Assembly: GCA_026120035.1 (NCBI GenBank)
Contig: JALRME010000041.1
Coordinates: 1-64,000 of the forward strand
DNA length: 64,000 nt
Reading direction: 5' to 3'
From: Coleophoma eucalyptorum
Lineage: Eukaryota; Ascomycota; Leotiomycetes; Helotiales; Dermateaceae
This document shows, piece after piece, positions 1-64,000 of this stretch. Both the position numbers and the translations under genes were made by a program. How positions within the stretch are numbered: position 1 is the first letter of the stretch; the number at the start of each line of letters is the position of its first letter. The notes beneath the pieces were generated by a model. It did no database searches, was not told where the DNA came from, and saw nothing but the letters and a program-made list of their open reading frames with translations.

Positions 1-156
1 CAAATATATGTATATGTAGGGGTATTGTGATATACCCTTACATATCTACCGTATGACAATGTTGTGATCACGTGTAGGTGATATAACGATATTCCAACAG
101 GTGGTTAGTATGTTTAACCGGAAGTCTAAATTATTCAAGAACGCCTTTAAGCTCAG

Positions 157-2089
157 TTATATGTCATCTTTGCAAATTACGTTCAGTGACCAGTCAGCGA
201 AATGGTTATAAATTCTCCAGGTACCCGGGCTGAGGGCTACCGGCGGCTGAAGTTTCGTCTGAGTTGAGGGATTCAGTCGCGTGCCAGAGGCAATGATATC
301 TGAGTCTGGGTCATAGAGTTCTGGGTATTTTACGAAGAACGCTGGGTCCAACTTAAAGAGACTGATTCCACGGTCCATATTCAGCGTCTTGAAGGCGAGC
401 CGAGCATATTCTTTGATCTCAAATAAAGACCGCAAATCAGGTGCTGGAAGGCACATATTACCAGTGGCGGCTGGTGTTTCTGATGGCGTTATTAAATCGT
501 TTGGCGAGCCATGAGAACCGGTCGCAAAGTTTTTTTGAAATGGACCATCAAAGGACTGTTCTTCCTCATTTACTCCCATACCTTCGATAAGATCCCATAC
601 TCTGATATATCCAGGTGTCGGGCTATCAAGCCTTATAAGTTTAGATAAATCTGTCTCTACGACGTATGTAGTGGCCATATCGCAGATGATATTATCTATA
701 AATGGATTCGCAGAATGTGACAGAATTAACCTGTCCCGGACAGATACAAAGGGGCACCAATCAATAATTGGCGGGTAAGACTCCGATAGTTGTAGAGCTG
801 AAGGTCGATACCTCGAATGAAGATCCATGTACGTGTCCCTAGTTGGATTGAGTTGCCATATCGATAAAGCTGCGATATGATAGTAGAATTTTGTTGGCGT
901 ATACCATGATAGGGCTGACGGCCGAGATATGCTATTAAATAGGGAGAGCATGACGGATACTGTAACATGCAGTTGCTTTCTAAAAAGACAATCATTAGCT
1001 ACTGCTTTGTCTCGTAAGAACAATTAGCTTACCGTCCGGTAGCTGTATTTAACGCTGGCTGAAGATTTTTCCACTTGTTTGAAATGGCATTTCTTATGGC
1101 AAATATATGGTCTGAAAAACCAGAGTTTGTCGTTCTGAACCTGGACTTCCTGGAGTCCGTCCCAGCCATGATCGGACTGATAGCGTTCTTATATACGGAG
1201 GGACCCATCTGGTAATTATATGACCATACCCCAGGAATCCCCGGTGAAGGATTGCCAGACGGTGATAATGAGGTGGATAACGAACTCAAATTTCTAGGCA
1301 ATACCTGAGCTTGTTGTTCGGGCTCTTTAAACTGTTCAACTGTCAATCTACTAGCCAGGCCATACCCAGCCACAGATCCGGGGTCCAACAACGGTAGCGG
1401 TTGAGTGGTAGATAATGCATTGCTACTGGCATTATTACTGGGTGAGAAAATATCAGTATTATCGGGAATCTGATTTAACTGCTGGGCAAAATAATAGTCA
1501 CTCGAGAACAGTTCGTCGATGCTTGAAAAGTCTTCCATCTGAGGCGAAGTGTCAGATTGCGGCAAGTGCGGTGAAGATTGGACATTGCACGAGAAGCTGG
1601 CCTGTTGCCGTGTTAGAGAGGTAACAAGATCCCCAGCCGCAGCTTTTTTTGGTTCTGCGCCAGAAGTGTGGCTTGATTTTTCCTATAAGACTTGTCAATA
1701 GCGAAGCATTAGATACAGAAGGGCGAATTACTGATACTTGTAGGAGACCAGCCATTGACTCAGAAATAGTTGCCAGTGCTGCTTGGGCGCTTCGCAGCTT
1801 ATTGTGAAATCCAAGTAGCTGTTCACGAAGTTTTCTGTTCTCATCTTCCAGCTGGGCCAACCTTTCATTGTCAGGCTTGCTTGAATCATCGAGACGACGC
1901 TCTAGCTCCTGAATATACGCATTTTGCCTCTGTCTGAATGCTTGCTGTGACAAGCGGTTACGGAGTTTTCTATTTTCTTATTAGTCACGCCATGGCAAAA
2001 AGGGTGTCAAAAACTTTGTATTACTTCTTATCTGTTAATGTAGCCTGCTGCTTTTGAAGCCTGGTCTCTTCTCTCTCTGGATCTACCAT
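157..2089 (-). CDS. bZIP transcription factor with C-terminal DUF3425 domain
   Basis: Predicted nuclear DNA-binding regulator of about 569 aa. Four exons (2089-2025, 1969-1717, 1601-1033, 979-157) join in frame; the introns have GT-AG ends and the second has CTAAC just before its acceptor. Residues about 20-90 form the bZIP: a basic region with RNRLSQQAFRQRQ, then a coiled coil with heptad leucines. The middle is Ser/Pro/Asn-rich and probably disordered. The C-terminal part (DWCPF, then RDRL) matches the DUF3425 domain that fungal bZIP proteins commonly carry. It is divergently transcribed from the FMN oxidase. The donor of intron 2 is the least certain point; three GTs fit the phase. Targets are unknown; control of the next three genes is inference. 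Confidence 0.85.
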
Positions 2090-2737
2090 GATTAATTTAT
2101 CCACAGTCCTGACTACCACATCAGACAAGGGATTGACCTCGGTCACTCGTACAAGACGCTGAAGCAGTTTGTAAGTTAGGACCGTTCATATTTTTTCTTG
2201 AAGCTGGGTTCGCGTGGAAGTGGCTATACAACGCTAACACTGATGCATCAGTAGTCTCGCTAAGATTCCGGGTTATCCCTCTGGCGTAAGGTCAGGTGGG
2301 CAGAAGGATATAGGGCACCACCACCGTCACAGGCAATTGATTATGCGGAGAGATCACTCTTTAAAACAAGGTTATAGTCACAGTTACCCAGGACACTGCA
2401 TCTAGTGATCTTGATAACGATTCATTGGGCCCATGAGCTAACAAGGGAAGCCTATACTTTCACGTGATTCCATTTCGTTTTGAAAGAGTGGGATTCAAGA
2501 AAGAGTTGTTCACGGATAAAATGTGTTTCCTTTTGCCGATGAATTTAATGGACTGCGATCGAGTTCGGGTTAAAGCATTTGACTAAATACACAGAATCGT
2601 CTGACATTTTATAATCAGCTAAGAATGTCGGCACTCATCAATCAACGCACAGTTCCGTACTATGCTATCATTATTTCAGCTGATTTGTTTACCTATTTCG
2701 GCCGCCCTGACGTGGTCTAGGACTTAGCGTTCCCGAG

Positions 2738-2862
2738 TTACTAAGTCATTTGTTAGTCACTATCTGCACGTGATCGTTGACAATTATCTTGTTGAGAGCT
2801 TAGTGGTGGAAGGCAACATCTAATACATGCCTTCACTGATAAATATGGGGGTCATTAGTCAC
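2738..2862. promoter_or_regulatory. Candidate Yap/AP-1-like sites in the bZIP / FMN-oxidase divergent promoter
   Basis: The 898-bp region between the two start codons contains TTACTAA at 2738-2744 and TTAGTCAC at 2753-2760 and 2855-2862. Another TTAGTCAC is at 1981 in the first bZIP intron. These match the general form of fungal Yap/AP-1 sites. Binding by the adjacent bZIP protein is inference. CACGTG-like E-box bases lie next to the first cluster. Confidence 0.4.
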
Positions 2863-2987
2863 GGCTGCAGCTGGAATTTAATTAGGAATAAATAAAACAT
2901 TGAGACTCCCTTTTCTGTGTCCAAATATCTCTTTCTGTCTTACTTCATCTTGACTGCAGTATAGACTTTCTAATCCTCAGATTCACC

Positions 2988-4334
2988 ATGGGAAAGAGCA
3001 CCGTACCTCCAATTATGAAAGAAGAGAAGGTCCTTAGCATTGAGGACCTGCATAAGGCAGCTTCGAAAAAACTTCCCACGTTTGCACGAGGTAAGAAGTT
3101 CTTCGCAGTCACTCTTTCAAGATTAAAAGAAACCCCTCGTACTTAATGAATTTCTGGAAAGAGAAGTTTAATCAATAAAACCCTACTCGCAGAGTTCTTG
3201 GATTATTGAAAGCCAAAGGCTAACAAGCTCCCCTAGAGTTTTACGATTCAGGATCTACGTCTCAGTTGACTGTACATGAAAACAGTTCGGCATTCGCAAA
3301 GTATCGCTTGCGGCCACGTATTCTTAGAAATGTCTCAAATGCAGACACTAGTACGGTCGTACTGGGATCTAAAATTTCATTTCCTCTTGGTGTGTCTCCA
3401 GCAGGTATCCAGGCTATGGCCCACCCCGATGGCGAACTTGCTACCAGCCGCGCTTGTGCTAAGCACAATGTCCATATGGGTGTATCGTCATTTGCAAACT
3501 ACTCTGTTGAAGAGATTACCAAAGCTGGACTTGAAGTCGGACCAATTTCACATGTTATGCAGGTTTACACAATGAAGGACCGGGCTCATCAGGAACGCAT
3601 CATTAAACGAGCTGAGGCAGCTGGTTGTCTTGCTATATTTTTAACGGCTGATAGTCCTGTTCTTGGGGTTCGTTATAACGAATGGCGAAATGATTTCCGC
3701 ACTCCTGCGGGCCTTTCATTCCCTATGTTGGAGAAAACGTCGGAAATGATCATAGCTCAGTCTCATGATGATGGATTTCTAGCGCTGAACTCTGACTCTC
3801 ATTCATGGGCGGAAGAGATCCCTTGGCTCAGGAGCAAGACAAAGATGGAAATCTGGATTAAAGGAGTATTAACAGCCGAGGATGTGCTTCTTGCCCGTGA
3901 ATATGGATGCGATGGTGTCATCATAAGTAACCACGGTGGTAGACAATTAGATGGGACACCACCAACCATCGATGCCCTGCCTGAATGTATTGAGGCTGCC
4001 GATGGCAAAATCAGGGTGCATATCGATGGTGGTTTCCGAACTGGTTCAGACATATTCAAGGCCATAGCCCTTGGAGCAGAATGCTGCTGGATTGGCCGCC
4101 CACCAATATGGGGTCTAGCTGTAAGTTTCCATCTACACTTTTAAGCAAAGTATAACCAAACACAATACTAATTTATTACAGTACGATGGACAAAAGGGTG
4201 TTGAAAAGGCCCTTGAAATTCTGTATGATGAGTTCAGACGTTGCATGATGTTGACTGGCTGCAAAAATGTCTCAGAAATCACAAAGGCATCAATCGGCAT
4301 TGCTCGACCTGATGGGCCCTTGGCACGTTTGTAA
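2988..4334 (+). CDS. Peroxisomal FMN-dependent 2-hydroxyacid oxidase/dehydrogenase
   Basis: Member of the FMN-dependent alpha-hydroxyacid dehydrogenase family (glycolate/lactate oxidase type), which oxidises 2-hydroxyacids to 2-oxoacids. About 379 aa from exons 2988-3090, 3237-4120 and 4182-4334. The first intron has GCTAAC before its acceptor, and all phases agree. Family marks seen are RPRIL near the N-terminus, FPLGVSPAG, and the active-site signature SNHGGRQ followed by LDG. The protein ends in Ala-Arg-Leu, a good type 1 peroxisomal targeting signal. That fits an H2O2-producing oxidase. The substrate cannot be read from sequence. It converges with the MFS gene and diverges from the bZIP gene. 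Confidence 0.9.
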
Positions 4335-4767
4335 TGTAAATAAAATCATCAATGCAACGCATGCCAGCGTAATTTACGACTTATAATCTTCATTAGTATG
4401 CGGCGTTAGTGAGGTTTGACTGGAAACTTATGAAACAATTTGGTGCCTCCTAATTTGTTAGCTGTGTTTGTATCAATCGACAAGAGTTAGAATTTACTGG
4501 AATCATCGAGGTGTAAATGGAAATCTACTTGATCATTCCCACGTAGCCTTGAAGACCTTAATAACGGAGGTTGAAACACCCGAGATAAAGCATCAGTCTG
4601 TAGTTTGTGCTTAATTGCAAACTTCCACATGATTTTCTAGCGCTGAATTCAATATAAATGTACGTCATTAGATTTTTAATTCCCATTTCTATGTCCTTTA
4701 TTTCGCTAGCATAAAAGCAATATTGTTCTAAAAGGCATTTTATCTTTCAATAAAATAACCCTGTAAC
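4335..4767. other. Convergent 3' intergenic region
   Basis: AT-rich spacer between the 3' ends of the oxidase and transporter genes. No open frame or RNA was recognised; it should hold both 3' UTRs. Confidence 0.5.
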
Positions 4768-6406
4768 TCAACATTGCTGCTCCCGAACACTATCAGTCTT
4801 TATTCCCTGGCAAATCTTACTTTTCATTCGAATCGAGTCGCCATATCGAATGAATACGAATGGAATGGGAATGATAGCTAAACTGAAAAAACCCAAGAGA
4901 CTTGTTGCCCAAGCGATTCCTAAATCATTGTACATACTGGCAGTAGCCAGCGGTAAAAGCGCCCCCAAGATACTTCGGCCACAGCTGGCCGCGGCAAGAG
5001 CACTAGCGGAGAAAACTGTGTACGCATCTGTCAGATAGTTGAAGTATGCGATGAAGATTAAATTAGCAGCTATGCAGAAAGGGAATCCTGCCAGCATAGG
5101 TACGATCCAGTGGATGTTTGGAGATGCTGACCACCCTAGCCAAAACAGAGAGCAAGTTATCAATGGCCCTGCAAAACAAGCCAGAGGTAAGCGTTGGTAC
5201 TCTTCTTTGCACGCCCATTCTTTCCCTTGTTCTTTTGCGTTATATAATTTACGGTCGTACCACAGACAAAGGGGCATCGCGCAAATTGTACCCAAACCCA
5301 TTGGGATAAATGCCAGAGATCCATTACTTGCAGACATACCATAAATCCCCTGAAATATATAAGGGTATGCTTGGAACAAGAGGAAGAGGATTGCAAAAAT
5401 AAACGAGATGTAGATTGTTGAAAACAAAACAATAGGCTCGGTAAAAAGCATTATGAGTGGCCGTGATATGGTTGTAATCAATATCTGAAGTAGCTTTTGA
5501 TCTCCCAGCTCCATAGGAGCGAATATCAAAGCATCGTCTCGGCTGGCCTCCCGTAGTGTGCGGGCCTTATAGCATAGGATTATCGGGGCGCATGTTTCTG
5601 GGACGAATGCTAGGAGAATCAAAGTAAGGACGGCCAATGAAGTTGTAAAGCAGAATGCCCAGCGCCATCCATTCAACGAGACGAATGCAAAAATTGTTGG
5701 ACCAAGTGTAGTTCCAATTGTTGTGATCTGTGTAGGATGAAATTAGTCATATTCTGTAAACTTAGACGGCTTTATCTTAGAAATTCTACAACTTTACTTA
5801 CCACAGTATAGGTCGCAGTAGCAATTCCACGTGTCCGTTGCTCTGGGAAAATATCTGCATACACGCCTCCAATGAGTGATATTGGAGTACCGCCTCCAAC
5901 TCCTGCGACGGCCCTGAAGAAAACCAACAGTCCGAACGAGGGAGCTAGAGCACAACCTAACGATGCACATGTAAATATTGCAAAGCTCAGAATTATCGTC
6001 TTTTTCCGTCCATACTGTTCACTCATTGGTGCAAAAATCAGAGGACCCATGACATAACCTGCTAGGAAAACCGTTGTAATTAGGGTTGCTTGTGTCGAAT
6101 CATTAATGGAAAAATATCGGCGAATAGAAGAAGACGTCCCAGCAGGGAGACTAGATGAGAGTGTGCTATTCCCCATGGCCAGGCAATAAACAGCAGCAAT
6201 GAATAGCTTTCGTTTCTACCCTCTAGAGTCAGCTCTGTTATTGTAGGGGTGGTTGAAACAGTTTGTAATGTTTCTCTTTTTAATTCTTGACGTACCTTTG
6301 ACCAATTATGAGGGTTTTTGGGGTCATTCTCTGTGAATCTAACTATGGTAGTGAGATGAGTCGAATTCTCATGGCGTTTATTTAATATTTCAGTCGGGAA
6401 TATCAT
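4768..6406 (-). CDS. MFS transporter (DHA1-like)
   Basis: Plasma-membrane secondary transporter of about 494 aa. Exons are 6406-6296, 6215-5802 and 5727-4768, with 80- and 74-nt GT-AG introns; all exons are phase 0. The N-terminus carries the fungal DHA1 hallmark DPKNPHNWS, followed by a first membrane helix (LFIAAVYCLAMG). The loop after helix 2 has the motif-A-like GRKKT. Several hydrophobic helices follow in the last exon, consistent with 12 in total. The start was placed at 6406, just before the conserved hydrophilic N-terminus, not at an upstream hydrophobic in-frame ATG at 6505. Drug efflux and substrate uptake are both possible; the neighbouring oxidase and RidA genes make uptake or export of a catabolic substrate plausible. 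Confidence 0.88.
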
Positions 6407-6696
6407 TGTAACAGAGGAATAGAAGCAGTAAAGTTGTAGATTGAAAAGTAGAACTCCGACAGAACGGTTAAACGTCAATGAAAAATTGAAATAAAAAACT
6501 GTCACATACAGTGGTTAGGTGTCTGAGTAAGAGATACTGGACGAATCTTTCAATGACAGAACAATTTTGGTAACCTGACTTATCACATTTGAATCCTTGC
6601 CCTGTTACTAATTACTTGTTATACTATGGATGGGATATGACTAATATTATACATGAAAGTATTTGAGAAATAGGATTTGTTGCAACTGGTGCTTCG

Positions 6697-6704
6697 TTAG
6701 TCAC
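6697..6704. promoter_or_regulatory. TTAGTCAC site between MFS and RidA genes
   Basis: This 8-mer is the same as the ones in the bZIP/oxidase promoter and lies in the 561-bp divergent region between the transporter and the RidA gene. A TGAGTAA follows at about 6712. A shared regulator is inference. Confidence 0.35.
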
Positions 6705-6967
6705 CAAAGACTGAGTAATGGTGCTGAGCTCGGACTCGTAGCGCGTGCCTCAGCCGCCACTCCGCTGTTGATAAGGGTGAATTCTAAAATAGTAATGTAG
6801 AACACAGCTTTTCTTCCATTTAATACTCTTACTTCATTTAATTGGCGTTCCGCTTTCTGGAAAACTGTCCAATATCATCTTCATACTCTAGTCCAGCAAC
6901 ACCACCGCGCATCAGACCAAGCAAATTCCTCGAGCATTGTTATTCTGTCTAACCACACGACATCAGA

Positions 6968-7501
6968 ATGAAAGAATCACGAATTGAGGTCTTTACTGCC
7001 GATGCGCCAAAGCCTCCTTCTTTTCTTTCTCAGGCAATTGTCTTGGGAGATCTCGTCTTTTGTTCTGGTCAGGTTGGCTGCGATCCGAAGACGGGAGCTC
7101 TCGTACGAGGAACAATCCAAGATAGAACGGTGACAAATAATCCACCGCACATCGCCAGAGTTCAATTTAGCTAATTTATAGAAATAGAAGCGGATCCTCG
7201 CAAACCTTGAAGGCGTTCTGGAGGCTGCTGGATCGAGTATGGCGGATGTCGGCAAGGTCAATATATATCTTACTGACATGGCCGATTTCTCTGAAATGAA
7301 TGAAGCCTACGATCCTTTCTTCTCCAGTCCCAAACCTGTAGGTAGAATGCAACAGGTTTATATACCTCCATTTACAAACAAGCGGGCTAACTAGATTCTT
7401 AGGCACGCACTTGCATTGGTGTAAAGTCGTTGCCTCTAGGAACTGATATCGAAATCGAATGTGTAGCAAGAGTGACACCTGAACCACGGACCAAAATTTA
7501 A
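6968..7501 (+). CDS. RidA/YjgF family enamine/imine deaminase
   Basis: About 136 aa from exons 6968-7129, 7188-7337 and 7403-7501. The second intron has GGCTAACTAG before its acceptor. Family features seen are GDLVFCSGQVG near residue 30, the LEGVLEAAGSS helix, a VNIYLTDMADF strand-loop and a terminal C-I-G-V then VARV. In RidA-type proteins the arginine in ARTC(I/V)GV binds the substrate carboxylate; here it is ARTCIGV. Family members hydrolyse reactive enamines/imines made by PLP enzymes or flavin oxidases. Its place beside an FMN oxidase and a transporter suggests a role in the same pathway (inference). Confidence 0.9.
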
Positions 7502-10399
7502 TAACTATAGGAGGGAGGAAGGGTAGCGTGGGGTTGAAAGTCGTCATTTATTCTTGATAAAATCATGTCGTATCTGTATATTTTTATGCAATTGATGTAA
7601 GTCTCATGGGTCGTATACATGGTGCAAAGTTCTATTGCCTCAATAATCGATCGTTGATCATTATCCCACAGCAATATTCTGCTAGACGGACTTCAGTATA
7701 TTCCTCTTATGTTTCAAAAACCATGGCCAAATTCAACGATCCCAATTTCCAGGAAGCACTATAGAACCTAGGGAAGGAAGCCTTCGATAAAGACAAGCTG
7801 TAAATCCCGATCAATGGCAACCAGCATCATTTGGTTATCGTTAATATCCAAGCCGAGGAGTTTATCTCTCGAAGAATGCACACTGTTAGTATTGATATCC
7901 GGTGAAGACCAAAGCAAGAATAATAGCAAATACATGGGCCGCTAGATATTATGCCCCTGCATTTTCGGGTGTAAAACGGAAGTTTTTTTTCAATATCGAA
8001 GAAATATTTACACGTAGTCTCTGACGAGAGCTATAAGTTGAAGACACTGACTCCTCAACGGTCTAGATAACCATCTAGCCCTCAACTATCGTTAGGAGAG
8101 AGATTTGCGACTATCTAATTGCCTTAAGAATCAAACTCACAAATATGTTTCGAGATTGAGTTTCCATGATTTTCCTCCCACTCTAGATAAACGCAAATCA
8201 GTGGATACGACGGATCGGAAAATAAAGGAAAACACTGAGAAGTAGAAGCCCCGGCCTTGGCTTGTTGCACAGGCCAAAATTTGATCTTTTATCAAGGTTC
8301 AGGATGCGCCTGGAAGCCCCGGTCGGTGTTGTGTGCTGAAGCCGAAAGATGGTTGGTGCTCGCATTGACGTTGTCGGATCTGCTATCGCTCACGGACTTG
8401 AAGCGACGATCTCTCTTGGCAGTGATCTTCTTGAGCGCACAATCCACACCCTGACAAAAACAAATGGTGGAGCATGGAAATAAATTTAATGGGGGAATTA
8501 AGGCGAATTGTCATGGATATTCTACTTCCCCAGCTTGTATGATGTGGCATGGTGGAGATACCGCTTGCCGTTTGTATATGGTTGCACGCCGATCTTTCGT
8601 TGCACTTGTATTGCCCTTGTAACCGCCCTCATCTAGTAACCTCCGCAGTAGTGATACTTGCTAATGAGAAAGGTATTTAATCGTATTTTATTTGCATTTA
8701 ATTCTCACCAATATTTCTTATTTCACTTCCATGTTATAAAATTTCAAAGGCCCCGTGGAACAACGAGTGAATTGACGTGGAGACCTTCCGTGTATAACTT
8801 AGCTATGCTAAGGAAATGGCGCAGTCAGTTGAAAGAGAGGGTTGATTCCAAATCGATACTAATATTCAGTTCGATTCATCTAAATCCAAGAATCAATTAT
8901 AATATAACATAGAACAAAGCATAGAGTTGAATATGGAATTGCACTAGTGACAAATCAAAAATTAATAAGCTTGTTTGTGTTCTACATCATCCCCTGCCTT
9001 AGTTTTAGTGTTTGATCTACTAATGTTCTTGCAGATAACTACTGTCTATTTCAACACTTATTTGATATCTTTATCGTTATTTCGCAAGTATCTGCCAATC
9101 CTACGTTAGACCTGTAACTTATACTTGACATTTTCTATGGAATATCACACATTATGGAGGTATTTATAGTTGAGGGACGTGCAGATAAGCTAGAGTAATA
9201 TATTCGATAGATGAGTTCTACTGAAGGACCACCACCTGATGACTTTATGTATTCTTAATGCTATCTATCATATGTACGACTGTAGACCTTTAAGTTCATG
9301 CCACAGTCTTCTCGACTTATCGGAACATGCTAAGGAGAGTGGAGCACTCGAGATTTGCTATTTGAATACATTTGGATCCCTTCGCAGATTCGCTAACGAC
9401 ATAAAAAGAGCCTCAATATTGATATCCTTCCTGCTTGATTAAAGACGCAGTGAGTTTGTTCGCTATTTCTACCTCCGACCGTGTGAGAAGAAAGCAGATT
9501 GACAGCAAGCAGATGACATGTGTCATCGATAACGTTTTGCCGCGCTGGCTCAAGGAATAGGCATCAACGGTAGGGATCCGAAGTATTGAAGATGAGCCTC
9601 AATTGGACAAGGATCCGGCACTCTCTTCGTATTGTATTATTTAATGACTTTCCTACTTGAGCTCTGGAAGACGACGCTAGAATATCACGATTCGTTTTGG
9701 GGTAAGCGCCGCAAGCGCTGGATGCATAGGAAACACGCTCCGAGATCGTCGCTATCATGGGTTATATAGAGAATGGGTACAACTTCTTTGATCGTCGCTG
9801 TCTTCAGTACCCTGGTACGCCAGATGTACCCACGTTCTCGAGAACCATAGCATGAAGAAAAAGAGGCCAGGAGAATAAAATGGTTCGAGAGTCGTTCGAG
9901 GGTCTACCATCGACCATTATGAACGTCGGACTGCGACTGGCGCGTCACTTGGCTGGCCTAAAGAGGGCATGGGGGCCGTTGAGTTATTTCACGATAATAT
10001 TGAACGGTATAGTATAATGCTAATCCGAACCCCAGCCCCGCCGGCCCATTTATAGATGCTTCGGGCCAGTGTACTGAAGGGAGAAACTGTGCAGCAAACA
10101 CTGGCTCGGTAGGTTTCCATTCCTTACCTTTGCAATTTCGTGTAATATTGTACCCACAGTGCCGTGGCAAGGGTGTAGGACCCCGTCTAGATGATCACTG
10201 AGCCCTCGTCGTTTACGCCCCCATGCTTGACAACTCGCCACCCGTCACGGCATAGCGCGATATCTTCACCAAACATATAATAAAATGAAGAATTCCAACT
10301 CAAGTTGGAGCCAGTCGTCAACCATTGCGACCGCCGACCTAGACCGTATTTCTTTATTTTGAAGCGGGTTGAAGTGTGCCTGCTGTCCACTCCTTGACA
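7502..10399. other. Long intergenic region without a recognisable gene
   Basis: About 2.9 kb, AT-rich to 9.2 kb. Near 7724-7890 a short ATG frame is broken by several stops, and at 8257-8454 there is a short GC-richer frame; neither resembles a known family. The last few hundred bases should hold the GH1 promoter. No RNA gene or repeat was identified. Confidence 0.4.
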
Positions 10400-12393
10400 A
10401 TGAGAACTTCCTTTTTTTCCCTGCTGTCGCTTCTGCTCCCCGCAGCAGCGCAGCAGGTGTACATTTCGTCCAATGGGTCGTCTCCTCGCCCGTGGTGTAC
10501 GTCGGCTGCATCCATCACAACATACGCAGCCACTCCGACTTACTATCACAGCAACTTCAGCTACACCCAGACAGAAACTGTGAGAACCGCCACAGCCGTC
10601 CAGTCCACCACACCAGCACCCACCTATGCTCCGGCCTACAGCGACATCAGCAGCCTTCTCAACAACATCTCGACCACGACATGGGGTAACTGGGATCCAA
10701 GTGCCGCTGCAACCACAACGGCTCCCAGCTCCTACCCAAACTCAACTGATCCCTATGGTCCGGCCGCTTTCTCGTCGCTGTGGGAATGGGCTGCTCTCAG
10801 TAGCTTCAGCCGCGGAGCATACTCAACTACCGTATCTCCAACGGCGGTGCCAACCTCCTCTCTGATTCTCCCACCCCCCCTCTACTTTGGACCGACCGAC
10901 TGCCTGCCCGTTCCCAAAGACTTCGTGTTCGGTGTTGCTGGTTCCGCGGCCCAAATTGAGGGTGCTGTCGCTGATGAGGGTCGTGGCCCTGCCATCTCAG
11001 AACGGGCTGGTCAAATTCCCATTCCAGGCTTTACTGATGGTGTTGACGCCTCTAACATTACCAACAACTTCGTCGCAACTGAGAGTTACTACTTGTACAA
11101 GCAGGACATTGATCGCCTTGCCGCTATCGGTGTGAAGTATTACTCGTTCAGTATCTCATGGACGAGAATCTTGCCCTTCGGCTTGCCAGGAACACCAGTC
11201 AATGCTCAGGGCATCCAGCACTACAATGACTTGATCGACTATGTCATTGAGAAGGGCATGATCCCCATGGCCACCATCTTCCACTGGGACACACCTTTGA
11301 CCATAACAGGTCTTGATCCCATGGCCACAGCCGACAATGGATACTTGGTGGGAATATTCAACTTCGGTGCCCAGAACGAAACGTTCCGAGAGGCCTTGGT
11401 GAACTTTGGAAAGATCGTGATGACACACTATTCTGACCGGGTGCCAATTTGGGTGACTATCAATGAACCTCAAACCGGAATTGTTACCGGACCAAGTTTC
11501 TACAACGTGATCATGTCCCATGCAGATCTCTATCATTTCTATCACAATGAAATCAACGGCACTGGCGAAATCACTATCAAGATGGCTGTCACCCCCGGTG
11601 TTCCTCAAGACCCTACTGACCCGACCCATGTCGCCGCAACCGAGCACTACAACGAGATTCTTCTTGCAGACTACTTGTACCCACTTGTTTTGGGCCAAGA
11701 TTACCCAGATTCTTTCAAGTACACTTTGCAGGACTACACTCCTTTGTCCACGGCTGATCTAGCACATGTGGGTGGAACTCTGGGTAAGCTTTTCCATCTC
11801 GTTCTCTTTAGGATAATTCTAACCAAGAGTTAGATTTCATTGGCGTCGATGTTTATTCAACTCCCGTTATCATTCCGGTGGTGGATGATTATGAAGCTTG
11901 TGGTCGTGATAACGACACAACTAGCAACCCTTACTGGCCCTACTGCGTCTATCCGGTCTATGAAACGGTGAACGGTTGGAATGTGGGGTATGACAATAAC
12001 GATGCCGTCTATACGGAGCCAACGTACCTGCGCACCGCACTAAACTACCTCTGGAACACATACGAGATTCCCGTCATGGTGACAGAACTCGGCATTTCTC
12101 TGTATGGACCAGGTACCACCGACTTTGTCGGCATAACTTCGCAGCAGTATGATGTAGAAAGGTCGCATTACTACTTGAGCTACCTGACTGAAGTACTCAA
12201 GGCCATCTGGGAGGATGGCGTTAATGTCAAAGGGGTTATTATGTGGGCTAGTGCTGACAACTGGGAGTGGGGTTCCTATGAATTCCAATTCGGCCTACAG
12301 TACGTAGACCGAACGACAGATACCCTTGATCAATATTATAAAAGGAGTTTGTTCGATGTCGTCGACTTCGTCGAGTCGAGAAGACTTTCATGA
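10400..12393 (+). CDS. Secreted GH1 family glycoside hydrolase (beta-glucosidase-like)
   Basis: About 649 aa with one 44-nt intron (11784-11827). Residues 1-19 form a signal peptide ending AAAQ. A long Ser/Thr/Tyr/Pro-rich extension of about 150 residues follows, then the GH1 barrel beginning at DFVFGVAGSAAQIEGA. The acid/base motif TINEP is present. At the nucleophile position the usual TENG is TELG, which keeps the glutamate. The later family segments WAS.DN.EW and FGL..VD are present. GH1 enzymes cleave beta-glucosides and related glycosides; the exact substrate is not evident. The start is the ATG that opens the signal peptide, not the upstream non-ATG frame. GC content and codon use look better kept than in the flanking DNA. 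Confidence 0.9.
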
Positions 12394-13957
12394 AGTCGTC
12401 AAAGCTTTAGATTTCCTATGTAATATATAATATCACAATAGACCTCTTAGATTAATTATTAATATTCTTGAGCTCACACTATATACCATAGTATGGCTAC
12501 TTTGTGGACTAATGACTCAGAAAGCGAAGGTAAGCCACCAGGACTCCTTCGTGCCTTCCTAGTTCTAAGCCTCTCGCCATCCTTGACCCGCCGGCAGTTG
12601 TTCTAAGTCATGCGCACTGCTGTAAATATTCTTCCGGCCAGTGAATGTACCTGCACCTACATGCGTGCGTTATGCATCATGTAGGATAGGAGAATACATC
12701 AGGCTCAATGACCTACAGCGTCGGTCAATAAGGCAAAAGTAGCGAACAAGTTTCCATGCCCACGAGAGAGGCCTTGCAATTTTTTTATGCAGTGCGAACA
12801 GCTGAGTGATGGAAATTCACATCACCTCGGTAAGCTGTAAGTGAGAGCAAAAGAAAAACAACTTCGAATGTGGAAGGTGAGCTTAGGGAAGCCGGAGACG
12901 ATGTTTGATTATGCATTGAGTGGCTAGATTAATAGGTATCGGAAAGTATACTATTTGAGTTTAGAATGCAGCAGCTCACGCGTGTTTAGGTGGACTGTCA
13001 CATCGAGACGCCGCCCCCTCGCAGGAGATTCGGACGGGGGGGGGGGGGGAAGGGAGACACCACCATGAGATCAAGCCACTCAGGAACGTGCAGATTGTGT
13101 CAGTTGGCTTTGTTTTCTTTTGCGCTTTCTCCCCTCGTTTTACTTTGTGCTCTGCTTTGCTTTGCCTTCCCGACTCCTACTTTACAAATGAGTTTGCAAT
13201 CTACTTCCCGTGTGCACGTAGATCTCTGCCGCGAGTTTACCAGTATCTGCAGCAGCTGATGCGCATTTTGTTTGACTTTCTCCGCTCGCTGCTGCAAAGC
13301 CCTGTCATATGGGACGGATACTTCGGGTCGGTCGTGGATCCCAACCGGGACATCGCGCTACCAACCGCAACCCGAGTCCACAGCGCCACCGGTGGGGCTC
13401 TTCGTGTACATCCAGAACGTGGTGTCAAACCCAAGTGAACGAATAAAGCCGGGGGTGGTGGGGGATTGTCATACCATCCGATCTCAAAACCAGATTCCCA
13501 AGGCTTAGGCAGAGCAGCGACAAGCCCGTCCCGTCCATCGCCCAGCAATGGTTTCTTATGGTGGACCAGCGTGCGGTTCAGTAGCGATGGAGTTAGGCCC
13601 AAGCGTCGCGTCGCCCTGGGTCCTGCCCTGCCATGGACATGCAGTTTTCTCCAGGCTAACGGCAACTTCGCCATCGATTTTGTCGTATTCAATCTCTGTC
13701 ATATGTGTAATTATATTATCTATTCCGTAGTGTATTTTCTGTTCGAGTGGCCTGCTTTTGAAGCTGTTGAATACTGAAAAGGCCCGCTTCCCGCCCCTCT
13801 GCTGAGGACTTAGTCCACGAGTATTATATTTCGGTCACGATCGCAGATTGAAAGCCCGTCAACGTGTCTACCCGTACTTAGGTGTTCGATAGTCGTTGTC
13901 ACCGTCTATATCGATATCACTATCGCCATTGCGACGCCTGTCTATGGACTGGTTATT
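12394..13957. other. Intergenic region with a 14-base G run
   Basis: Contains a run of 14 G at 13036-13049 and a GC-richer stretch at 13300-13650. Open frames there overlap on both strands and show no family features or plausible introns, so none is called. Confidence 0.4.
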
Positions 13958-15323
13958 ATGGTCGATCTCACTGCCAACCGCGGGCCGCAGCTCTTGACCG
14001 TCGCCATAATCTTCACTGTCTTGGCTTGGGTTGCAGTCAGCCTCCGATGTTATGTCAGGCTTATCCTCATCAGAGAATTTAAGCTGGATGATTGGTTTAT
14101 CGTCTTGGCCGTTGTGAGTTTGGCCTCCTCCCTTCGCACCTTGCTTAACCACTGTAGGCATGGTAATAGGCATTATTATGGATTTTATTGACCACCTTTG
14201 ATACTTAGTCCGGCTTCACTGTTATGACGAGTTTTATATTTGTTGGGGTGCATTATGGGCTTGGAATGCATAATGAGGCATTGCCGCTGAAAGAAGAGAT
14301 CCTCGCGCTGAAGGTGCGAATCAAATCTTTCTACAGATCTTTCAAGTGGAGCGAGGGATGCTAAACCGCAGTCCAGTATCAAGCGCTTGCCACGATCATA
14401 TACATCGCCGATATGGCATTGCTCAAAGTGAGCATTGCTGTGTTCCTGCTTCGAATCGCCGTCAGTCGTCGTTATATCTGGACCATCCGGGTCAGCATCG
14501 GCATCGTCGTAACCTGGACAACAGCGATCTTCTTTTACAACGTCTTCCAATGTACGCCGGTGCAGGGACAATGGGATATTACAATTGGGGCCAAGTGTGT
14601 ATCGGGATCGAGTTATGTGAGCGCAGCCTACGCTTTCTCCATCTTAGCTGTGCTTAGCGACTGGCTCTATGCTTTGATTCCAATTCCGATGATATGGGGA
14701 GTCAAGATGAATCCGCAGACAAAGTTTTCTGTCATGGTTATCCTGGGTCTGGGAATTTTGTAAGTTTGGTTCTCTCCCACCATCAAGGCTCAGCATTGAG
14801 TTACTGATACGCTCTATACAGTGCCAGTGTAGCAACTCTTGTTCGCCTTGTCTACCTAGCGAACGTTGCAAACTTCGATGACATTCTTTGTGAGTTACAC
14901 CCCTCTACCAAATACGTCTCTTTGGCTTTCTTATGCTAACACCTCTCGCTTTTTCTAGTCACGACGACCGACACTATGATATGGACGATCGCAGAGCCCG
15001 GCATTGGAATAACCGCAGCCTCAGTCATGACCCTGCGTCCACTACTACGCGCGTGGAACATCTCAGGCTTTTCCACAGCAGACCCAAGTGGGAAGAGCAA
15101 CACGGGTGCAGGTCTCAGCACAGCACATGGTCCGTATTCCAGAGCCGAAGAGCTTTCTTCACTGCCAAGCAGGTCTGTCGTGCCGAAGAAGAGCGAAAAC
15201 TCCATCACCATAGTACAGCAATACAAGGTGAGTATTACAGGGAGTGACGAATCTATCCTAGCCCATGGAAACCAAAATTTCCAGGGTAATATTGCTAGAG
15301 TTGGGCCGGCAACAGGCAGATAA
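13958..15323 (+). CDS. Pth11-like integral membrane protein (fungal rhodopsin-domain family)
   Basis: About 358 aa from five exons: 13958-14113, 14209-14313, 14377-14759, 14822-14889 and 14959-15323. All phases fit. The exons encode the fungal rhodopsin-domain fold seen in Pth11/SAT4-like proteins: an N-terminal helix (LLTVAIIFTVLAWVAVSLR) followed by FKLDDW, then GVHYGLG, a helix ending LLRIAVSRRY, the loop FQCTPVQGQWD and the later helix DWLYALIPIPM. EPGIGI and a hydrophilic Ser-rich cytoplasmic tail follow. Members are seven-helix proteins; some sense host or surface cues, most are uncharacterised. A GTGAGT at about 15228 could be one more donor near the C-terminus, so the last 30 residues are uncertain. 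Confidence 0.85.
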
Positions 15324-17168
15324 ATACAACCATGGCATCTTTTTCTTCAAACATACAAACCAATGCTACTAGCAATGCAACATGGTCGCTTACAAGGTTC
15401 ATCTCCCCCTCCCCTTTCCTTCAACCTTTGAAATCTATGGCACATATAATGCCCCTCCCCTCTCGGCTTGGCCGCGGCAATCGTCGATCCCCAAGCTCTG
15501 GCGTCGCGTCGCAAATTGCGTCGAGCGTAATCATTATCCGCGCTGCCCAAGGAATCTTGACAGCCTGGGCGGGAGGTGGAAAAGCATGTGCAGAAGGACA
15601 ATCAGCGAACAGTTTGGTTGGAGGGCCAAGCTAGCGAAGCTGTGAAACGAGTTATTACCGGCTGGTGTGTGGCGGCGGACGCCATTCGGGGCCGAACTTC
15701 ACATCTCTACGCCATCTCATTAGTCTCCGACACAGGAAGTATAGCATAATACTATACCTAAAACGGTAACCTATAGCGGGTTTCTGGCTGAGCCTGCAGC
15801 TGGTTTGATTAGGATGGTCCTTTAGGCAGTCCACAGCCCAATCTAGCATTGACTAAATCAACTTAACCAGTGTGAAGTCGGCGTGGCGTTCGAGTCTGAC
15901 ATGGATGGCCAGAAAGACACAACGTCCCCCAGGATTTTCCTTCCGCGAATAAAACGATTTGACGTCACGTAGAAGCTGATTGGAAATCAGTGAAAATGTT
16001 CTCTCGGGTAATGCGAAAAATAAGCCCTCCCAGGTTAAGCGACTTATCGCTTTCCCTAAGTGATAGAAGGACGCGTATTGTGATAAGATCGAGCCACAAC
16101 GGAGGAACAAGAATTAGGTTCCTGTCAAGTTAAGCTAAGATGCAGGTAGATAATGGCAAGTGAGCAGGGCAAATCTACAATCAGACAGCTTCTCGTTGTG
16201 CAGAACCTTTGAATATACTTAGCTACCTTCTTCAAACTGCACGGCTCCCAAAAGGTTAGAGTGTATTCCAGAGATGCAGGTTTGGGTCAAAGTGTCATGC
16301 CTCCGACCCTGTCCAGAGACCCTCCTTATGGCTTGCAGGAGACCCATCCCGTCTGAATTCAGTCCACAGTAATACTGTACTCTTGCCTAATCGCGGCTGC
16401 TCGCCGAATACGCCTCTCCAGACCACCTGTCCAACCCGCGCCAATCATGAGTGTCATTTTCGCAACATTAAAGATTGTTTCCATAAGTGTATCATATCCT
16501 CAACCAAAGCATTGAAACTTCCCTGCGAATATTTTATCGGCCGTCCGATCTTTGTTACCGAGCTTAGGAGCCAACTCATCTGCTGCAGAGTCTATAGGTC
16601 TCCCAGATGGGTAAAAAGCTGGATCTAGCAGCTGTGAGATATCAATGATGTACATTTCATCACATTCCAGACTTGCAGGGCATTGCTCGTCAAGAATTTA
16701 GGACATGTCTAGATGGATTATTCCTTTTCTTCGGCAAATCTCTTTCGTCGTTCTACTTATAATCTTTCTTATTATCTGAGTTCTAATCTAGTCCGATAAG
16801 GGCATGACGGACGGAGATCTCACGGCAGGAGTAACGTAGAGTGTAAGTTTTGGAATACCAGCTTGAGGGGGTTGGATATTGCATTTCTCACCCGCCCAAA
16901 GATCCGCAGTAGGTCGCAAACGCACACTGTATCGAAATTACAAGTAGGCGATCTCTTTTTTTGCCAGATAAACTAATCATAGAGGGAACGTGATGTAGGG
17001 GAAAAGACGGTTTTGCCTACATTAAGCAGCAGGGAGGGAGACTCTAGTCGAGGTCTTAGGCTGTGTGTAGTTGGTAGATGAGACGCACAAAGCCCATCTC
17101 TCTTGTATCTGGTAAAAACGGTACATGGCCGATGAATCCTGCATGGCGCTTATCCCTAGCGCAAAACG
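15324..17168. other. Intergenic region, nothing recognised
   Basis: About 1.8 kb. Short frames on both strands show no domain features, no consistent introns and no obvious repeats. Confidence 0.4.
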
Positions 17169-17364
17169 CTAGTGACTGCCATGAGTTGCAATTTCCAAGC
17201 CGTTGATTGTAAGTAACTGGGCTTGACAGTTGAATTCTGGGCTAGCCAGTTGCAAGTGAGATAGATCTGAGCGGTATACTCCGGCACTACGCAATATCTC
17301 CTTCTCCGCCACAAACACGGCACGGCATTTCTGCCAAGTTAAGATGCTGGCGTGGTCCGTCTGC

Positions 17365-17904
17365 TCAACCTCGCCGTTGAGCCATCGATAGCAGAAGCAA
17401 CACGCATACGGAATGCATGTTGGTGGTAACGACACTGCCACGCAGGGGATGAATAGTAGTTCCGTGTGCGTAATCTTTGGTCCGCTCTTGCAGCGGACCA
17501 AAGATTGTGCTGATTCCCGTGCCCGTGACCTCAAACGAAGTTCTCCACCAAAACTGCATGAAAAGCTCCGCATCATAAGCCAATAGACTCATATTCTTCA
17601 ATACCAGCATCCTGCTAGATGAACCGTCTAACACGCTGTTTGACAAGGTGTATATACAGCTCAGATGGTCGTTCGTGTGGTGCAGACAACCAACGTTATT
17701 CATGACCGCATATTCATCGCCAATAAATGACCCGTTGAAGTAATTCATGGGCACTAAGACCGTTACACTCAAAATAAAGACTGTTGGCGGCAATAATAGC
17801 TCCAAAGTATCCAAAATCCACGACAAACTTTTTGTAAGCTGATAGTGGCTACAGAATGGTGGCTGTGAAGGGGGTGGCTGTGGATCTGTGTGTAGCTCAG
17901 CCAT
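17365..17904 (-). CDS. Uncertain ORF, possible small membrane protein
   Basis: An ATG-initiated 179-codon frame with a Pro-rich N-terminus and one clear hydrophobic segment near residues 35-55 (LLLPPTVFILSVTVLVP). A second frame on the same strand (17169-17576) overlaps its 3' half, so a spliced product joining the two is possible. I recognise no family. It may be a real lineage-specific gene, a decayed gene or a chance frame. Confidence 0.25.
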   Translation of the reverse strand: MAELHTDPQPPPSQPPFCSHYQLTKSLSWILDTLELLLPPTVFILSVTVLVPMNYFNGSFIGDEYAVMNNVGCLHHTNDHLSCIYTLSNSVLDGSSSRMLVLKNMSLLAYDAELFMQFWWRTSFEVTGTGISTIFGPLQERTKDYAHGTTIHPLRGSVVTTNMHSVCVLLLLSMAQRRG

Positions 17905-19077
17905 TTTCTGAAAGCATCAACCGATGATATACAGCACCAATTTCACTTGTAATTGAAGTTGTGAGCCATGCTAATCCAAAAAATTTCGAGTGCTATAATG
18001 CGTGGCCATAAAAGAGTATGGCTCTTGCACCTCGCGGATTGGACCTTTAGGGACGGCAGGTTCTAGTATGAATGCATAAGGCTGCGCTGACAAAATGGAT
18101 AGTGAACCCAAGTCATAAACCGGCAGAAACCCATCGATTGGCACTGAAGGAAACGATTTAATTTAAAGTTGGCGGTATGCTCGGTGAAGTACAGCATTCC
18201 TTGAAGGTAAATAGCTTGCTTTTCCAAACTAGCTGGTAGTGTCAATGCTGTTGCTACTTCGCAACCTCTTGTAATATCCTTTAGATAGTTGACGCAGTAA
18301 GATCCACTCGCTGTCGGACCCAGATTCAATAAAATACTCCGAAAATATCATACAGGAGCCTAGTATATGAAGGACCATATCAGTTGCCTCTATACTCCTC
18401 GGGCCGTGTCATCATTCATGTTGGGGGGGGGGGGGCCCTCGCTCCGCTCGCTGCTTAAATGATCGATTCATATTTTGATCGCTAGTTTGTTTGTGCTAAA
18501 GTGCTTGGCGAACTTTTAGAACAATTCTACAATTCTAGCTAATCTTTTAAGTTATTTGGTGAACTATTATTAATCTAGTTTAGGTAATATTTCGTGATAT
18601 CGTTATCAGGGTAGTCTTGTAAACCAAGATTATGAGCGAGCATTGAGAATATTTTGCCCAGGGAGGTCATTGGGCAATTGATTTTCCATGTTTTCTTTGA
18701 ATTTCAAGTTTCTTTTGGGGTCTATGAGGTTCTCATGCTCCTTATACGCTCGCTTGATGGTGGAAAAGATCTATGCCATCTGCAGTGGCATAGATGAGAC
18801 GACTTGCTGTCGTTAGTGGCACAGTATAAGGCTATAAACTTTCATAGTCTACCAAGGGCTTTTCTTTCCTTGTAACCTGCTTAAATAGGTAAATGGCGTT
18901 ATCTCTGTCTAGCTCTTCAGACCCCTGGTGTTCATAACCTTAACCCCCACTGTAAGCCGGATCATAATGATTCCGGCCTAAGGCACAGCACTATCTTCGA
19001 ATGACGTCCGACTTAACCATATTCTCTCTTGACCGATCAGACATCTTGAGCTGATATAACATTGCACAGTTTTGAAA
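17905..19077. other. Intergenic region with a 13-base G run
   Basis: Contains a G run at 18423-18435 followed by a GC-rich CT-repeat-like stretch, then AT-rich DNA leading to the carboxypeptidase promoter. No gene recognised. Confidence 0.4.
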
Positions 19078-21239
19078 ATGCTGTTATTGTACTTGGGCTT
19101 TGCTTTGATTCCTGCTGTTCTCGGTGGCTTTCCACCAGAACCAAAAGGGGTCACAACTCTGAAATCCAAGTACCACGAGGGGGTCACAATTTCTTACAAA
19201 GAGGTAATTACTCTAAAACCACTCTCTATCCTCGGGCGTTTATTGATATGGAGTCTTCCCAGCCTGGTCTGTGTGAAACTACTCCTGGGGTGAAGAGTTA
19301 TAGCGGATACGTGCACCTTCCCCCGGGCCTACTCTCGGATATAAACGGCGAAGACCAGGACTATCCTATCAACACGTAAGTATCGACAATGATAGGCGCC
19401 TAGCATCAATTCTGAGTATATACTACAGCTTCTACTGGTTTTTCGAGGCTAGAAAGGATCCTCAGAATGCACCATTGTCCATCTGGCTAAATGGTGGCCC
19501 TGGTGGTTCCTCGCTGATAGGTCTGCTACAGGAGAATGGACCCTGCTTCATTGGTGCGGATTCTAACTCTACCTTTTTGAACCCGTGGTCCTGGAATAAT
19601 GAGGTCAATATGCTTTATCTCGACCAGCCGGTCCAAGTAGGCTTCTCCTATGACCTCGCGACCAACGTTACGATCAACTTGGCAGCAGAGGAAGAAACAG
19701 AGATTATCAAAGTTGCTGACTTTACTAATGGCGTCCCTGAACTGAATAACACCTTCGTGGTTGGAACTCTAGGTACTCAGTCTATCAAGTCAACAGCCAA
19801 TAGTACCGTACATGCCGCGCATGCATTGTGGCACTTTGCGCAAACTTGGTTCTCGGAATTTCCTAATTATAAGCCTAATGATGATCGGATTAGTTTGTGG
19901 ACTGAGAGTTTTGGCGGTCACTATGGTCCTGGCTTTTGGAAGTTTTTTCAACAGCAGAATGAGAAAATCACCAATGGTACAATCACAGAGGAAGGCACTC
20001 ATTACATACACCTCGACACCCTAGGCATTGTTAATGGCCTGCTTGATTCACTGATTCAAGTTCCGACCTATGCTCAAATGGCCTATAATAATGTATAGAC
20101 TACCACAACCTTCTCTCGCCTTATTTTTGCTGATTCATTCATAGACTTATGGTTTGCAATTAATTACTGAGCAGCAGTATGAAGAGACTATGGACCAATG
20201 GGATAAGTCGGGAGGCTGTAAAGATCAATTACTCCTATGCCAGGAAAAAGCGCGAAAAGAAGATCCACATTGGCATGGAAACAACCCATCTGTAATACAG
20301 TGCTTTCTAGACATTGACAGTGTGTGCGCTCGCGTCGACGATTCTGGCACCAATCTCACCGTAAGTGTATCACTAGTCAAGTGGGCGAGGTTTATTGATT
20401 AGAGTTTAGTTTGGCTGGTACGATATTACACACCCGTTTAATGACCCGACACCAGAACCATGTATGTTTGGTCTAAGCTATCTTATCTGGTAACACAGCT
20501 GACGCAAAAGTAGATATGCACGGCTACCTTACTCAAAGCTGGGTGCTAGAAGCACTTGGTGTTCCAGTAAATTTCTCATACATATCAGCCGCAGTCGCCT
20601 CTTCCTTCCAAGAAACGGCTGATATGGAGCGTGCTGGATCAATGGAAGCCGTTTCGTATCTCCTCGACAGTGGTGTTAAAGTGCATATGATGTACGGGGA
20701 TCGCGACTATGCATGCAACTGGCTTGGTGGCGAAGCAGCTTCTCTAGCAATAGAGTACTCTGGTACCGAAAACTTCAAAAATGCAGGCTACGAACCCATA
20801 ATCAGTGGTGGTAGCACAGAGGGTTTTGTCCGACAGTATGGTAATTTCTCGTTTTCTCGAGTGTTCCAAGCTGGGCATGAAGGCAAGTAAATAGTGGTAG
20901 TCTTGGGTTATAAATGCTAATCTTATGTCAGTTCCGTGGTACCAACCGCAAGCCTCTTACGACATTTTTATGCGCACATTGTTCAATAAAGACATTGCCA
21001 CTGGACTTCTTCCATTGACTAACGACCTGACTACTGTTGGTCCATCATCGGTATTCCATGTAAAGAACGAAGTTCCTGAGCCTCCTGAGCCGAAGTGTTA
21101 CATTATAATCCCGGGAACTTGTACACCCGACCAGTTTTCTGCAGTTAAAAATGGGACCGCTATAATTAAGGACTTTTTAGTGACTGGATATACTAAAGAA
21201 GAGGACTTAGCATGGGCCTATGAGAGAGAGGATTTGTAA
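19078..21239 (+). CDS. Secreted serine carboxypeptidase (peptidase family S10)
   Basis: About 615 aa from seven exons: 19078-19203, 19263-19375, 19429-20092, 20145-20360, 20410-20461, 20514-20882 and 20932-21239. A signal peptide opens the protein ([16 protein letters not shown]). All S10 marks are present: substrate-site NGGPGGSS (the usual form is GGPGSSS), catalytic Ser in TESFGG near residue 240, catalytic Asp in YGDRDYACN, and catalytic His in AGHE followed by VPWYQP. Enzymes of this family remove C-terminal residues in the vacuole or outside the cell. There are several N-glycosylation sequons. The sixth intron (20883-20931) starts GCAAGT; only this GC donor keeps the GHE-VPWYQ frame. 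Confidence 0.92.
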
Positions 21240-21609
21240 ACAAAAATATAGACTAGATGGAGCATATACTTGTTAGCTATATAAGAAATATACTCATCTA
21301 AGATCTAGTAATACATATTGTTCTAACCCTAAGCTCCACACGCATGCATACTGGGCTCTGTCATCTCAATTAATGTCCTCATATATCTTGAACACCGTGA
21401 AAACTTTTGAACGAGTTTCATCCAATAGTCCTTCTGCAGCGTAGCATTCATCTTCCCCGATAGTGGCTTTGAGTCCAGCCCGACCATCAAGCAGCAACCC
21501 CAGTCCATTCATTCTGGGGATTTTCCAACATACCACGTGACAATATCTTGCGGCTCACATTTCTCTGTTCTCGCTCAGCATCCTCCTCTTGCTAGACTCC
21601 AGCCACACA
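21240..21609. other. Intergenic region upstream of HET gene
   Basis: Spacer of 370 bp holding the carboxypeptidase 3' region and the HET promoter. No further feature seen. Confidence 0.4.
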
Positions 21610-23672
21610 ATGATCTGCGCAAAGTGCGAAGGCATGCTAGATCTCGATAACCTCTTCTCAGAGACAGGTTATGCGCATCACCCTAGCTACACCGCCTTGT
21701 GCGCTGCAGCAGATTCTGGTTGCGAGTTATGCCAATGTATCAAGGCCGAATGTTGGCGTCGTAGCGCACCGCTCAGTGACAACTTCGACATAGACCTGCC
21801 TGTTGAGGATACACAGATAGAGTGTTTTGCATTTGATCGTAAGGAGAATGTGCTTGGAATCTGTCGTGTACGCGTTGGGCAGCACGTTCTGTTCAAACAG
21901 CGTCGGAAATTCAAAAGTGGAGTTCGATTCCTTTGGACCTTCTTGGGGTTATGCGTGCGCTCAGGTAGAATCTTTGTCCCATCCTTAAGGGCTATATTCA
22001 ATATCTCATACGAAATCTAGATGATCCAATGTCAAATCTTGTTCGAGGCCGCGTTATTGAGACGGTTTCGTCGTCTAAAGCAAGCTTTGTAATTGCAGAA
22101 AATTGGCTTCAAACTTGCCTTAAAAAGCATCCAGCATGCAACAAGAGCTTTAACAACCGTCTACCCACCCGCGTCATTGATGTTGGTGGGCCTGAAGGCT
22201 CTGAAATCCCTTTCCTCAAGGTTACTAATGGAGAATGTGGGTCGTGGGTAACTCTAAGCCACTGCTGGGGTTCGGATGCCCCCATTACAACCACAACCGA
22301 TACACTAAATCTTCGATGTGAAGGGACTCCTCTTGGAAATCTTCCAGAAACATATAGAGATGCAGTCTTTATCACCCGTCGGCTCGGATTTCGAAATCTT
22401 TGGATCGATTCCCTTTGCATCATCCAAGATAGCCGGAAGGATTGGTTGTCCGAGTCAACGAGAATGGGAGAGGTCTATCGTAACGCAGTCTTCAACATAT
22501 CCGCCGATGCCTGCGCAAGTCCTGGAGCAGGGATTTTCAAAAGTGCTAATTCTAGTCGGCATCTAACTATGGGGGTTCTTAACCTTCCCTGCCGGAGCTC
22601 GAAGCATCAACTGAGAGGAGTGGTTTCATTTCACAGAGATGTTTTCGATTATCAAGTCATATCACCATTGCAGGCGCGGGCTTGGGTGTTGCAAGAAAGC
22701 GTCTTCTCTCCACGGAGGTTAAGATATTGCAGTAGTCAAATACAGTGGATTTGCGAGACTACTCAATCTTCGTATGAAGATGACCCGGAGATGGAAAGAC
22801 TTGTTGGCCATATCACAGAGCCCCACAGCATTTTCCAGATGAGTTCACTAAAAGATTCTAATAACAATCATGAAAAAGAAAACATTGAGGGACTTATATT
22901 GCGATGGTGGCATGACAAGCTGAATGATTATCTGGGCCGTCAGATCACATTCATTGCCGATAGACTCCCAGCCATTGCAGGTTTGGCCAAGGAAGTTGCA
23001 GACAGGACCGGTTTCCGTTACAGATGTGGGATCTGGGAGGAACATTTCTTGTCTGGTCTTCTATGGGCCGCACCAGGTGTTGGGGTCGATTTAAGTAATG
23101 GCCCTTCATGGAGCTGGGCTATCATTGACTGTCGTGAATTTGTCCGGCCCCGTACTGCAAATGGAATTTCATCCTGCCACTGGCTTAAGGCTGATAAACA
23201 CAAAGCCAAAGTACTAAAAATAGAAGTCGAGAACGTGAACAATGATCGCTACGGCGAGGCCTTGTCTGGCCGCATCTATCTTCAAGGGCCCTATAGAAGT
23301 GTCAGATGGGAAGAAAAGCCAGAACCGTTTTTCGAGACCTGGCAGAATCGGCGACACATTCATGATCGACAGAGAGTCCGCGACAATCACAACCCTCGAG
23401 AAATCACCAAACGGTCACAAATTGTATGCGCGCTCGATCGCCGCGTGGGTGTGGATGACAGTGTTTCCGATCCAATGCCCAAAGACGCAATATATCTCCA
23501 AATCTCGCAAATTAGCAGCTCTGGTTTTGGCGACGGGCCTGGTATATATGCATTAGTGCTGCAGCCCACTGGGGCAGCAGAAAATGAGTTTCGCCGTATT
23601 GGCATGGCACAGATTCCTAACGACGATGGGATGGCAGATGGCTGGCCTCTAAGAGACGTTGAAATTGTTTAA
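21610..23672 (+). CDS. HET-domain (heterokaryon incompatibility) protein
   Basis: About 668 aa, exons 21610-21964 and 22021-23672, with a 56-nt intron. The N-terminal 100 residues are Cys-rich (CAKC, CELC). The HET domain follows: VTLSHCWG near residue 195, then LWIDSLCIIQD about 45 residues later, MGEVYRNAVFNISA, and the closing segment RAWVLQE..FSPRRL. HET proteins trigger or transmit self/non-self recognition cell death in filamentous ascomycetes; most paralogues have no assigned partner. The start is the first ATG of the frame. A second HET gene lies at 31777. The long C-terminal region has no recognised domain apart from the PSWSWA motif common in this family. Confidence 0.9.
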
Positions 23673-25054
23673 AGATTATAGCGCCAGAGGCTGTTGCACA
23701 ACCTTACCTACTGCGGCGATGTTTGCCGTTTACCCTCTACTTCTCGTCGAAAAGCCAAGGCGAAGAAAATGGAACAGGCTTATACTACATACTAATTAAG
23801 TGCTCTCTGACAAGAAGGAGGGGCGTAATGGAACCTCGAATGAATATATTGGAATTGTGCGTTACAAAAGGTATCAGAAACAGCTATATGAATGTTGCTG
23901 TATTAAACCGGCTGCATGGGCTGCACTGTAAGCAATCGGCATTCTGAACCATCCATCTGTTGCTGACTCGATTTAAGCCTAGAATCACTAGCCCTTCGAG
24001 ACCGAGAAAGACAGTTTGACAGATCTTTCAAGCGTTGATCACGTGTACACATAATATGCAGTCTACTTCTATGTGCCGTAGACCGAGATTGATGAGCTTG
24101 TGAGAGTTAAAACAGGGTCATGATTAAAGTGGAGATTTGTTGTCGATACATTCTTCTGTATGCCACTGCTATGTCGCTGCTTCAGCCTCCTTGCACGATA
24201 AGGACTTACACAATTTAGCAGCCGCTCTCCCTTTCCTCTCGTCCTCAGTGGCCACCCAGACCACAGAGGATCCTAAGAACACGAGTTCAACTGAGTTTGT
24301 GTACCTTATCCGAGTCTGATTCTTCGTCACTTTAGTTAATTTCTCGCCGTAAGTCATGTGTTCCTTGGAATTTAAGACTAGAAATCCAATTGTCTCTCCC
24401 TCCCGAGCGAAGCCATTTGGTAATATAACCCCAAATCTATCAGAGTAGCCTCGCTCTATAATTTCCTCTTTCAAGCCACTCGTTAGTTGTACAACTATCT
24501 TAGTCAACCTCTTCGAAGGACTTATCTTGATTCAGTCCAAGTTTACCACGTATATGATATCAAGTAACTTACTCCCAGTATCAAATATGTGAAGCTTACT
24601 GTAGGGGTTTATAGCAAATCACAGAGTTTGATGAATATACTACAAAGATTAGTGAGGGTGGTTAAGCAAGCCTTTTACACTCTTGAGATTGCTTCTCCTT
24701 TGACTCAGATACACTGGTCAACACGCTATATTTAGTTAGAGTTTTGCGAATTTCGAACAAGCTTTATATTCTCCGCTCTTGGTAATCAGGTCAGATAGAG
24801 CCAGAGGTGTAAATTGACTTTTATCTTGCGTAATCGGCATTGATCTACGTATTAGAGACGGACTGACGGCTAAATCACGAGGTAAGGATCGTACCATCAC
24901 ATTCCACTGGTGGCAGCTTACGTATTTCATCATGTTGCTAAAAAGTGACTATCTACCATGGAATCTCCTCTAAAAATGTCTTCGTTCCGTCTTGTTCCTT
25001 CTCGATGAATGCAGCAAAACTGGGCCTTGATAATAACCTCTTTTTTTTACCGCA
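23673..25054. other. Intergenic region
   Basis: About 1.4 kb, AT-rich, with short frames only. The last 100 bases include a T run just before the hydrophobin ATG, a common promoter feature. Confidence 0.4.
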
Positions 25055-25518
25055 ATGAAGCTCTCTTACTCCCTTGCACTTTTTCTTGCGCCAGTGTTCA
25101 TTGCGGCAGCACCTTCACCACAATTAGACGAAGTGTACATATTAGAATGTCCCTATCATTTTCCGCTTTGTTGCGATAATATCGAAGGGGCTACTACTGC
25201 CATTGTTGGACCTCTATTGGATCAGCTCGAAGAATTGTATCAGCTTCCTGCAGACACACTCTCAATCGATCCCAACATTAACGTCGGCTTGGGCTGTACA
25301 CCTAGTATGACCTGCTCGATAAATTGAGCCTTTGTATATGCTTACAGACTTTAGTAACGGCTGCAAGTAGCTGTACCGCAATACCTGCGTGTTGCGAGCT
25401 GAACTTTGTAAGTCTACGCCTCATTAAGACATTGTCATCTTTTTAGCTAACACAGTAGCAGGATAGCATACTTGCTATTGGGTGCGTACGATTTTGGACA
25501 AAGAAGCATAAAGAGTAA
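25055..25518 (+). CDS. Hydrophobin (class I-like spacing)
   Basis: About 120 aa from exons 25055-25304, 25355-25407 and 25459-25518. It has a signal peptide (LALFLAPVFIAAA) and exactly eight cysteines in the hydrophobin order: C-x6-CC-x40-C-x8-C-x5-CC-x11-C. The C2C3-C4 gap points to class I rather than class II. The eighth cysteine (AIGC) appears only if intron 2 ends at 25458; the earlier AGs at about 25446 and 25455 give early stops. Hydrophobins assemble as amphipathic films on hyphae and spores. The Asp/Glu content is rather high for the family. Confidence 0.88.
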
Positions 25519-25964
25519 TTTATGGATATAACCTCTGTCCCGGCGACGCAAGAATTGCGTAGTAGAGCTGACAAGTTCGATGGACATGTAAATTCCTCAA
25601 TGAAAAATAGAGTCACAATCTTGTAGCTATCCCACTTTGTATACATAGTAGTCTACTTCTTGTACTTTCACTTTTTCTACCAGAACTTTTCAATCAGTTG
25701 ATATATCGAAAAATATGTTCTAGAAGTTACAAAGTATCCGAGGATTCTCGATTGAAAAGATTTAGTGTATGCAAATTCAACTCAAATACAGACGTATCGA
25801 GCTTATTCTGAAACTCAGCCGCTGAGCCATTGACTCTATCATTACCAACGAGCATATTTACAAAGATGGCAAAGCGTAGGCAAGCCTGTCGCTCCAACTT
25901 CTTTTGAAACCATGCCTCCTATGATATACAAGGTCATGAGAACAAAGCTCTATCTCATATTCTC
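25519..25964. other. Intergenic region, convergent 3' ends
   Basis: AT-rich 446-bp spacer between hydrophobin and HD-domain gene 3' ends; no feature recognised. Confidence 0.4.
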
Positions 25965-26797
25965 TCAATTAGGATCATCTAAGAGGCTTTTCCCATCTAA
26001 GTCGCAAGTGAGCAGCAAATCCGCAGTCAACTTTCCAGATCGGTCGTAACCCTCCACAAATTTATCCCCCCATTCGCCAACAGTATTGTCAATTGTTGTA
26101 GCTGGCTTTGTTTCGCAGAAGTGACACATTAATTTCTTCAGTCCTTTCATTAAGCCAAGACGAGGTAGTTCCGCAACGATAGCGTTGTATTCATCCCAAG
26201 TTAATAAATTGCCATCTATACGATCAGGGCCCTGAAAATCAGCCCAGATTCCATAAGCCACGGCCTGTACCTCGGGTTCTTTATGGAAGACGATGGATCC
26301 AGTGGTATGAAGGGCAATGGCATCCCAGACTAGTCTGCAGCAGTTCGTAATTAGCACATATTCGTTTACGTTTCCAGCGAGTTTACGAATTTTGAAGGAC
26401 CACGTGAGACCACAGTACATGAATGAAATTAAGCTTAGGAGTTAGCTGAACAATCTTACTGTATCCGATGCTTGTCCCAGTCTGGGGCTTCCTTGTGCAG
26501 GAATTCTCTGGCAGCGTTCGCACCGTCAACTTCGAAACGTTTATCCTTTGATACCAGTTCTCCAGTCGGGTCCCAACCAATATCATGCATCAAGGCTCCA
26601 ATAGCATGGACTTCTAGGTCACGATCAGAAAGAGTAGAGATCTTAGATGCGACGATAAAGCCGAAGAGCATGGATCGCTGGACATGATTGAATGCAAACT
26701 CTGTCGAGTGCGCCTTGGTGTACTCGAGAGCTTTGGTGATAAGCGGGGTATCGGGAATCGTAACACCGGCGAACTGACGAGTGGGAAGCGAGGACAT
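25965..26797 (-). CDS. HD-domain protein, cyanamide-hydratase-like
   Basis: About 235 aa from exons 26797-26460 and 26334-25965; the intron is 125 nt. Residues form an HD-fold metal-binding domain: FNHVQRSMLFGF supplies the first His, MHDIGW the HD pair, and a later ALHTTGSI another His. This order matches the fungal HD proteins related to cyanamide hydratase, which hydrate cyanamide to urea or act on similar small molecules. The true substrate is not evident. The start is the ATG at 26797; the longer frame upstream begins with TTG. Soluble, no signal peptide. Confidence 0.82.
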
Positions 26798-27762
26798 GGT
26801 GTATGGTGGAACAGCTCCTGCACTAGCTGACAAAGTTCAAGCCCTCCAGAATGTAAGGACTATCTATTGCTCTAAGATACGGTCCAGTAGGTGGCTCAAA
26901 ATCAGATGGGTGGTTTAAGAAGATCCAGAAAATCTAGATCATATCTGGATGCTAAGGGAGAACGAGATGAGGGGATTTGTTTCGATGTGCCCAATCGTAA
27001 ATGGAGTATGCGGTGGGCCTCAGATGCATCCATGCATATTTGCTTATTATCGTATCTGTGCAAAGAATCGTACTAGGATAAGAAGACTCGTGCTCTGTCT
27101 GTCCCACTAAAAGTGCCAATCCATAGTAAGTTTTGTCACACCCTGCAAGGTTGGATTTGTGCATTTTGACACTACTATATAACCCTGTCTGTATGATGAT
27201 ACCTATAAATGTATTGGCTCGCACCTCTTCTGGTAACGTAGGGGATTTTTGACCGTAACTGTATGAAGTACGGAGTATTCTACTGTCAATTTGATAAATC
27301 TGGATCTCCGTACATGATCTAAAGTCTGGGCCATGATCGGGACGACCCGGGTTTCAACCTTGGATATAGCCGCATTGACAACTACTCGGTCAGCCCGCCC
27401 TGCAACCCCCGCACCCCCACCATGTCCTTAGGCGGAATTGCTGTCGGGATTTTGGAAGACCTAGAAACAGAGTAGAATCTGGTTGATCAATGAGCTGTTT
27501 GTCAGGCTGTACGAAAATGGTTTTGTGGAAGATCGGCATCCAAGGACAACATACAATTATATATTCAAAATCCGAGTTCTCGTATCTCATCACTAGCTGG
27601 ATAGTGGTGCGCTGTCGCTTGCCTCCATGAGCAGAGGACAATTATGGGTATATTAGAAAGAGAGGGGTTTCTGACATGATATGATTCTCGATTCATTTTA
27701 TTGTGGAAGATGTTATTCAATTTGTATCGACTACTCGTTGAGTTAGAATAAGACACAACCTC
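26798..27762. other. Intergenic region
   Basis: About 1 kb between the HD-domain promoter and the 3' end of the DUF6594-type gene; short frames only, no recognised feature. Confidence 0.4.
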
Positions 27763-28683
27763 CTAAGCCTTGCTATTCCCAACAAAAGTCATCAGCACCG
27801 CCGCATAGGCTGCTGTTGCAGTAAGGAGGTTCTCGGGGGAACAGGTCGAAAATAGGGCAACCGAGATGGAGAAGATCAAAATGGCGCTGGACACAATCGT
27901 CAAAGTCTTAGTTGGTACTGTGTTAGCAACAATTGCTAGTACTGGAACAACAATAGCAAGACCTCCTAGAATCGCAGAGCCGAATCGTAGCCATGCCATC
28001 CTTATCGCCTCCCGCTTTTTCAGTTCTATTTCGTCCTCCTGACGTTGTGAGCCTAACGTCTTGCCGATCACCGGCCTGTGTTGTATCAAGCCTGGGTCGA
28101 ATGACCCGAGAAGGTCTGCGTCGGAGAAGTGGGCATTTTGTGGTTCAGAAAGGCTAAGATTGAGTTCTTGCATCAAAGCTCCCTGGAGTTTCGAGCCCGG
28201 GCCATCGTCGATTCTAGAGGCAGCAATATCTTTGACGAAGTACGTATGCCATCGATTAGCATGTATGAATTCAAAATCTCGAAGTGCATTTGCTATGATA
28301 GATTGCACAAGTTAGATGCAAATAGGTAGAATGGTATGAGACAAAAAATACAGTTTGCAACGAATGTATGGAATGGACGCACTGTATCTATCCAACAAAT
28401 AACTAAGGCGGCTCAATTGCTCATCTGTCGTCGTCTCCGTCAGAATACTCTGTATCTCCTGTGAGAGTTGCCGCTGGAAATGGTGGATGGTAATAGAATA
28501 TAACGGTCTAAAGTCGAGTACTGTGGTAGAGCCATTAATTGAGTGTCTTGTCGAACCACGAATAAAATGAGCCAGACGCTCGTGGTAGTTCAGAGCTGCT
28601 AAACCATCAAGTTCCTTATCTCGCTCTTCTCTTCTGTCAATTTTCTTAGTTGTATCCTGGCGACGCCAAGTAAGTAGGGACAT
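27763..28683 (-). CDS. DUF6594-type fungal membrane protein
   Basis: About 276 aa, exons 28683-28383 and 28292-27763 with a 90-nt intron. A hydrophilic helical N-terminal part (LNYHERLAHF, then LDRY joined to NALRDFEF) is followed by a charged REAIRMAWLRFG segment and three hydrophobic helices at the C-terminus (ILGGLAIVVPVLAIVA, IVSSAILIFSISVALF, YAAVLMTFVG). This order and the YAAVL.FVG ending match DUF6594 proteins, which are abundant in ascomycetes and have no known function. The donor GTGCGT was chosen because it restores phase and a typical helix; the exact donor is less certain than the frame. Confidence 0.75.
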
Positions 28684-29409
28684 GATATCAGTGTAAACCT
28701 CTCCTGACTAGTTGGTTTGCCGCTGAAAATAGGTTCACATAGTGGAATCCAGATAATTTGGCCAGAAATTACCAGTACATATAGCCTCATATCTTAAGGC
28801 ATCCTATTTTCAGCATACAAGGCAACCTTTTTTCTGCCTTTGCTTTGTCTACCAATCTATGCTCATATGTAGCCTCATCAATCACCGGCGAGCAAACTTC
28901 CTGCAGCTGGAGCCATATTCTCTGCACTCATAATTTTCAATGAGGCTGCGTTATCTGAAGCCCCGAATGAAATGAGGTTAACATCGTTTACAAAGCCTAT
29001 TGGTCTGTAAGCCTTTTGCCCTGCCCCGCCTCAGCACCTTCTCTGGACTAATCATACGATAGAGCTTCTTGAATGATTTGTGGGGGGGGTGGGGGGTTCT
29101 TAGATTGGCTGGCTAAGCTGGTGGATGGCACATCCCATATCACTGACTATCAGTCTTGTGGTGGCATTGCAGATAATGGCTAAATGTAGCGTTACATGTT
29201 GGTGCATGTGAGAGTCTTATATGCAAGGAGATATCAGCTGGAAAGGTAGTTTAAGCCTCGTGTAGACTTAGCAGATGTGTGGTGCGAGTTAATAAATTGC
29301 AGTATTACTTGATGGGTCTCCCATATTGAACAAAACCATTATTACAGTCATCCTGACTTCTGCGGCTTTGAGTTTCAGTGGCACTGTTCATCACTTACCT
29401 GCTACGGAC
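28684..29409. other. Intergenic region with G-rich tract
   Basis: Divergent promoter region of the DUF6594-type and kinase genes. A G-rich run interrupted by one T lies near 29082-29097. No gene recognised. Confidence 0.4.
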
Positions 29410-31248
29410 ATGATGGACGCTACCCCCCGTCCCTCAAACCTTACATTGGCGAGAAGAATTAAGAAGGCCTTGGTCGAAAATCCACACGATGGGAAGCACT
29501 TTCTTCCGGAAAGCTCTTTTGACACCCTGTTTAAAAAGAAGGCTATTGAGGATGAGCTAAAGCTATGGAAAGTGGAATCATCTAGCGGCCTCATAAACTT
29601 CATTCAACACAAAGCGAGAAGAGCTTTTGCGATCTTGGTCTATAGTGCTAAAACAGTTGCAATCAAAGGGTTTTATCACTACGACTTTACCGATAAAATG
29701 CTTCCCATCAAATTCGTGGATGCGGACGAGGAGATTGAGGTCACTTGCCTGGCAACAGGTAACAGCTGTTTAGGTGCTTTCTTTGACGACAAGCGGCATT
29801 GGGAAGATATAGAGATCTCCCACTTTTGTGACCGACAGTGGACCTTTATTTCACCTGTTTTCCATAAAGATTCTACTTGCCAAACGTATCATGAAAACAC
29901 CATCTTACCGTTCACATATAAAGGGGATTCTCGATCTGGTGGTTTTAGCAAAGTCAGTCGAATTCACATACATCCAGGACATCAGTCAGTCTTTCCAGAG
30001 GTATGAAATATGTACGATTCTGCTGACATGTTCCCAGCTAATTGAAATAAGATCAACGGCAAGCCACCAAACTTGGCCCTCAAGGAGCAGGACGCAAATT
30101 CAGGCTATGCTAACGAGCAGCTACTTAATTCTATGTACGACCAGGAATCCAGTATCTTGGCTTTATTCCAAGAACTAGATGATCCTCACCTGATCGATGT
30201 TGTTTCTAGATTTCGAATAGGGAAGAAATTATATTTCATTTTTCGGTGGGCCGAGAAGGGAAACCTCCGGGATTTCTGGGCGCGAACGAACCCAGGAGCC
30301 CCGAATGCCGATATTATTATTTGGGTCCTCGAGCAGATTAAGGGATTGTCAAACGCTATACAAATATTGCATAATCTGGCTCCTACAGGTGATCATCCTA
30401 ACCAAGACCACCATTGTCGACACGGTGACTTAAAACCCGAAAACATTCTCAATCTTGATCCACCGGAGTCTGGACCCAACAAAGACCACCTGGTCATTGC
30501 TGATGTTGGTTTGTCCAAGGTTCATGTTGAGTCAACCGTCAACAGGGCCGCTGGACAACTCTTGACAATAACGATTTCTGGAACTCAGAGATACGGCCCC
30601 CCGAATTTACTTGATCAGCAACCGAGGTCCCGCTCCTACGACATATGGTCTATAGGTTGTATCTGTTTAGAATTTATCATCTGGCTTCTTTACCACAAAG
30701 AAGGACTCGACGAGTTCAATGGCGCCTTTGGGAAAGATGAGAAGTTTTGGCAGGCACCACCTAATTCGTTAAGCTCTGGGGACGCTTATATCCACCCTCA
30801 AGTCGATAAATGGATACTTTGGATGGAACAAAAAGATCCCCGAATTAAGCAAGGAACCGCACTCGGTGACTTATTCAAACTTGTGAGAGAACGATTGCTT
30901 GTCGTGGAAATCGACATTGAGCGAAACGAAGCCCACGCTGCACAATTCCGCGCATTGTCGAAAGAACTCTTGGATACGGTCACCCAAATATGCGATCGTG
31001 CAAATATCAATACGCGTTATGTCAAAGATTGTACCAAGGCACAACCCCATCTCTCTAGTCCTGGTAGTTCGGAACATAGTCCTGTGCCACCAAAAGCGTC
31101 TAGAAGCGGCGCTCAGAATCTGGCCATCCCAGGTCCACGTCAGCCTTTATCACTCAAGAAGAGAGTTGCCGACGATCAAGAGGGGGATATTATGCTTGTG
31201 GTCCCTCCCACGAACAATCGAGTAGGTTTGCCTATTGACTTCAGCTAA
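29410..31248 (+). CDS. Protein kinase-like protein with DVG in place of DFG
   Basis: About 595 aa, exons 29410-30000 and 30052-31248 (51-nt intron with AGCTAAT). After an N-terminal domain of about 175 residues without recognised features comes a glycine loop (GGFSKVSRIHIH), ALKEQD with the expected ATP-binding lysine, an N-E-Q that may supply the paired glutamate, and the catalytic loop HGDLKPENI. The metal-binding motif reads IADVGLSK, so Phe of DFG is Val. The end of the activation segment (RYGPPNLL), SYDIWSIGC and the C-lobe follow. This fungal family often lies near HET and NLR genes; the substrate is unknown. The C-terminal 100 residues are Pro/Ser-rich. The ATG at 29410 is chosen since the upstream frame starts with TTG. 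Confidence 0.82.
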
Positions 31249-31776
31249 TACGGTAAGATATTAATTGCGTGAAATACCAATGCAGGGCAATGAAAGAACT
31301 GAACCCATAGACCCTGTAAATTCTAGAGGTGTGGGGAGTAAAGTTAGCAGTGAGAAAATTGTATGAAATCTTTGTTTTAAAAAGAACACCATTTTGATAC
31401 GGCTGCTGATAGTATATTCTGACTTTAGGAAGTACGTCCCAAAGCAGGCATGGAGTCATTAGCTCATAATATTGATTGACTGGATCTGATAGTATGTAAG
31501 TGCACTGGCGCTCTTTTTCTGCATATTTAGAGGCTCGCTAAAATTTTAATCTATTTGATTAGATTGTACGTGACATATTATACCATCCCACAGCCTGTTA
31601 GAAAACGATTGACATATTCACTCACTACAGCACGTGAGTCAACGTTGATGAACAGCCAGCCGCCTTTACTCATAGTCACTAACTCTCGCCTCAACGCCTT
31701 CAGCCAGTAGGTCAAGTCCGCATGCTCTTTACTGACTTACGCGGATTAATTTTGGAAATTAACTTGTTTAGCCTGT
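31249..31776. other. Intergenic region
   Basis: AT-rich 528-bp spacer between the kinase and HET genes on the same strand. No recognised feature. Confidence 0.4.
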
Positions 31777-33816
31777 ATGACAACAATACCCCTTCTTCCC
31801 TGTTTAACGATGGAGGAAATAACTATTGTAGTGCAGTTAAACGACCATTGGGATATCATACCAAACAATGAATTTGGCCTTAACCTATTCCGCCAAATTA
31901 ATCCACAAGAAGTCCTACCCAACCCGCAGGAATCTGTACCACTATGCGAACGTTGCAGCAATATGGACATCTGGAAGGACTCATTTTTCCTTGAGTATAA
32001 AATTACTAACCTCGAGGAGACAGCTTCATTTTGCCGACTCTGTATGCTATTTTATCAATGTGTAAAAGAGCGTAGTCTGCTGGGTCAAAAGTCCATTCGG
32101 TTCCACAGGGAGGAATCAGCTTTTTACCTCAACCCCATGGACCCGCCAGTTCTCTCGATTTACACATCTCCAGGTATGAAATTTATACTCTAACCCTTGC
32201 TGTTGAATATCAAGGTCATTGCTCAATACACAACAGCATCCAAAATGCGGTCGAAATATGCTCAGATTGGATTTCCAAAGCTTCCAAGTGCAGGCAGTGA
32301 GACCCAATTTATCTTATTGCGGGAGTGGCTTAAAGTTTGTGACAAGCACCATTGTAGCACACCATCTGAAAAACTACTTCCAACCAGAGTTCTCGATGTA
32401 GGTGCTGCTGGACAGCGCCCTATGTTACGACTTCATTGTCGAGAACAATCAGAAACAGGTAGATATCTAGCACTATCTCATCGATGGGGGGATCCGAAGA
32501 TACATAAATTATTTCGCACTGAACATTCGAACTTTCATGACTTTCAAAATTCCATTAGCTTTGATGCTCTACCAAAAACATTTCAAGACGCTGTTATAGT
32601 TTCACGAGAGCTGGGAATCCGTTTCCTTTGGATAGACTCACTCTGCATTATCCAAGACGATGTCAAAGATTGGGAAACAGAGTCGAAGCAGATGGAAGAA
32701 ATATTTGCCAATTCATATTGTACGATTGCTGCCACCAGCGCAAAAGGGACAACTGAAGGTTTTCTGGGGCTAAGACCAGCGAGAGAAGTTGTAGCTGTCA
32801 AGCAGACTTCCAGAGAGAGCTATTATGTATGCAAAACAATCGATAACTTCCGCGACGATGTGGAGAAGGGAGAACTGAACCAGCGAGGATGGGTATTGCA
32901 AGAGCGAGCGTTGTCGCCCCGAACTATTCACTTTACGGGGACGCAAGTTTATTGGGAATGTGGTAAAGGAGTTTACTGTGAAACCTTGACTAAAATGCAC
33001 AAGTATGTTGTATTCTTTCTTTACCATAATAATTCCACCGTTTCCATAACAAAAATAAACCAGTTCTGACCTGAAATTTGTAGTCAGAAGTCAGCATTTT
33101 TAGGAGATTCAGAATTTCCAAAATATGCTGGGAATTTCGTTAAGGGTGGCAGGATTCGCCTCTATGAGTTTGTTTACAAGCAGTATTCAACACTCGCCTT
33201 TACTGATCTTACGGATCGCTCTATTGGAATAAGTGGAATTGAAAAAAGACTTATCAGAACCTTCCAGACTCTTGGAGGACACGGCATCTTTGGTGACCAT
33301 TATCTAGGCCGAAGTTTGCTCTGGCAGCGAGCTAATGATAATTTGAGTCGGATCACGTACCCTCCGGAGAAGAAAGTCCCATCGTGGTCCTGGATGGCAT
33401 ATTCAGGATCCATCACATACCTAGACATCCCATTTGGCGAAGTAGACTGGTCTCACGACATCCAATCGCCGTTCGAGGAGAGCACAACAAACAGCACTTC
33501 CGCAAGCTATAGTATCAATGCCACCCCTTCTACAGTATTGATAGCTACGGCAAAAGACTTGTCATTTCAGCCAACTGGAAAAGATCTGAGTTCAGCTGTC
33601 TTTGACCAACAGCAAAAGGAAGTTCTTCCAGAGTTAAAATGTGTTGTCATTGCAAAGGATAAACTTCAAACGTACAAAAGGAAGTATTATGTGCTTATCA
33701 TTATGTATATCCCTTCTGATGATGGGTATAATTTGTTCGAGAGAGTAGGCGCAGGTGTTGTGGACGAGGACCAACTTGTTCTTAACGGACCAGATTTACA
33801 GGTGCAAATCCAGTAG
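31777..33816 (+). CDS. HET-domain protein (second copy)
   Basis: About 631 aa from exons 31777-32173, 32237-33002 and 33084-33816 (63- and 81-nt introns, phases fit). The N-terminal part has paired cysteines (CERC, CRLC). The HET domain shows LALSHRWGD, LWIDSLCIIQDD, MEEIFANSYCTIAAT and RGWVLQERALSPRTI, followed by GTQVYWEC and the KVPSWSWMAYSG segment typical of this family. Expected role: recognition-linked cell death. It is clearly related to the HET gene at 21610 but diverged, so the pair is not a recent duplication. An alternative start is the ATG at 31810. Confidence 0.9.
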
Positions 33817-34358
33817 AGGGCGTTTCTTGGGCTATTTAGAGTGGACAGAAATCGTACTAGATCAATTTGGAGATGCGTTTAGCATCATATCAAGCCTAGC
33901 AGTTAGCATAAATATATATGAGTACATGTCACCTTAGGCCACGTCTTTCAGCTGATGTACCATTTCTTGTCACCGTCTCAACATGCTTACCAAGAACTCA
34001 TAGTAAAGTACATATCTTCCCAACGTCTCTGAATGAGGCGGATCTTCAGCTAATGAAAATGTTGGAGGTTACACATGTTCCATCTATCCCGTTGATGCAC
34101 TGGTCAATAGAATGTTTTGCAATTTCCTAGACAATGATATCTACCACTTTAGATTGGCCGTATGGTTGAGCAACAGAAAGTGACGTTCCGACATCCCCGT
34201 CGGTAAAATCGATCGATCAATCTTGTTCACCACTTTGTTCCTCAATTATATTAACTAGCACGATAGACGACGCAGAGCCTCACATTACATTCACTCTAAG
34301 CTTCTCCTCTGAGTACTCTGTACTCAACAATCAGCTCTACTCTACACATCATCGTCCC
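33817..34358. other. Convergent 3' intergenic region
   Basis: 542 bp between HET and membrane-protein 3' ends. Short frames only. Confidence 0.4.
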
Positions 34359-35510
34359 CTACGTCAGAAGCTTACCGATATACGCCTTCCCAATATCTCG
34401 AATGATTGGAATCAGTAAAACCAACGGCACAATCTGACCGAAGCCCCACGAATTTTCCGAATCTCCAGATAGAAACTTCTCGTTCGCCATGCGGATCTTG
34501 ACTGCCATGTACAGATGTAGCGGATATTGTCCAAACGACACAAAAACCAACGAGAAGAATATTAGAAAGGCAGGAAATAACATAATTCCGACTATCAAAA
34601 TGGATATTCCATCATCCATACCTTCGAATAATTTCCAATACTCGCCGAAACCCCGGGGGCCGAGAATGAGACAGCCGGCGAGAGCCACACCCATGAAGAA
34701 GCTGGTGACGATGAGATAAGCGCGGTCAGCTCCTGGGTGTGGGGCACTGGGCAGAGCTATGTTGTCGCTATGGTAGCAGAGTCCGGCGGTATTATGTTCC
34801 CAATCCCCTAATCTTACACCGAAGAGGATGGCGAACACGACGTAGAATATGGTAAATACGAAGAGGATCAAGTCTCGTGAGACAAGAAAAGAGAGCGCTG
34901 CGAGACGCCTTGATCTCAACGGTGTTGGTTCATGTGAACGGTATGCTTCTGTGTACCAGTGACTTATAAAGCAGGCTGTGTAAGACACACTGCGTAGATT
35001 ATATTTCAGTATTCCTGACCCAGCATTGGGTATTCATCAATCGGTATGAATCAACGAATGGAGCCTTACCCAGTGAAGTTCACAGTGTCGTAGATGAATC
35101 GGTAGTGATAGAGACTCAGAGTTTTGTACTGACTTAGACCGGCGATTAAGAGGGAAACACCTGTTACAGGCTGCGGTGTTAGCGCAAACCTCTTCTTGAG
35201 GCACTATCAAATAGCAGAACAAACCGGAAATCGACTGGACGTCGCCTATAGTTCTCGAAACATCGTCTATCTTCTCCATCCGCTTCGGAAGTAGCGATGA
35301 GGTCTGTTTCGAAAGGAAAACGGCCACTGGTCCCGAAATAGATATCATCATGGCAAGACCACTTTGCAGTGCGAATGCAATTAGGATCTGGATGATTTTG
35401 TTAGCGCCGACAGCCAGGTCGTTTCGGAGTGAGGCGTAATCATAACCCCAAGGCCACCAATATCGCTGTTGCTCTCTCCTGGACTGACACACTCCTGTCC
35501 TCGCGCCATT
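34359..35510 (-). CDS. Multi-pass membrane protein of unknown function, 5' end unresolved
   Basis: Last three exons are clear: about 35510-35205, 35128-35070 and 34962-34359. They encode an apparently lumenal Cys/Trp-rich segment (YWWPWGYDY), a helix (IIQILIAFALQSGLAMMIS), a conserved loop (YHYRFIYDTVNFTG joined to HWYTEAYRSHEP), and four more helices (for example LILFVFTIFYVVFAILFG and ISILIVGIMLFPAFLIFF). The frame stays open upstream to about 35640 but has no ATG, so at least one 5' exon, probably a signal peptide, is missing from this model. GTAAGC overlaps the last codons, so a further 3' exon is possible. I do not recognise the family. It neighbours another large membrane protein on the same strand. 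Confidence 0.6.
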
Positions 35511-36239
35511 TTCACAGCGTAAACACCAGCGCTGACGAAAAATCAGTAATTGGTAAACCTCTTGATGTATCCCGTATGGATAGATATATGGAGAGCAAGG
35601 GAATCGGCGATAATATACCCAACATGTTCAGCCTCGCGCATGTCGGCCCGACAAAGCTATGCTTGCATCAGCTGAAAAGCAGCGGCTCCAAGCACCCACT
35701 CAGCGTGCTCGTGCTGAGCTGTGGCGTTCTTGAGCTATGCTGTAGGGATCATGGAAAACCACGCACGCAGAATTGAGGGGGCATGGCATATGAATGTTAC
35801 GGCCTTGGTGGACCGTGGGTTGGTTCTCGTTTAAGGAGTGGTACCTTCACAAGCTCTACTTCCTCAACCCCAGACATAACCACGGCTACCACGTGATGTA
35901 CCAGGTCAGTCTGCATCAATGGATCGGACGATGGTAGCTACTTTGGTCTCTGCAAAAACTGCTGTCAGTATGGATACTGTCCATCAGGATCTTGTACCTG
36001 CTACTAGTAGGGATTCCAGGCCCTTAAGAACAAGTTGTGATTGGTTTGCTTAATAGCTTTGCCAGTCGGCATGCAAAATAATATATACGTGCCTGGTAGT
36101 GCTCGTCGGATGGTATTGAATAGAGAAGAAGTATGGATTGCTGACTAGCTGACAAGGATGGTTAAGATTAAACACGACTGCTGAAGGGTACTCGCGGTGA
36201 GATCTTAGAAACTCGTCGACTAAAGTGTTCGGAATGATT

Positions 36240-38516
36240 CTAAGTACTACTAAAAACCATCCCAACTGCAGGCTTCCTCCCCCTCTCTTCTTCCACAACC
36301 TGCAGCCTATCCCTTACCTTCTTCCTTGGAATAGGACACTCGCCTGACAATCTCGCGGAAGGAGCAACAACTTCACCATAAACAACTTTCATCTCTCCAG
36401 CACGCTTCAAAATTTGTTCCGATGTCGCATTGTCATCTACATCCTGCAGCAGCGGTGTTCCAAACGCCTTTGCTGTTTCCAAAACGCCTAAGCTAGTTTT
36501 TCGTCCCAGTTCCCACCACCCGTAGTAGAGTGGCAGTACGGAGATAAGACCCAAGAGGTTAATCAGTATGGCGATAGCCATAACTGTATAGTCGGACAGG
36601 TAAACCGTTATTGTTCTCTGGCCAGTATATGGGACGGTCTGTACGTGCTTTGGGTCCGGGTTATTGATCGCGGCCTGCACTGCGATCCGAAATGCTAGGT
36701 CATTGGCCTGGCTCAGCATGTCGGCCATGGGATCTTCCCATGTGGTATTCTCGTCAATTTTCCAGCCCGTGCCCAGAGACATGTACTGATTTGCATTTAT
36801 GCCTGTGGATTGCAGTGTCCAGTTACCTGTTTGCAGCGCTTCGACGCTATCTCCAAAACTCTGGAACGAGAGGATACTTGATGATTGGTACACCGAGTCG
36901 AGATAATACCCAAATCCAGCTACGATACTCTGCACCGCTGTAATCAATTGCCCTTCACTAAGGACTGGAGACGGTATAGCTCTGGAAATTTTTGTTAGAA
37001 AAACAAACTCCATAACGTACAATGGTGAAGAACTTACATTTCATCACTTAGGGAGAAGCTATTCGCACTCGTCCCGTTCTGTTGTACAGTACTTCCGTTT
37101 ATGAAAATTCCATAATCAGCAACGGCTATATCTAGAGTACAATTGTGGAAAGATATGTAGGAAGCTTCAATCAGTCCACCATTGAGAAATGTCGAGTTGA
37201 GAGTGAGTTGTGTGTTAGGCCCAGTCCCCTCGGCACTGAAGTTGTAGCTGTAATTCACACTTGAATCGAAAACAGAAACCTCACTAGTATGAAAGCTTGA
37301 ATTCGAGGCATCAAAAGGAGCTCTGTCAGTAATGCAAGTTGGCCGAAATCCAAATCCCTTAATGTTGTTAGAATTCAAGCAAATAATACCCAGGAATTAT
37401 GTTAGATCAGCCTACTTTGACGGTTGTAGAGCAATAATCCCCACAATCAGGAGCATCAATATAGATGTCCGAGCGCTTTGTAAAATTTAGAGCAATTTCT
37501 GAGAAATTTGAAGTGATGTAAGAGACTTGGCTGTTTGAACTCTGGATTTGATCTCCAGTCGTTACTCCTAGAGGATCGAGGGTAATATCCAACTCTTGTG
37601 CAACATTCAGAGTTATATTTCCATGGGTTTCAATAACCATAACGCCAACTGATGATGCCCTTTGTATAACGGGGCCACGAAATGCGGATAATGTCGTTAA
37701 GGTGCAAGCTGAATGGACAGAAGTTAGTCATGATTGTTGTATATATCTACAATAAGATTGCTTACCAAAGGCGACGGCTACTGTCTTCGGACGTAAGTTT
37801 CTGTGGAAAAGTGACGACAAGGCTATGATTAAAGATGTACCACCAGCATAAGTATGAAGGTTATAAAGCTGTTCTAATCAGATGATGCGCAATAAGCCGC
37901 GACCAGAAGAGTACTTACAGTAGCTCCTCTGCTGGCTTCTGTCCAGAAAACAATATTCAATCCCTCTGCTAGTGCGAGGGCAAGTGCTAAGTTGGCGAGG
38001 GTCGATGCAGCTGAGAGCCAGACAGAAGGTTGCCAGTTTGTGTTCCAATGGTCGACTTCTGATTTATTACTTGATACAAGAACTATGACAGACGCAATGG
38101 TGCCTACGGCTCTATCAGCAACTATGCTTCTAATGGGAATTGTATCGTCACCGACATAATATATTAAATAGTATCGCAAATAGACCTAGCCATGGCATAC
38201 GAGCAAGTGCCCCTGGTGTCCACGGATTATTCGTCAACGGCTGCTGCGCTTTCGAATTTAGTCCTACCGCAGTTCCGGTTATGTCTTCTGCGCTCTTTTC
38301 TCGTGCGGGTTTTTCGTTTTGCTCGACTGCTTCACTTGGATCACTGGGTCTCACGGAATCTGTGATATCTGAAAACGATGAAGGCGGTTCTTCGTCTTGC
38401 AATTGTTCAACGACCATCGAGTAGTCCGGAAGCGTTCGGAAAGTAGAACTTGCTGGACTGACATCGCGGCTTCGAGTGTCATCTTCATTTTGGCCAGTGT
38501 CGACTCTTTGATACAT
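36240..38516 (-). CDS. Large fungal multi-pass membrane protein with glycosylated loop, function unknown
   Basis: About 671 aa from six exons: 38516-38152, 38111-37919, 37868-37766, 37708-37416, 37357-37038 and 36981-36240; all phases fit. Layout: 100-residue acidic Ser-rich cytoplasmic N-terminus, helix MPWLGLFAILFNILC, second helix (AVGTIASVIVLV), the motif WQPSVWLSAASTLANLAL, EGLNIVFW, RGATLYNLH, a third helix, then a long extracellular-type domain rich in N-x-S/T sequons, and a last helix (VMAIAILINLLGLISVLPLYYGWWELG) before a cytoplasmic tail. The W-QPS....AN.AL...EG....W motif is shared by a large uncharacterised fungal membrane family. The first intron is only 40 nt. Confidence 0.8.
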
Positions 38517-41500
38517 CCTGTTTGTAAGATGTACGACTAGAGTAGTAAGGCTGAGGGTCAGACGATGGCGAGTCTATTAAATAAGGTCGAAGAAGCTTAT
38601 TGCGATTGCGAAATTAAAGTATAAGCCGCATATTCCTGCAGTCTATCACGCGAAGGTCCAGGGCTCTGGTACACCGTGGTGGTAGGCTGTGTGCAGATAT
38701 TTGATTGGTTTTGGATGCACATCTTTCACCAAAAAGGCCGGGTGCCCATGAAGTATTGCATCTCTAGGGTAGTGGACACATGAATCTCTATACAATGATT
38801 GGTCAAATTCTGAGAGTGAGGCATAGTGGGTAGAAAGCCAATTGCTAGGCAGAAGAAGAGTTGCAACGCAGGGAACTGGCCCCATACACTTACTTTATTG
38901 AGCGGCTGGAGTGGCTGATTTCCCACTCTTGGGGGCCATGATTGAGCCTGTAATTGCGTCGTCAAATGAGAGCCAGAATTACTACCAGGGTCGGAGGATG
39001 AATATGTCAGACTCGGGTAACTTATCTACACCAACACACACATTGAATGAATGGCTTATGAGCGGATGTACAAGGACAAGGACCAGCTTGCTGACAGTTG
39101 TGCTTATTGTGATCGGAGCTAAATCGCCTCAATATGCCTTATGCCCGAAAATGTGATTGCGAGCCAGAAATCTTTGGTCTGGATCGCTATGATTTGCGTC
39201 ACATAAGGAACGGAGGCTGCCTCAGCGTTTCGCAAAGCTGCAGAATTTTGGAGTTCAAATGTACCGGTGTCAAACAAACAAGATTTAATGTAGTGCTACG
39301 AATCACATTTCAGAAACTTCGTCCTCGTTCTGGCCACTGGCTTTTGAGTTTGTGGTTACCTATGATTTATTCGTATCTGGGTTATATAAGAGTGCTGCTA
39401 TAGTCGAACGGCCTCGATTTTATTAGGCAAATTCGTTGCCTTGCTATAGCGCGTCTTGTTCGATGTCAACTCGAAGCTATTTCTGAGGCTATATTCTCTA
39501 GTTCTCGAAAGCTGAGGGTGTTCGAAACGAACTATTTATGAGAAACTGTGGATTGATAACAATAGGATACACTACTAATCTTCCTTCAACTAACAAGGGC
39601 GTGGCTCGTCTAATCCTTATGGTAGAGGCTATTCGACACTCTTTAAGCGTAGAAAGAGCGCAAAAGCCTATACTAAGTTTTAGTTCTTCTAATCCAGGGA
39701 ATTATCTCGCTTCTGTCTTTATCTGCCACCTTAGAAAGCAGTCCAATCGAAAGCAACCTCAGGTATACGTCTATATTACTAGGTCGTGTGGCATACTTTC
39801 ATACTTGCTTGCCCTGAACCTTGGTGTATGCGGTCATATGGGATTTCTCTGCGCACTCGGCAGGCTTTTGTATCGCGATTGACAAAGCCGTCTCCCACAG
39901 GTATTAGATAGCGAATAGTGGTATACATGATGCACAAACCATCGCTACAGATTACTTTGTTACAGCTCAGTCAATATACGAAATGGCTACAGCATGACTT
40001 TCTTGCAGAACGAGCTAAACAGCTTGGCATACTATCGAAGGTCAATCACGGCAGCCCATTGAAACATCATACCGTTCCTCTATCCCGCTGTGTAATGTCA
40101 CTCCGCAGAGAATCAGGATCCTTATAGCTTTGCCTGAACATCAACAACAGACATCTGCGGGTATATAATGTAAGGTAAATGTTTTTCGGCCTTAGGTTGA
40201 CGGCGGTCGCCTGGCCAAAAGAATACGCTTCTCCATAGCCTCCTCTATATCCAAGGTCATGGAAATAGGAATTTTAATGCAATTTGCCTTGAGTTCCTAC
40301 TGGGACGAAGAAACCGATGAGGAAACTGGGTATAATAACAAATAAGATTCTATATAACCCACAAGTGAGTCTAGAAGCGGCGCTCATGTAGCGACAGTGG
40401 TAGCGACAGTGGCAGCGAATCAAGGATCTAGTTTATGTCTCCCTCTAGGATACAGATATAACTTTGAAAGCTACACAGCGAGGGTGCGATAAACGGCGAC
40501 AAATTGTGGCAGGAAACAGAAACAGAGGTAGTGGACAAGCCGCGATGCGTAAGGGAGATATTGTTTATGTTTCTTTTGGCAATTGTGTCTCTTACTTTTT
40601 GAGAGCCACTGACACAGACAATATGATCCGACTTGCTGGCCCAAGTAGGGTTCATGTTATAATAGATGGAGTGGCAATCGGATTGTGGCGATAAGGGAGG
40701 TTCAGCCAGGATAGTTTCACTTGTTGTTAGATTAACTTATCGCAAAATTCTGACGGCGCACGAGTAATCTCCCAAGAACAGAGTGGTGGAAGCATTTCCA
40801 AATCTAGCTTTTCCAGTTACTCTTCAAGTTCTCCATCCCCCTTTTGACAGCAGACAGCCACAGTATCGATGCGGGGGTGGCCGATGTAGGAACACTAAGG
40901 CTGAAACTATATGCTAACTCTGCCCCAACATGTAATATATGTCCCGTGCCGTGCATTTCCAGCCCTCCAGTAAGTAGCAACAACGTGGATCATGAAGGTT
41001 TGTTGTAGGGATTTTGATTTACGCTAAAAGACATTCTACTTAAAGAACAGCCAACTTGATCTGAGCGGAAGAAACTCTAATCGAGATCAATTCCTACATA
41101 ATATCTGTGTCAGACCTCCAAGTTGATCTCCTAGTTATTTTACTACCGCCTTATAAGCCGAAACTTCTAGAAACTCTTAACCTTTTATATACCAATGCCA
41201 CTTGCAAGTAGATTGCGAAAATTTTTCCAGTAGCATTGGTGTTATGTTTCTAGGGACTTAGCCCTTTATAAATATATTGTATTATGGATAATTTTCTCTA
41301 GTTTAATTCCAGTGAAACTGCAGGAGTACGAGGAGGCTTCGGCGTAGACAATCTTTGCACTAATATACACGAGGAAGGCAATAGAGTTAACGCCTAAGCT
41401 GCCATCCTGTATTTTCACTACATAAGAAATCGTAGAACATGTTTCAACGCCCAATAATCGTAGCACAGAAATAGATCAGGTGCAATTTGCAGACAACACT

Positions 41501-42764
41501 TTTGAGCTCGGATGTTTTCTAGGTCTCCCGCTTTAGTAATACGGTGTTGCACTAAGTTTGCCACCTTAATCTTCCTAGCTAGCTTAAACAATAGCATGAG
41601 CGATCAGAACGAGTCGAGTATCACAACAAGCGCCTCTAATCCATATTCACTACCCCAAGTGATTCTTTGTTAGACCTTTGAGCCTAAGCTGGAGATGGCA
41701 GGAATAGCTGGACCCTACGACGTGCGCAGCACGGAAGACTCTTCCGATAAACTCCACGAATTTCTGTTGGTAATTGTGTTACCAAGACAATACTTCATTT
41801 TGTGAGCCCAAGGGAACCTTCGTGCAGAACCTGTTTAAAAGGGAGAATCAGTTATTTTTCCTTAAATACATACAACCAATCACAGACTTTATGATGGGCA
41901 CGGCTCAGACATCGGGACGGGCCACCCAACAGCTGGACGGGCCACCAAACAGCTGACACGGATCCCGAGCCTGCCCATCTATGGTGTGGGGTAACCAGCG
42001 TAATGATTCAGCCTCCTTGGGCGTATACTTTTGGCCATGCTCTGCCTCAAAGCCGCCAAGGTACTCTTCTGCGGCCTGCCTGTTAATGAGTCCGAGTAAA
42101 ATGAGTGTCACTGAGACAGTACCTTCATGTTCCTAATTTGCGCTCAAAAAACAGTGAACAAAAACTTCTTTAGAGATCAAGTAAACTTATAGCAACTGTT
42201 ACGGGCATTGCTATAAAAGTCAATATCAGAAAGATTAATGCTTATGGGTGCCATCGATAATTGGAACGTGGAACGACATATACGATGGGAATTTAGCACT
42301 TCAGGCCATGAAGCGAGAGGAATTAATCCCTTACTCCGACATCCACAGTAACAAGTAAGCTTCAATGAAGAAGGTTGATTCCAAATTACCGCTGATATCT
42401 TCATTCAAACAAATATAGGACGGCGAGACTTTGTACCAAGATGTTTCTCGAGTGTCGCACAGCCATTTTACTAGAACTGTTAGCTTTCCAGTACTTAATC
42501 TGACCTGTAATACCACTCGTAATGGTATTCACCCTTCGACTTGGCGCCGAGACGATGATGGCTGCTGTTTTACGCACTTGGGATAACCACGCATTATAAA
42601 ATGAGAAACTCCCCGGATGATTATTACAACTTTCCCAAGGTCCTATACTCTCTGGAAGCTCCTCTTTTGCAATTCCACCCATTATTTCAAGGCCTATCAC
42701 TCTTTCCAAACTTTTTTACAACATTCGTGTTCACTTTCCAAATTTCACTACCATCACTTTCACG
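38517..42764. other. 4.2-kb region without a recognisable gene
   Basis: AT-rich, with scattered short frames (for example 39538-39882 on + and 38646-38965 on -) that show no family features. Near 40390-40430 there is a short GCGACAGTGGTAGCGACAGTGGCAGC-type internal duplication. It may hold decayed genes or old transposon remnants, but nothing can be named. Confidence 0.4.
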
Positions 42765-45381
42765 ATGAAGACCTTTACTGCCGGATTCTTCGCGGGATTG
42801 GTAGCAGTCGTTCTCGCTGAAGATTACCTTTTTATTGATTCTCTTCTATTCAACGAATATGATGCTGTTATAAACAACTTCAACAGAACTGCTAAAGTCG
42901 TCAATGATGCGGAGTGGAGGGCAATGACAACTGCGGACTTCGCCAAATTCAAGGCTATCGTCATATCTGATCCAGATGGAAACGGCGACCCTTCACAATA
43001 CGACTTTCTGGAGGATACCAAGAACACCTGGTCCCCAGCTGTCACTGGAAACATCATCCTCATAGGTTTTTTGCCTTTAAGTACCTTCAAAATTGCTCTG
43101 TGGCTGACTCAGGACTAGGAACCGACCCATCTAATCACGAAAATGTTGGAACAGCCGGCGCTGGAGTCCTCATAGATAATGCTGTGAGCTTCGCTGCTGC
43201 CGGCGAAGATCTCTCGGGAAAGTCTATTACTGGCCTCTACTTTGCGCTATCTCATCTCTATGACACAATTGCGAACGATACTGTAAAGTATCTATCGTAT
43301 TTTGGCGACTTTCGTGTCCACGGTAATCTAGGTTGTTATGACAAAGCCCATGTAGTTGCCAGCTCCCCGGCCCTTGGTACCCTTGACGATGCCGCACTAT
43401 CTAGTTGGGGATGCAGTGTTCATGAAGCTTTCTCTAGCTACCCTGACACTGGTATGAATGCATTCCAGCCCCTCGCTATTGCTCAGGATGTTGAGGGCGA
43501 TGGTAATAGAACATTTGCTGATGGTACTTTCGGAATTCCTTACATTCTCAGTCGAGGCGCTACTCCCAGTGGTTGTGGTGATGGTCATGTAGATACCTCT
43601 TTAGGTGAAGAATGTGACGACGGTAATGTTCTCAACGGGGATGGATGCTCTCTTAGTTGTAAGTGTGAGTCTGGCAGGAGTGATGGTAAAGGCAACTGTC
43701 TCCCACCAATTGTCCCAACAAGCACCGCTTCGACGTGAGTATCCCATAAATGGACCTGCTGACGATTTCCCTGGCTAATCTTTACGCAGCCCTACTTCAT
43801 ATGAGTCCCCCACCATAGTTACCGACACATTCCCATTTCCAACAAGCACCATTTTGACGTTAGTATCACATAAATGGACTTGTTGAAAATTTCGCTAGCT
43901 AATCTTTACGTAGCCCTACTTCATATGAGTCCCCTACAATAGTTACCGACACCTTTTTCCCATTGCCAACAAGCACCACTTTGACGTTAGTATCCCCCCA
44001 CGAATGGACCCACTGAAAATTTCCCTGGCTAATCCTAAGGTAGCTCTACTTCATCTGAAATTCCCACCATAGTTACCGACACCCTTTTCCCATAGTGAGT
44101 ATTCCATGAATCTACTAGTAATGAATCTTACTAATCATAAGACAGCCCTATACCTAGCACTACTTCATCTGAAAATCCCANNNNNNNNNNNNNNNNNNNN
44201 NNNNNNNNNNNNNNNNNNNNNNNNNNNNNNNNNNNNNNNNNNNNNNNNNNNNNNNNNNNNNNNNNNNNNNNNNNNNNNNACCATAGTTACCGACACCCTT
44301 TTCCCATAGTGAGTATTCCATAAATCTACTAGTAATGAATTTTACTAATCATAAGACAGCCCTATACCTAGCACTACTTCATCTGAAAATCCCACCATAG
44401 TTACCGACACCCTTTTCCCATAGTGAGTATTCCATAAATCTACTAGTAATGAATTTTACTAATCATAAGACAGCCCTATACCTAGCACTACTCTATCTAC
44501 GAAATCTACCAAGGCTGCCCACACCCCAAATCCATAGTTAGTATTCCGTGAATCTACTAGTAATGAATCTTGCTAATCATAAAATAGTCCTATACAAAGC
44601 AGTACTCCATATACGAAATCTACTAAGGCTGCCCACACCCCAAATCCATAGTTAGTATTTCCATGAATCTACCAGTAATGAATCGTGCTAACCATAGGAT
44701 ATCCCTATACAAAGCAATACTCCATATACGAAATCTACTAAAGCTGCCCACACCCCACATCCATAGTTAGCATTCCATGAGCCTATCGGCAATGAATCTC
44801 GCTAACAATGAGACAGCCCTACACAAAACACTACTCTATCTACTCTATCTACTAAAGCTGCCCACACCCCAAATACATAGTCAGTATTCCATGAATCTAC
44901 TGGCATTGAATCTCGCTAATCATGAGACAGCCCTACACCAAAGGTGTATCCAATTGTCATCGGTGTTGAGATCGTCATATACATCGATATCATCGAGTTC
45001 TGCGCAGTCGCTGGCACTAGTACTAGTAGGAAATCAGTCTTCCTTCCAAATTTCTTTTCTAACAATTGCTACAGTAACGGATTACTATACTAGCACTCGC
45101 TCTACAGAGACCAAGCGCATCTACAATACCCCAATACCTGGATATCCATGCTATATCTGCGGGTTGACTTCTCAAAATATCACCTATTCAATTGGCACTC
45201 TGGTGACAGCCTCAACGGTATGTCTCCCTTCATGAAAGGCTTTACAACGACTAACACAATCTGGCAGACGTCCTACGTCTCTGTTCCCACAGGTTATGTA
45301 CCTCAACTACTACTACCAACGATTCAAACCTGCCCAACCTGTTCTCCTATCGTTCTTCCTTCTTCAGTACCTTATTCTTGA
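42765..45381 (+). CDS. Secreted DUF4215-containing stalk protein with tandem intron-exon cassettes
   Basis: Predicted secreted or cell-surface protein. Exon 1 (42765-43065) encodes a signal peptide (GFFAGLVAVVLA). Exon 2 starts at 43119 and continues a globular N-terminal domain (IILIG joined to TDPSNHENVG, GNLGCYD, SSWGCSVHEAFSSYP). A Cys-rich DUF4215 repeat follows (CGDGHVD, GEECDDGN, GDGCS). From 43735 the gene becomes an array of small Ser/Thr/Pro-rich exons separated by near-identical introns. The end is 44931-45025, 45075-45217 and 45268-45381, with CPTCSP near the C-terminus. The array exons are phase 2-2, so copies add 21-24 residues without a frameshift. One unit (44703-44765) has lost its acceptor. 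An N gap lies inside the array. A lipid anchor is not evident. Confidence 0.75.
43735..44930 (+). repeat. Tandem array of intron+exon units in the DUF4215 gene
   Basis: Ten introns are visible outside the gap, starting at 43735, 43859, 43986, 44095, 44309, 44423, 44537, 44651, 44766 and 44880. The first three are 55, 55 and 58 nt with exons of 69, 72 and 51 nt. The rest are 51 nt (one 52) with exons of 63 nt, giving a 114-bp period. Donors are GTGAGT, GTTAGT, GTTAGC or GTCAGT, the branch region reads TTACTAATC or GCTAAC, and acceptors are ACGCAG, ACGTAG, GACAG or similar. Exons encode variants of P-T-S-Y-E-S-P-T-I-V-T-D-T and P-I-P-S-T-T. Confidence 0.85.
44181..44279. other. Assembly gap (99 N)
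   Basis: Run of N inside the tandem array. The flanks are the same position in the repeat unit, as expected where an assembler could not resolve copy number. Confidence 0.99.
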
Positions 45382-46427
45382 AGAACATCTACCTAGTCTA
45401 TTTTCAGTTCTACCTATATTTGGGTCAACCTTTGGAAAATATTTATAAGTTTGTTTGTTAGCTAGGTTAAGACTAAAATTGGTGACATGCTCGCATTGTT
45501 GGACTTGAAAAAAAGCTTTGTGGCCGAATTAAAGAAGTACCTGTGATCCTTTGAATGGTGGAAATAGCGAAATAAACCAATTAAATATTGTTATAAATGG
45601 GCTTGACTAACCAGCTGCTCAGGAATTCTTTTTTCCATCTTCAGAAATTGATAAATATTAATTTCTCAGCTTCTTCTCAGCATCCACTTTGTTGGACTTC
45701 TTTTCTGCTATCCGATTAGTCTTTGCTTGATAGCTCGCTTTTGCCACTCCCCGCTTATCGGTAAGGTCAACCCAATAACGTAAGTAAATATGCTTTAAGC
45801 AGACATCCATTTGTGGCATATCTCCCAATAAACTGGTCTCAATATAATGTAAACGAGAATAAGAAAAGTCTTTATATGAGCCTTATTTATCAAGAGCAAT
45901 GACTTGTCACGTGTTCGCAAGCTCGAGAGCGCATTACCACTATATTTACCTTATCTATCTAGATAAAGTAAGTAGGAGACCTTGAAGCATCGAATCCGGG
46001 GCTATCACTACAAAATTGACTTTCTGTAGCAGCATGTGGTTTCATATGATTGGGAGAAATGACGTGACAAGACTGCTTTATGCATTCTCAAATCGTGCAG
46101 AGGTCTTGCAGATATTCTGTTTTTCATATGCACATGCTGCTCCTCAGGGACGAAATGAGGGGTATGCATGTCAGGCTACTCACTCTCAGCCCAACATTGG
46201 ATCCACGTTCACGAATACGACTTACTGATAATCCTAGATAATGTACCACATAAATCGTCTGCGTCTACTATAATGGTTACTTGAACCACTGATCCTCTAT
46301 ATCATCTTTCCAACAAAATCCCATTCCTTAAACTCTTGATTTGATAGCGCTAGTGGGTATACTTTAAGGCGCCACTCCAAGGTTCGCTTGTGTTTACCTA
46401 CATACCCATCTGACCAACCACTTGACA
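45382..46427. other. Intergenic region
   Basis: About 1 kb, AT-rich, holding the 3' region of the stalk-protein gene and the promoter of the CCCH gene. No further feature recognised. Confidence 0.4.
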
Positions 46428-47607
46428 ATGACAAACACCAAAGGAAACGGCTTCTGTTTCCAATATGCTGCCTCTGGTACCTGCCAGTTTGGACCCAGGT
46501 GCAAATTTACTCACGGCGAGCCTAAGCAAGACCAAAATAATAAGGGATGACTTAAGTCTTCATATCTTATTCTATATATTGTCTCCTACTCAGCCTCGTA
46601 GAGTTAACTGCTAACTTTTGATGTTACAGACTCTTCCCCGAGAGCCCAAAAAAACTCAAAACATCAAGGCACGAATTAAATCCTATCCTCTTGTTCTACA
46701 TACTTTCTTCTACTCAGCCTTATGAGGTCAACTGTTAACTTCTGATGCTACAGTCTCTCCCCAAGAAAGATCAAAACATCAAGGCACGAGTTTCATCCTA
46801 ACCTCTTGTTCTATATAATTTCTCGTATACAGCCTTGTCGGGGTGACTGCTAATTTCTAGCGGCACAGTCCATCTTTCGAGAGCCCAAGAAAGATCAGAA
46901 CATAAAGGCACGGATTTGGTCCTAACATCCCGTTTTTATTTTGTCTCATACTCAGCTTTGTCAGTGCAACTGCTAATTTTTCGTATTTCCAGTCCCCTCC
47001 TCAGGGCATGAATCAGTCCAAAAAATACCGCAAAAAGGAACATCAAGAAGTACAACGGCCCACAGACCATATCGATAAATTCTTTGCCCAACATCCTACC
47101 TTTCAACAGGATTCAAAAGCGTCAATATGGACCGAATTCAACCGTATGTGCAACGATTTCGAATGGAATAAATATGACATTCAGATGCGAAATGCAAGAC
47201 GGGACTTCAAATCGGCGATGGTCCAGCAATTCAACAACATCTATGGCCGAAACGAGAAGGACATGCGCTCGTGGCGGAAATTATATCGCGCACTGAAGAT
47301 CAAACCTGTTCCCAGGGACCTTGAAACTTGTCGAGAGGTGATTACTCACTATAATATATTGCTATATCTGAACTTTCCGAATTCTAGGCTAATGATAGAG
47401 TAGTTAATTAGCCACACGCATGTCAATCTTGTGGATCTGGTAGACATACCACGGACTGGAGAAGCTGTGATGATATTCCCAAGTCTCCGAAAACTTCAGG
47501 ACTACACAATCGAAACTGGAAAATTCTTCCCAAAACATGATGCGTATGCCGGCGGTTTGCTCCGATTCTTGCTTCGGGAGATTAAATCGAATAGGAGGTT
47601 TTATTAG
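46428..47607 (+). CDS. CCCH zinc-finger protein with tandem intron-exon cassettes
   Basis: About 244 aa if all cassettes are spliced: exons 46428-46544, 46630-46668, 46754-46783, 46869-46907, 46993-47337 and 47404-47607. Exon 1 encodes one CCCH finger (CFQYAASGTC, then CQFGPRCKFTH). Exons 2-4 encode short basic repeats (LPREPKK.QNIK). The last two exons encode a conserved fungal domain ending THVNLVDLVD, GKFFPKHDAYAGG and LRFLLREI, often found after such fingers. CCCH fingers usually bind RNA. The first four introns are each 85 nt and all exons are phase 0, but their donors are GG, GC, GC and GC. If intron 1 cannot be spliced, translation stops right after the finger. Confidence 0.7.
46545..46992 (+). 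repeat. Tandem array of four 85-nt introns with 30/39-nt exons in the CCCH gene
   Basis: Introns 46545-46629, 46669-46753, 46784-46868 and 46908-46992 are all exactly 85 nt and share CTCAGCCT near the middle, ACTGCTAA(C/T) near the end and (T)ACAG, CACAG or CCAG acceptors. The exons between them are 39, 30 and 39 nt and phase 0. The 5' ends read GGATGA, GCACGA, GCACGA and GCACGG after AAG. Confidence 0.8.
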
Positions 47608-48949
47608 TATTGGTAATGATTGAAGCATATCACTTCGTGGCACTGGAGTGGAAACACGCCACGATTATCAATACGGTTTGAAGAGCTTTGGCTAATTATA
47701 TTTAGAGATTGAATGCAGTAAACTAGGATGCGGCGTTGGGAACAAGACTCTTTGCTAATTGGATTGCTGCACTGCATGATACATTGCGTATTCATCAGTG
47801 TCTCTGATACTGTGACGGGGTTACTTGCTGTCACCTGATTTCAACTCTATTCTGTCACGAGGATCTTGCATATATAAATGCAGCTGGGCTGTACTATAAA
47901 AAAACAACAATTTTACAACCTTTTTCAACCAATCCAAAACTTGACGATAACTGCGAAATGTAGTGCTGCTACTGAACTACCCTCTATTCCACGTCCTGCA
48001 ACTCTATGTGCTCTGATGGGACTTTCCCCACCACAATACCACTGAATTAAGAAACTCGTCCAATCTCAGCCGGAGTAAGGGCGGAGTCTTCTAACCTCAA
48101 AGCTATAGATAACCATGGCGCAATCGATGATTTCTTGTTCGGAAACCGTGCGCTTTCCCATAATACCCCAGTCGCTCAGGCTCCCTCTTCCTATTCCAAT
48201 GCTGTGATTGGAGGGGCCGTACATGTAGAAGTATGGGATGAGTGAAGCCAACACATGTCCCCACCAAAAAATGCATCGGTGGCTCAAAATGTTCTCGCTT
48301 GCAGCAGATCGACCGAGCAGGAGTCCACTGGGACGAATAGTCAAACGTCAGCGGTTGGAAGAGCCTCACCAACTTGTAGAGTAGATACGAAGGTTCTTTT
48401 TATCACCTCCAATCCAGCTCATGATGCATGCGCGCGCATATATCCTAAATCCCCACGCGTCAATCCAACAGCCATTCCACCATACATGGGATAACACGAG
48501 CTCAGGAAAACTGCATGCGCAATATGATTTCAATATATTACTCACCCCGAGCAAATTACTTGTTCTGTTTTTGTCGTTTGGGAGATACACATGGTTGTGA
48601 TAGTAAGCCCCACGTCTCTGCCTCATAGAATGCCTCGCTACTTGTACAGTATACAGCTGCGGATACCTAGGGTTCGTAAAGGGAGGCACCGTCCTCAAAT
48701 CAATTTTCGAGTAAAGATAGAAGTTTGAGCCGCAAAGCTGTTGCACTGCCAGACATAATACAGGACCTCCAATCTCTGATCCAAGGCAGCCAATGGAATG
48801 TTGATCGTTTTAACCGCTTCTTGTACTGATGCTCTGTTTATTTCTTGATCTTGCTTTTACTTAGCTGCTTTTTATATTGTTTGTGGCTGCTCATAGCTTT
48901 GCTAATTCCCTTTCTCTTTCATACAAATCCTATATCAAATGAAAAATAA
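47608..48949. other. Intergenic region
   Basis: About 1.3 kb. Overlapping minus-strand frames at 48066-48746 lack an ATG-to-stop model with consistent introns and match nothing I recognise; no gene is called. Confidence 0.4.
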
Positions 48950-50040
48950 TTGTCAAATTTTAAGAGGGTGTCGAAACTATTCCACACAGATACGTTGAAC
49001 GACTTATGTTCTAAGGATCAACTTGATCTACTGGACTCAATCGACGGGCTCCGGTCGCAAGGTATCAGTCACTATGTCTCATTGCCACAGATCATCGTCT
49101 GTGGGGACCAGTCATCTGGAAAAAGCTCTGTGCTAGAAGCCATTTCTGGTGTATCCTTTCCCGTTAAGAGTAATCTCTGTACCCGTTTTCCAACCGAACT
49201 AGTTCTCCGGAAGACATCCCAAATTGGCTTTACGGTATCCATTATCCCTCACCAGTCTCGCAGCGAGTTTGAGAAGCCCTCCGTCGTTGGATTTCACGAG
49301 AAATTAGAAAGCTTTGCAGGCCTTTCAGATCTAATTGAGAGTGCGAAAGCAGCTATGGCGATTTCCATACATGGCAGAGCTTTCTCTAAAGATCTCCTTC
49401 GCATCGAGGTCTCTGGTCCGGATCGGCCTCACCTAACGATCGTCAATCTGCCTGGACTTATTCATTCGGGAACAAAACAACAGTCGGCTGCTGATGTGGA
49501 GCTAGTCAAAGACGTTGTCCAGGCCTATATGAAAGAACCAAGAAGTATCATTCTCGCCGTGGTGTCAGCCAAAAACGATTAAGCAAATCAGATCGTTCTA
49601 AAACTGGCCCGCGCGGCTGATAAAAGGGGCGTTCGAACATTAGACATTATCACGAAGCCAGACACTTTAATGGCTGGTTCCGAAAGCGAAGCCATGTATA
49701 TCTCCCTTGCGAGGAATCAAGACGTAGAGTTCCGTCTAGGATGGCATGTGTTGAAAAATATGGACTCTGAGAAGGGCGTGTGGTCTTTATCTGATTGCGA
49801 TGCTGAGGAAGACCACTTCTGCTCTCCAGGTAAATGGGGGGAGCTCTCTCGCCCGATTTTGGGTATCTAAAAACTACGCAAAAGGCTTAGTAAAGTCCTT
49901 TTACAGCAGATCGCCGCGAACCAGAACACCCTTCCCCTGCACTTGAACCCGACGCTGTGCCCGACGCCGAGGAGCCAGCTGAAGATTTCTCGTTCGGTTT
50001 TTCTCAGAAATATAAGATGAGTAAGAAGAAGAAAGTGATC
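48950..50040 (+). pseudogene. Broken dynamin-like GTPase gene
   Basis: The reading frame matches the GTPase domain of fungal dynamin/Mx-like proteins: P-loop GDQSSGKSS, switch threonine region (RFPTELVLR), LPGL in place of DLPGL, and TKPD. It is disrupted. There is no in-frame ATG at the start. A TAA at 49580-49582 sits where relatives read AKNDYANQ. A second TAA at 49868-49870 interrupts the following helix (GI then KLRKRLSKVLL). After about 50 more codons homology ends, so the stalk and GED domains are absent. Bases around the stops are otherwise well preserved, so inactivation looks recent. Stop read-through or assembly error are less likely alternatives. Confidence 0.8.
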
Positions 50041-50806
50041 TGGAGTTTCTTGGGAAGAGTAATGGGTAAATCTAACTAACAAATATTTGTCATCATGGAT
50101 TGTGCTCAGGTGTTGGTCGTTGGTATCCTTTTTATGGAACGTAGTGAAATATCGAACCTCCAGAGTCATCATCAAAATGATTCAGCAGTGACGCAACTGA
50201 AAAATCTGTTTCTCTCAAGAGATTAAACTTTTCCGAGCGATTTCTTGGTATACTTGATAGTGCAAGTTCGGAATTTTGGAAAACCCGCCAGGGAATGTAG
50301 GGGAGAAGTTGTCCGCCACCCCCCCTCTCTGTAGCCATACAAGAAAGCCACAACTGGCTGGCCGATTTCCTTGATTTGAATATTACGTTAAATTGTTGAA
50401 ATAGCTTACAGCTGCAGCTTGGAATGGTACGGATTTAATTTTGCACTGCTGACTTTTATATCGTTCCAAGACGCATATACATAACCGATACAAGTGATCG
50501 TGAGCATTTAGCATGTCCTAGTTCCTGATTCGCTTGAGCTAAATAAACTGCTATAATTTTGAAAGATATGGGATACACCTGACGCAGTATCTAGTGGTTG
50601 AACAAGGCATATATATACCTATGTGCTGTTTCTTTTCGTAGAGCCAGCGTCTAGGCACTACTCGACTCGACTTTTCCTTCAACATAATGTTCAAAACTTC
50701 CTTTGCTAGCTTGCCAAATTCCTCCAAACTCCGAACCAGAATCATAGACCACTATCACCATAATTACACCTTTATGCTTAGGCCAATTCTTCGATAATTT
50801 CAATAA

Positions 50807-51600
50807 TTATTCATGTGAAACTTTGCCCGTTTTAGCTTTGGAGTATTTCTGGTTGAGATCAATCATGTCATCGTATATTCTCCCTTTATTAGCAAAGTGT
50901 CCAAGGTTTCCGGGATTACGCACTTACATATTTCTGATTGAAGGGCCAGGAAAGTTGATGGCATATTCCAGGTTGAACTTTATACTGTACAGACGAATTC
51001 GATCGTCCCACTGCGTCGCTGGCTCGCTTGGGGGGAATTGCCGCTGGTATTCTCTGAAAAAAGACCGGTCAAGTTTACCCATCTTCCGATGCCACGCTCC
51101 TAGTTCATATTCATTATGCGCATAGAGGGAAGTTGGACCGAAGAGCACTGGAGCGCCAGTAAGCAAGGAAGTTGCTATATTTTCTTTGGATAGGTTCCCA
51201 TGAACAATGCAGGGCTTGAGAGTTGTGTTCTGGACTTTCAGGGGATCTAGAAGTGCAGGTAAGGTGCGGTTGACAAGTGTATCGAAAGCTTTCTGCTGAT
51301 CGGGTAGCCAATTTCCATTCTTTTGAACTTCATCGTCGAAGATTGCGGTCAGTAATCTTGTGAAGAATGTTGTCCAGTTGGAATCCACGTCGGACGGCAG
51401 CAGAAGGTTACAAGAATTTGGGGTGAATAATCCAAATTTTCCAACAGGAGAGGAACTATTTCGATGGAGTGTAGTGAGTAGAGAACAAAGTTCTTTAGCG
51501 TCGGGTAGTTCATGCCTGATATCCACAAAATCCGTAAGTATGAAGTATGTGGTGCTGGAGCTGGATACGTTGCCGTCACTCTCTTCCTTATAAGCCTCCC
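50807..51600 (-). pseudogene. 5'-truncated fructosamine-kinase-like gene
   Basis: The frame matches the C-terminal two thirds of the fructosamine/ketosamine-3-kinase family, which phosphorylates sugar-modified amines. Visible are YFILTDFVD, LTTLHRNSSSPVGKFG, W..FF, KPCIVHGNL, YAHNEYELG, WDDRIRLYS and, after a 48-nt intron (50880-50927), YDDMIDLNQKYSKAK to the stop at 50807. The first 100 or so residues of the family (nucleotide-binding lobe) are missing, because similarity stops at the 10-bp repeat at 51628-51709. The catalytic HGD reads HGN and the metal-binding D-A/P is G-P, so it should not be an active kinase. A non-catalytic binding protein with a start elsewhere is possible. Confidence 0.65.
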
Positions 51601-51627
51601 AAATTCCCCTCTCTTTCTCTGGACCTC

Positions 51628-51709
51628 TTTCTCTCCTGCTCTCTCCTGCTCTCTCCTGCTCTCTCCTGCTCTCTCCTGCTCTCTCCTGCTCTCTCCTGCT
51701 CTCTCCTGA
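51628..51709. repeat. 10-bp tandem repeat (CTCTCCTGCT)
   Basis: About eight near-perfect copies of a 10-base unit directly at the point where similarity of the kinase-like gene ends. Unit length not divisible by three, so it reads through as a 10-residue Arg/Glu-rich repeat on the minus strand. Confidence 0.85.
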
Positions 51710-52613
51710 TTATTCCCCATGCATATGGCTTTGGTACAAGCATATTATTCAATGACCAGAGCTTTGCCATGGACTCAAACTCGGTCTGAATTCTGGTCCT
51801 TGACCGATTTGTAACGCACTAACAATAATCTTCAGTTTGACAAGCTACCTGCTATCATTCGGTTGTGGCGCAAACCTTAAGAAAGTAGCGCTTGAGAGCA
51901 CCATCAGAGAGCACTATCTTGATTCGTACTGTCTGGGAGCATGGAGAAGAGCCATGTAAATGTGCGGAAAGGACGCGCGACCCATGAGGGAACTCTGCAA
52001 ATAGTCAAATAAAGGGACTGACGAGGAACTACTGAATATCAAACCCTCAATAATGCATAGCGGTAGGTCAAAGTCCCCATCTGTATCTGCCATTGTTGAT
52101 GGAGGCATCAACGGCATCGTTGTCTGGGCGTCTATTCTTTATCTAAGCTTGAATCCCATGATTCACGGAGCACTTGCCTCGCGTACCCTCCGGACTGTAT
52201 TTATATTTAAGCGCCCGGATGTCTTCCTGGCGACTTGGGACATGGGTTGCGATTGGCCTGTTTCTGACCCTGTCGCAATCAAAAACACTCACCCGCAGAA
52301 AGAGAAAAATTGGCATGAGCAGTAATTGGCTTGGGATGGAGTAGAAATTTGTTGTCCTTGCGAACGTGCATCTACGCCCCACAAGTGATGGGCACATACA
52401 GGGCGGAAGTCATGGCTGACCGGTCATCTTTTAAAGTTGATGGCTCTGGCACGACTTCTTTCCCTCCCTCCGCTGGGAATCAGGCTAGAAACCGTAGGTC
52501 TTGTAGATTTTAATTTCTTTTTGTCTCTTTCTAACGGTCTCATAGTTAAATGCTTTGAATCAGTTGATGAGATATCCTTATCGCGTGATGAATCAAGCCC
52601 TGAACCCTCGACA
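51710..52613. other. Intergenic region upstream of the NLR gene
   Basis: About 0.9 kb. A short + frame at 52053-52325 has no recognised domain. Contains the presumed NLR promoter. Confidence 0.35.
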
Positions 52614-55600
52614 ATGGCTCCCTCCCTCAAACCCAGCAAGGCTAGAGGTTGCCATGATCTTGAAAACAATCCTTTAGGGCCGACGGTTGTCTGGAACCCG
52701 GATGGAACCCGGTCTGTTGATATTGTCTTTGTCCACGGACTTGGGGGCAAAAGTATGGAAACATGGTCGTATAAGAAAAAGCTTGAGCTTTTCTGGCCTC
52801 AGAAATTTCTCCCTTCTGAGCCGGTTATTCAGACTGCTCGGATTTTGACTTATGGATATTATGCCGATTTCAAATCCATGGCCCCAAGGAATGTTTTGGA
52901 TATCGAAGCATTTGCATTAAGATTGCTCTCTGATCTGAAATCCGGGCAGGATTCTGAGAAGAATAAGCTAAATATTGGGGAGGTTCGTTTACTGGCAAAG
53001 CAGACTCAGCTGCAGACGATCTTAACAAGAGCTTACAGAGTTTAGGTCCCCGTAATATTTATTGTTCATTCCATGGGTGGATTGGTTGTGAAGAAGGTAT
53101 GCCATTGCTTTCACCCGCATTGTGTAGCTGTTAATAGTTGAAGGCATATGTTCATGGCTTCGTTAGTAATGACTACCAAGAGATCATCCAGTCAACACAT
53201 GGCATCATGTTCTTGTCCACCCCTCACCATGGTTCAGATTTAGCAAATCTACTTAATCATGTCCTCAAAATGCTAATACCGGGAAGATCAAGCAAGAAGT
53301 TCATTGCGGAGTTAGAGAAAAGCTCGCCCGCAATACTAGAGACAAATAAGCGATTTCAGGATCTTAGTCAACGCCTCACTATTGTCTCGTTCTATGAAAC
53401 CTTTGTCACAACAAAATATATATTCCGAAGGGTTAGTCAAACACATTTAGATCGCACTATTTACTGATGCTATTAAGTTGATCTTGGACCAAAAGTCGTC
53501 TATACTTGGAAACGAAAGAGCGGTTCCATTATATACTGACCACCGTGGAACTGCTCGGTTCGATAGTTCCGAGAATGCAGACTATAAGAGCGTGAAAGAT
53601 GTGCTCAAAGAACTCGTAGATAAGTTCGGGTTTCGGAATTTTCACTGTCAAGAATCCAAACGCAGGCGCCAGGTTCGAAATTCGCTGGCCATTAAAGCAT
53701 CTCCCGAAGAGGACTATTTGTATTTTCGTCAGCAGCGAACGCCGGGGTCATGCAACTGGATTCTAACTAATGGCATGTTCATTTCTTGGCTCGAAGATTT
53801 GGCTCTTAAACCTCGGGTTATCTGGTTTTATGGTCCACCAGGAACTGGAAAATCTGTTCTCACTTCGCGTGTTGTCGAGTACATCAGAGAAGAACGTCAT
53901 TTGGATTGCCATTTTGTCTACTTCCAATACGCTGATGAGTGCAAGAGGTCCACAATTTATCTTCTTAGATCACTGGCATATCAGGCCGCATGCCAATTTC
54001 CCCAGTTTGAGTGTCAGTTTGCTGCACTGATTCAGTTAACTTATGGGACTAAGTTGACCTTCTGGCATGAAATATTTCGTAAGATATTTCTGAGGCTGCA
54101 TTTTAATCGTCCATTCTATTGGATTATTGATGCAGTGGATGAGAGTATCGACCAATCATCTATTATTTCTCTCTTTAAAGAGCTACAAAAGTTCTCAATT
54201 CCGCTCCGTGTTATGTTCATCAGCTGTTGGACCCAGAGCTTATCGGATGAATTTGAAGACTTGGCCTCGAAAGTGAACTTTGATTCTCAAATGATCTTGG
54301 ATACAGGTGATGATATAGCTAAATTTGTCGAGCTTGAGTTTAGGAAGAAGGACTCGGCAGATAAGACTAGAGCCAAGCAAATAGCCCTTCAAAAAGTACA
54401 AGACCTTGCAGAAGGGAATTTTTTATGGGCAAGCCTTATGGTTAAGGAAATTCGTCGATGTCACACTGAGGCGGAAATAACCATAGTCCTTGACTCTCTT
54501 TCTCCTGGGTTAGTACAGCGGTACGACCGAATATTTACAGACCTGCAGCATAATTGGCAGAAACGAGAATTGGCAAAATTATTGTTCAGATGGATAGTAT
54601 TTTCACGGTTCCCGCTCACTGCTAAAGGACTATCGCAGACTGTTGAGTCTCAGTCTGAGAGAATCCTGGATCCTAGATATCTCTTGATCCAGGTGTGTGG
54701 AAATTTCATCAAGTTTGACAGCAAGGGCCGAGTCCTTCTGGTGCACCACCATACTGCCCGCGAATACCTAACGACTTTACCAAGACACAAGCCTTTCATT
54801 AGTGCAAAGGAATCTCACATCATCATATTACGAAGGTGCCTCGAAGTTCTCTCTGACCCGAGTCTAAAGCTCCAAGAGGGCGTCGTAGCCCCGGATTTGT
54901 TGGTGTTTTATGCCGCAACGTCCTGGTCATATCACCTCACTGCAAGTGGGACTCTCCTGGATGAAGAACTGCTAAACCTTCTAATACGGTTTCTGACATG
55001 CGAGTCTGTGTTAACATGGATATGCATACTTGCACGCAGTTCTGAACTTACACAAATTGTCCATGCATCCGATGCATTGATTAACTATGCTCGCAAGAAC
55101 GAAAGCGACCTGAAAGTCAACCTGCTCCTCAATGGCACCAGTTCTGGGAGGACTTTAGAACTTTGGGCGGCAGAGCTTCCAAAAATCCATGCCCAATTTG
55201 GGCCATGCCTCTTAAAGCATCCCAAATCCATCTACACACTCATAACACCATTTCGCTCAGCAGACTCGGTAATATCGAGGTTACATGGCCGCACAGATAT
55301 GGAAGACCCCTCATCTCAGATTACCATAACGGGTCCAGCGAAAGAAGGATCAAGTGATTACTTGGCCAGAATCGTTATTGAAAGAGAGCATCGAACTCGC
55401 ACGATCGTATGCGCAGCTCTATACTTTGCTGTTTTGACCTCTTCGCTTCATGGCTGCGTTCACGTCTTCCCTACCCAATGCTTCAGTAGAGTTAAGAAGC
55501 TCAAACATAATGAGCCAGTGCTGGCTGTGCAGTTCAGTAACTCAGGCAACATGCTCGCCACCTACGGAATTTTCACAACCAAAATATGGGATGTAGCAAC

Positions 55601-57449
55601 GTCTCAAGAGCTGTATACTTTCGATAATCTGGAAGGGATTTTGGTCTTAGCAATGGGGTTCGAAGTAGACGATAAGTCAATCCTCATTTGCTCAAGTGAT
55701 CGGCGAGTAAGGAGAGCCTTCCTTGACGACAAGGGGCAGGGTTGGCATTCTGTTGAATCCATTCTTCAAGAAGTTAGCGACCATGATGTAGTTTCTCAGG
55801 CACCTAGTTGCGCTGCTTTTAACCACGACTGTACCTTACTTGCTGTTGCATATAGAGGATATCCCACGTCGATTTGGAACGTCTCTACACAGCAAATAGT
55901 CGGAACGCTTGAAAGGCCCCTTGGAAGCGTATCATCAATGGACGTGGTTCAAATATGCTGGAGTGCCATTTCTGGCCACGTTATTGGTACTTACGCTGAT
56001 GGCTTCTTATTCAAAAGCCATCCCTCGAGCCTAAATAAAGTATATATCGTTGAGACTGATGCAACAATTGTCCGGTGCAGTCCTACGGGAAAGATTTTGG
56101 TGTCTAATCATGACTCAGGAAGTCTAAATATTTGGAATTTTGAGGACCTCTCGTTATTGTGTCGTCTCCCAGGGAAATCAGCAATTATTGACTTGGCGGT
56201 CAGTTCGGACGGGAAACGAGTATACGATCTTCAAGGATATTACTGCACCGTCTGGGAACCCGAAACTCTCATTCGTCTTGCTGAGTCTGATGAATCAACG
56301 CTTGGGACATCAACCATCTCTATAGACTCAAGCCGTGCGCCAGATGACTCCGACAACACTACAGAGATTGATGACTCCATCGAAGGTTTTTCGCTTGGCC
56401 AGACGACGTCCATGTACTGTGTTGGTCGCCTCAATGGAGCTCTAGATGTCTTCAAGCGCGATGGCGACATAATTGCAACGATTCCTAAATCAGATCTGCC
56501 AATTGAGCAGATGGCCTTAAGTGACAATGAGAGGCTTTTGGCTGTAGCCGATGTATCAACCAAAGTATATGTCTATAGCAGGAGCATTTACAAAGCTAGT
56601 GGTTTTCCAGGTACCATTCTGGAAGAAAGAATTGGCGATCCAGTCCAGCAAATACTGTTCAACAAGGCTGCAGACCGGCTTTTGGTGGTAACTAGAGATT
56701 CCATAAGAGTTTGGGCCTTGCAAGAAAGTCCTACAATTATGGAACATATTCCACTGGATAAAAGTTATTATTGGATCAATCACCCTGCCAAGGAAGATAC
56801 TCTACTAGGTTTTGGTCTGCATGATGTTCGCATAATTCGTTGGTACAGCCTTAAATCTAGTTATGTTCTTAGGTTGAGTATAACTGGACCTCTTCCAACA
56901 TCAACGGATACAGCCACGTCTCTGGAGGCACCTCAGCCAACGCCCTTAAGCTCACCACCTGCTGCAAATATTAGGAAAGCTCTGGCGTCCAGAGATGGGT
57001 CTTTGATACTTCTACACATGTTAAGTCATCAGGGACATCAAGATTTCTTGACTGTGCCAACTTCGGACATTACATCAGCAGCTTTTACTGATGATTCTAT
57101 TATCACTGCGACTAGGCTCCCTCAAGTCCTACAAGACAAGATTGATAGGCCTCTCAATTTCTTCAGCGTAGATATCTCCGCTAGGACCAAAAGCCGCCAC
57201 AGGCTCCGTACGCCCCCTGGGAACACCCGTTTGGCATTTGTTAACAGGAGAGGATGGCTGTGCTCGGTAAATCTTGAAGCCACAGGCCAGGTGGGGACAG
57301 TTGTGAAGCATTTTTATTTTCCGCAAGACTGGCTGAGTACGGAAAGTCTAGAAATGGCTCAGGTGTCGAGCGAAAGGAAGATATATTGGCCAAAGGATGG
57401 TGAAGTCAGGATCATCTCCAACTGGTTCACGTCTGAATGGCCGGAATAA
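52614..57449 (+). CDS. SesB-like lipase / NACHT / WD40 STAND receptor (fungal NLR)
   Basis: About 1559 aa from exons 52614-52982, 53046-53096, 53144-53431 and 53478-57449. Residues 35-235 form an alpha/beta-hydrolase of the SesB type: FVHGLGG near residue 40 and nucleophile motif HSMGG near residue 132, then STPHHGS. The NACHT-type NTPase has its P-loop GPPGTGKS near residue 355 and a Walker-B-like WIIDAVDE. A helical region follows, with LLVHHHTAREYL. The C-terminal 750 residues hold diverged WD40 blades (TKIWDV, TSIWNV, LNIWNF, TVWEP, IRVWAL). Such receptors oligomerise on ligand binding and switch on the N-terminal domain in non-self recognition. The blades are irregular, unlike the highly identical repeats of het-d/e receptors. 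The start may lie further upstream (52437). Confidence 0.9.
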
Positions 57450-57785
57450 TACCCTGCGGTGTTTGTGGTGTTTGATATAGCGGAGTTCGCTGTGTATTTA
57501 AAATCCTAATTTGCGTACATCATATAGCATAATAACCTCCGCAGTTCCTAAGCATGAACTGGGGTTTAGTCTGTTTCCTTTGCATCAACCAGGTAACGGG
57601 CGGAGCATGTACCATACAAAATAGGGCGCTGTTCTGTTGAGTATGTCGATGTAGTCACATGATAGTTTGCATGGGTTGTGCAGTAGTCCCACGCTAACTA
57701 TGGCAACGACATCTAGTGAGATAAGAATCAACCAACTCTTTACCCATCTCCGCGGCGTCTGCCTCACACCGAAGGGATTGACACT
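57450..57785. other. Short spacer between NLR and HeLo-like genes
   Basis: 336 bp on the same strand order; holds the NLR 3' region and promoter of the next gene. Confidence 0.4.
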
Positions 57786-59151
57786 ATGGCAGAACCGATA
57801 GGTATAAGCTCCGGGTTACTTACATTCGCTACCTTTGCCTTTAATGCCAGCGTCGAACTTTACAAGACCATACAGAGTATTCATTTCCATCCTCAATACG
57901 TACGCGGACTTTTAGAGGAGGTTGAGGCCTTGAGTGGGGTTCTGGGCGGGCTCGAGGAGACGATCAGTGCTACTACTGATTTAAACTTCACTGCCCTCCA
58001 TCTTCCTTTGAAACGATGTGGCAAAGCCTGCAAGGAGTTCGAAGACGAAATCAGGAAATGCTCAGCCCGATCTGGCGGCAATCGGACAAGCTTTCGAGAC
58101 TGGGCTAAGTTAAGGTACATGGGTGACGATATCAACAGTTTTAGGCAGTTATTGGCTGGGTATAAATCTACTATTATAATTGCCCTGACTGATGCAAATC
58201 TGTAAGTCTGCGTGATGCATGTACACCAGAGAAGCACTAACATGAGTCAGCCGCAAATCCTCCGTTACTGCCGAAAACGTCGAAAGTTATAGAAGTTTAT
58301 TGAAGACTGCCACTGATGATTTAGAGGATCATATTCAGCGCATTGATGACAAGCTTGAGTCCATGCTTGAACAGACCGTGACAGAGTCTAGCTCTGATGC
58401 AGCTGAACTGCGAGTTATACAGGAGGAGCGGATGAGTGCGCAAAAGTGTCTCCAGATCTGTGCCCAGTTGTCCGACCATATTGATCAGATTCAGCTCCCA
58501 TCCAACCGCAGTGGCAGCTCTGACGGACCTGTGGATCCAGATTCCTTACCTGAGAGACTTACTATGGAGGGCTTGCAAGAATGCAAAAATAACCTTATTC
58601 TTACGGCCACAAAGTTGGAAGGGTATATGAAAGAAGTAATCGACCGAATGATGACGAAGTCGAAGACAAAGATGACCTCTGAAGAGGAACTTGCCGATCT
58701 TGTGCGGTTGCGAGAAGAGTGGGAGACAGCCCGCCACTGTAGAGACATCTGTTTCAAAGCAGAGAGCCATCTGAAGGAAAATATCAGCGTCATTGACAAC
58801 TACGCTATCGGTGATGCTATACAATTCATGGTTTCGACAGATGGGAAAATTATCAACGGTAGAAATCGGGGGCTCGGTTGGAGATCAAAACAGGTTGGAG
58901 GCCATATTGATAGTGCGTCGCTCCAAAAGATATCACACGACATGTCAATTTCACGCGTCCAGAACAACAGAAATGAAGACCTATCTTCGCGAGACAACTC
59001 ATCATCCATTCCGGATGATAAGTTGGAGAACATGGTCAATCCAAGATTCAAAAAACAGTATGGGCCAGGTCGACATCTCCCATCCGACGATACAACGGAT
59101 CCATCCAAGACCTTTTCAGGGGTGGACAGAGGACAGGGTAAGTCAACTTGA
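57786..59151 (+). CDS. HeLo-like N-terminal domain protein (azaphilone-L/STAND N-domain family)
   Basis: About 438 aa, exons 57786-58201 and 58251-59151. The N-terminal 200 residues match the fungal HeLo-like domain found at the N-terminus of STAND receptors and as separate proteins: MAEPIGISSGLLTFATFAF, LLEEVEALSGVLGGLE, RCGKACKEFEDEI, SFRDWAKLRYMGDDI and LAGYKSTIIIALTDANL. Long charged helices follow, then the conserved IDNYAIGDAIQFMV, NRGLGWRSKQVGGHI and a Ser-rich tail. HeLo domains in the HET-S/MLKL class attack membranes after activation; for HeLo-like proteins this is inferred. The first helix is hydrophobic, as expected. It lies 336 bp downstream of the NLR on the same strand. A GTAAGT at 59138 could lead to one more exon. 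Confidence 0.82.
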
Positions 59152-59951
59152 ATGGGTATTGAATGGATATTGCAATAGTAGGAACTTACTTGGTCACCTG
59201 GAGTGACGTTTCTTGAGGTAGCCATGCAGTATCCTTAGTCTCTTTAAGAGTACATTTATAGCGTGTGGCTCAAAAGGTTCGTTTATACATGTAACTACGT
59301 CATATTATTTGGAACACTATAAATCAAAGGATAATCACAAGAAGTATTGGATTAAGAAGCTTAATTAAGCACTACAAAGTGGATGAGAAAATAGGACCAG
59401 ATCATGGTTGAAGCCATTCAATACTAGGTATATAAAATTGCGCTGAATATTTCAGGGTCTCATAGTACTCATGTCAAAAACTTGTTTTTGCGAGCTCTAG
59501 AACGGTAAAGAAATCAAGAATGAGCATGAATGAATATATTATGGTAGGCACTTCTACATCAGTCCCCTGTCATGTCAAGACAGCAGATGATACCTTTGTA
59601 CTTATAGTATCCACTCGCATTAGTCCAAGTAAAAGGTGATAACTATTAACATCGCAACCTCTCGCATGCACAAGAATGGAGAACTCCACTCCGTCCTACA
59701 AACACCTTCAACGTCCCTGGGGAAACCTCGGACTAGTAATTTGAAGTCGCATCTTAATTGATAGGTGGTACAGAGTTTACGAGTGTACATTTTAAGAGTG
59801 TACGCTTATTTGAGAAAAAGAGCGCATCACAAGGTGATTGAAATAGATTGGCCACTGAACATAACACATGTTAACTAGATGACTAGAGTCGTTGATTCAT
59901 GACTAGTAAACTGTTATGCCGGAGTCTATGAGAATTGATAAATAAGCGCTC
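59152..59951. other. Convergent 3' intergenic region
   Basis: About 0.8 kb, AT-rich, between the HeLo-like and LysM 3' ends. No feature recognised. Confidence 0.4.
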
Positions 59952-60610
59952 TTATGCTTGTTTATTCAATGGCGCACAGATCTCCTGACCAGCCTTCAAC
60001 AGCGTACAATCCAACGCATGGTTCATTGCTACCAAATCTTCTACTGACGCACCACGAGCATCTGCGATGGCCCAACAAGAGTCCCCAGATTGAACTCGGT
60101 ATTGAACCGACATCTCTGGACACGCTAACGGTGGCAATGCAGCAGACTCGAGGAATCGACTCAAACCCAGTAGCGTGACCGATACCATCAAGAAGAACGG
60201 CAACATGTACCGCCAAGCAGCTTTGTTGCCTTCTCGCATGTTTTCCTCCTTTAACAGTTGAGCTTTGATTGCTGTTGAGATGTAGAAGAGAAACTTACGC
60301 TGGCCATTGTCATCGGCTGATAACTGGTGCCACCTGGATCGAGGTTAGGCTTTAGAGGATAGATGATTTGCATTGAACCAGTCCAACTCACTCGGACGAA
60401 GCTGTCCATATCTGTTCCCTGGTTCTCCTTCCCAGTAACTATCGTCCTGGTCCTGGTATGTGTATGTTTGTGTGTCAGCATCATAGCCCACCCGTCGCAT
60501 ACCCTCGGGCAAGCGGGCCTCGTCCTATGGCGGAGTTGGTAAGCCTCACAGATTACTGAAGATCGCGAGCCGGGTTCTCATACCGAGTCTTGCTCAGACC
60601 AGCGACTCAT
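59952..60610 (-). CDS. Membrane-anchored LysM-domain protein
   Basis: About 163 aa from exons 60610-60584, 60524-60392, 60333-60299 and 60248-59952; phases fit. The N-terminal 80 residues are hydrophilic and contain LPEGMRRVGYDADTQTYTYQD, a motif common before fungal LysM domains. One membrane helix follows (YMLPFFLMVSVTLLGLSRFL), then a single LysM at the C-terminus: YRVQSGDSCWAIA, MNHALDC, LKAGQEICAP. LysM modules bind N-acetylglucosamine polymers. There is no signal peptide, so the topology is probably type II with LysM outside or in the lumen, unlike secreted LysM effectors. Confidence 0.85.
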
Positions 60611-61373
60611 TTTGAAAGCTAATATAGTTATACTTTGCACTGATGAAGGAAATAGGTATGGAAAAAGCTAAGGTCATGTTGAAGGAATGCCCGGCAGCGT
60701 TCCGGATAGGGTGGGCTGAAACGAAGGCTTACTAAGCATTTAACCTGCGGGACGAATGTCGGTTCGCTGATTTAGACACGTGAGGTCCAGATACTTCCTA
60801 AATGTTGTATAGTCGTTGAACTAACGAAGAGTAAACCAATATCCTCTTCTGCAGTTTAAGGTAAACGATGTTCGGGATGTATTCCACCTGATGAGTATGG
60901 CCTAAGAGTACATTATAGAAACTTAGATTAGAATACAAACACGACTGAAATATTAATATTTATCTTTGCAACTTTTATGCAATACCTGCCTTATATTTAA
61001 TAGTAATCTATAGGGTAAGATACCCAAGGTATCAAACTATCTTGTATAAGCCATAGGTATCTTTCTGAGTTTCTAACGGAAGGAACCGATTTTATTAAGC
61101 GAAACATACCTCTAAGTAGCGATAATATTAGCACAAACTCCTCTTCTATATCTAGCTCTACTTCGACTAAGCTACGTATTGATACTATTCAGGTTGGATT
61201 CATACTTATTACATACGTAGTATATGTTTAATTTATATAGATGTAAGGACACAGGTTTTATCAATGGCAGGATAGAGGTGTTTGGGAGCACAATAACCTT
61301 ATATTGACTGAATCCTATAGGTCTCGTACGAAGGACACAAAAAATATAAGAAGAAATAGAAGAAAAGAAACCA

Positions 61374-61689
61374 AATGGAAGAACTACCTAGAGGTCTATT
61401 TACATGTAGGTGCCTGTCGCGTGATCACATGACCCCTTTCTTTCAACAAGTATAGTAAACAAGTATAGTATACTTATAATAATAAAGAGAATACTTTATT
61501 CCTATATTTATTTAGATACAGAATAGCTCTTGTATAAAAAAGTCTTTAATATTATTATAGTAAAGAAAGATCTTCTAAAATATATTTTATCTTATTTTAT
61601 AAATGTTGGATGATCTGTTGAAAGAAAGGGTCATGTGATCACGCGACAGGCACCTACATGTAAATAGACCTCTAGGTAGTTCTTCCATT
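61374..61689. mobile_element. MITE-like element with 73-74 bp terminal inverted repeats
   Basis: Bases 61374-61447 and 61617-61689 are inverted copies differing by one base in a C run (CCCC against CCC). They enclose about 169 bp of AT-rich DNA without coding capacity. Total length is about 316 bp. Target-site duplications could not be recognised with certainty. The repeats include CGCGTGATCACATGACC. The size and structure fit a non-autonomous DNA transposon (MITE). Confidence 0.75.
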
Positions 61690-61919
61690 CTACAATGTCA
61701 ATGTCAATGCCCTCAATTCTCACCCTCTCTATTGATCCCTTGCATCGTTACTCGCGACAATACTAGTATATAATATTATATATATTTACTTGCCTGTATA
61801 TTATATTCGTATAGGCTTTAGCTGTTTCTTTTCTCAAGTTGTATTTCAGAGAGATAATCCTAACAGAGTCAAGCTACCTAGTAGAGTTTATCCTTGCTCT
61901 TTGTTACTTGTTTATATCA

Positions 61920-62043
61920 TACTCGCATATTCGTTCTCGTATATTCCTTCTCGTATATTCATTCTCGCATATTCACTCTCGTATATTCCTTCTCGCATAT
62001 TCCTACTCGTATATTCGTTCTCGCACATTCGTTCTCGCAAACA
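61920..62043. repeat. 14-bp minisatellite
   Basis: About nine diverged copies of CTCGTATATTCCTT (variants CTCGCATATTC). The read-through frames in all three phases are an artefact of the repeat. Confidence 0.85.
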
Positions 62044-63580
62044 CAGGATAATGTGAACCTTAGCGAGTCGTGCTGCTTGAAGAGGTCTTCTCGGAGCAAG
62101 GCTGCAGCAGTAGTAATCGACGCCTTGATGTTCTTTGTGGGGTCATTATTAGTTATCAAGTCCAATTATCGAGTTGTAATTCTATTACGGTACACAAGGG
62201 GGACCTGAACGGAGCATCTGATTACAATAGAGTGTAGTACGAAGTACGAGTAATGCCCCGGCTCCCCGCTGCCCAGGCCTCATTTATCTGCATCCAAAGC
62301 TCTTCCACTTCGTTCTGTGTGCCCAACCAAGCCTTGGCGGACTGGCTCTAGGGTACTGTCAGTTCCGATGAACCTTAACTTAATTATATTAACCTTGTAT
62401 AAACATTGCTCTTTATAGAAATACCCCAGCATAACACTTTGCTCCGCTAATATCAGATAGAGGTACCTTTGAGTAATTCTAATTCTCCTATTGGCTCTCG
62501 TGGGCCAGCTCACGCTACGAGCCCTACCACCACACCACCACTCTCTATGGCATTAACTTGGCAGTTTGAGTTACCTATGCCGGCGGTACTTATTTGCTCC
62601 GGAGCTATATAGCCGTATGGTGACCTCATCGTGATGGAAAGTAATTACATTTGAGTTTGGGAGTAATTAAGAGTCTACCGTACCTCTCAATCTACCTCGA
62701 AGAGTAGAAATCTGAACTGGAAACCAGTCGTCCCCTCAACTCCTGCGTGCTAAATTCGAGCCGGTTGTTCGACGTAGGAGGGACTACACAGCGACATCTA
62801 TAGCAGAAGTTGCCTGAAGTTTCTAGTTGAGCGAGAGGGTGTCCCGGAATCACATTCAAATCCATATACTAAAGTACTAGGTTCCGTAACCAAAACATTA
62901 GTAATATAGTATTACTTCTTATCAGGACTGAAAAGGCTTCGCAAGGAACCCTTGTATATACACAATTAGCCAGAATGGTCGAATTAAATAAACAAACAAC
63001 TACTAAGCTGCGGGGACCAGTCAGCGAAGAGTATTTGTCATCCTATCTCATACAGATTGTATAGCAACGCAGATAAAAAACATACTGAATTTGAGATCGA
63101 CAACATTGAGTTAACTCTAACCCTAACCCGGCAATTATTATGTTTCACACTGTCGTTGGGATAAAGAAACCCATGCCCTTGTCTACTAACCTTTAACGAT
63201 TCTCCATGTTGGATTCGTTTAGAACAATATTGCAAATTAAAACATAGTTAGTATAAAATAAATTAAGACAGAGAATTATATTACCATACTTGTAATACGA
63301 ATATCGCTATATCAGCGATCGTTATAACAGGGGTTATACTGTATTTGCCTTTGAGGAATCGGATTGCTCGGATTACTCGGATTGCTAATCGGTAGGTGCT
63401 GTGAAGTCGACGGTGTTCTACCCCCTAGTTGATGATAGCTGGGCGGCGAGACAATCAAAAAGTCGATCCTATATAAATGCCTTGTGCTCCCCTTTGCCTT
63501 GTATTAAGAACTTGTTCTCCTGTATCTACCAAAGTATATTCCAGTACCACCGTATTATAATCGCCTTCAGATCGCTCAAA

Positions 63581-64000
63581 ATGAAGCTTACACTCCTTTC
63601 AAGCACCGCAGTTTTCGCTCTTGCGTCTGCCCAAGGCTCTATTGACGCCTGGGCGCCACCCGGGCCTAATGATAGTATGTTGTCAATCACCAATCCCAAC
63701 CTTAAGCATTGTCTGACTTTCCGGCAGTACGCAGCCCCTGTCCTATGATGAATGCCATGGCTAACCATGGTTTCATCCCACGCGATGGCGGCAACATCAC
63801 TCTGAATAATCTTGTTGTTGGTTTAGCAGATGGAATCAGTTTCAATGAGGAATTGGCGACCATTATGTGGACTCATGCTATGGAGGCTGTTAATCCCAAT
63901 GGGACGTTCTTTACACTGTAAGCTATGCTTGATCTTCAGGTTGAGTACGTCGAAACCGTGTAAGCTAACTCGTCGTCTAGTGAACAACTTCACCCACACA
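63581..64000 (+). CDS. Heme-thiolate peroxidase (chloroperoxidase/unspecific peroxygenase family), 3' truncated by window
   Basis: Start of a secreted peroxidase. Exons 63581-63674 and 63728-63917, and a third beginning at 63981. The signal peptide is LLSSTAVFALASAQG. The family's N-terminal heme-ligand motif follows: RSPCPMMNAMANHGF with the axial Cys in P-C-P, then IPRDG. The third exon opens EQLHPH, where relatives have a similar L..HN segment. Family members use H2O2 to halogenate or hydroxylate substrates. Phases 1 and 2 fit at the two introns. The acidic Glu/His catalytic site lies beyond the window. Confidence 0.88.

Follow-up and report, generated by a model that had tools for sequence, protein, structure and literature searches.

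The gene at positions 42765 to 45381 of the window raises the question of how a single gene came to carry at least ten short introns in 1.2 kb, whether these are spliced, and what their multiplication has done to the protein. The window is the whole stretch analysed, the first 64 kb of a contig of 289,657 bases in an assembly of 45.26 Mb and 101 contigs. Judging from the sequence, it is likely that the gene is functional and encodes a probably secreted protein of two modules, the linker of which would have been lengthened by tandem copying of an intron-bearing unit, with the reading frame acting as a filter.

Gene structure and layout of the array

The gene, of the DUF4215 type, is on the plus strand, as are all of its exons and introns, and runs from an ATG at 42765 to a stop codon ending at 45381. 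Exon 1 (42765 to 43065) contains the start codon and the first part of the N-terminal domain and is collinear with the Coleophoma proteins P0001 and P0002. Its N-terminus looks like a signal peptide, by eye rather than by a predictor, and the protein is probably secreted. Intron 1 (43066 to 43118, 53 nt) is outside the array and has a weak donor, GTTTTT, and a TAG acceptor; this boundary yields IILIGTDPSNHEN, as in both Coleophoma orthologues. Exon 2 (43119 to 43734) encodes the remainder of the N-terminal domain and the DUF4215 cysteine motif. On the other side of the array, the exon at 44931 to 45025 starts the C-terminal cysteine module (VYPIVIGVEIVIYIDIIEFCAVAG) and matches P0002 and P0001. 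It is followed by a 49 nt phase 1 intron (45026 to 45074), with P0002 spliced at the same place. The splice model and comparison with the orthologues then give the C-terminal module exon (45075 to 45217) and a 50 nt phase 0 intron (45218 to 45267). The last exon (45268 to 45381) ends in ...PSSVPYS and a stop codon, aligning with the last residues of P0002. The public model of P0001, from Coleophoma crateriformis, apparently reads through the intron that matches 45026 to 45074 and ends in ...STSRKSAVPP; that it is without the C-terminal module present in P0002 is probably an annotation error.

The nearest proteins are from two Coleophoma species and are 79% identical across 78% of the query, in the N-terminal part. 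By BLASTP, the C-terminal module matches P0002, from Coleophoma cylindrospora, through to the final VPYS. In both of these species the DUF4215 gene and a CCCH zinc-finger gene have consecutive locus numbers (BP5796_11987/11986 and BP6252_11123/11122), and the two genes are also neighbours here; orthology is supported by this shared adjacency. In the homologues an N-terminal domain is followed by a cysteine motif of the DUF4215 type, then by a linker and a C-terminal module around IGVE; the same architecture is found here. Against the PF13948 profile, for which the cut-off is 27, the spliced protein scored 22.5 bits, the exon frame 26.7 and the exon frame with its frame neighbours 27.5. Several of the top homologues bear the name DUF4215 in the database or come with a precomputed PF13948 assignment. 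A search of the same genome for paralogues of the N-terminal domain gave no other match at E <= 0.1. For the part after the assembly gap (227 aa), none of 4459 candidates matched at E <= 0.001, within a length window of 0.55 to 1.75 times, too narrow to admit full-length relatives like P0002. The structure model of P0002 has a mean pLDDT of 64.6 and found no PDB match at E <= 0.001, with just weak alpha/beta hits.

Between exon 2 and the C-terminal module, at 43735 to 44930, there are ten phase 2 introns around short exons, one of these exons being cut by a gap. In order, the introns are 55, 55, 58, 51, 51, 51, 51, 64 (52 by homology), 51 and 51 nt, and the eight complete internal exons are 69, 72, 51, 63, 63, 63, 51 (63 by homology) and 63 nt, each a multiple of three. 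The first part, as placed by the splice model and alignment, contains introns A1 (43735 to 43789), A2 (43859 to 43913), A3 (43986 to 44043) and B1 (44095 to 44145), all in phase 2, and exons A1 (43790 to 43858), A2 (43914 to 43985) and A3 (44044 to 44094). The exon behind intron B1 is represented by its left part (44146 to 44180), which adjoins an assembly gap of 99 N (44181 to 44279), and by its end on the far side of that gap (44280 to 44308). Placed in the same way beyond the gap are intron B2 (44309 to 44359, phase 2) with exon B2 (44360 to 44422), intron B3 (44423 to 44473), identical to B2, with exon B3 (44474 to 44536), and intron B4 (44537 to 44587) with exon B4 (44588 to 44650). Intron B5 is proposed to extend from 44651 to an in-frame AAG at 44714, leaving exon B5 at 44715 to 44765 (from 44703 by homology). 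Intron B6 (44766 to 44816) has the donor GTTAGC and is followed by exon B6 (44817 to 44879) and intron B7 (44880 to 44930). Tandem Repeats Finder reports the region as two linked arrays, of period 124 (43715 to 44093) and period 114 (44303 to 44943).

This layout agrees with the original prediction in its main points. At least ten introns had been expected in 1.2 kb, mostly of 51 nt, and ten were found, six of which have that length. The predicted phase symmetry holds for all eight complete internal exons, which are entered and left in phase 2, and the assembled units keep the frame, as had been proposed for this DUF4215-type protein. The tandem amplification of whole intron-exon units is likewise confirmed, as adjacent units are homologous in the intron and also in the flanking exon.

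The gap had been missed. Because it lies inside the array, the assembled number of copies is a lower bound. From the register of the repeat, its true length is 114k-1 by arithmetic, to which 99 N is nearest at k=1, or one missing unit; the register does not fix k or, with it, the number of missing units. The unit to the left of the gap (44095 to 44180) differs from 44309 to 44394 at 2 of 86 bases. Near-identical units on either side of a scaffold gap are what would be expected had the copies been made by misassembly, but most units differ by many substitutions, with a mean identity of 83% between the B introns, and such copies are not created by misassembly. It is very unlikely that the array is an artefact of this kind. 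The uncertainty that comes from the assembly is limited to the number of near-identical central units.

Probable splicing of the array introns

When the ten array introns are aligned, nine have the donor GTNAGT, all ten the branch site CTAAY, and nine an AG at the homologous place. In the 11 columns of these core motifs, 2 of 110 cells are off consensus, compared with 85 of 400 (21%) in the 40 other gap-free intron columns. In 100,000 permutations of the columns a contrast this extreme never arose; the columns are not fully independent, but both classes have the same history. The lengths of the units tell a similar story, albeit from few events: between types the exons change by +3, -21 and +12, all of which keep the frame, while the introns change by +3, -4 and +1, which do not all do so. 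Since the splice motifs are far better conserved than other intron positions, and frame-keeping is limited to the indels in exons, the array introns are very probably real and spliced.

The reading frame is consistent with this. Without splicing there are stops in all three frames, and reading through any one of the ten array introns leads to an in-frame stop, which the seven B-type copies all reach at their first codon. With the introns removed, there are 381 open codons before the gap and, beyond it, 227 residues followed by a stop; the frame was checked on each side separately, the 99 N barring a test over the whole array. Splicing all of the introns joins the conserved N-terminal domain to the C-terminal module of the Coleophoma orthologue.

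Some of the donors look weak against the fungal consensus (GTTAGC and GTCAGT), and among four array exons pN is 0.126 and pS 0.151, with no sign of strong constraint on the repeat peptide itself. In intron B5, from 44651, the acceptor has been lost, with GGATAT at the homologous place, a feature overlooked in the original prediction. The next AG is 12 nt into the exon and restores the frame, whereas the AG just upstream is a few bases past the branch A and would form a TAG with the previous exon. Leaving out the exon at 44703/44715 to 44765 altogether keeps the frame as well. From these positions, the cassette could give either an exon shortened through the in-frame AG or no exon at all.

These features, together with the absence of a hydrophobic tail and the presence of an intron-bearing tandem array in the adjacent CCCH gene, where GT is found at one of four aligned donors, could be taken to mean that the locus is decaying and that the array is a neutral minisatellite in a gene that is losing its function and is only partly kept readable. 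This is unlikely. The N-terminal part, in an open frame, retains 79% identity to its Coleophoma orthologues, with 78% of the query aligned, the C-terminal module and its stop are conserved, and the splice motifs have been kept between copies that have otherwise diverged. Recent decay does not account for the missing tail, as P0002 likewise ends at VPYS.

A second possibility is that the array makes the linker variable through splicing, exons being skipped singly or in groups, under regulation, to give in-frame isoforms. All eight of the assembled internal exons are phase-symmetric, and the exon behind the lost acceptor can be omitted without loss of frame. Short exons such as these are associated with exon skipping across eukaryotes according to PMC6142364. 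In most eukaryotes, however, the same paper finds that skipping goes with longer flanking introns, and the array introns are very short; it also describes fungi as comparatively low in exon skipping. The splice motifs are nearly uniform between copies, which fits intron definition, and the phase symmetry is already accounted for by duplication of one intron with a frame filter. Regulated skipping is quite improbable here. The earlier suggestion that the length of the protein is varied by splicing found no support, given the comparatively low level of skipping that PMC6142364 attributes to fungi and the in-frame stop that follows retention of any array intron. Constitutive splicing of the array introns, by intron definition, is the more likely course.

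Origin of the array and related systems

The A-type introns (55 to 58 nt) and the B-type introns (51 nt) align along their whole length, and all ten are for this reason probably derived from one ancestral intron. At 44309 and 44423 the intron sequence is the same, yet 18 of 63 sites differ between the exons that follow. It follows that the boundary of the latest copying event was inside the exon and that the intron was a passenger. The phase symmetry of the exons is no separate coincidence, because a single phase 2 intron has been copied under the constraint of the frame, and a copy is tolerated only where its exon portion has a length divisible by three.

We infer that this intron was present before the duplications. 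A unit of about 114 to 127 bp of linker DNA, holding the one phase 2 intron, would have undergone repeated tandem duplication through unequal recombination or replication slippage, with selection purging the copies that break the frame and most of those with broken splice sites. Each unit that survives would contribute one short intron, removed in vivo, and about 17 to 24 linker residues.

The near-identity of the units flanking the gap suggests that the array was recently expanded or homogenised. A change in linker length through DNA copy number is plausible from this one assembly, and the same units suggest that alleles may differ in length through recent change. It is possible, though less likely than not, that the array is an active intron-exon minisatellite in which units are gained and lost in frame between strains. 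The introns would then serve as neutral spacers that let positions irrelevant to splicing diverge. The phase-symmetric layout would tolerate the loss of a single splice site, since a damaged cassette would be left out or cut short in frame, and this may already occur at 44651 to 44765.

Near-identical introns within one gene might also be produced by introner-like elements, that is, by a mobile intron inserting repeatedly into the linker, but in the array the exons have been copied along with the introns. In the 45.26 Mb assembly, the intron pattern with up to two mismatches gave 3 hits outside the array, compared with 7 control hits. A search of the whole assembly with the array DNA, scoring the best candidates only and skipping very common words, matched nothing outside the array. 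Repeated insertion is extremely improbable, and dispersed introner-like elements were rejected at the sensitivity used, the whole-assembly searches being at control level. The creation of introns de novo by duplication of an AGGT in an exon was set aside too, as exon and intron are both repeated. Tandem copying of a unit that already held its intron remains the preferred reading.

The arrangement has relatives elsewhere. The tandem units of coding minisatellites in fungal cell-surface proteins are purely coding; these too are low-complexity units that shift length in frame, whereas here every unit bears an intron. Human LPA encodes a secreted protein and, as here, the gene has intron-bearing units repeated in tandem. 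The kringle IV type 2 unit of LPA is 5.6 kb with two exons, and documented alleles have from 1 to more than 40 of these units (PMC6314250). In LPA copy number changes the length of the protein in frame, as the number of frame-neutral units would here, where the array is known from one assembly. The LPA unit also encodes a folded kringle, unlike the unit of about 114 to 127 bp and the disordered linker of the present gene. In TOUCH3 of Arabidopsis, an intron has been multiplied by internal tandem duplication, and internal tandem gene duplication with introns was surveyed by Gao and Lynch in 2009 (both as cited in PMC4974935). Both TOUCH3 and the array have an entire intron duplicated with adjoining exon sequence, but on a different scale, with two duplications in TOUCH3 and at least ten introns at the scale of a minisatellite here. 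The original prediction knew of no described system with this arrangement; in kind it is not undescribed, as intron-bearing coding repeats are known from LPA (PMC6314250) and TOUCH3 (via PMC4974935).

Other cases share part of the pattern. The fission yeast genes SPOG_01682 and SOCG_00815 have introns across tandem 24 bp exonic copies (as cited in PMC4974935). These are likewise fungal and combine tandem duplication within a gene with introns; however, one newly created intron there spans several exonic copies, whereas every unit of the array comes with an intron of its own and a translated exon. The introner-like elements of the Dothideomycetes are near-identical introns dispersed in unrelated genes (PMC4457414). 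They resemble the array introns in that several copies of a fungal spliceosomal intron are nearly identical, but the introns here are confined to one tandem array and have been copied with exons. In Zymoseptoria tritici, other intron duplication, within-gene tandem duplication included, makes up under 1% of single intron gains (PMC4457414). The NBPF/Olduvai sequences are also exon-intron blocks amplified inside genes, in this case in primate genes, where a block measures about 4.7 kb and contains six exons and as many introns (PMC9313022). SP7 effectors have repeats with a conserved intron before the first repeat (PMC11333574), and the AGL proteins of the Glomeromycotina have repeats, with one or two introns close to the signal sequence (PMC8786786). 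No fungal gene with tandem units that each bear an intron was found in searches of open-licence papers, which covered mostly titles and the starts of abstracts. The array is unusual in its copy number and tiny unit, with an ordinary mechanism, and is an extreme fungal case at the scale of a minisatellite.

With at least ten homologous copies of an intron and exon in one gene, the array provides a natural series for the evolution of splice sites under redundancy. It also bears on whether tandem duplication can raise the number of introns in fungi quickly, the insertion of introners being the better-known route of intron gain in these organisms. If strains differ in the number of units, the locus would be a fungal counterpart of the LPA kringle repeat at the scale of a minisatellite.

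The linker, the neighbouring gene and other repeats

The assembled linker is at least 206 residues long, as the gap is counted as nothing, and is 56% Ser/Thr/Pro. For comparison, linkers were measured in 32 homologues, these being the ones among the 120 best of 558 found in which both boundary motifs were recognised, with the other 88 left uncounted. These linkers have 51 to 127 residues and are 41 to 65% Ser/Thr/Pro; the Ser/Thr/Pro-rich character named in the original prediction was borne out, and the length of the linker varies across the family. The linkers of the Coleophoma proteins have 89 and 100 residues and are without the repeat peptides. Because residues 297 to 391 of the P0002 model, in its linker, have a pLDDT under 50, the lengthened linker is probably disordered. 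The array would then probably lengthen a disordered spacer, and its effect on the protein may be purely that of a spacer.

A hydrophobic C-terminal tail is present in 29 of the 32 homologues and absent both here and in P0002, which end alike in ...VPYS. By a crude count, made without a GPI predictor, the last 20 residues are 35% hydrophobic here and 40% in P0002, against at least 60% in those 29 homologues. The C-terminal hydrophobic signal of a GPI-anchored surface protein or adhesin was not found by this count. It is doubtful, with the tail of most homologues missing from this protein and from P0002, that the linker is a stalk at the cell surface as had been proposed.

Fungal repeat RiPP precursors have dibasic cleavage sites between their repeats. 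The assembled linker contains no dibasic pair, and a kexin-processed repeat peptide or RiPP precursor of this kind was rejected.

The CCCH zinc-finger gene downstream has a tandem array of its own at 46546 to 47038, with four units of 129, 115, 124 and 125 bases. The units contain an intron-like branch site and acceptor, and the aligned donor is GT in one of the four. At the place of the array, the Coleophoma CCCH proteins go from NNK straight to (ALQ)SVPR, without the repeat. It would seem that two adjacent genes carry duplicated intron-bearing units, with the splice sites kept in one and apparently not in the CCCH gene.

Repeats elsewhere in the genome were surveyed in sixteen stretches of 10 kb, two of them on the same contig, which amount to 160 kb of 45 Mb and were not randomly drawn. 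Tandem Repeats Finder identified one array with a period of at least 40 in these, in stretch L015. This 99 bp tandem array (4700 to 4965 of L015) has units of 33 codons and no introns, is open in one frame per strand, and is probably an ordinary coding minisatellite that offers a contrast to the intron-bearing array. Within the window, a perfect 10 bp tandem repeat (TCTCTCCTGC) is present at 51630 to 51708, with 7.9 copies and a 100% match, and there is a hierarchical tandem repeat of 14/28/42 bp (CTCGCATATTCCTT) at 61917 to 62039.
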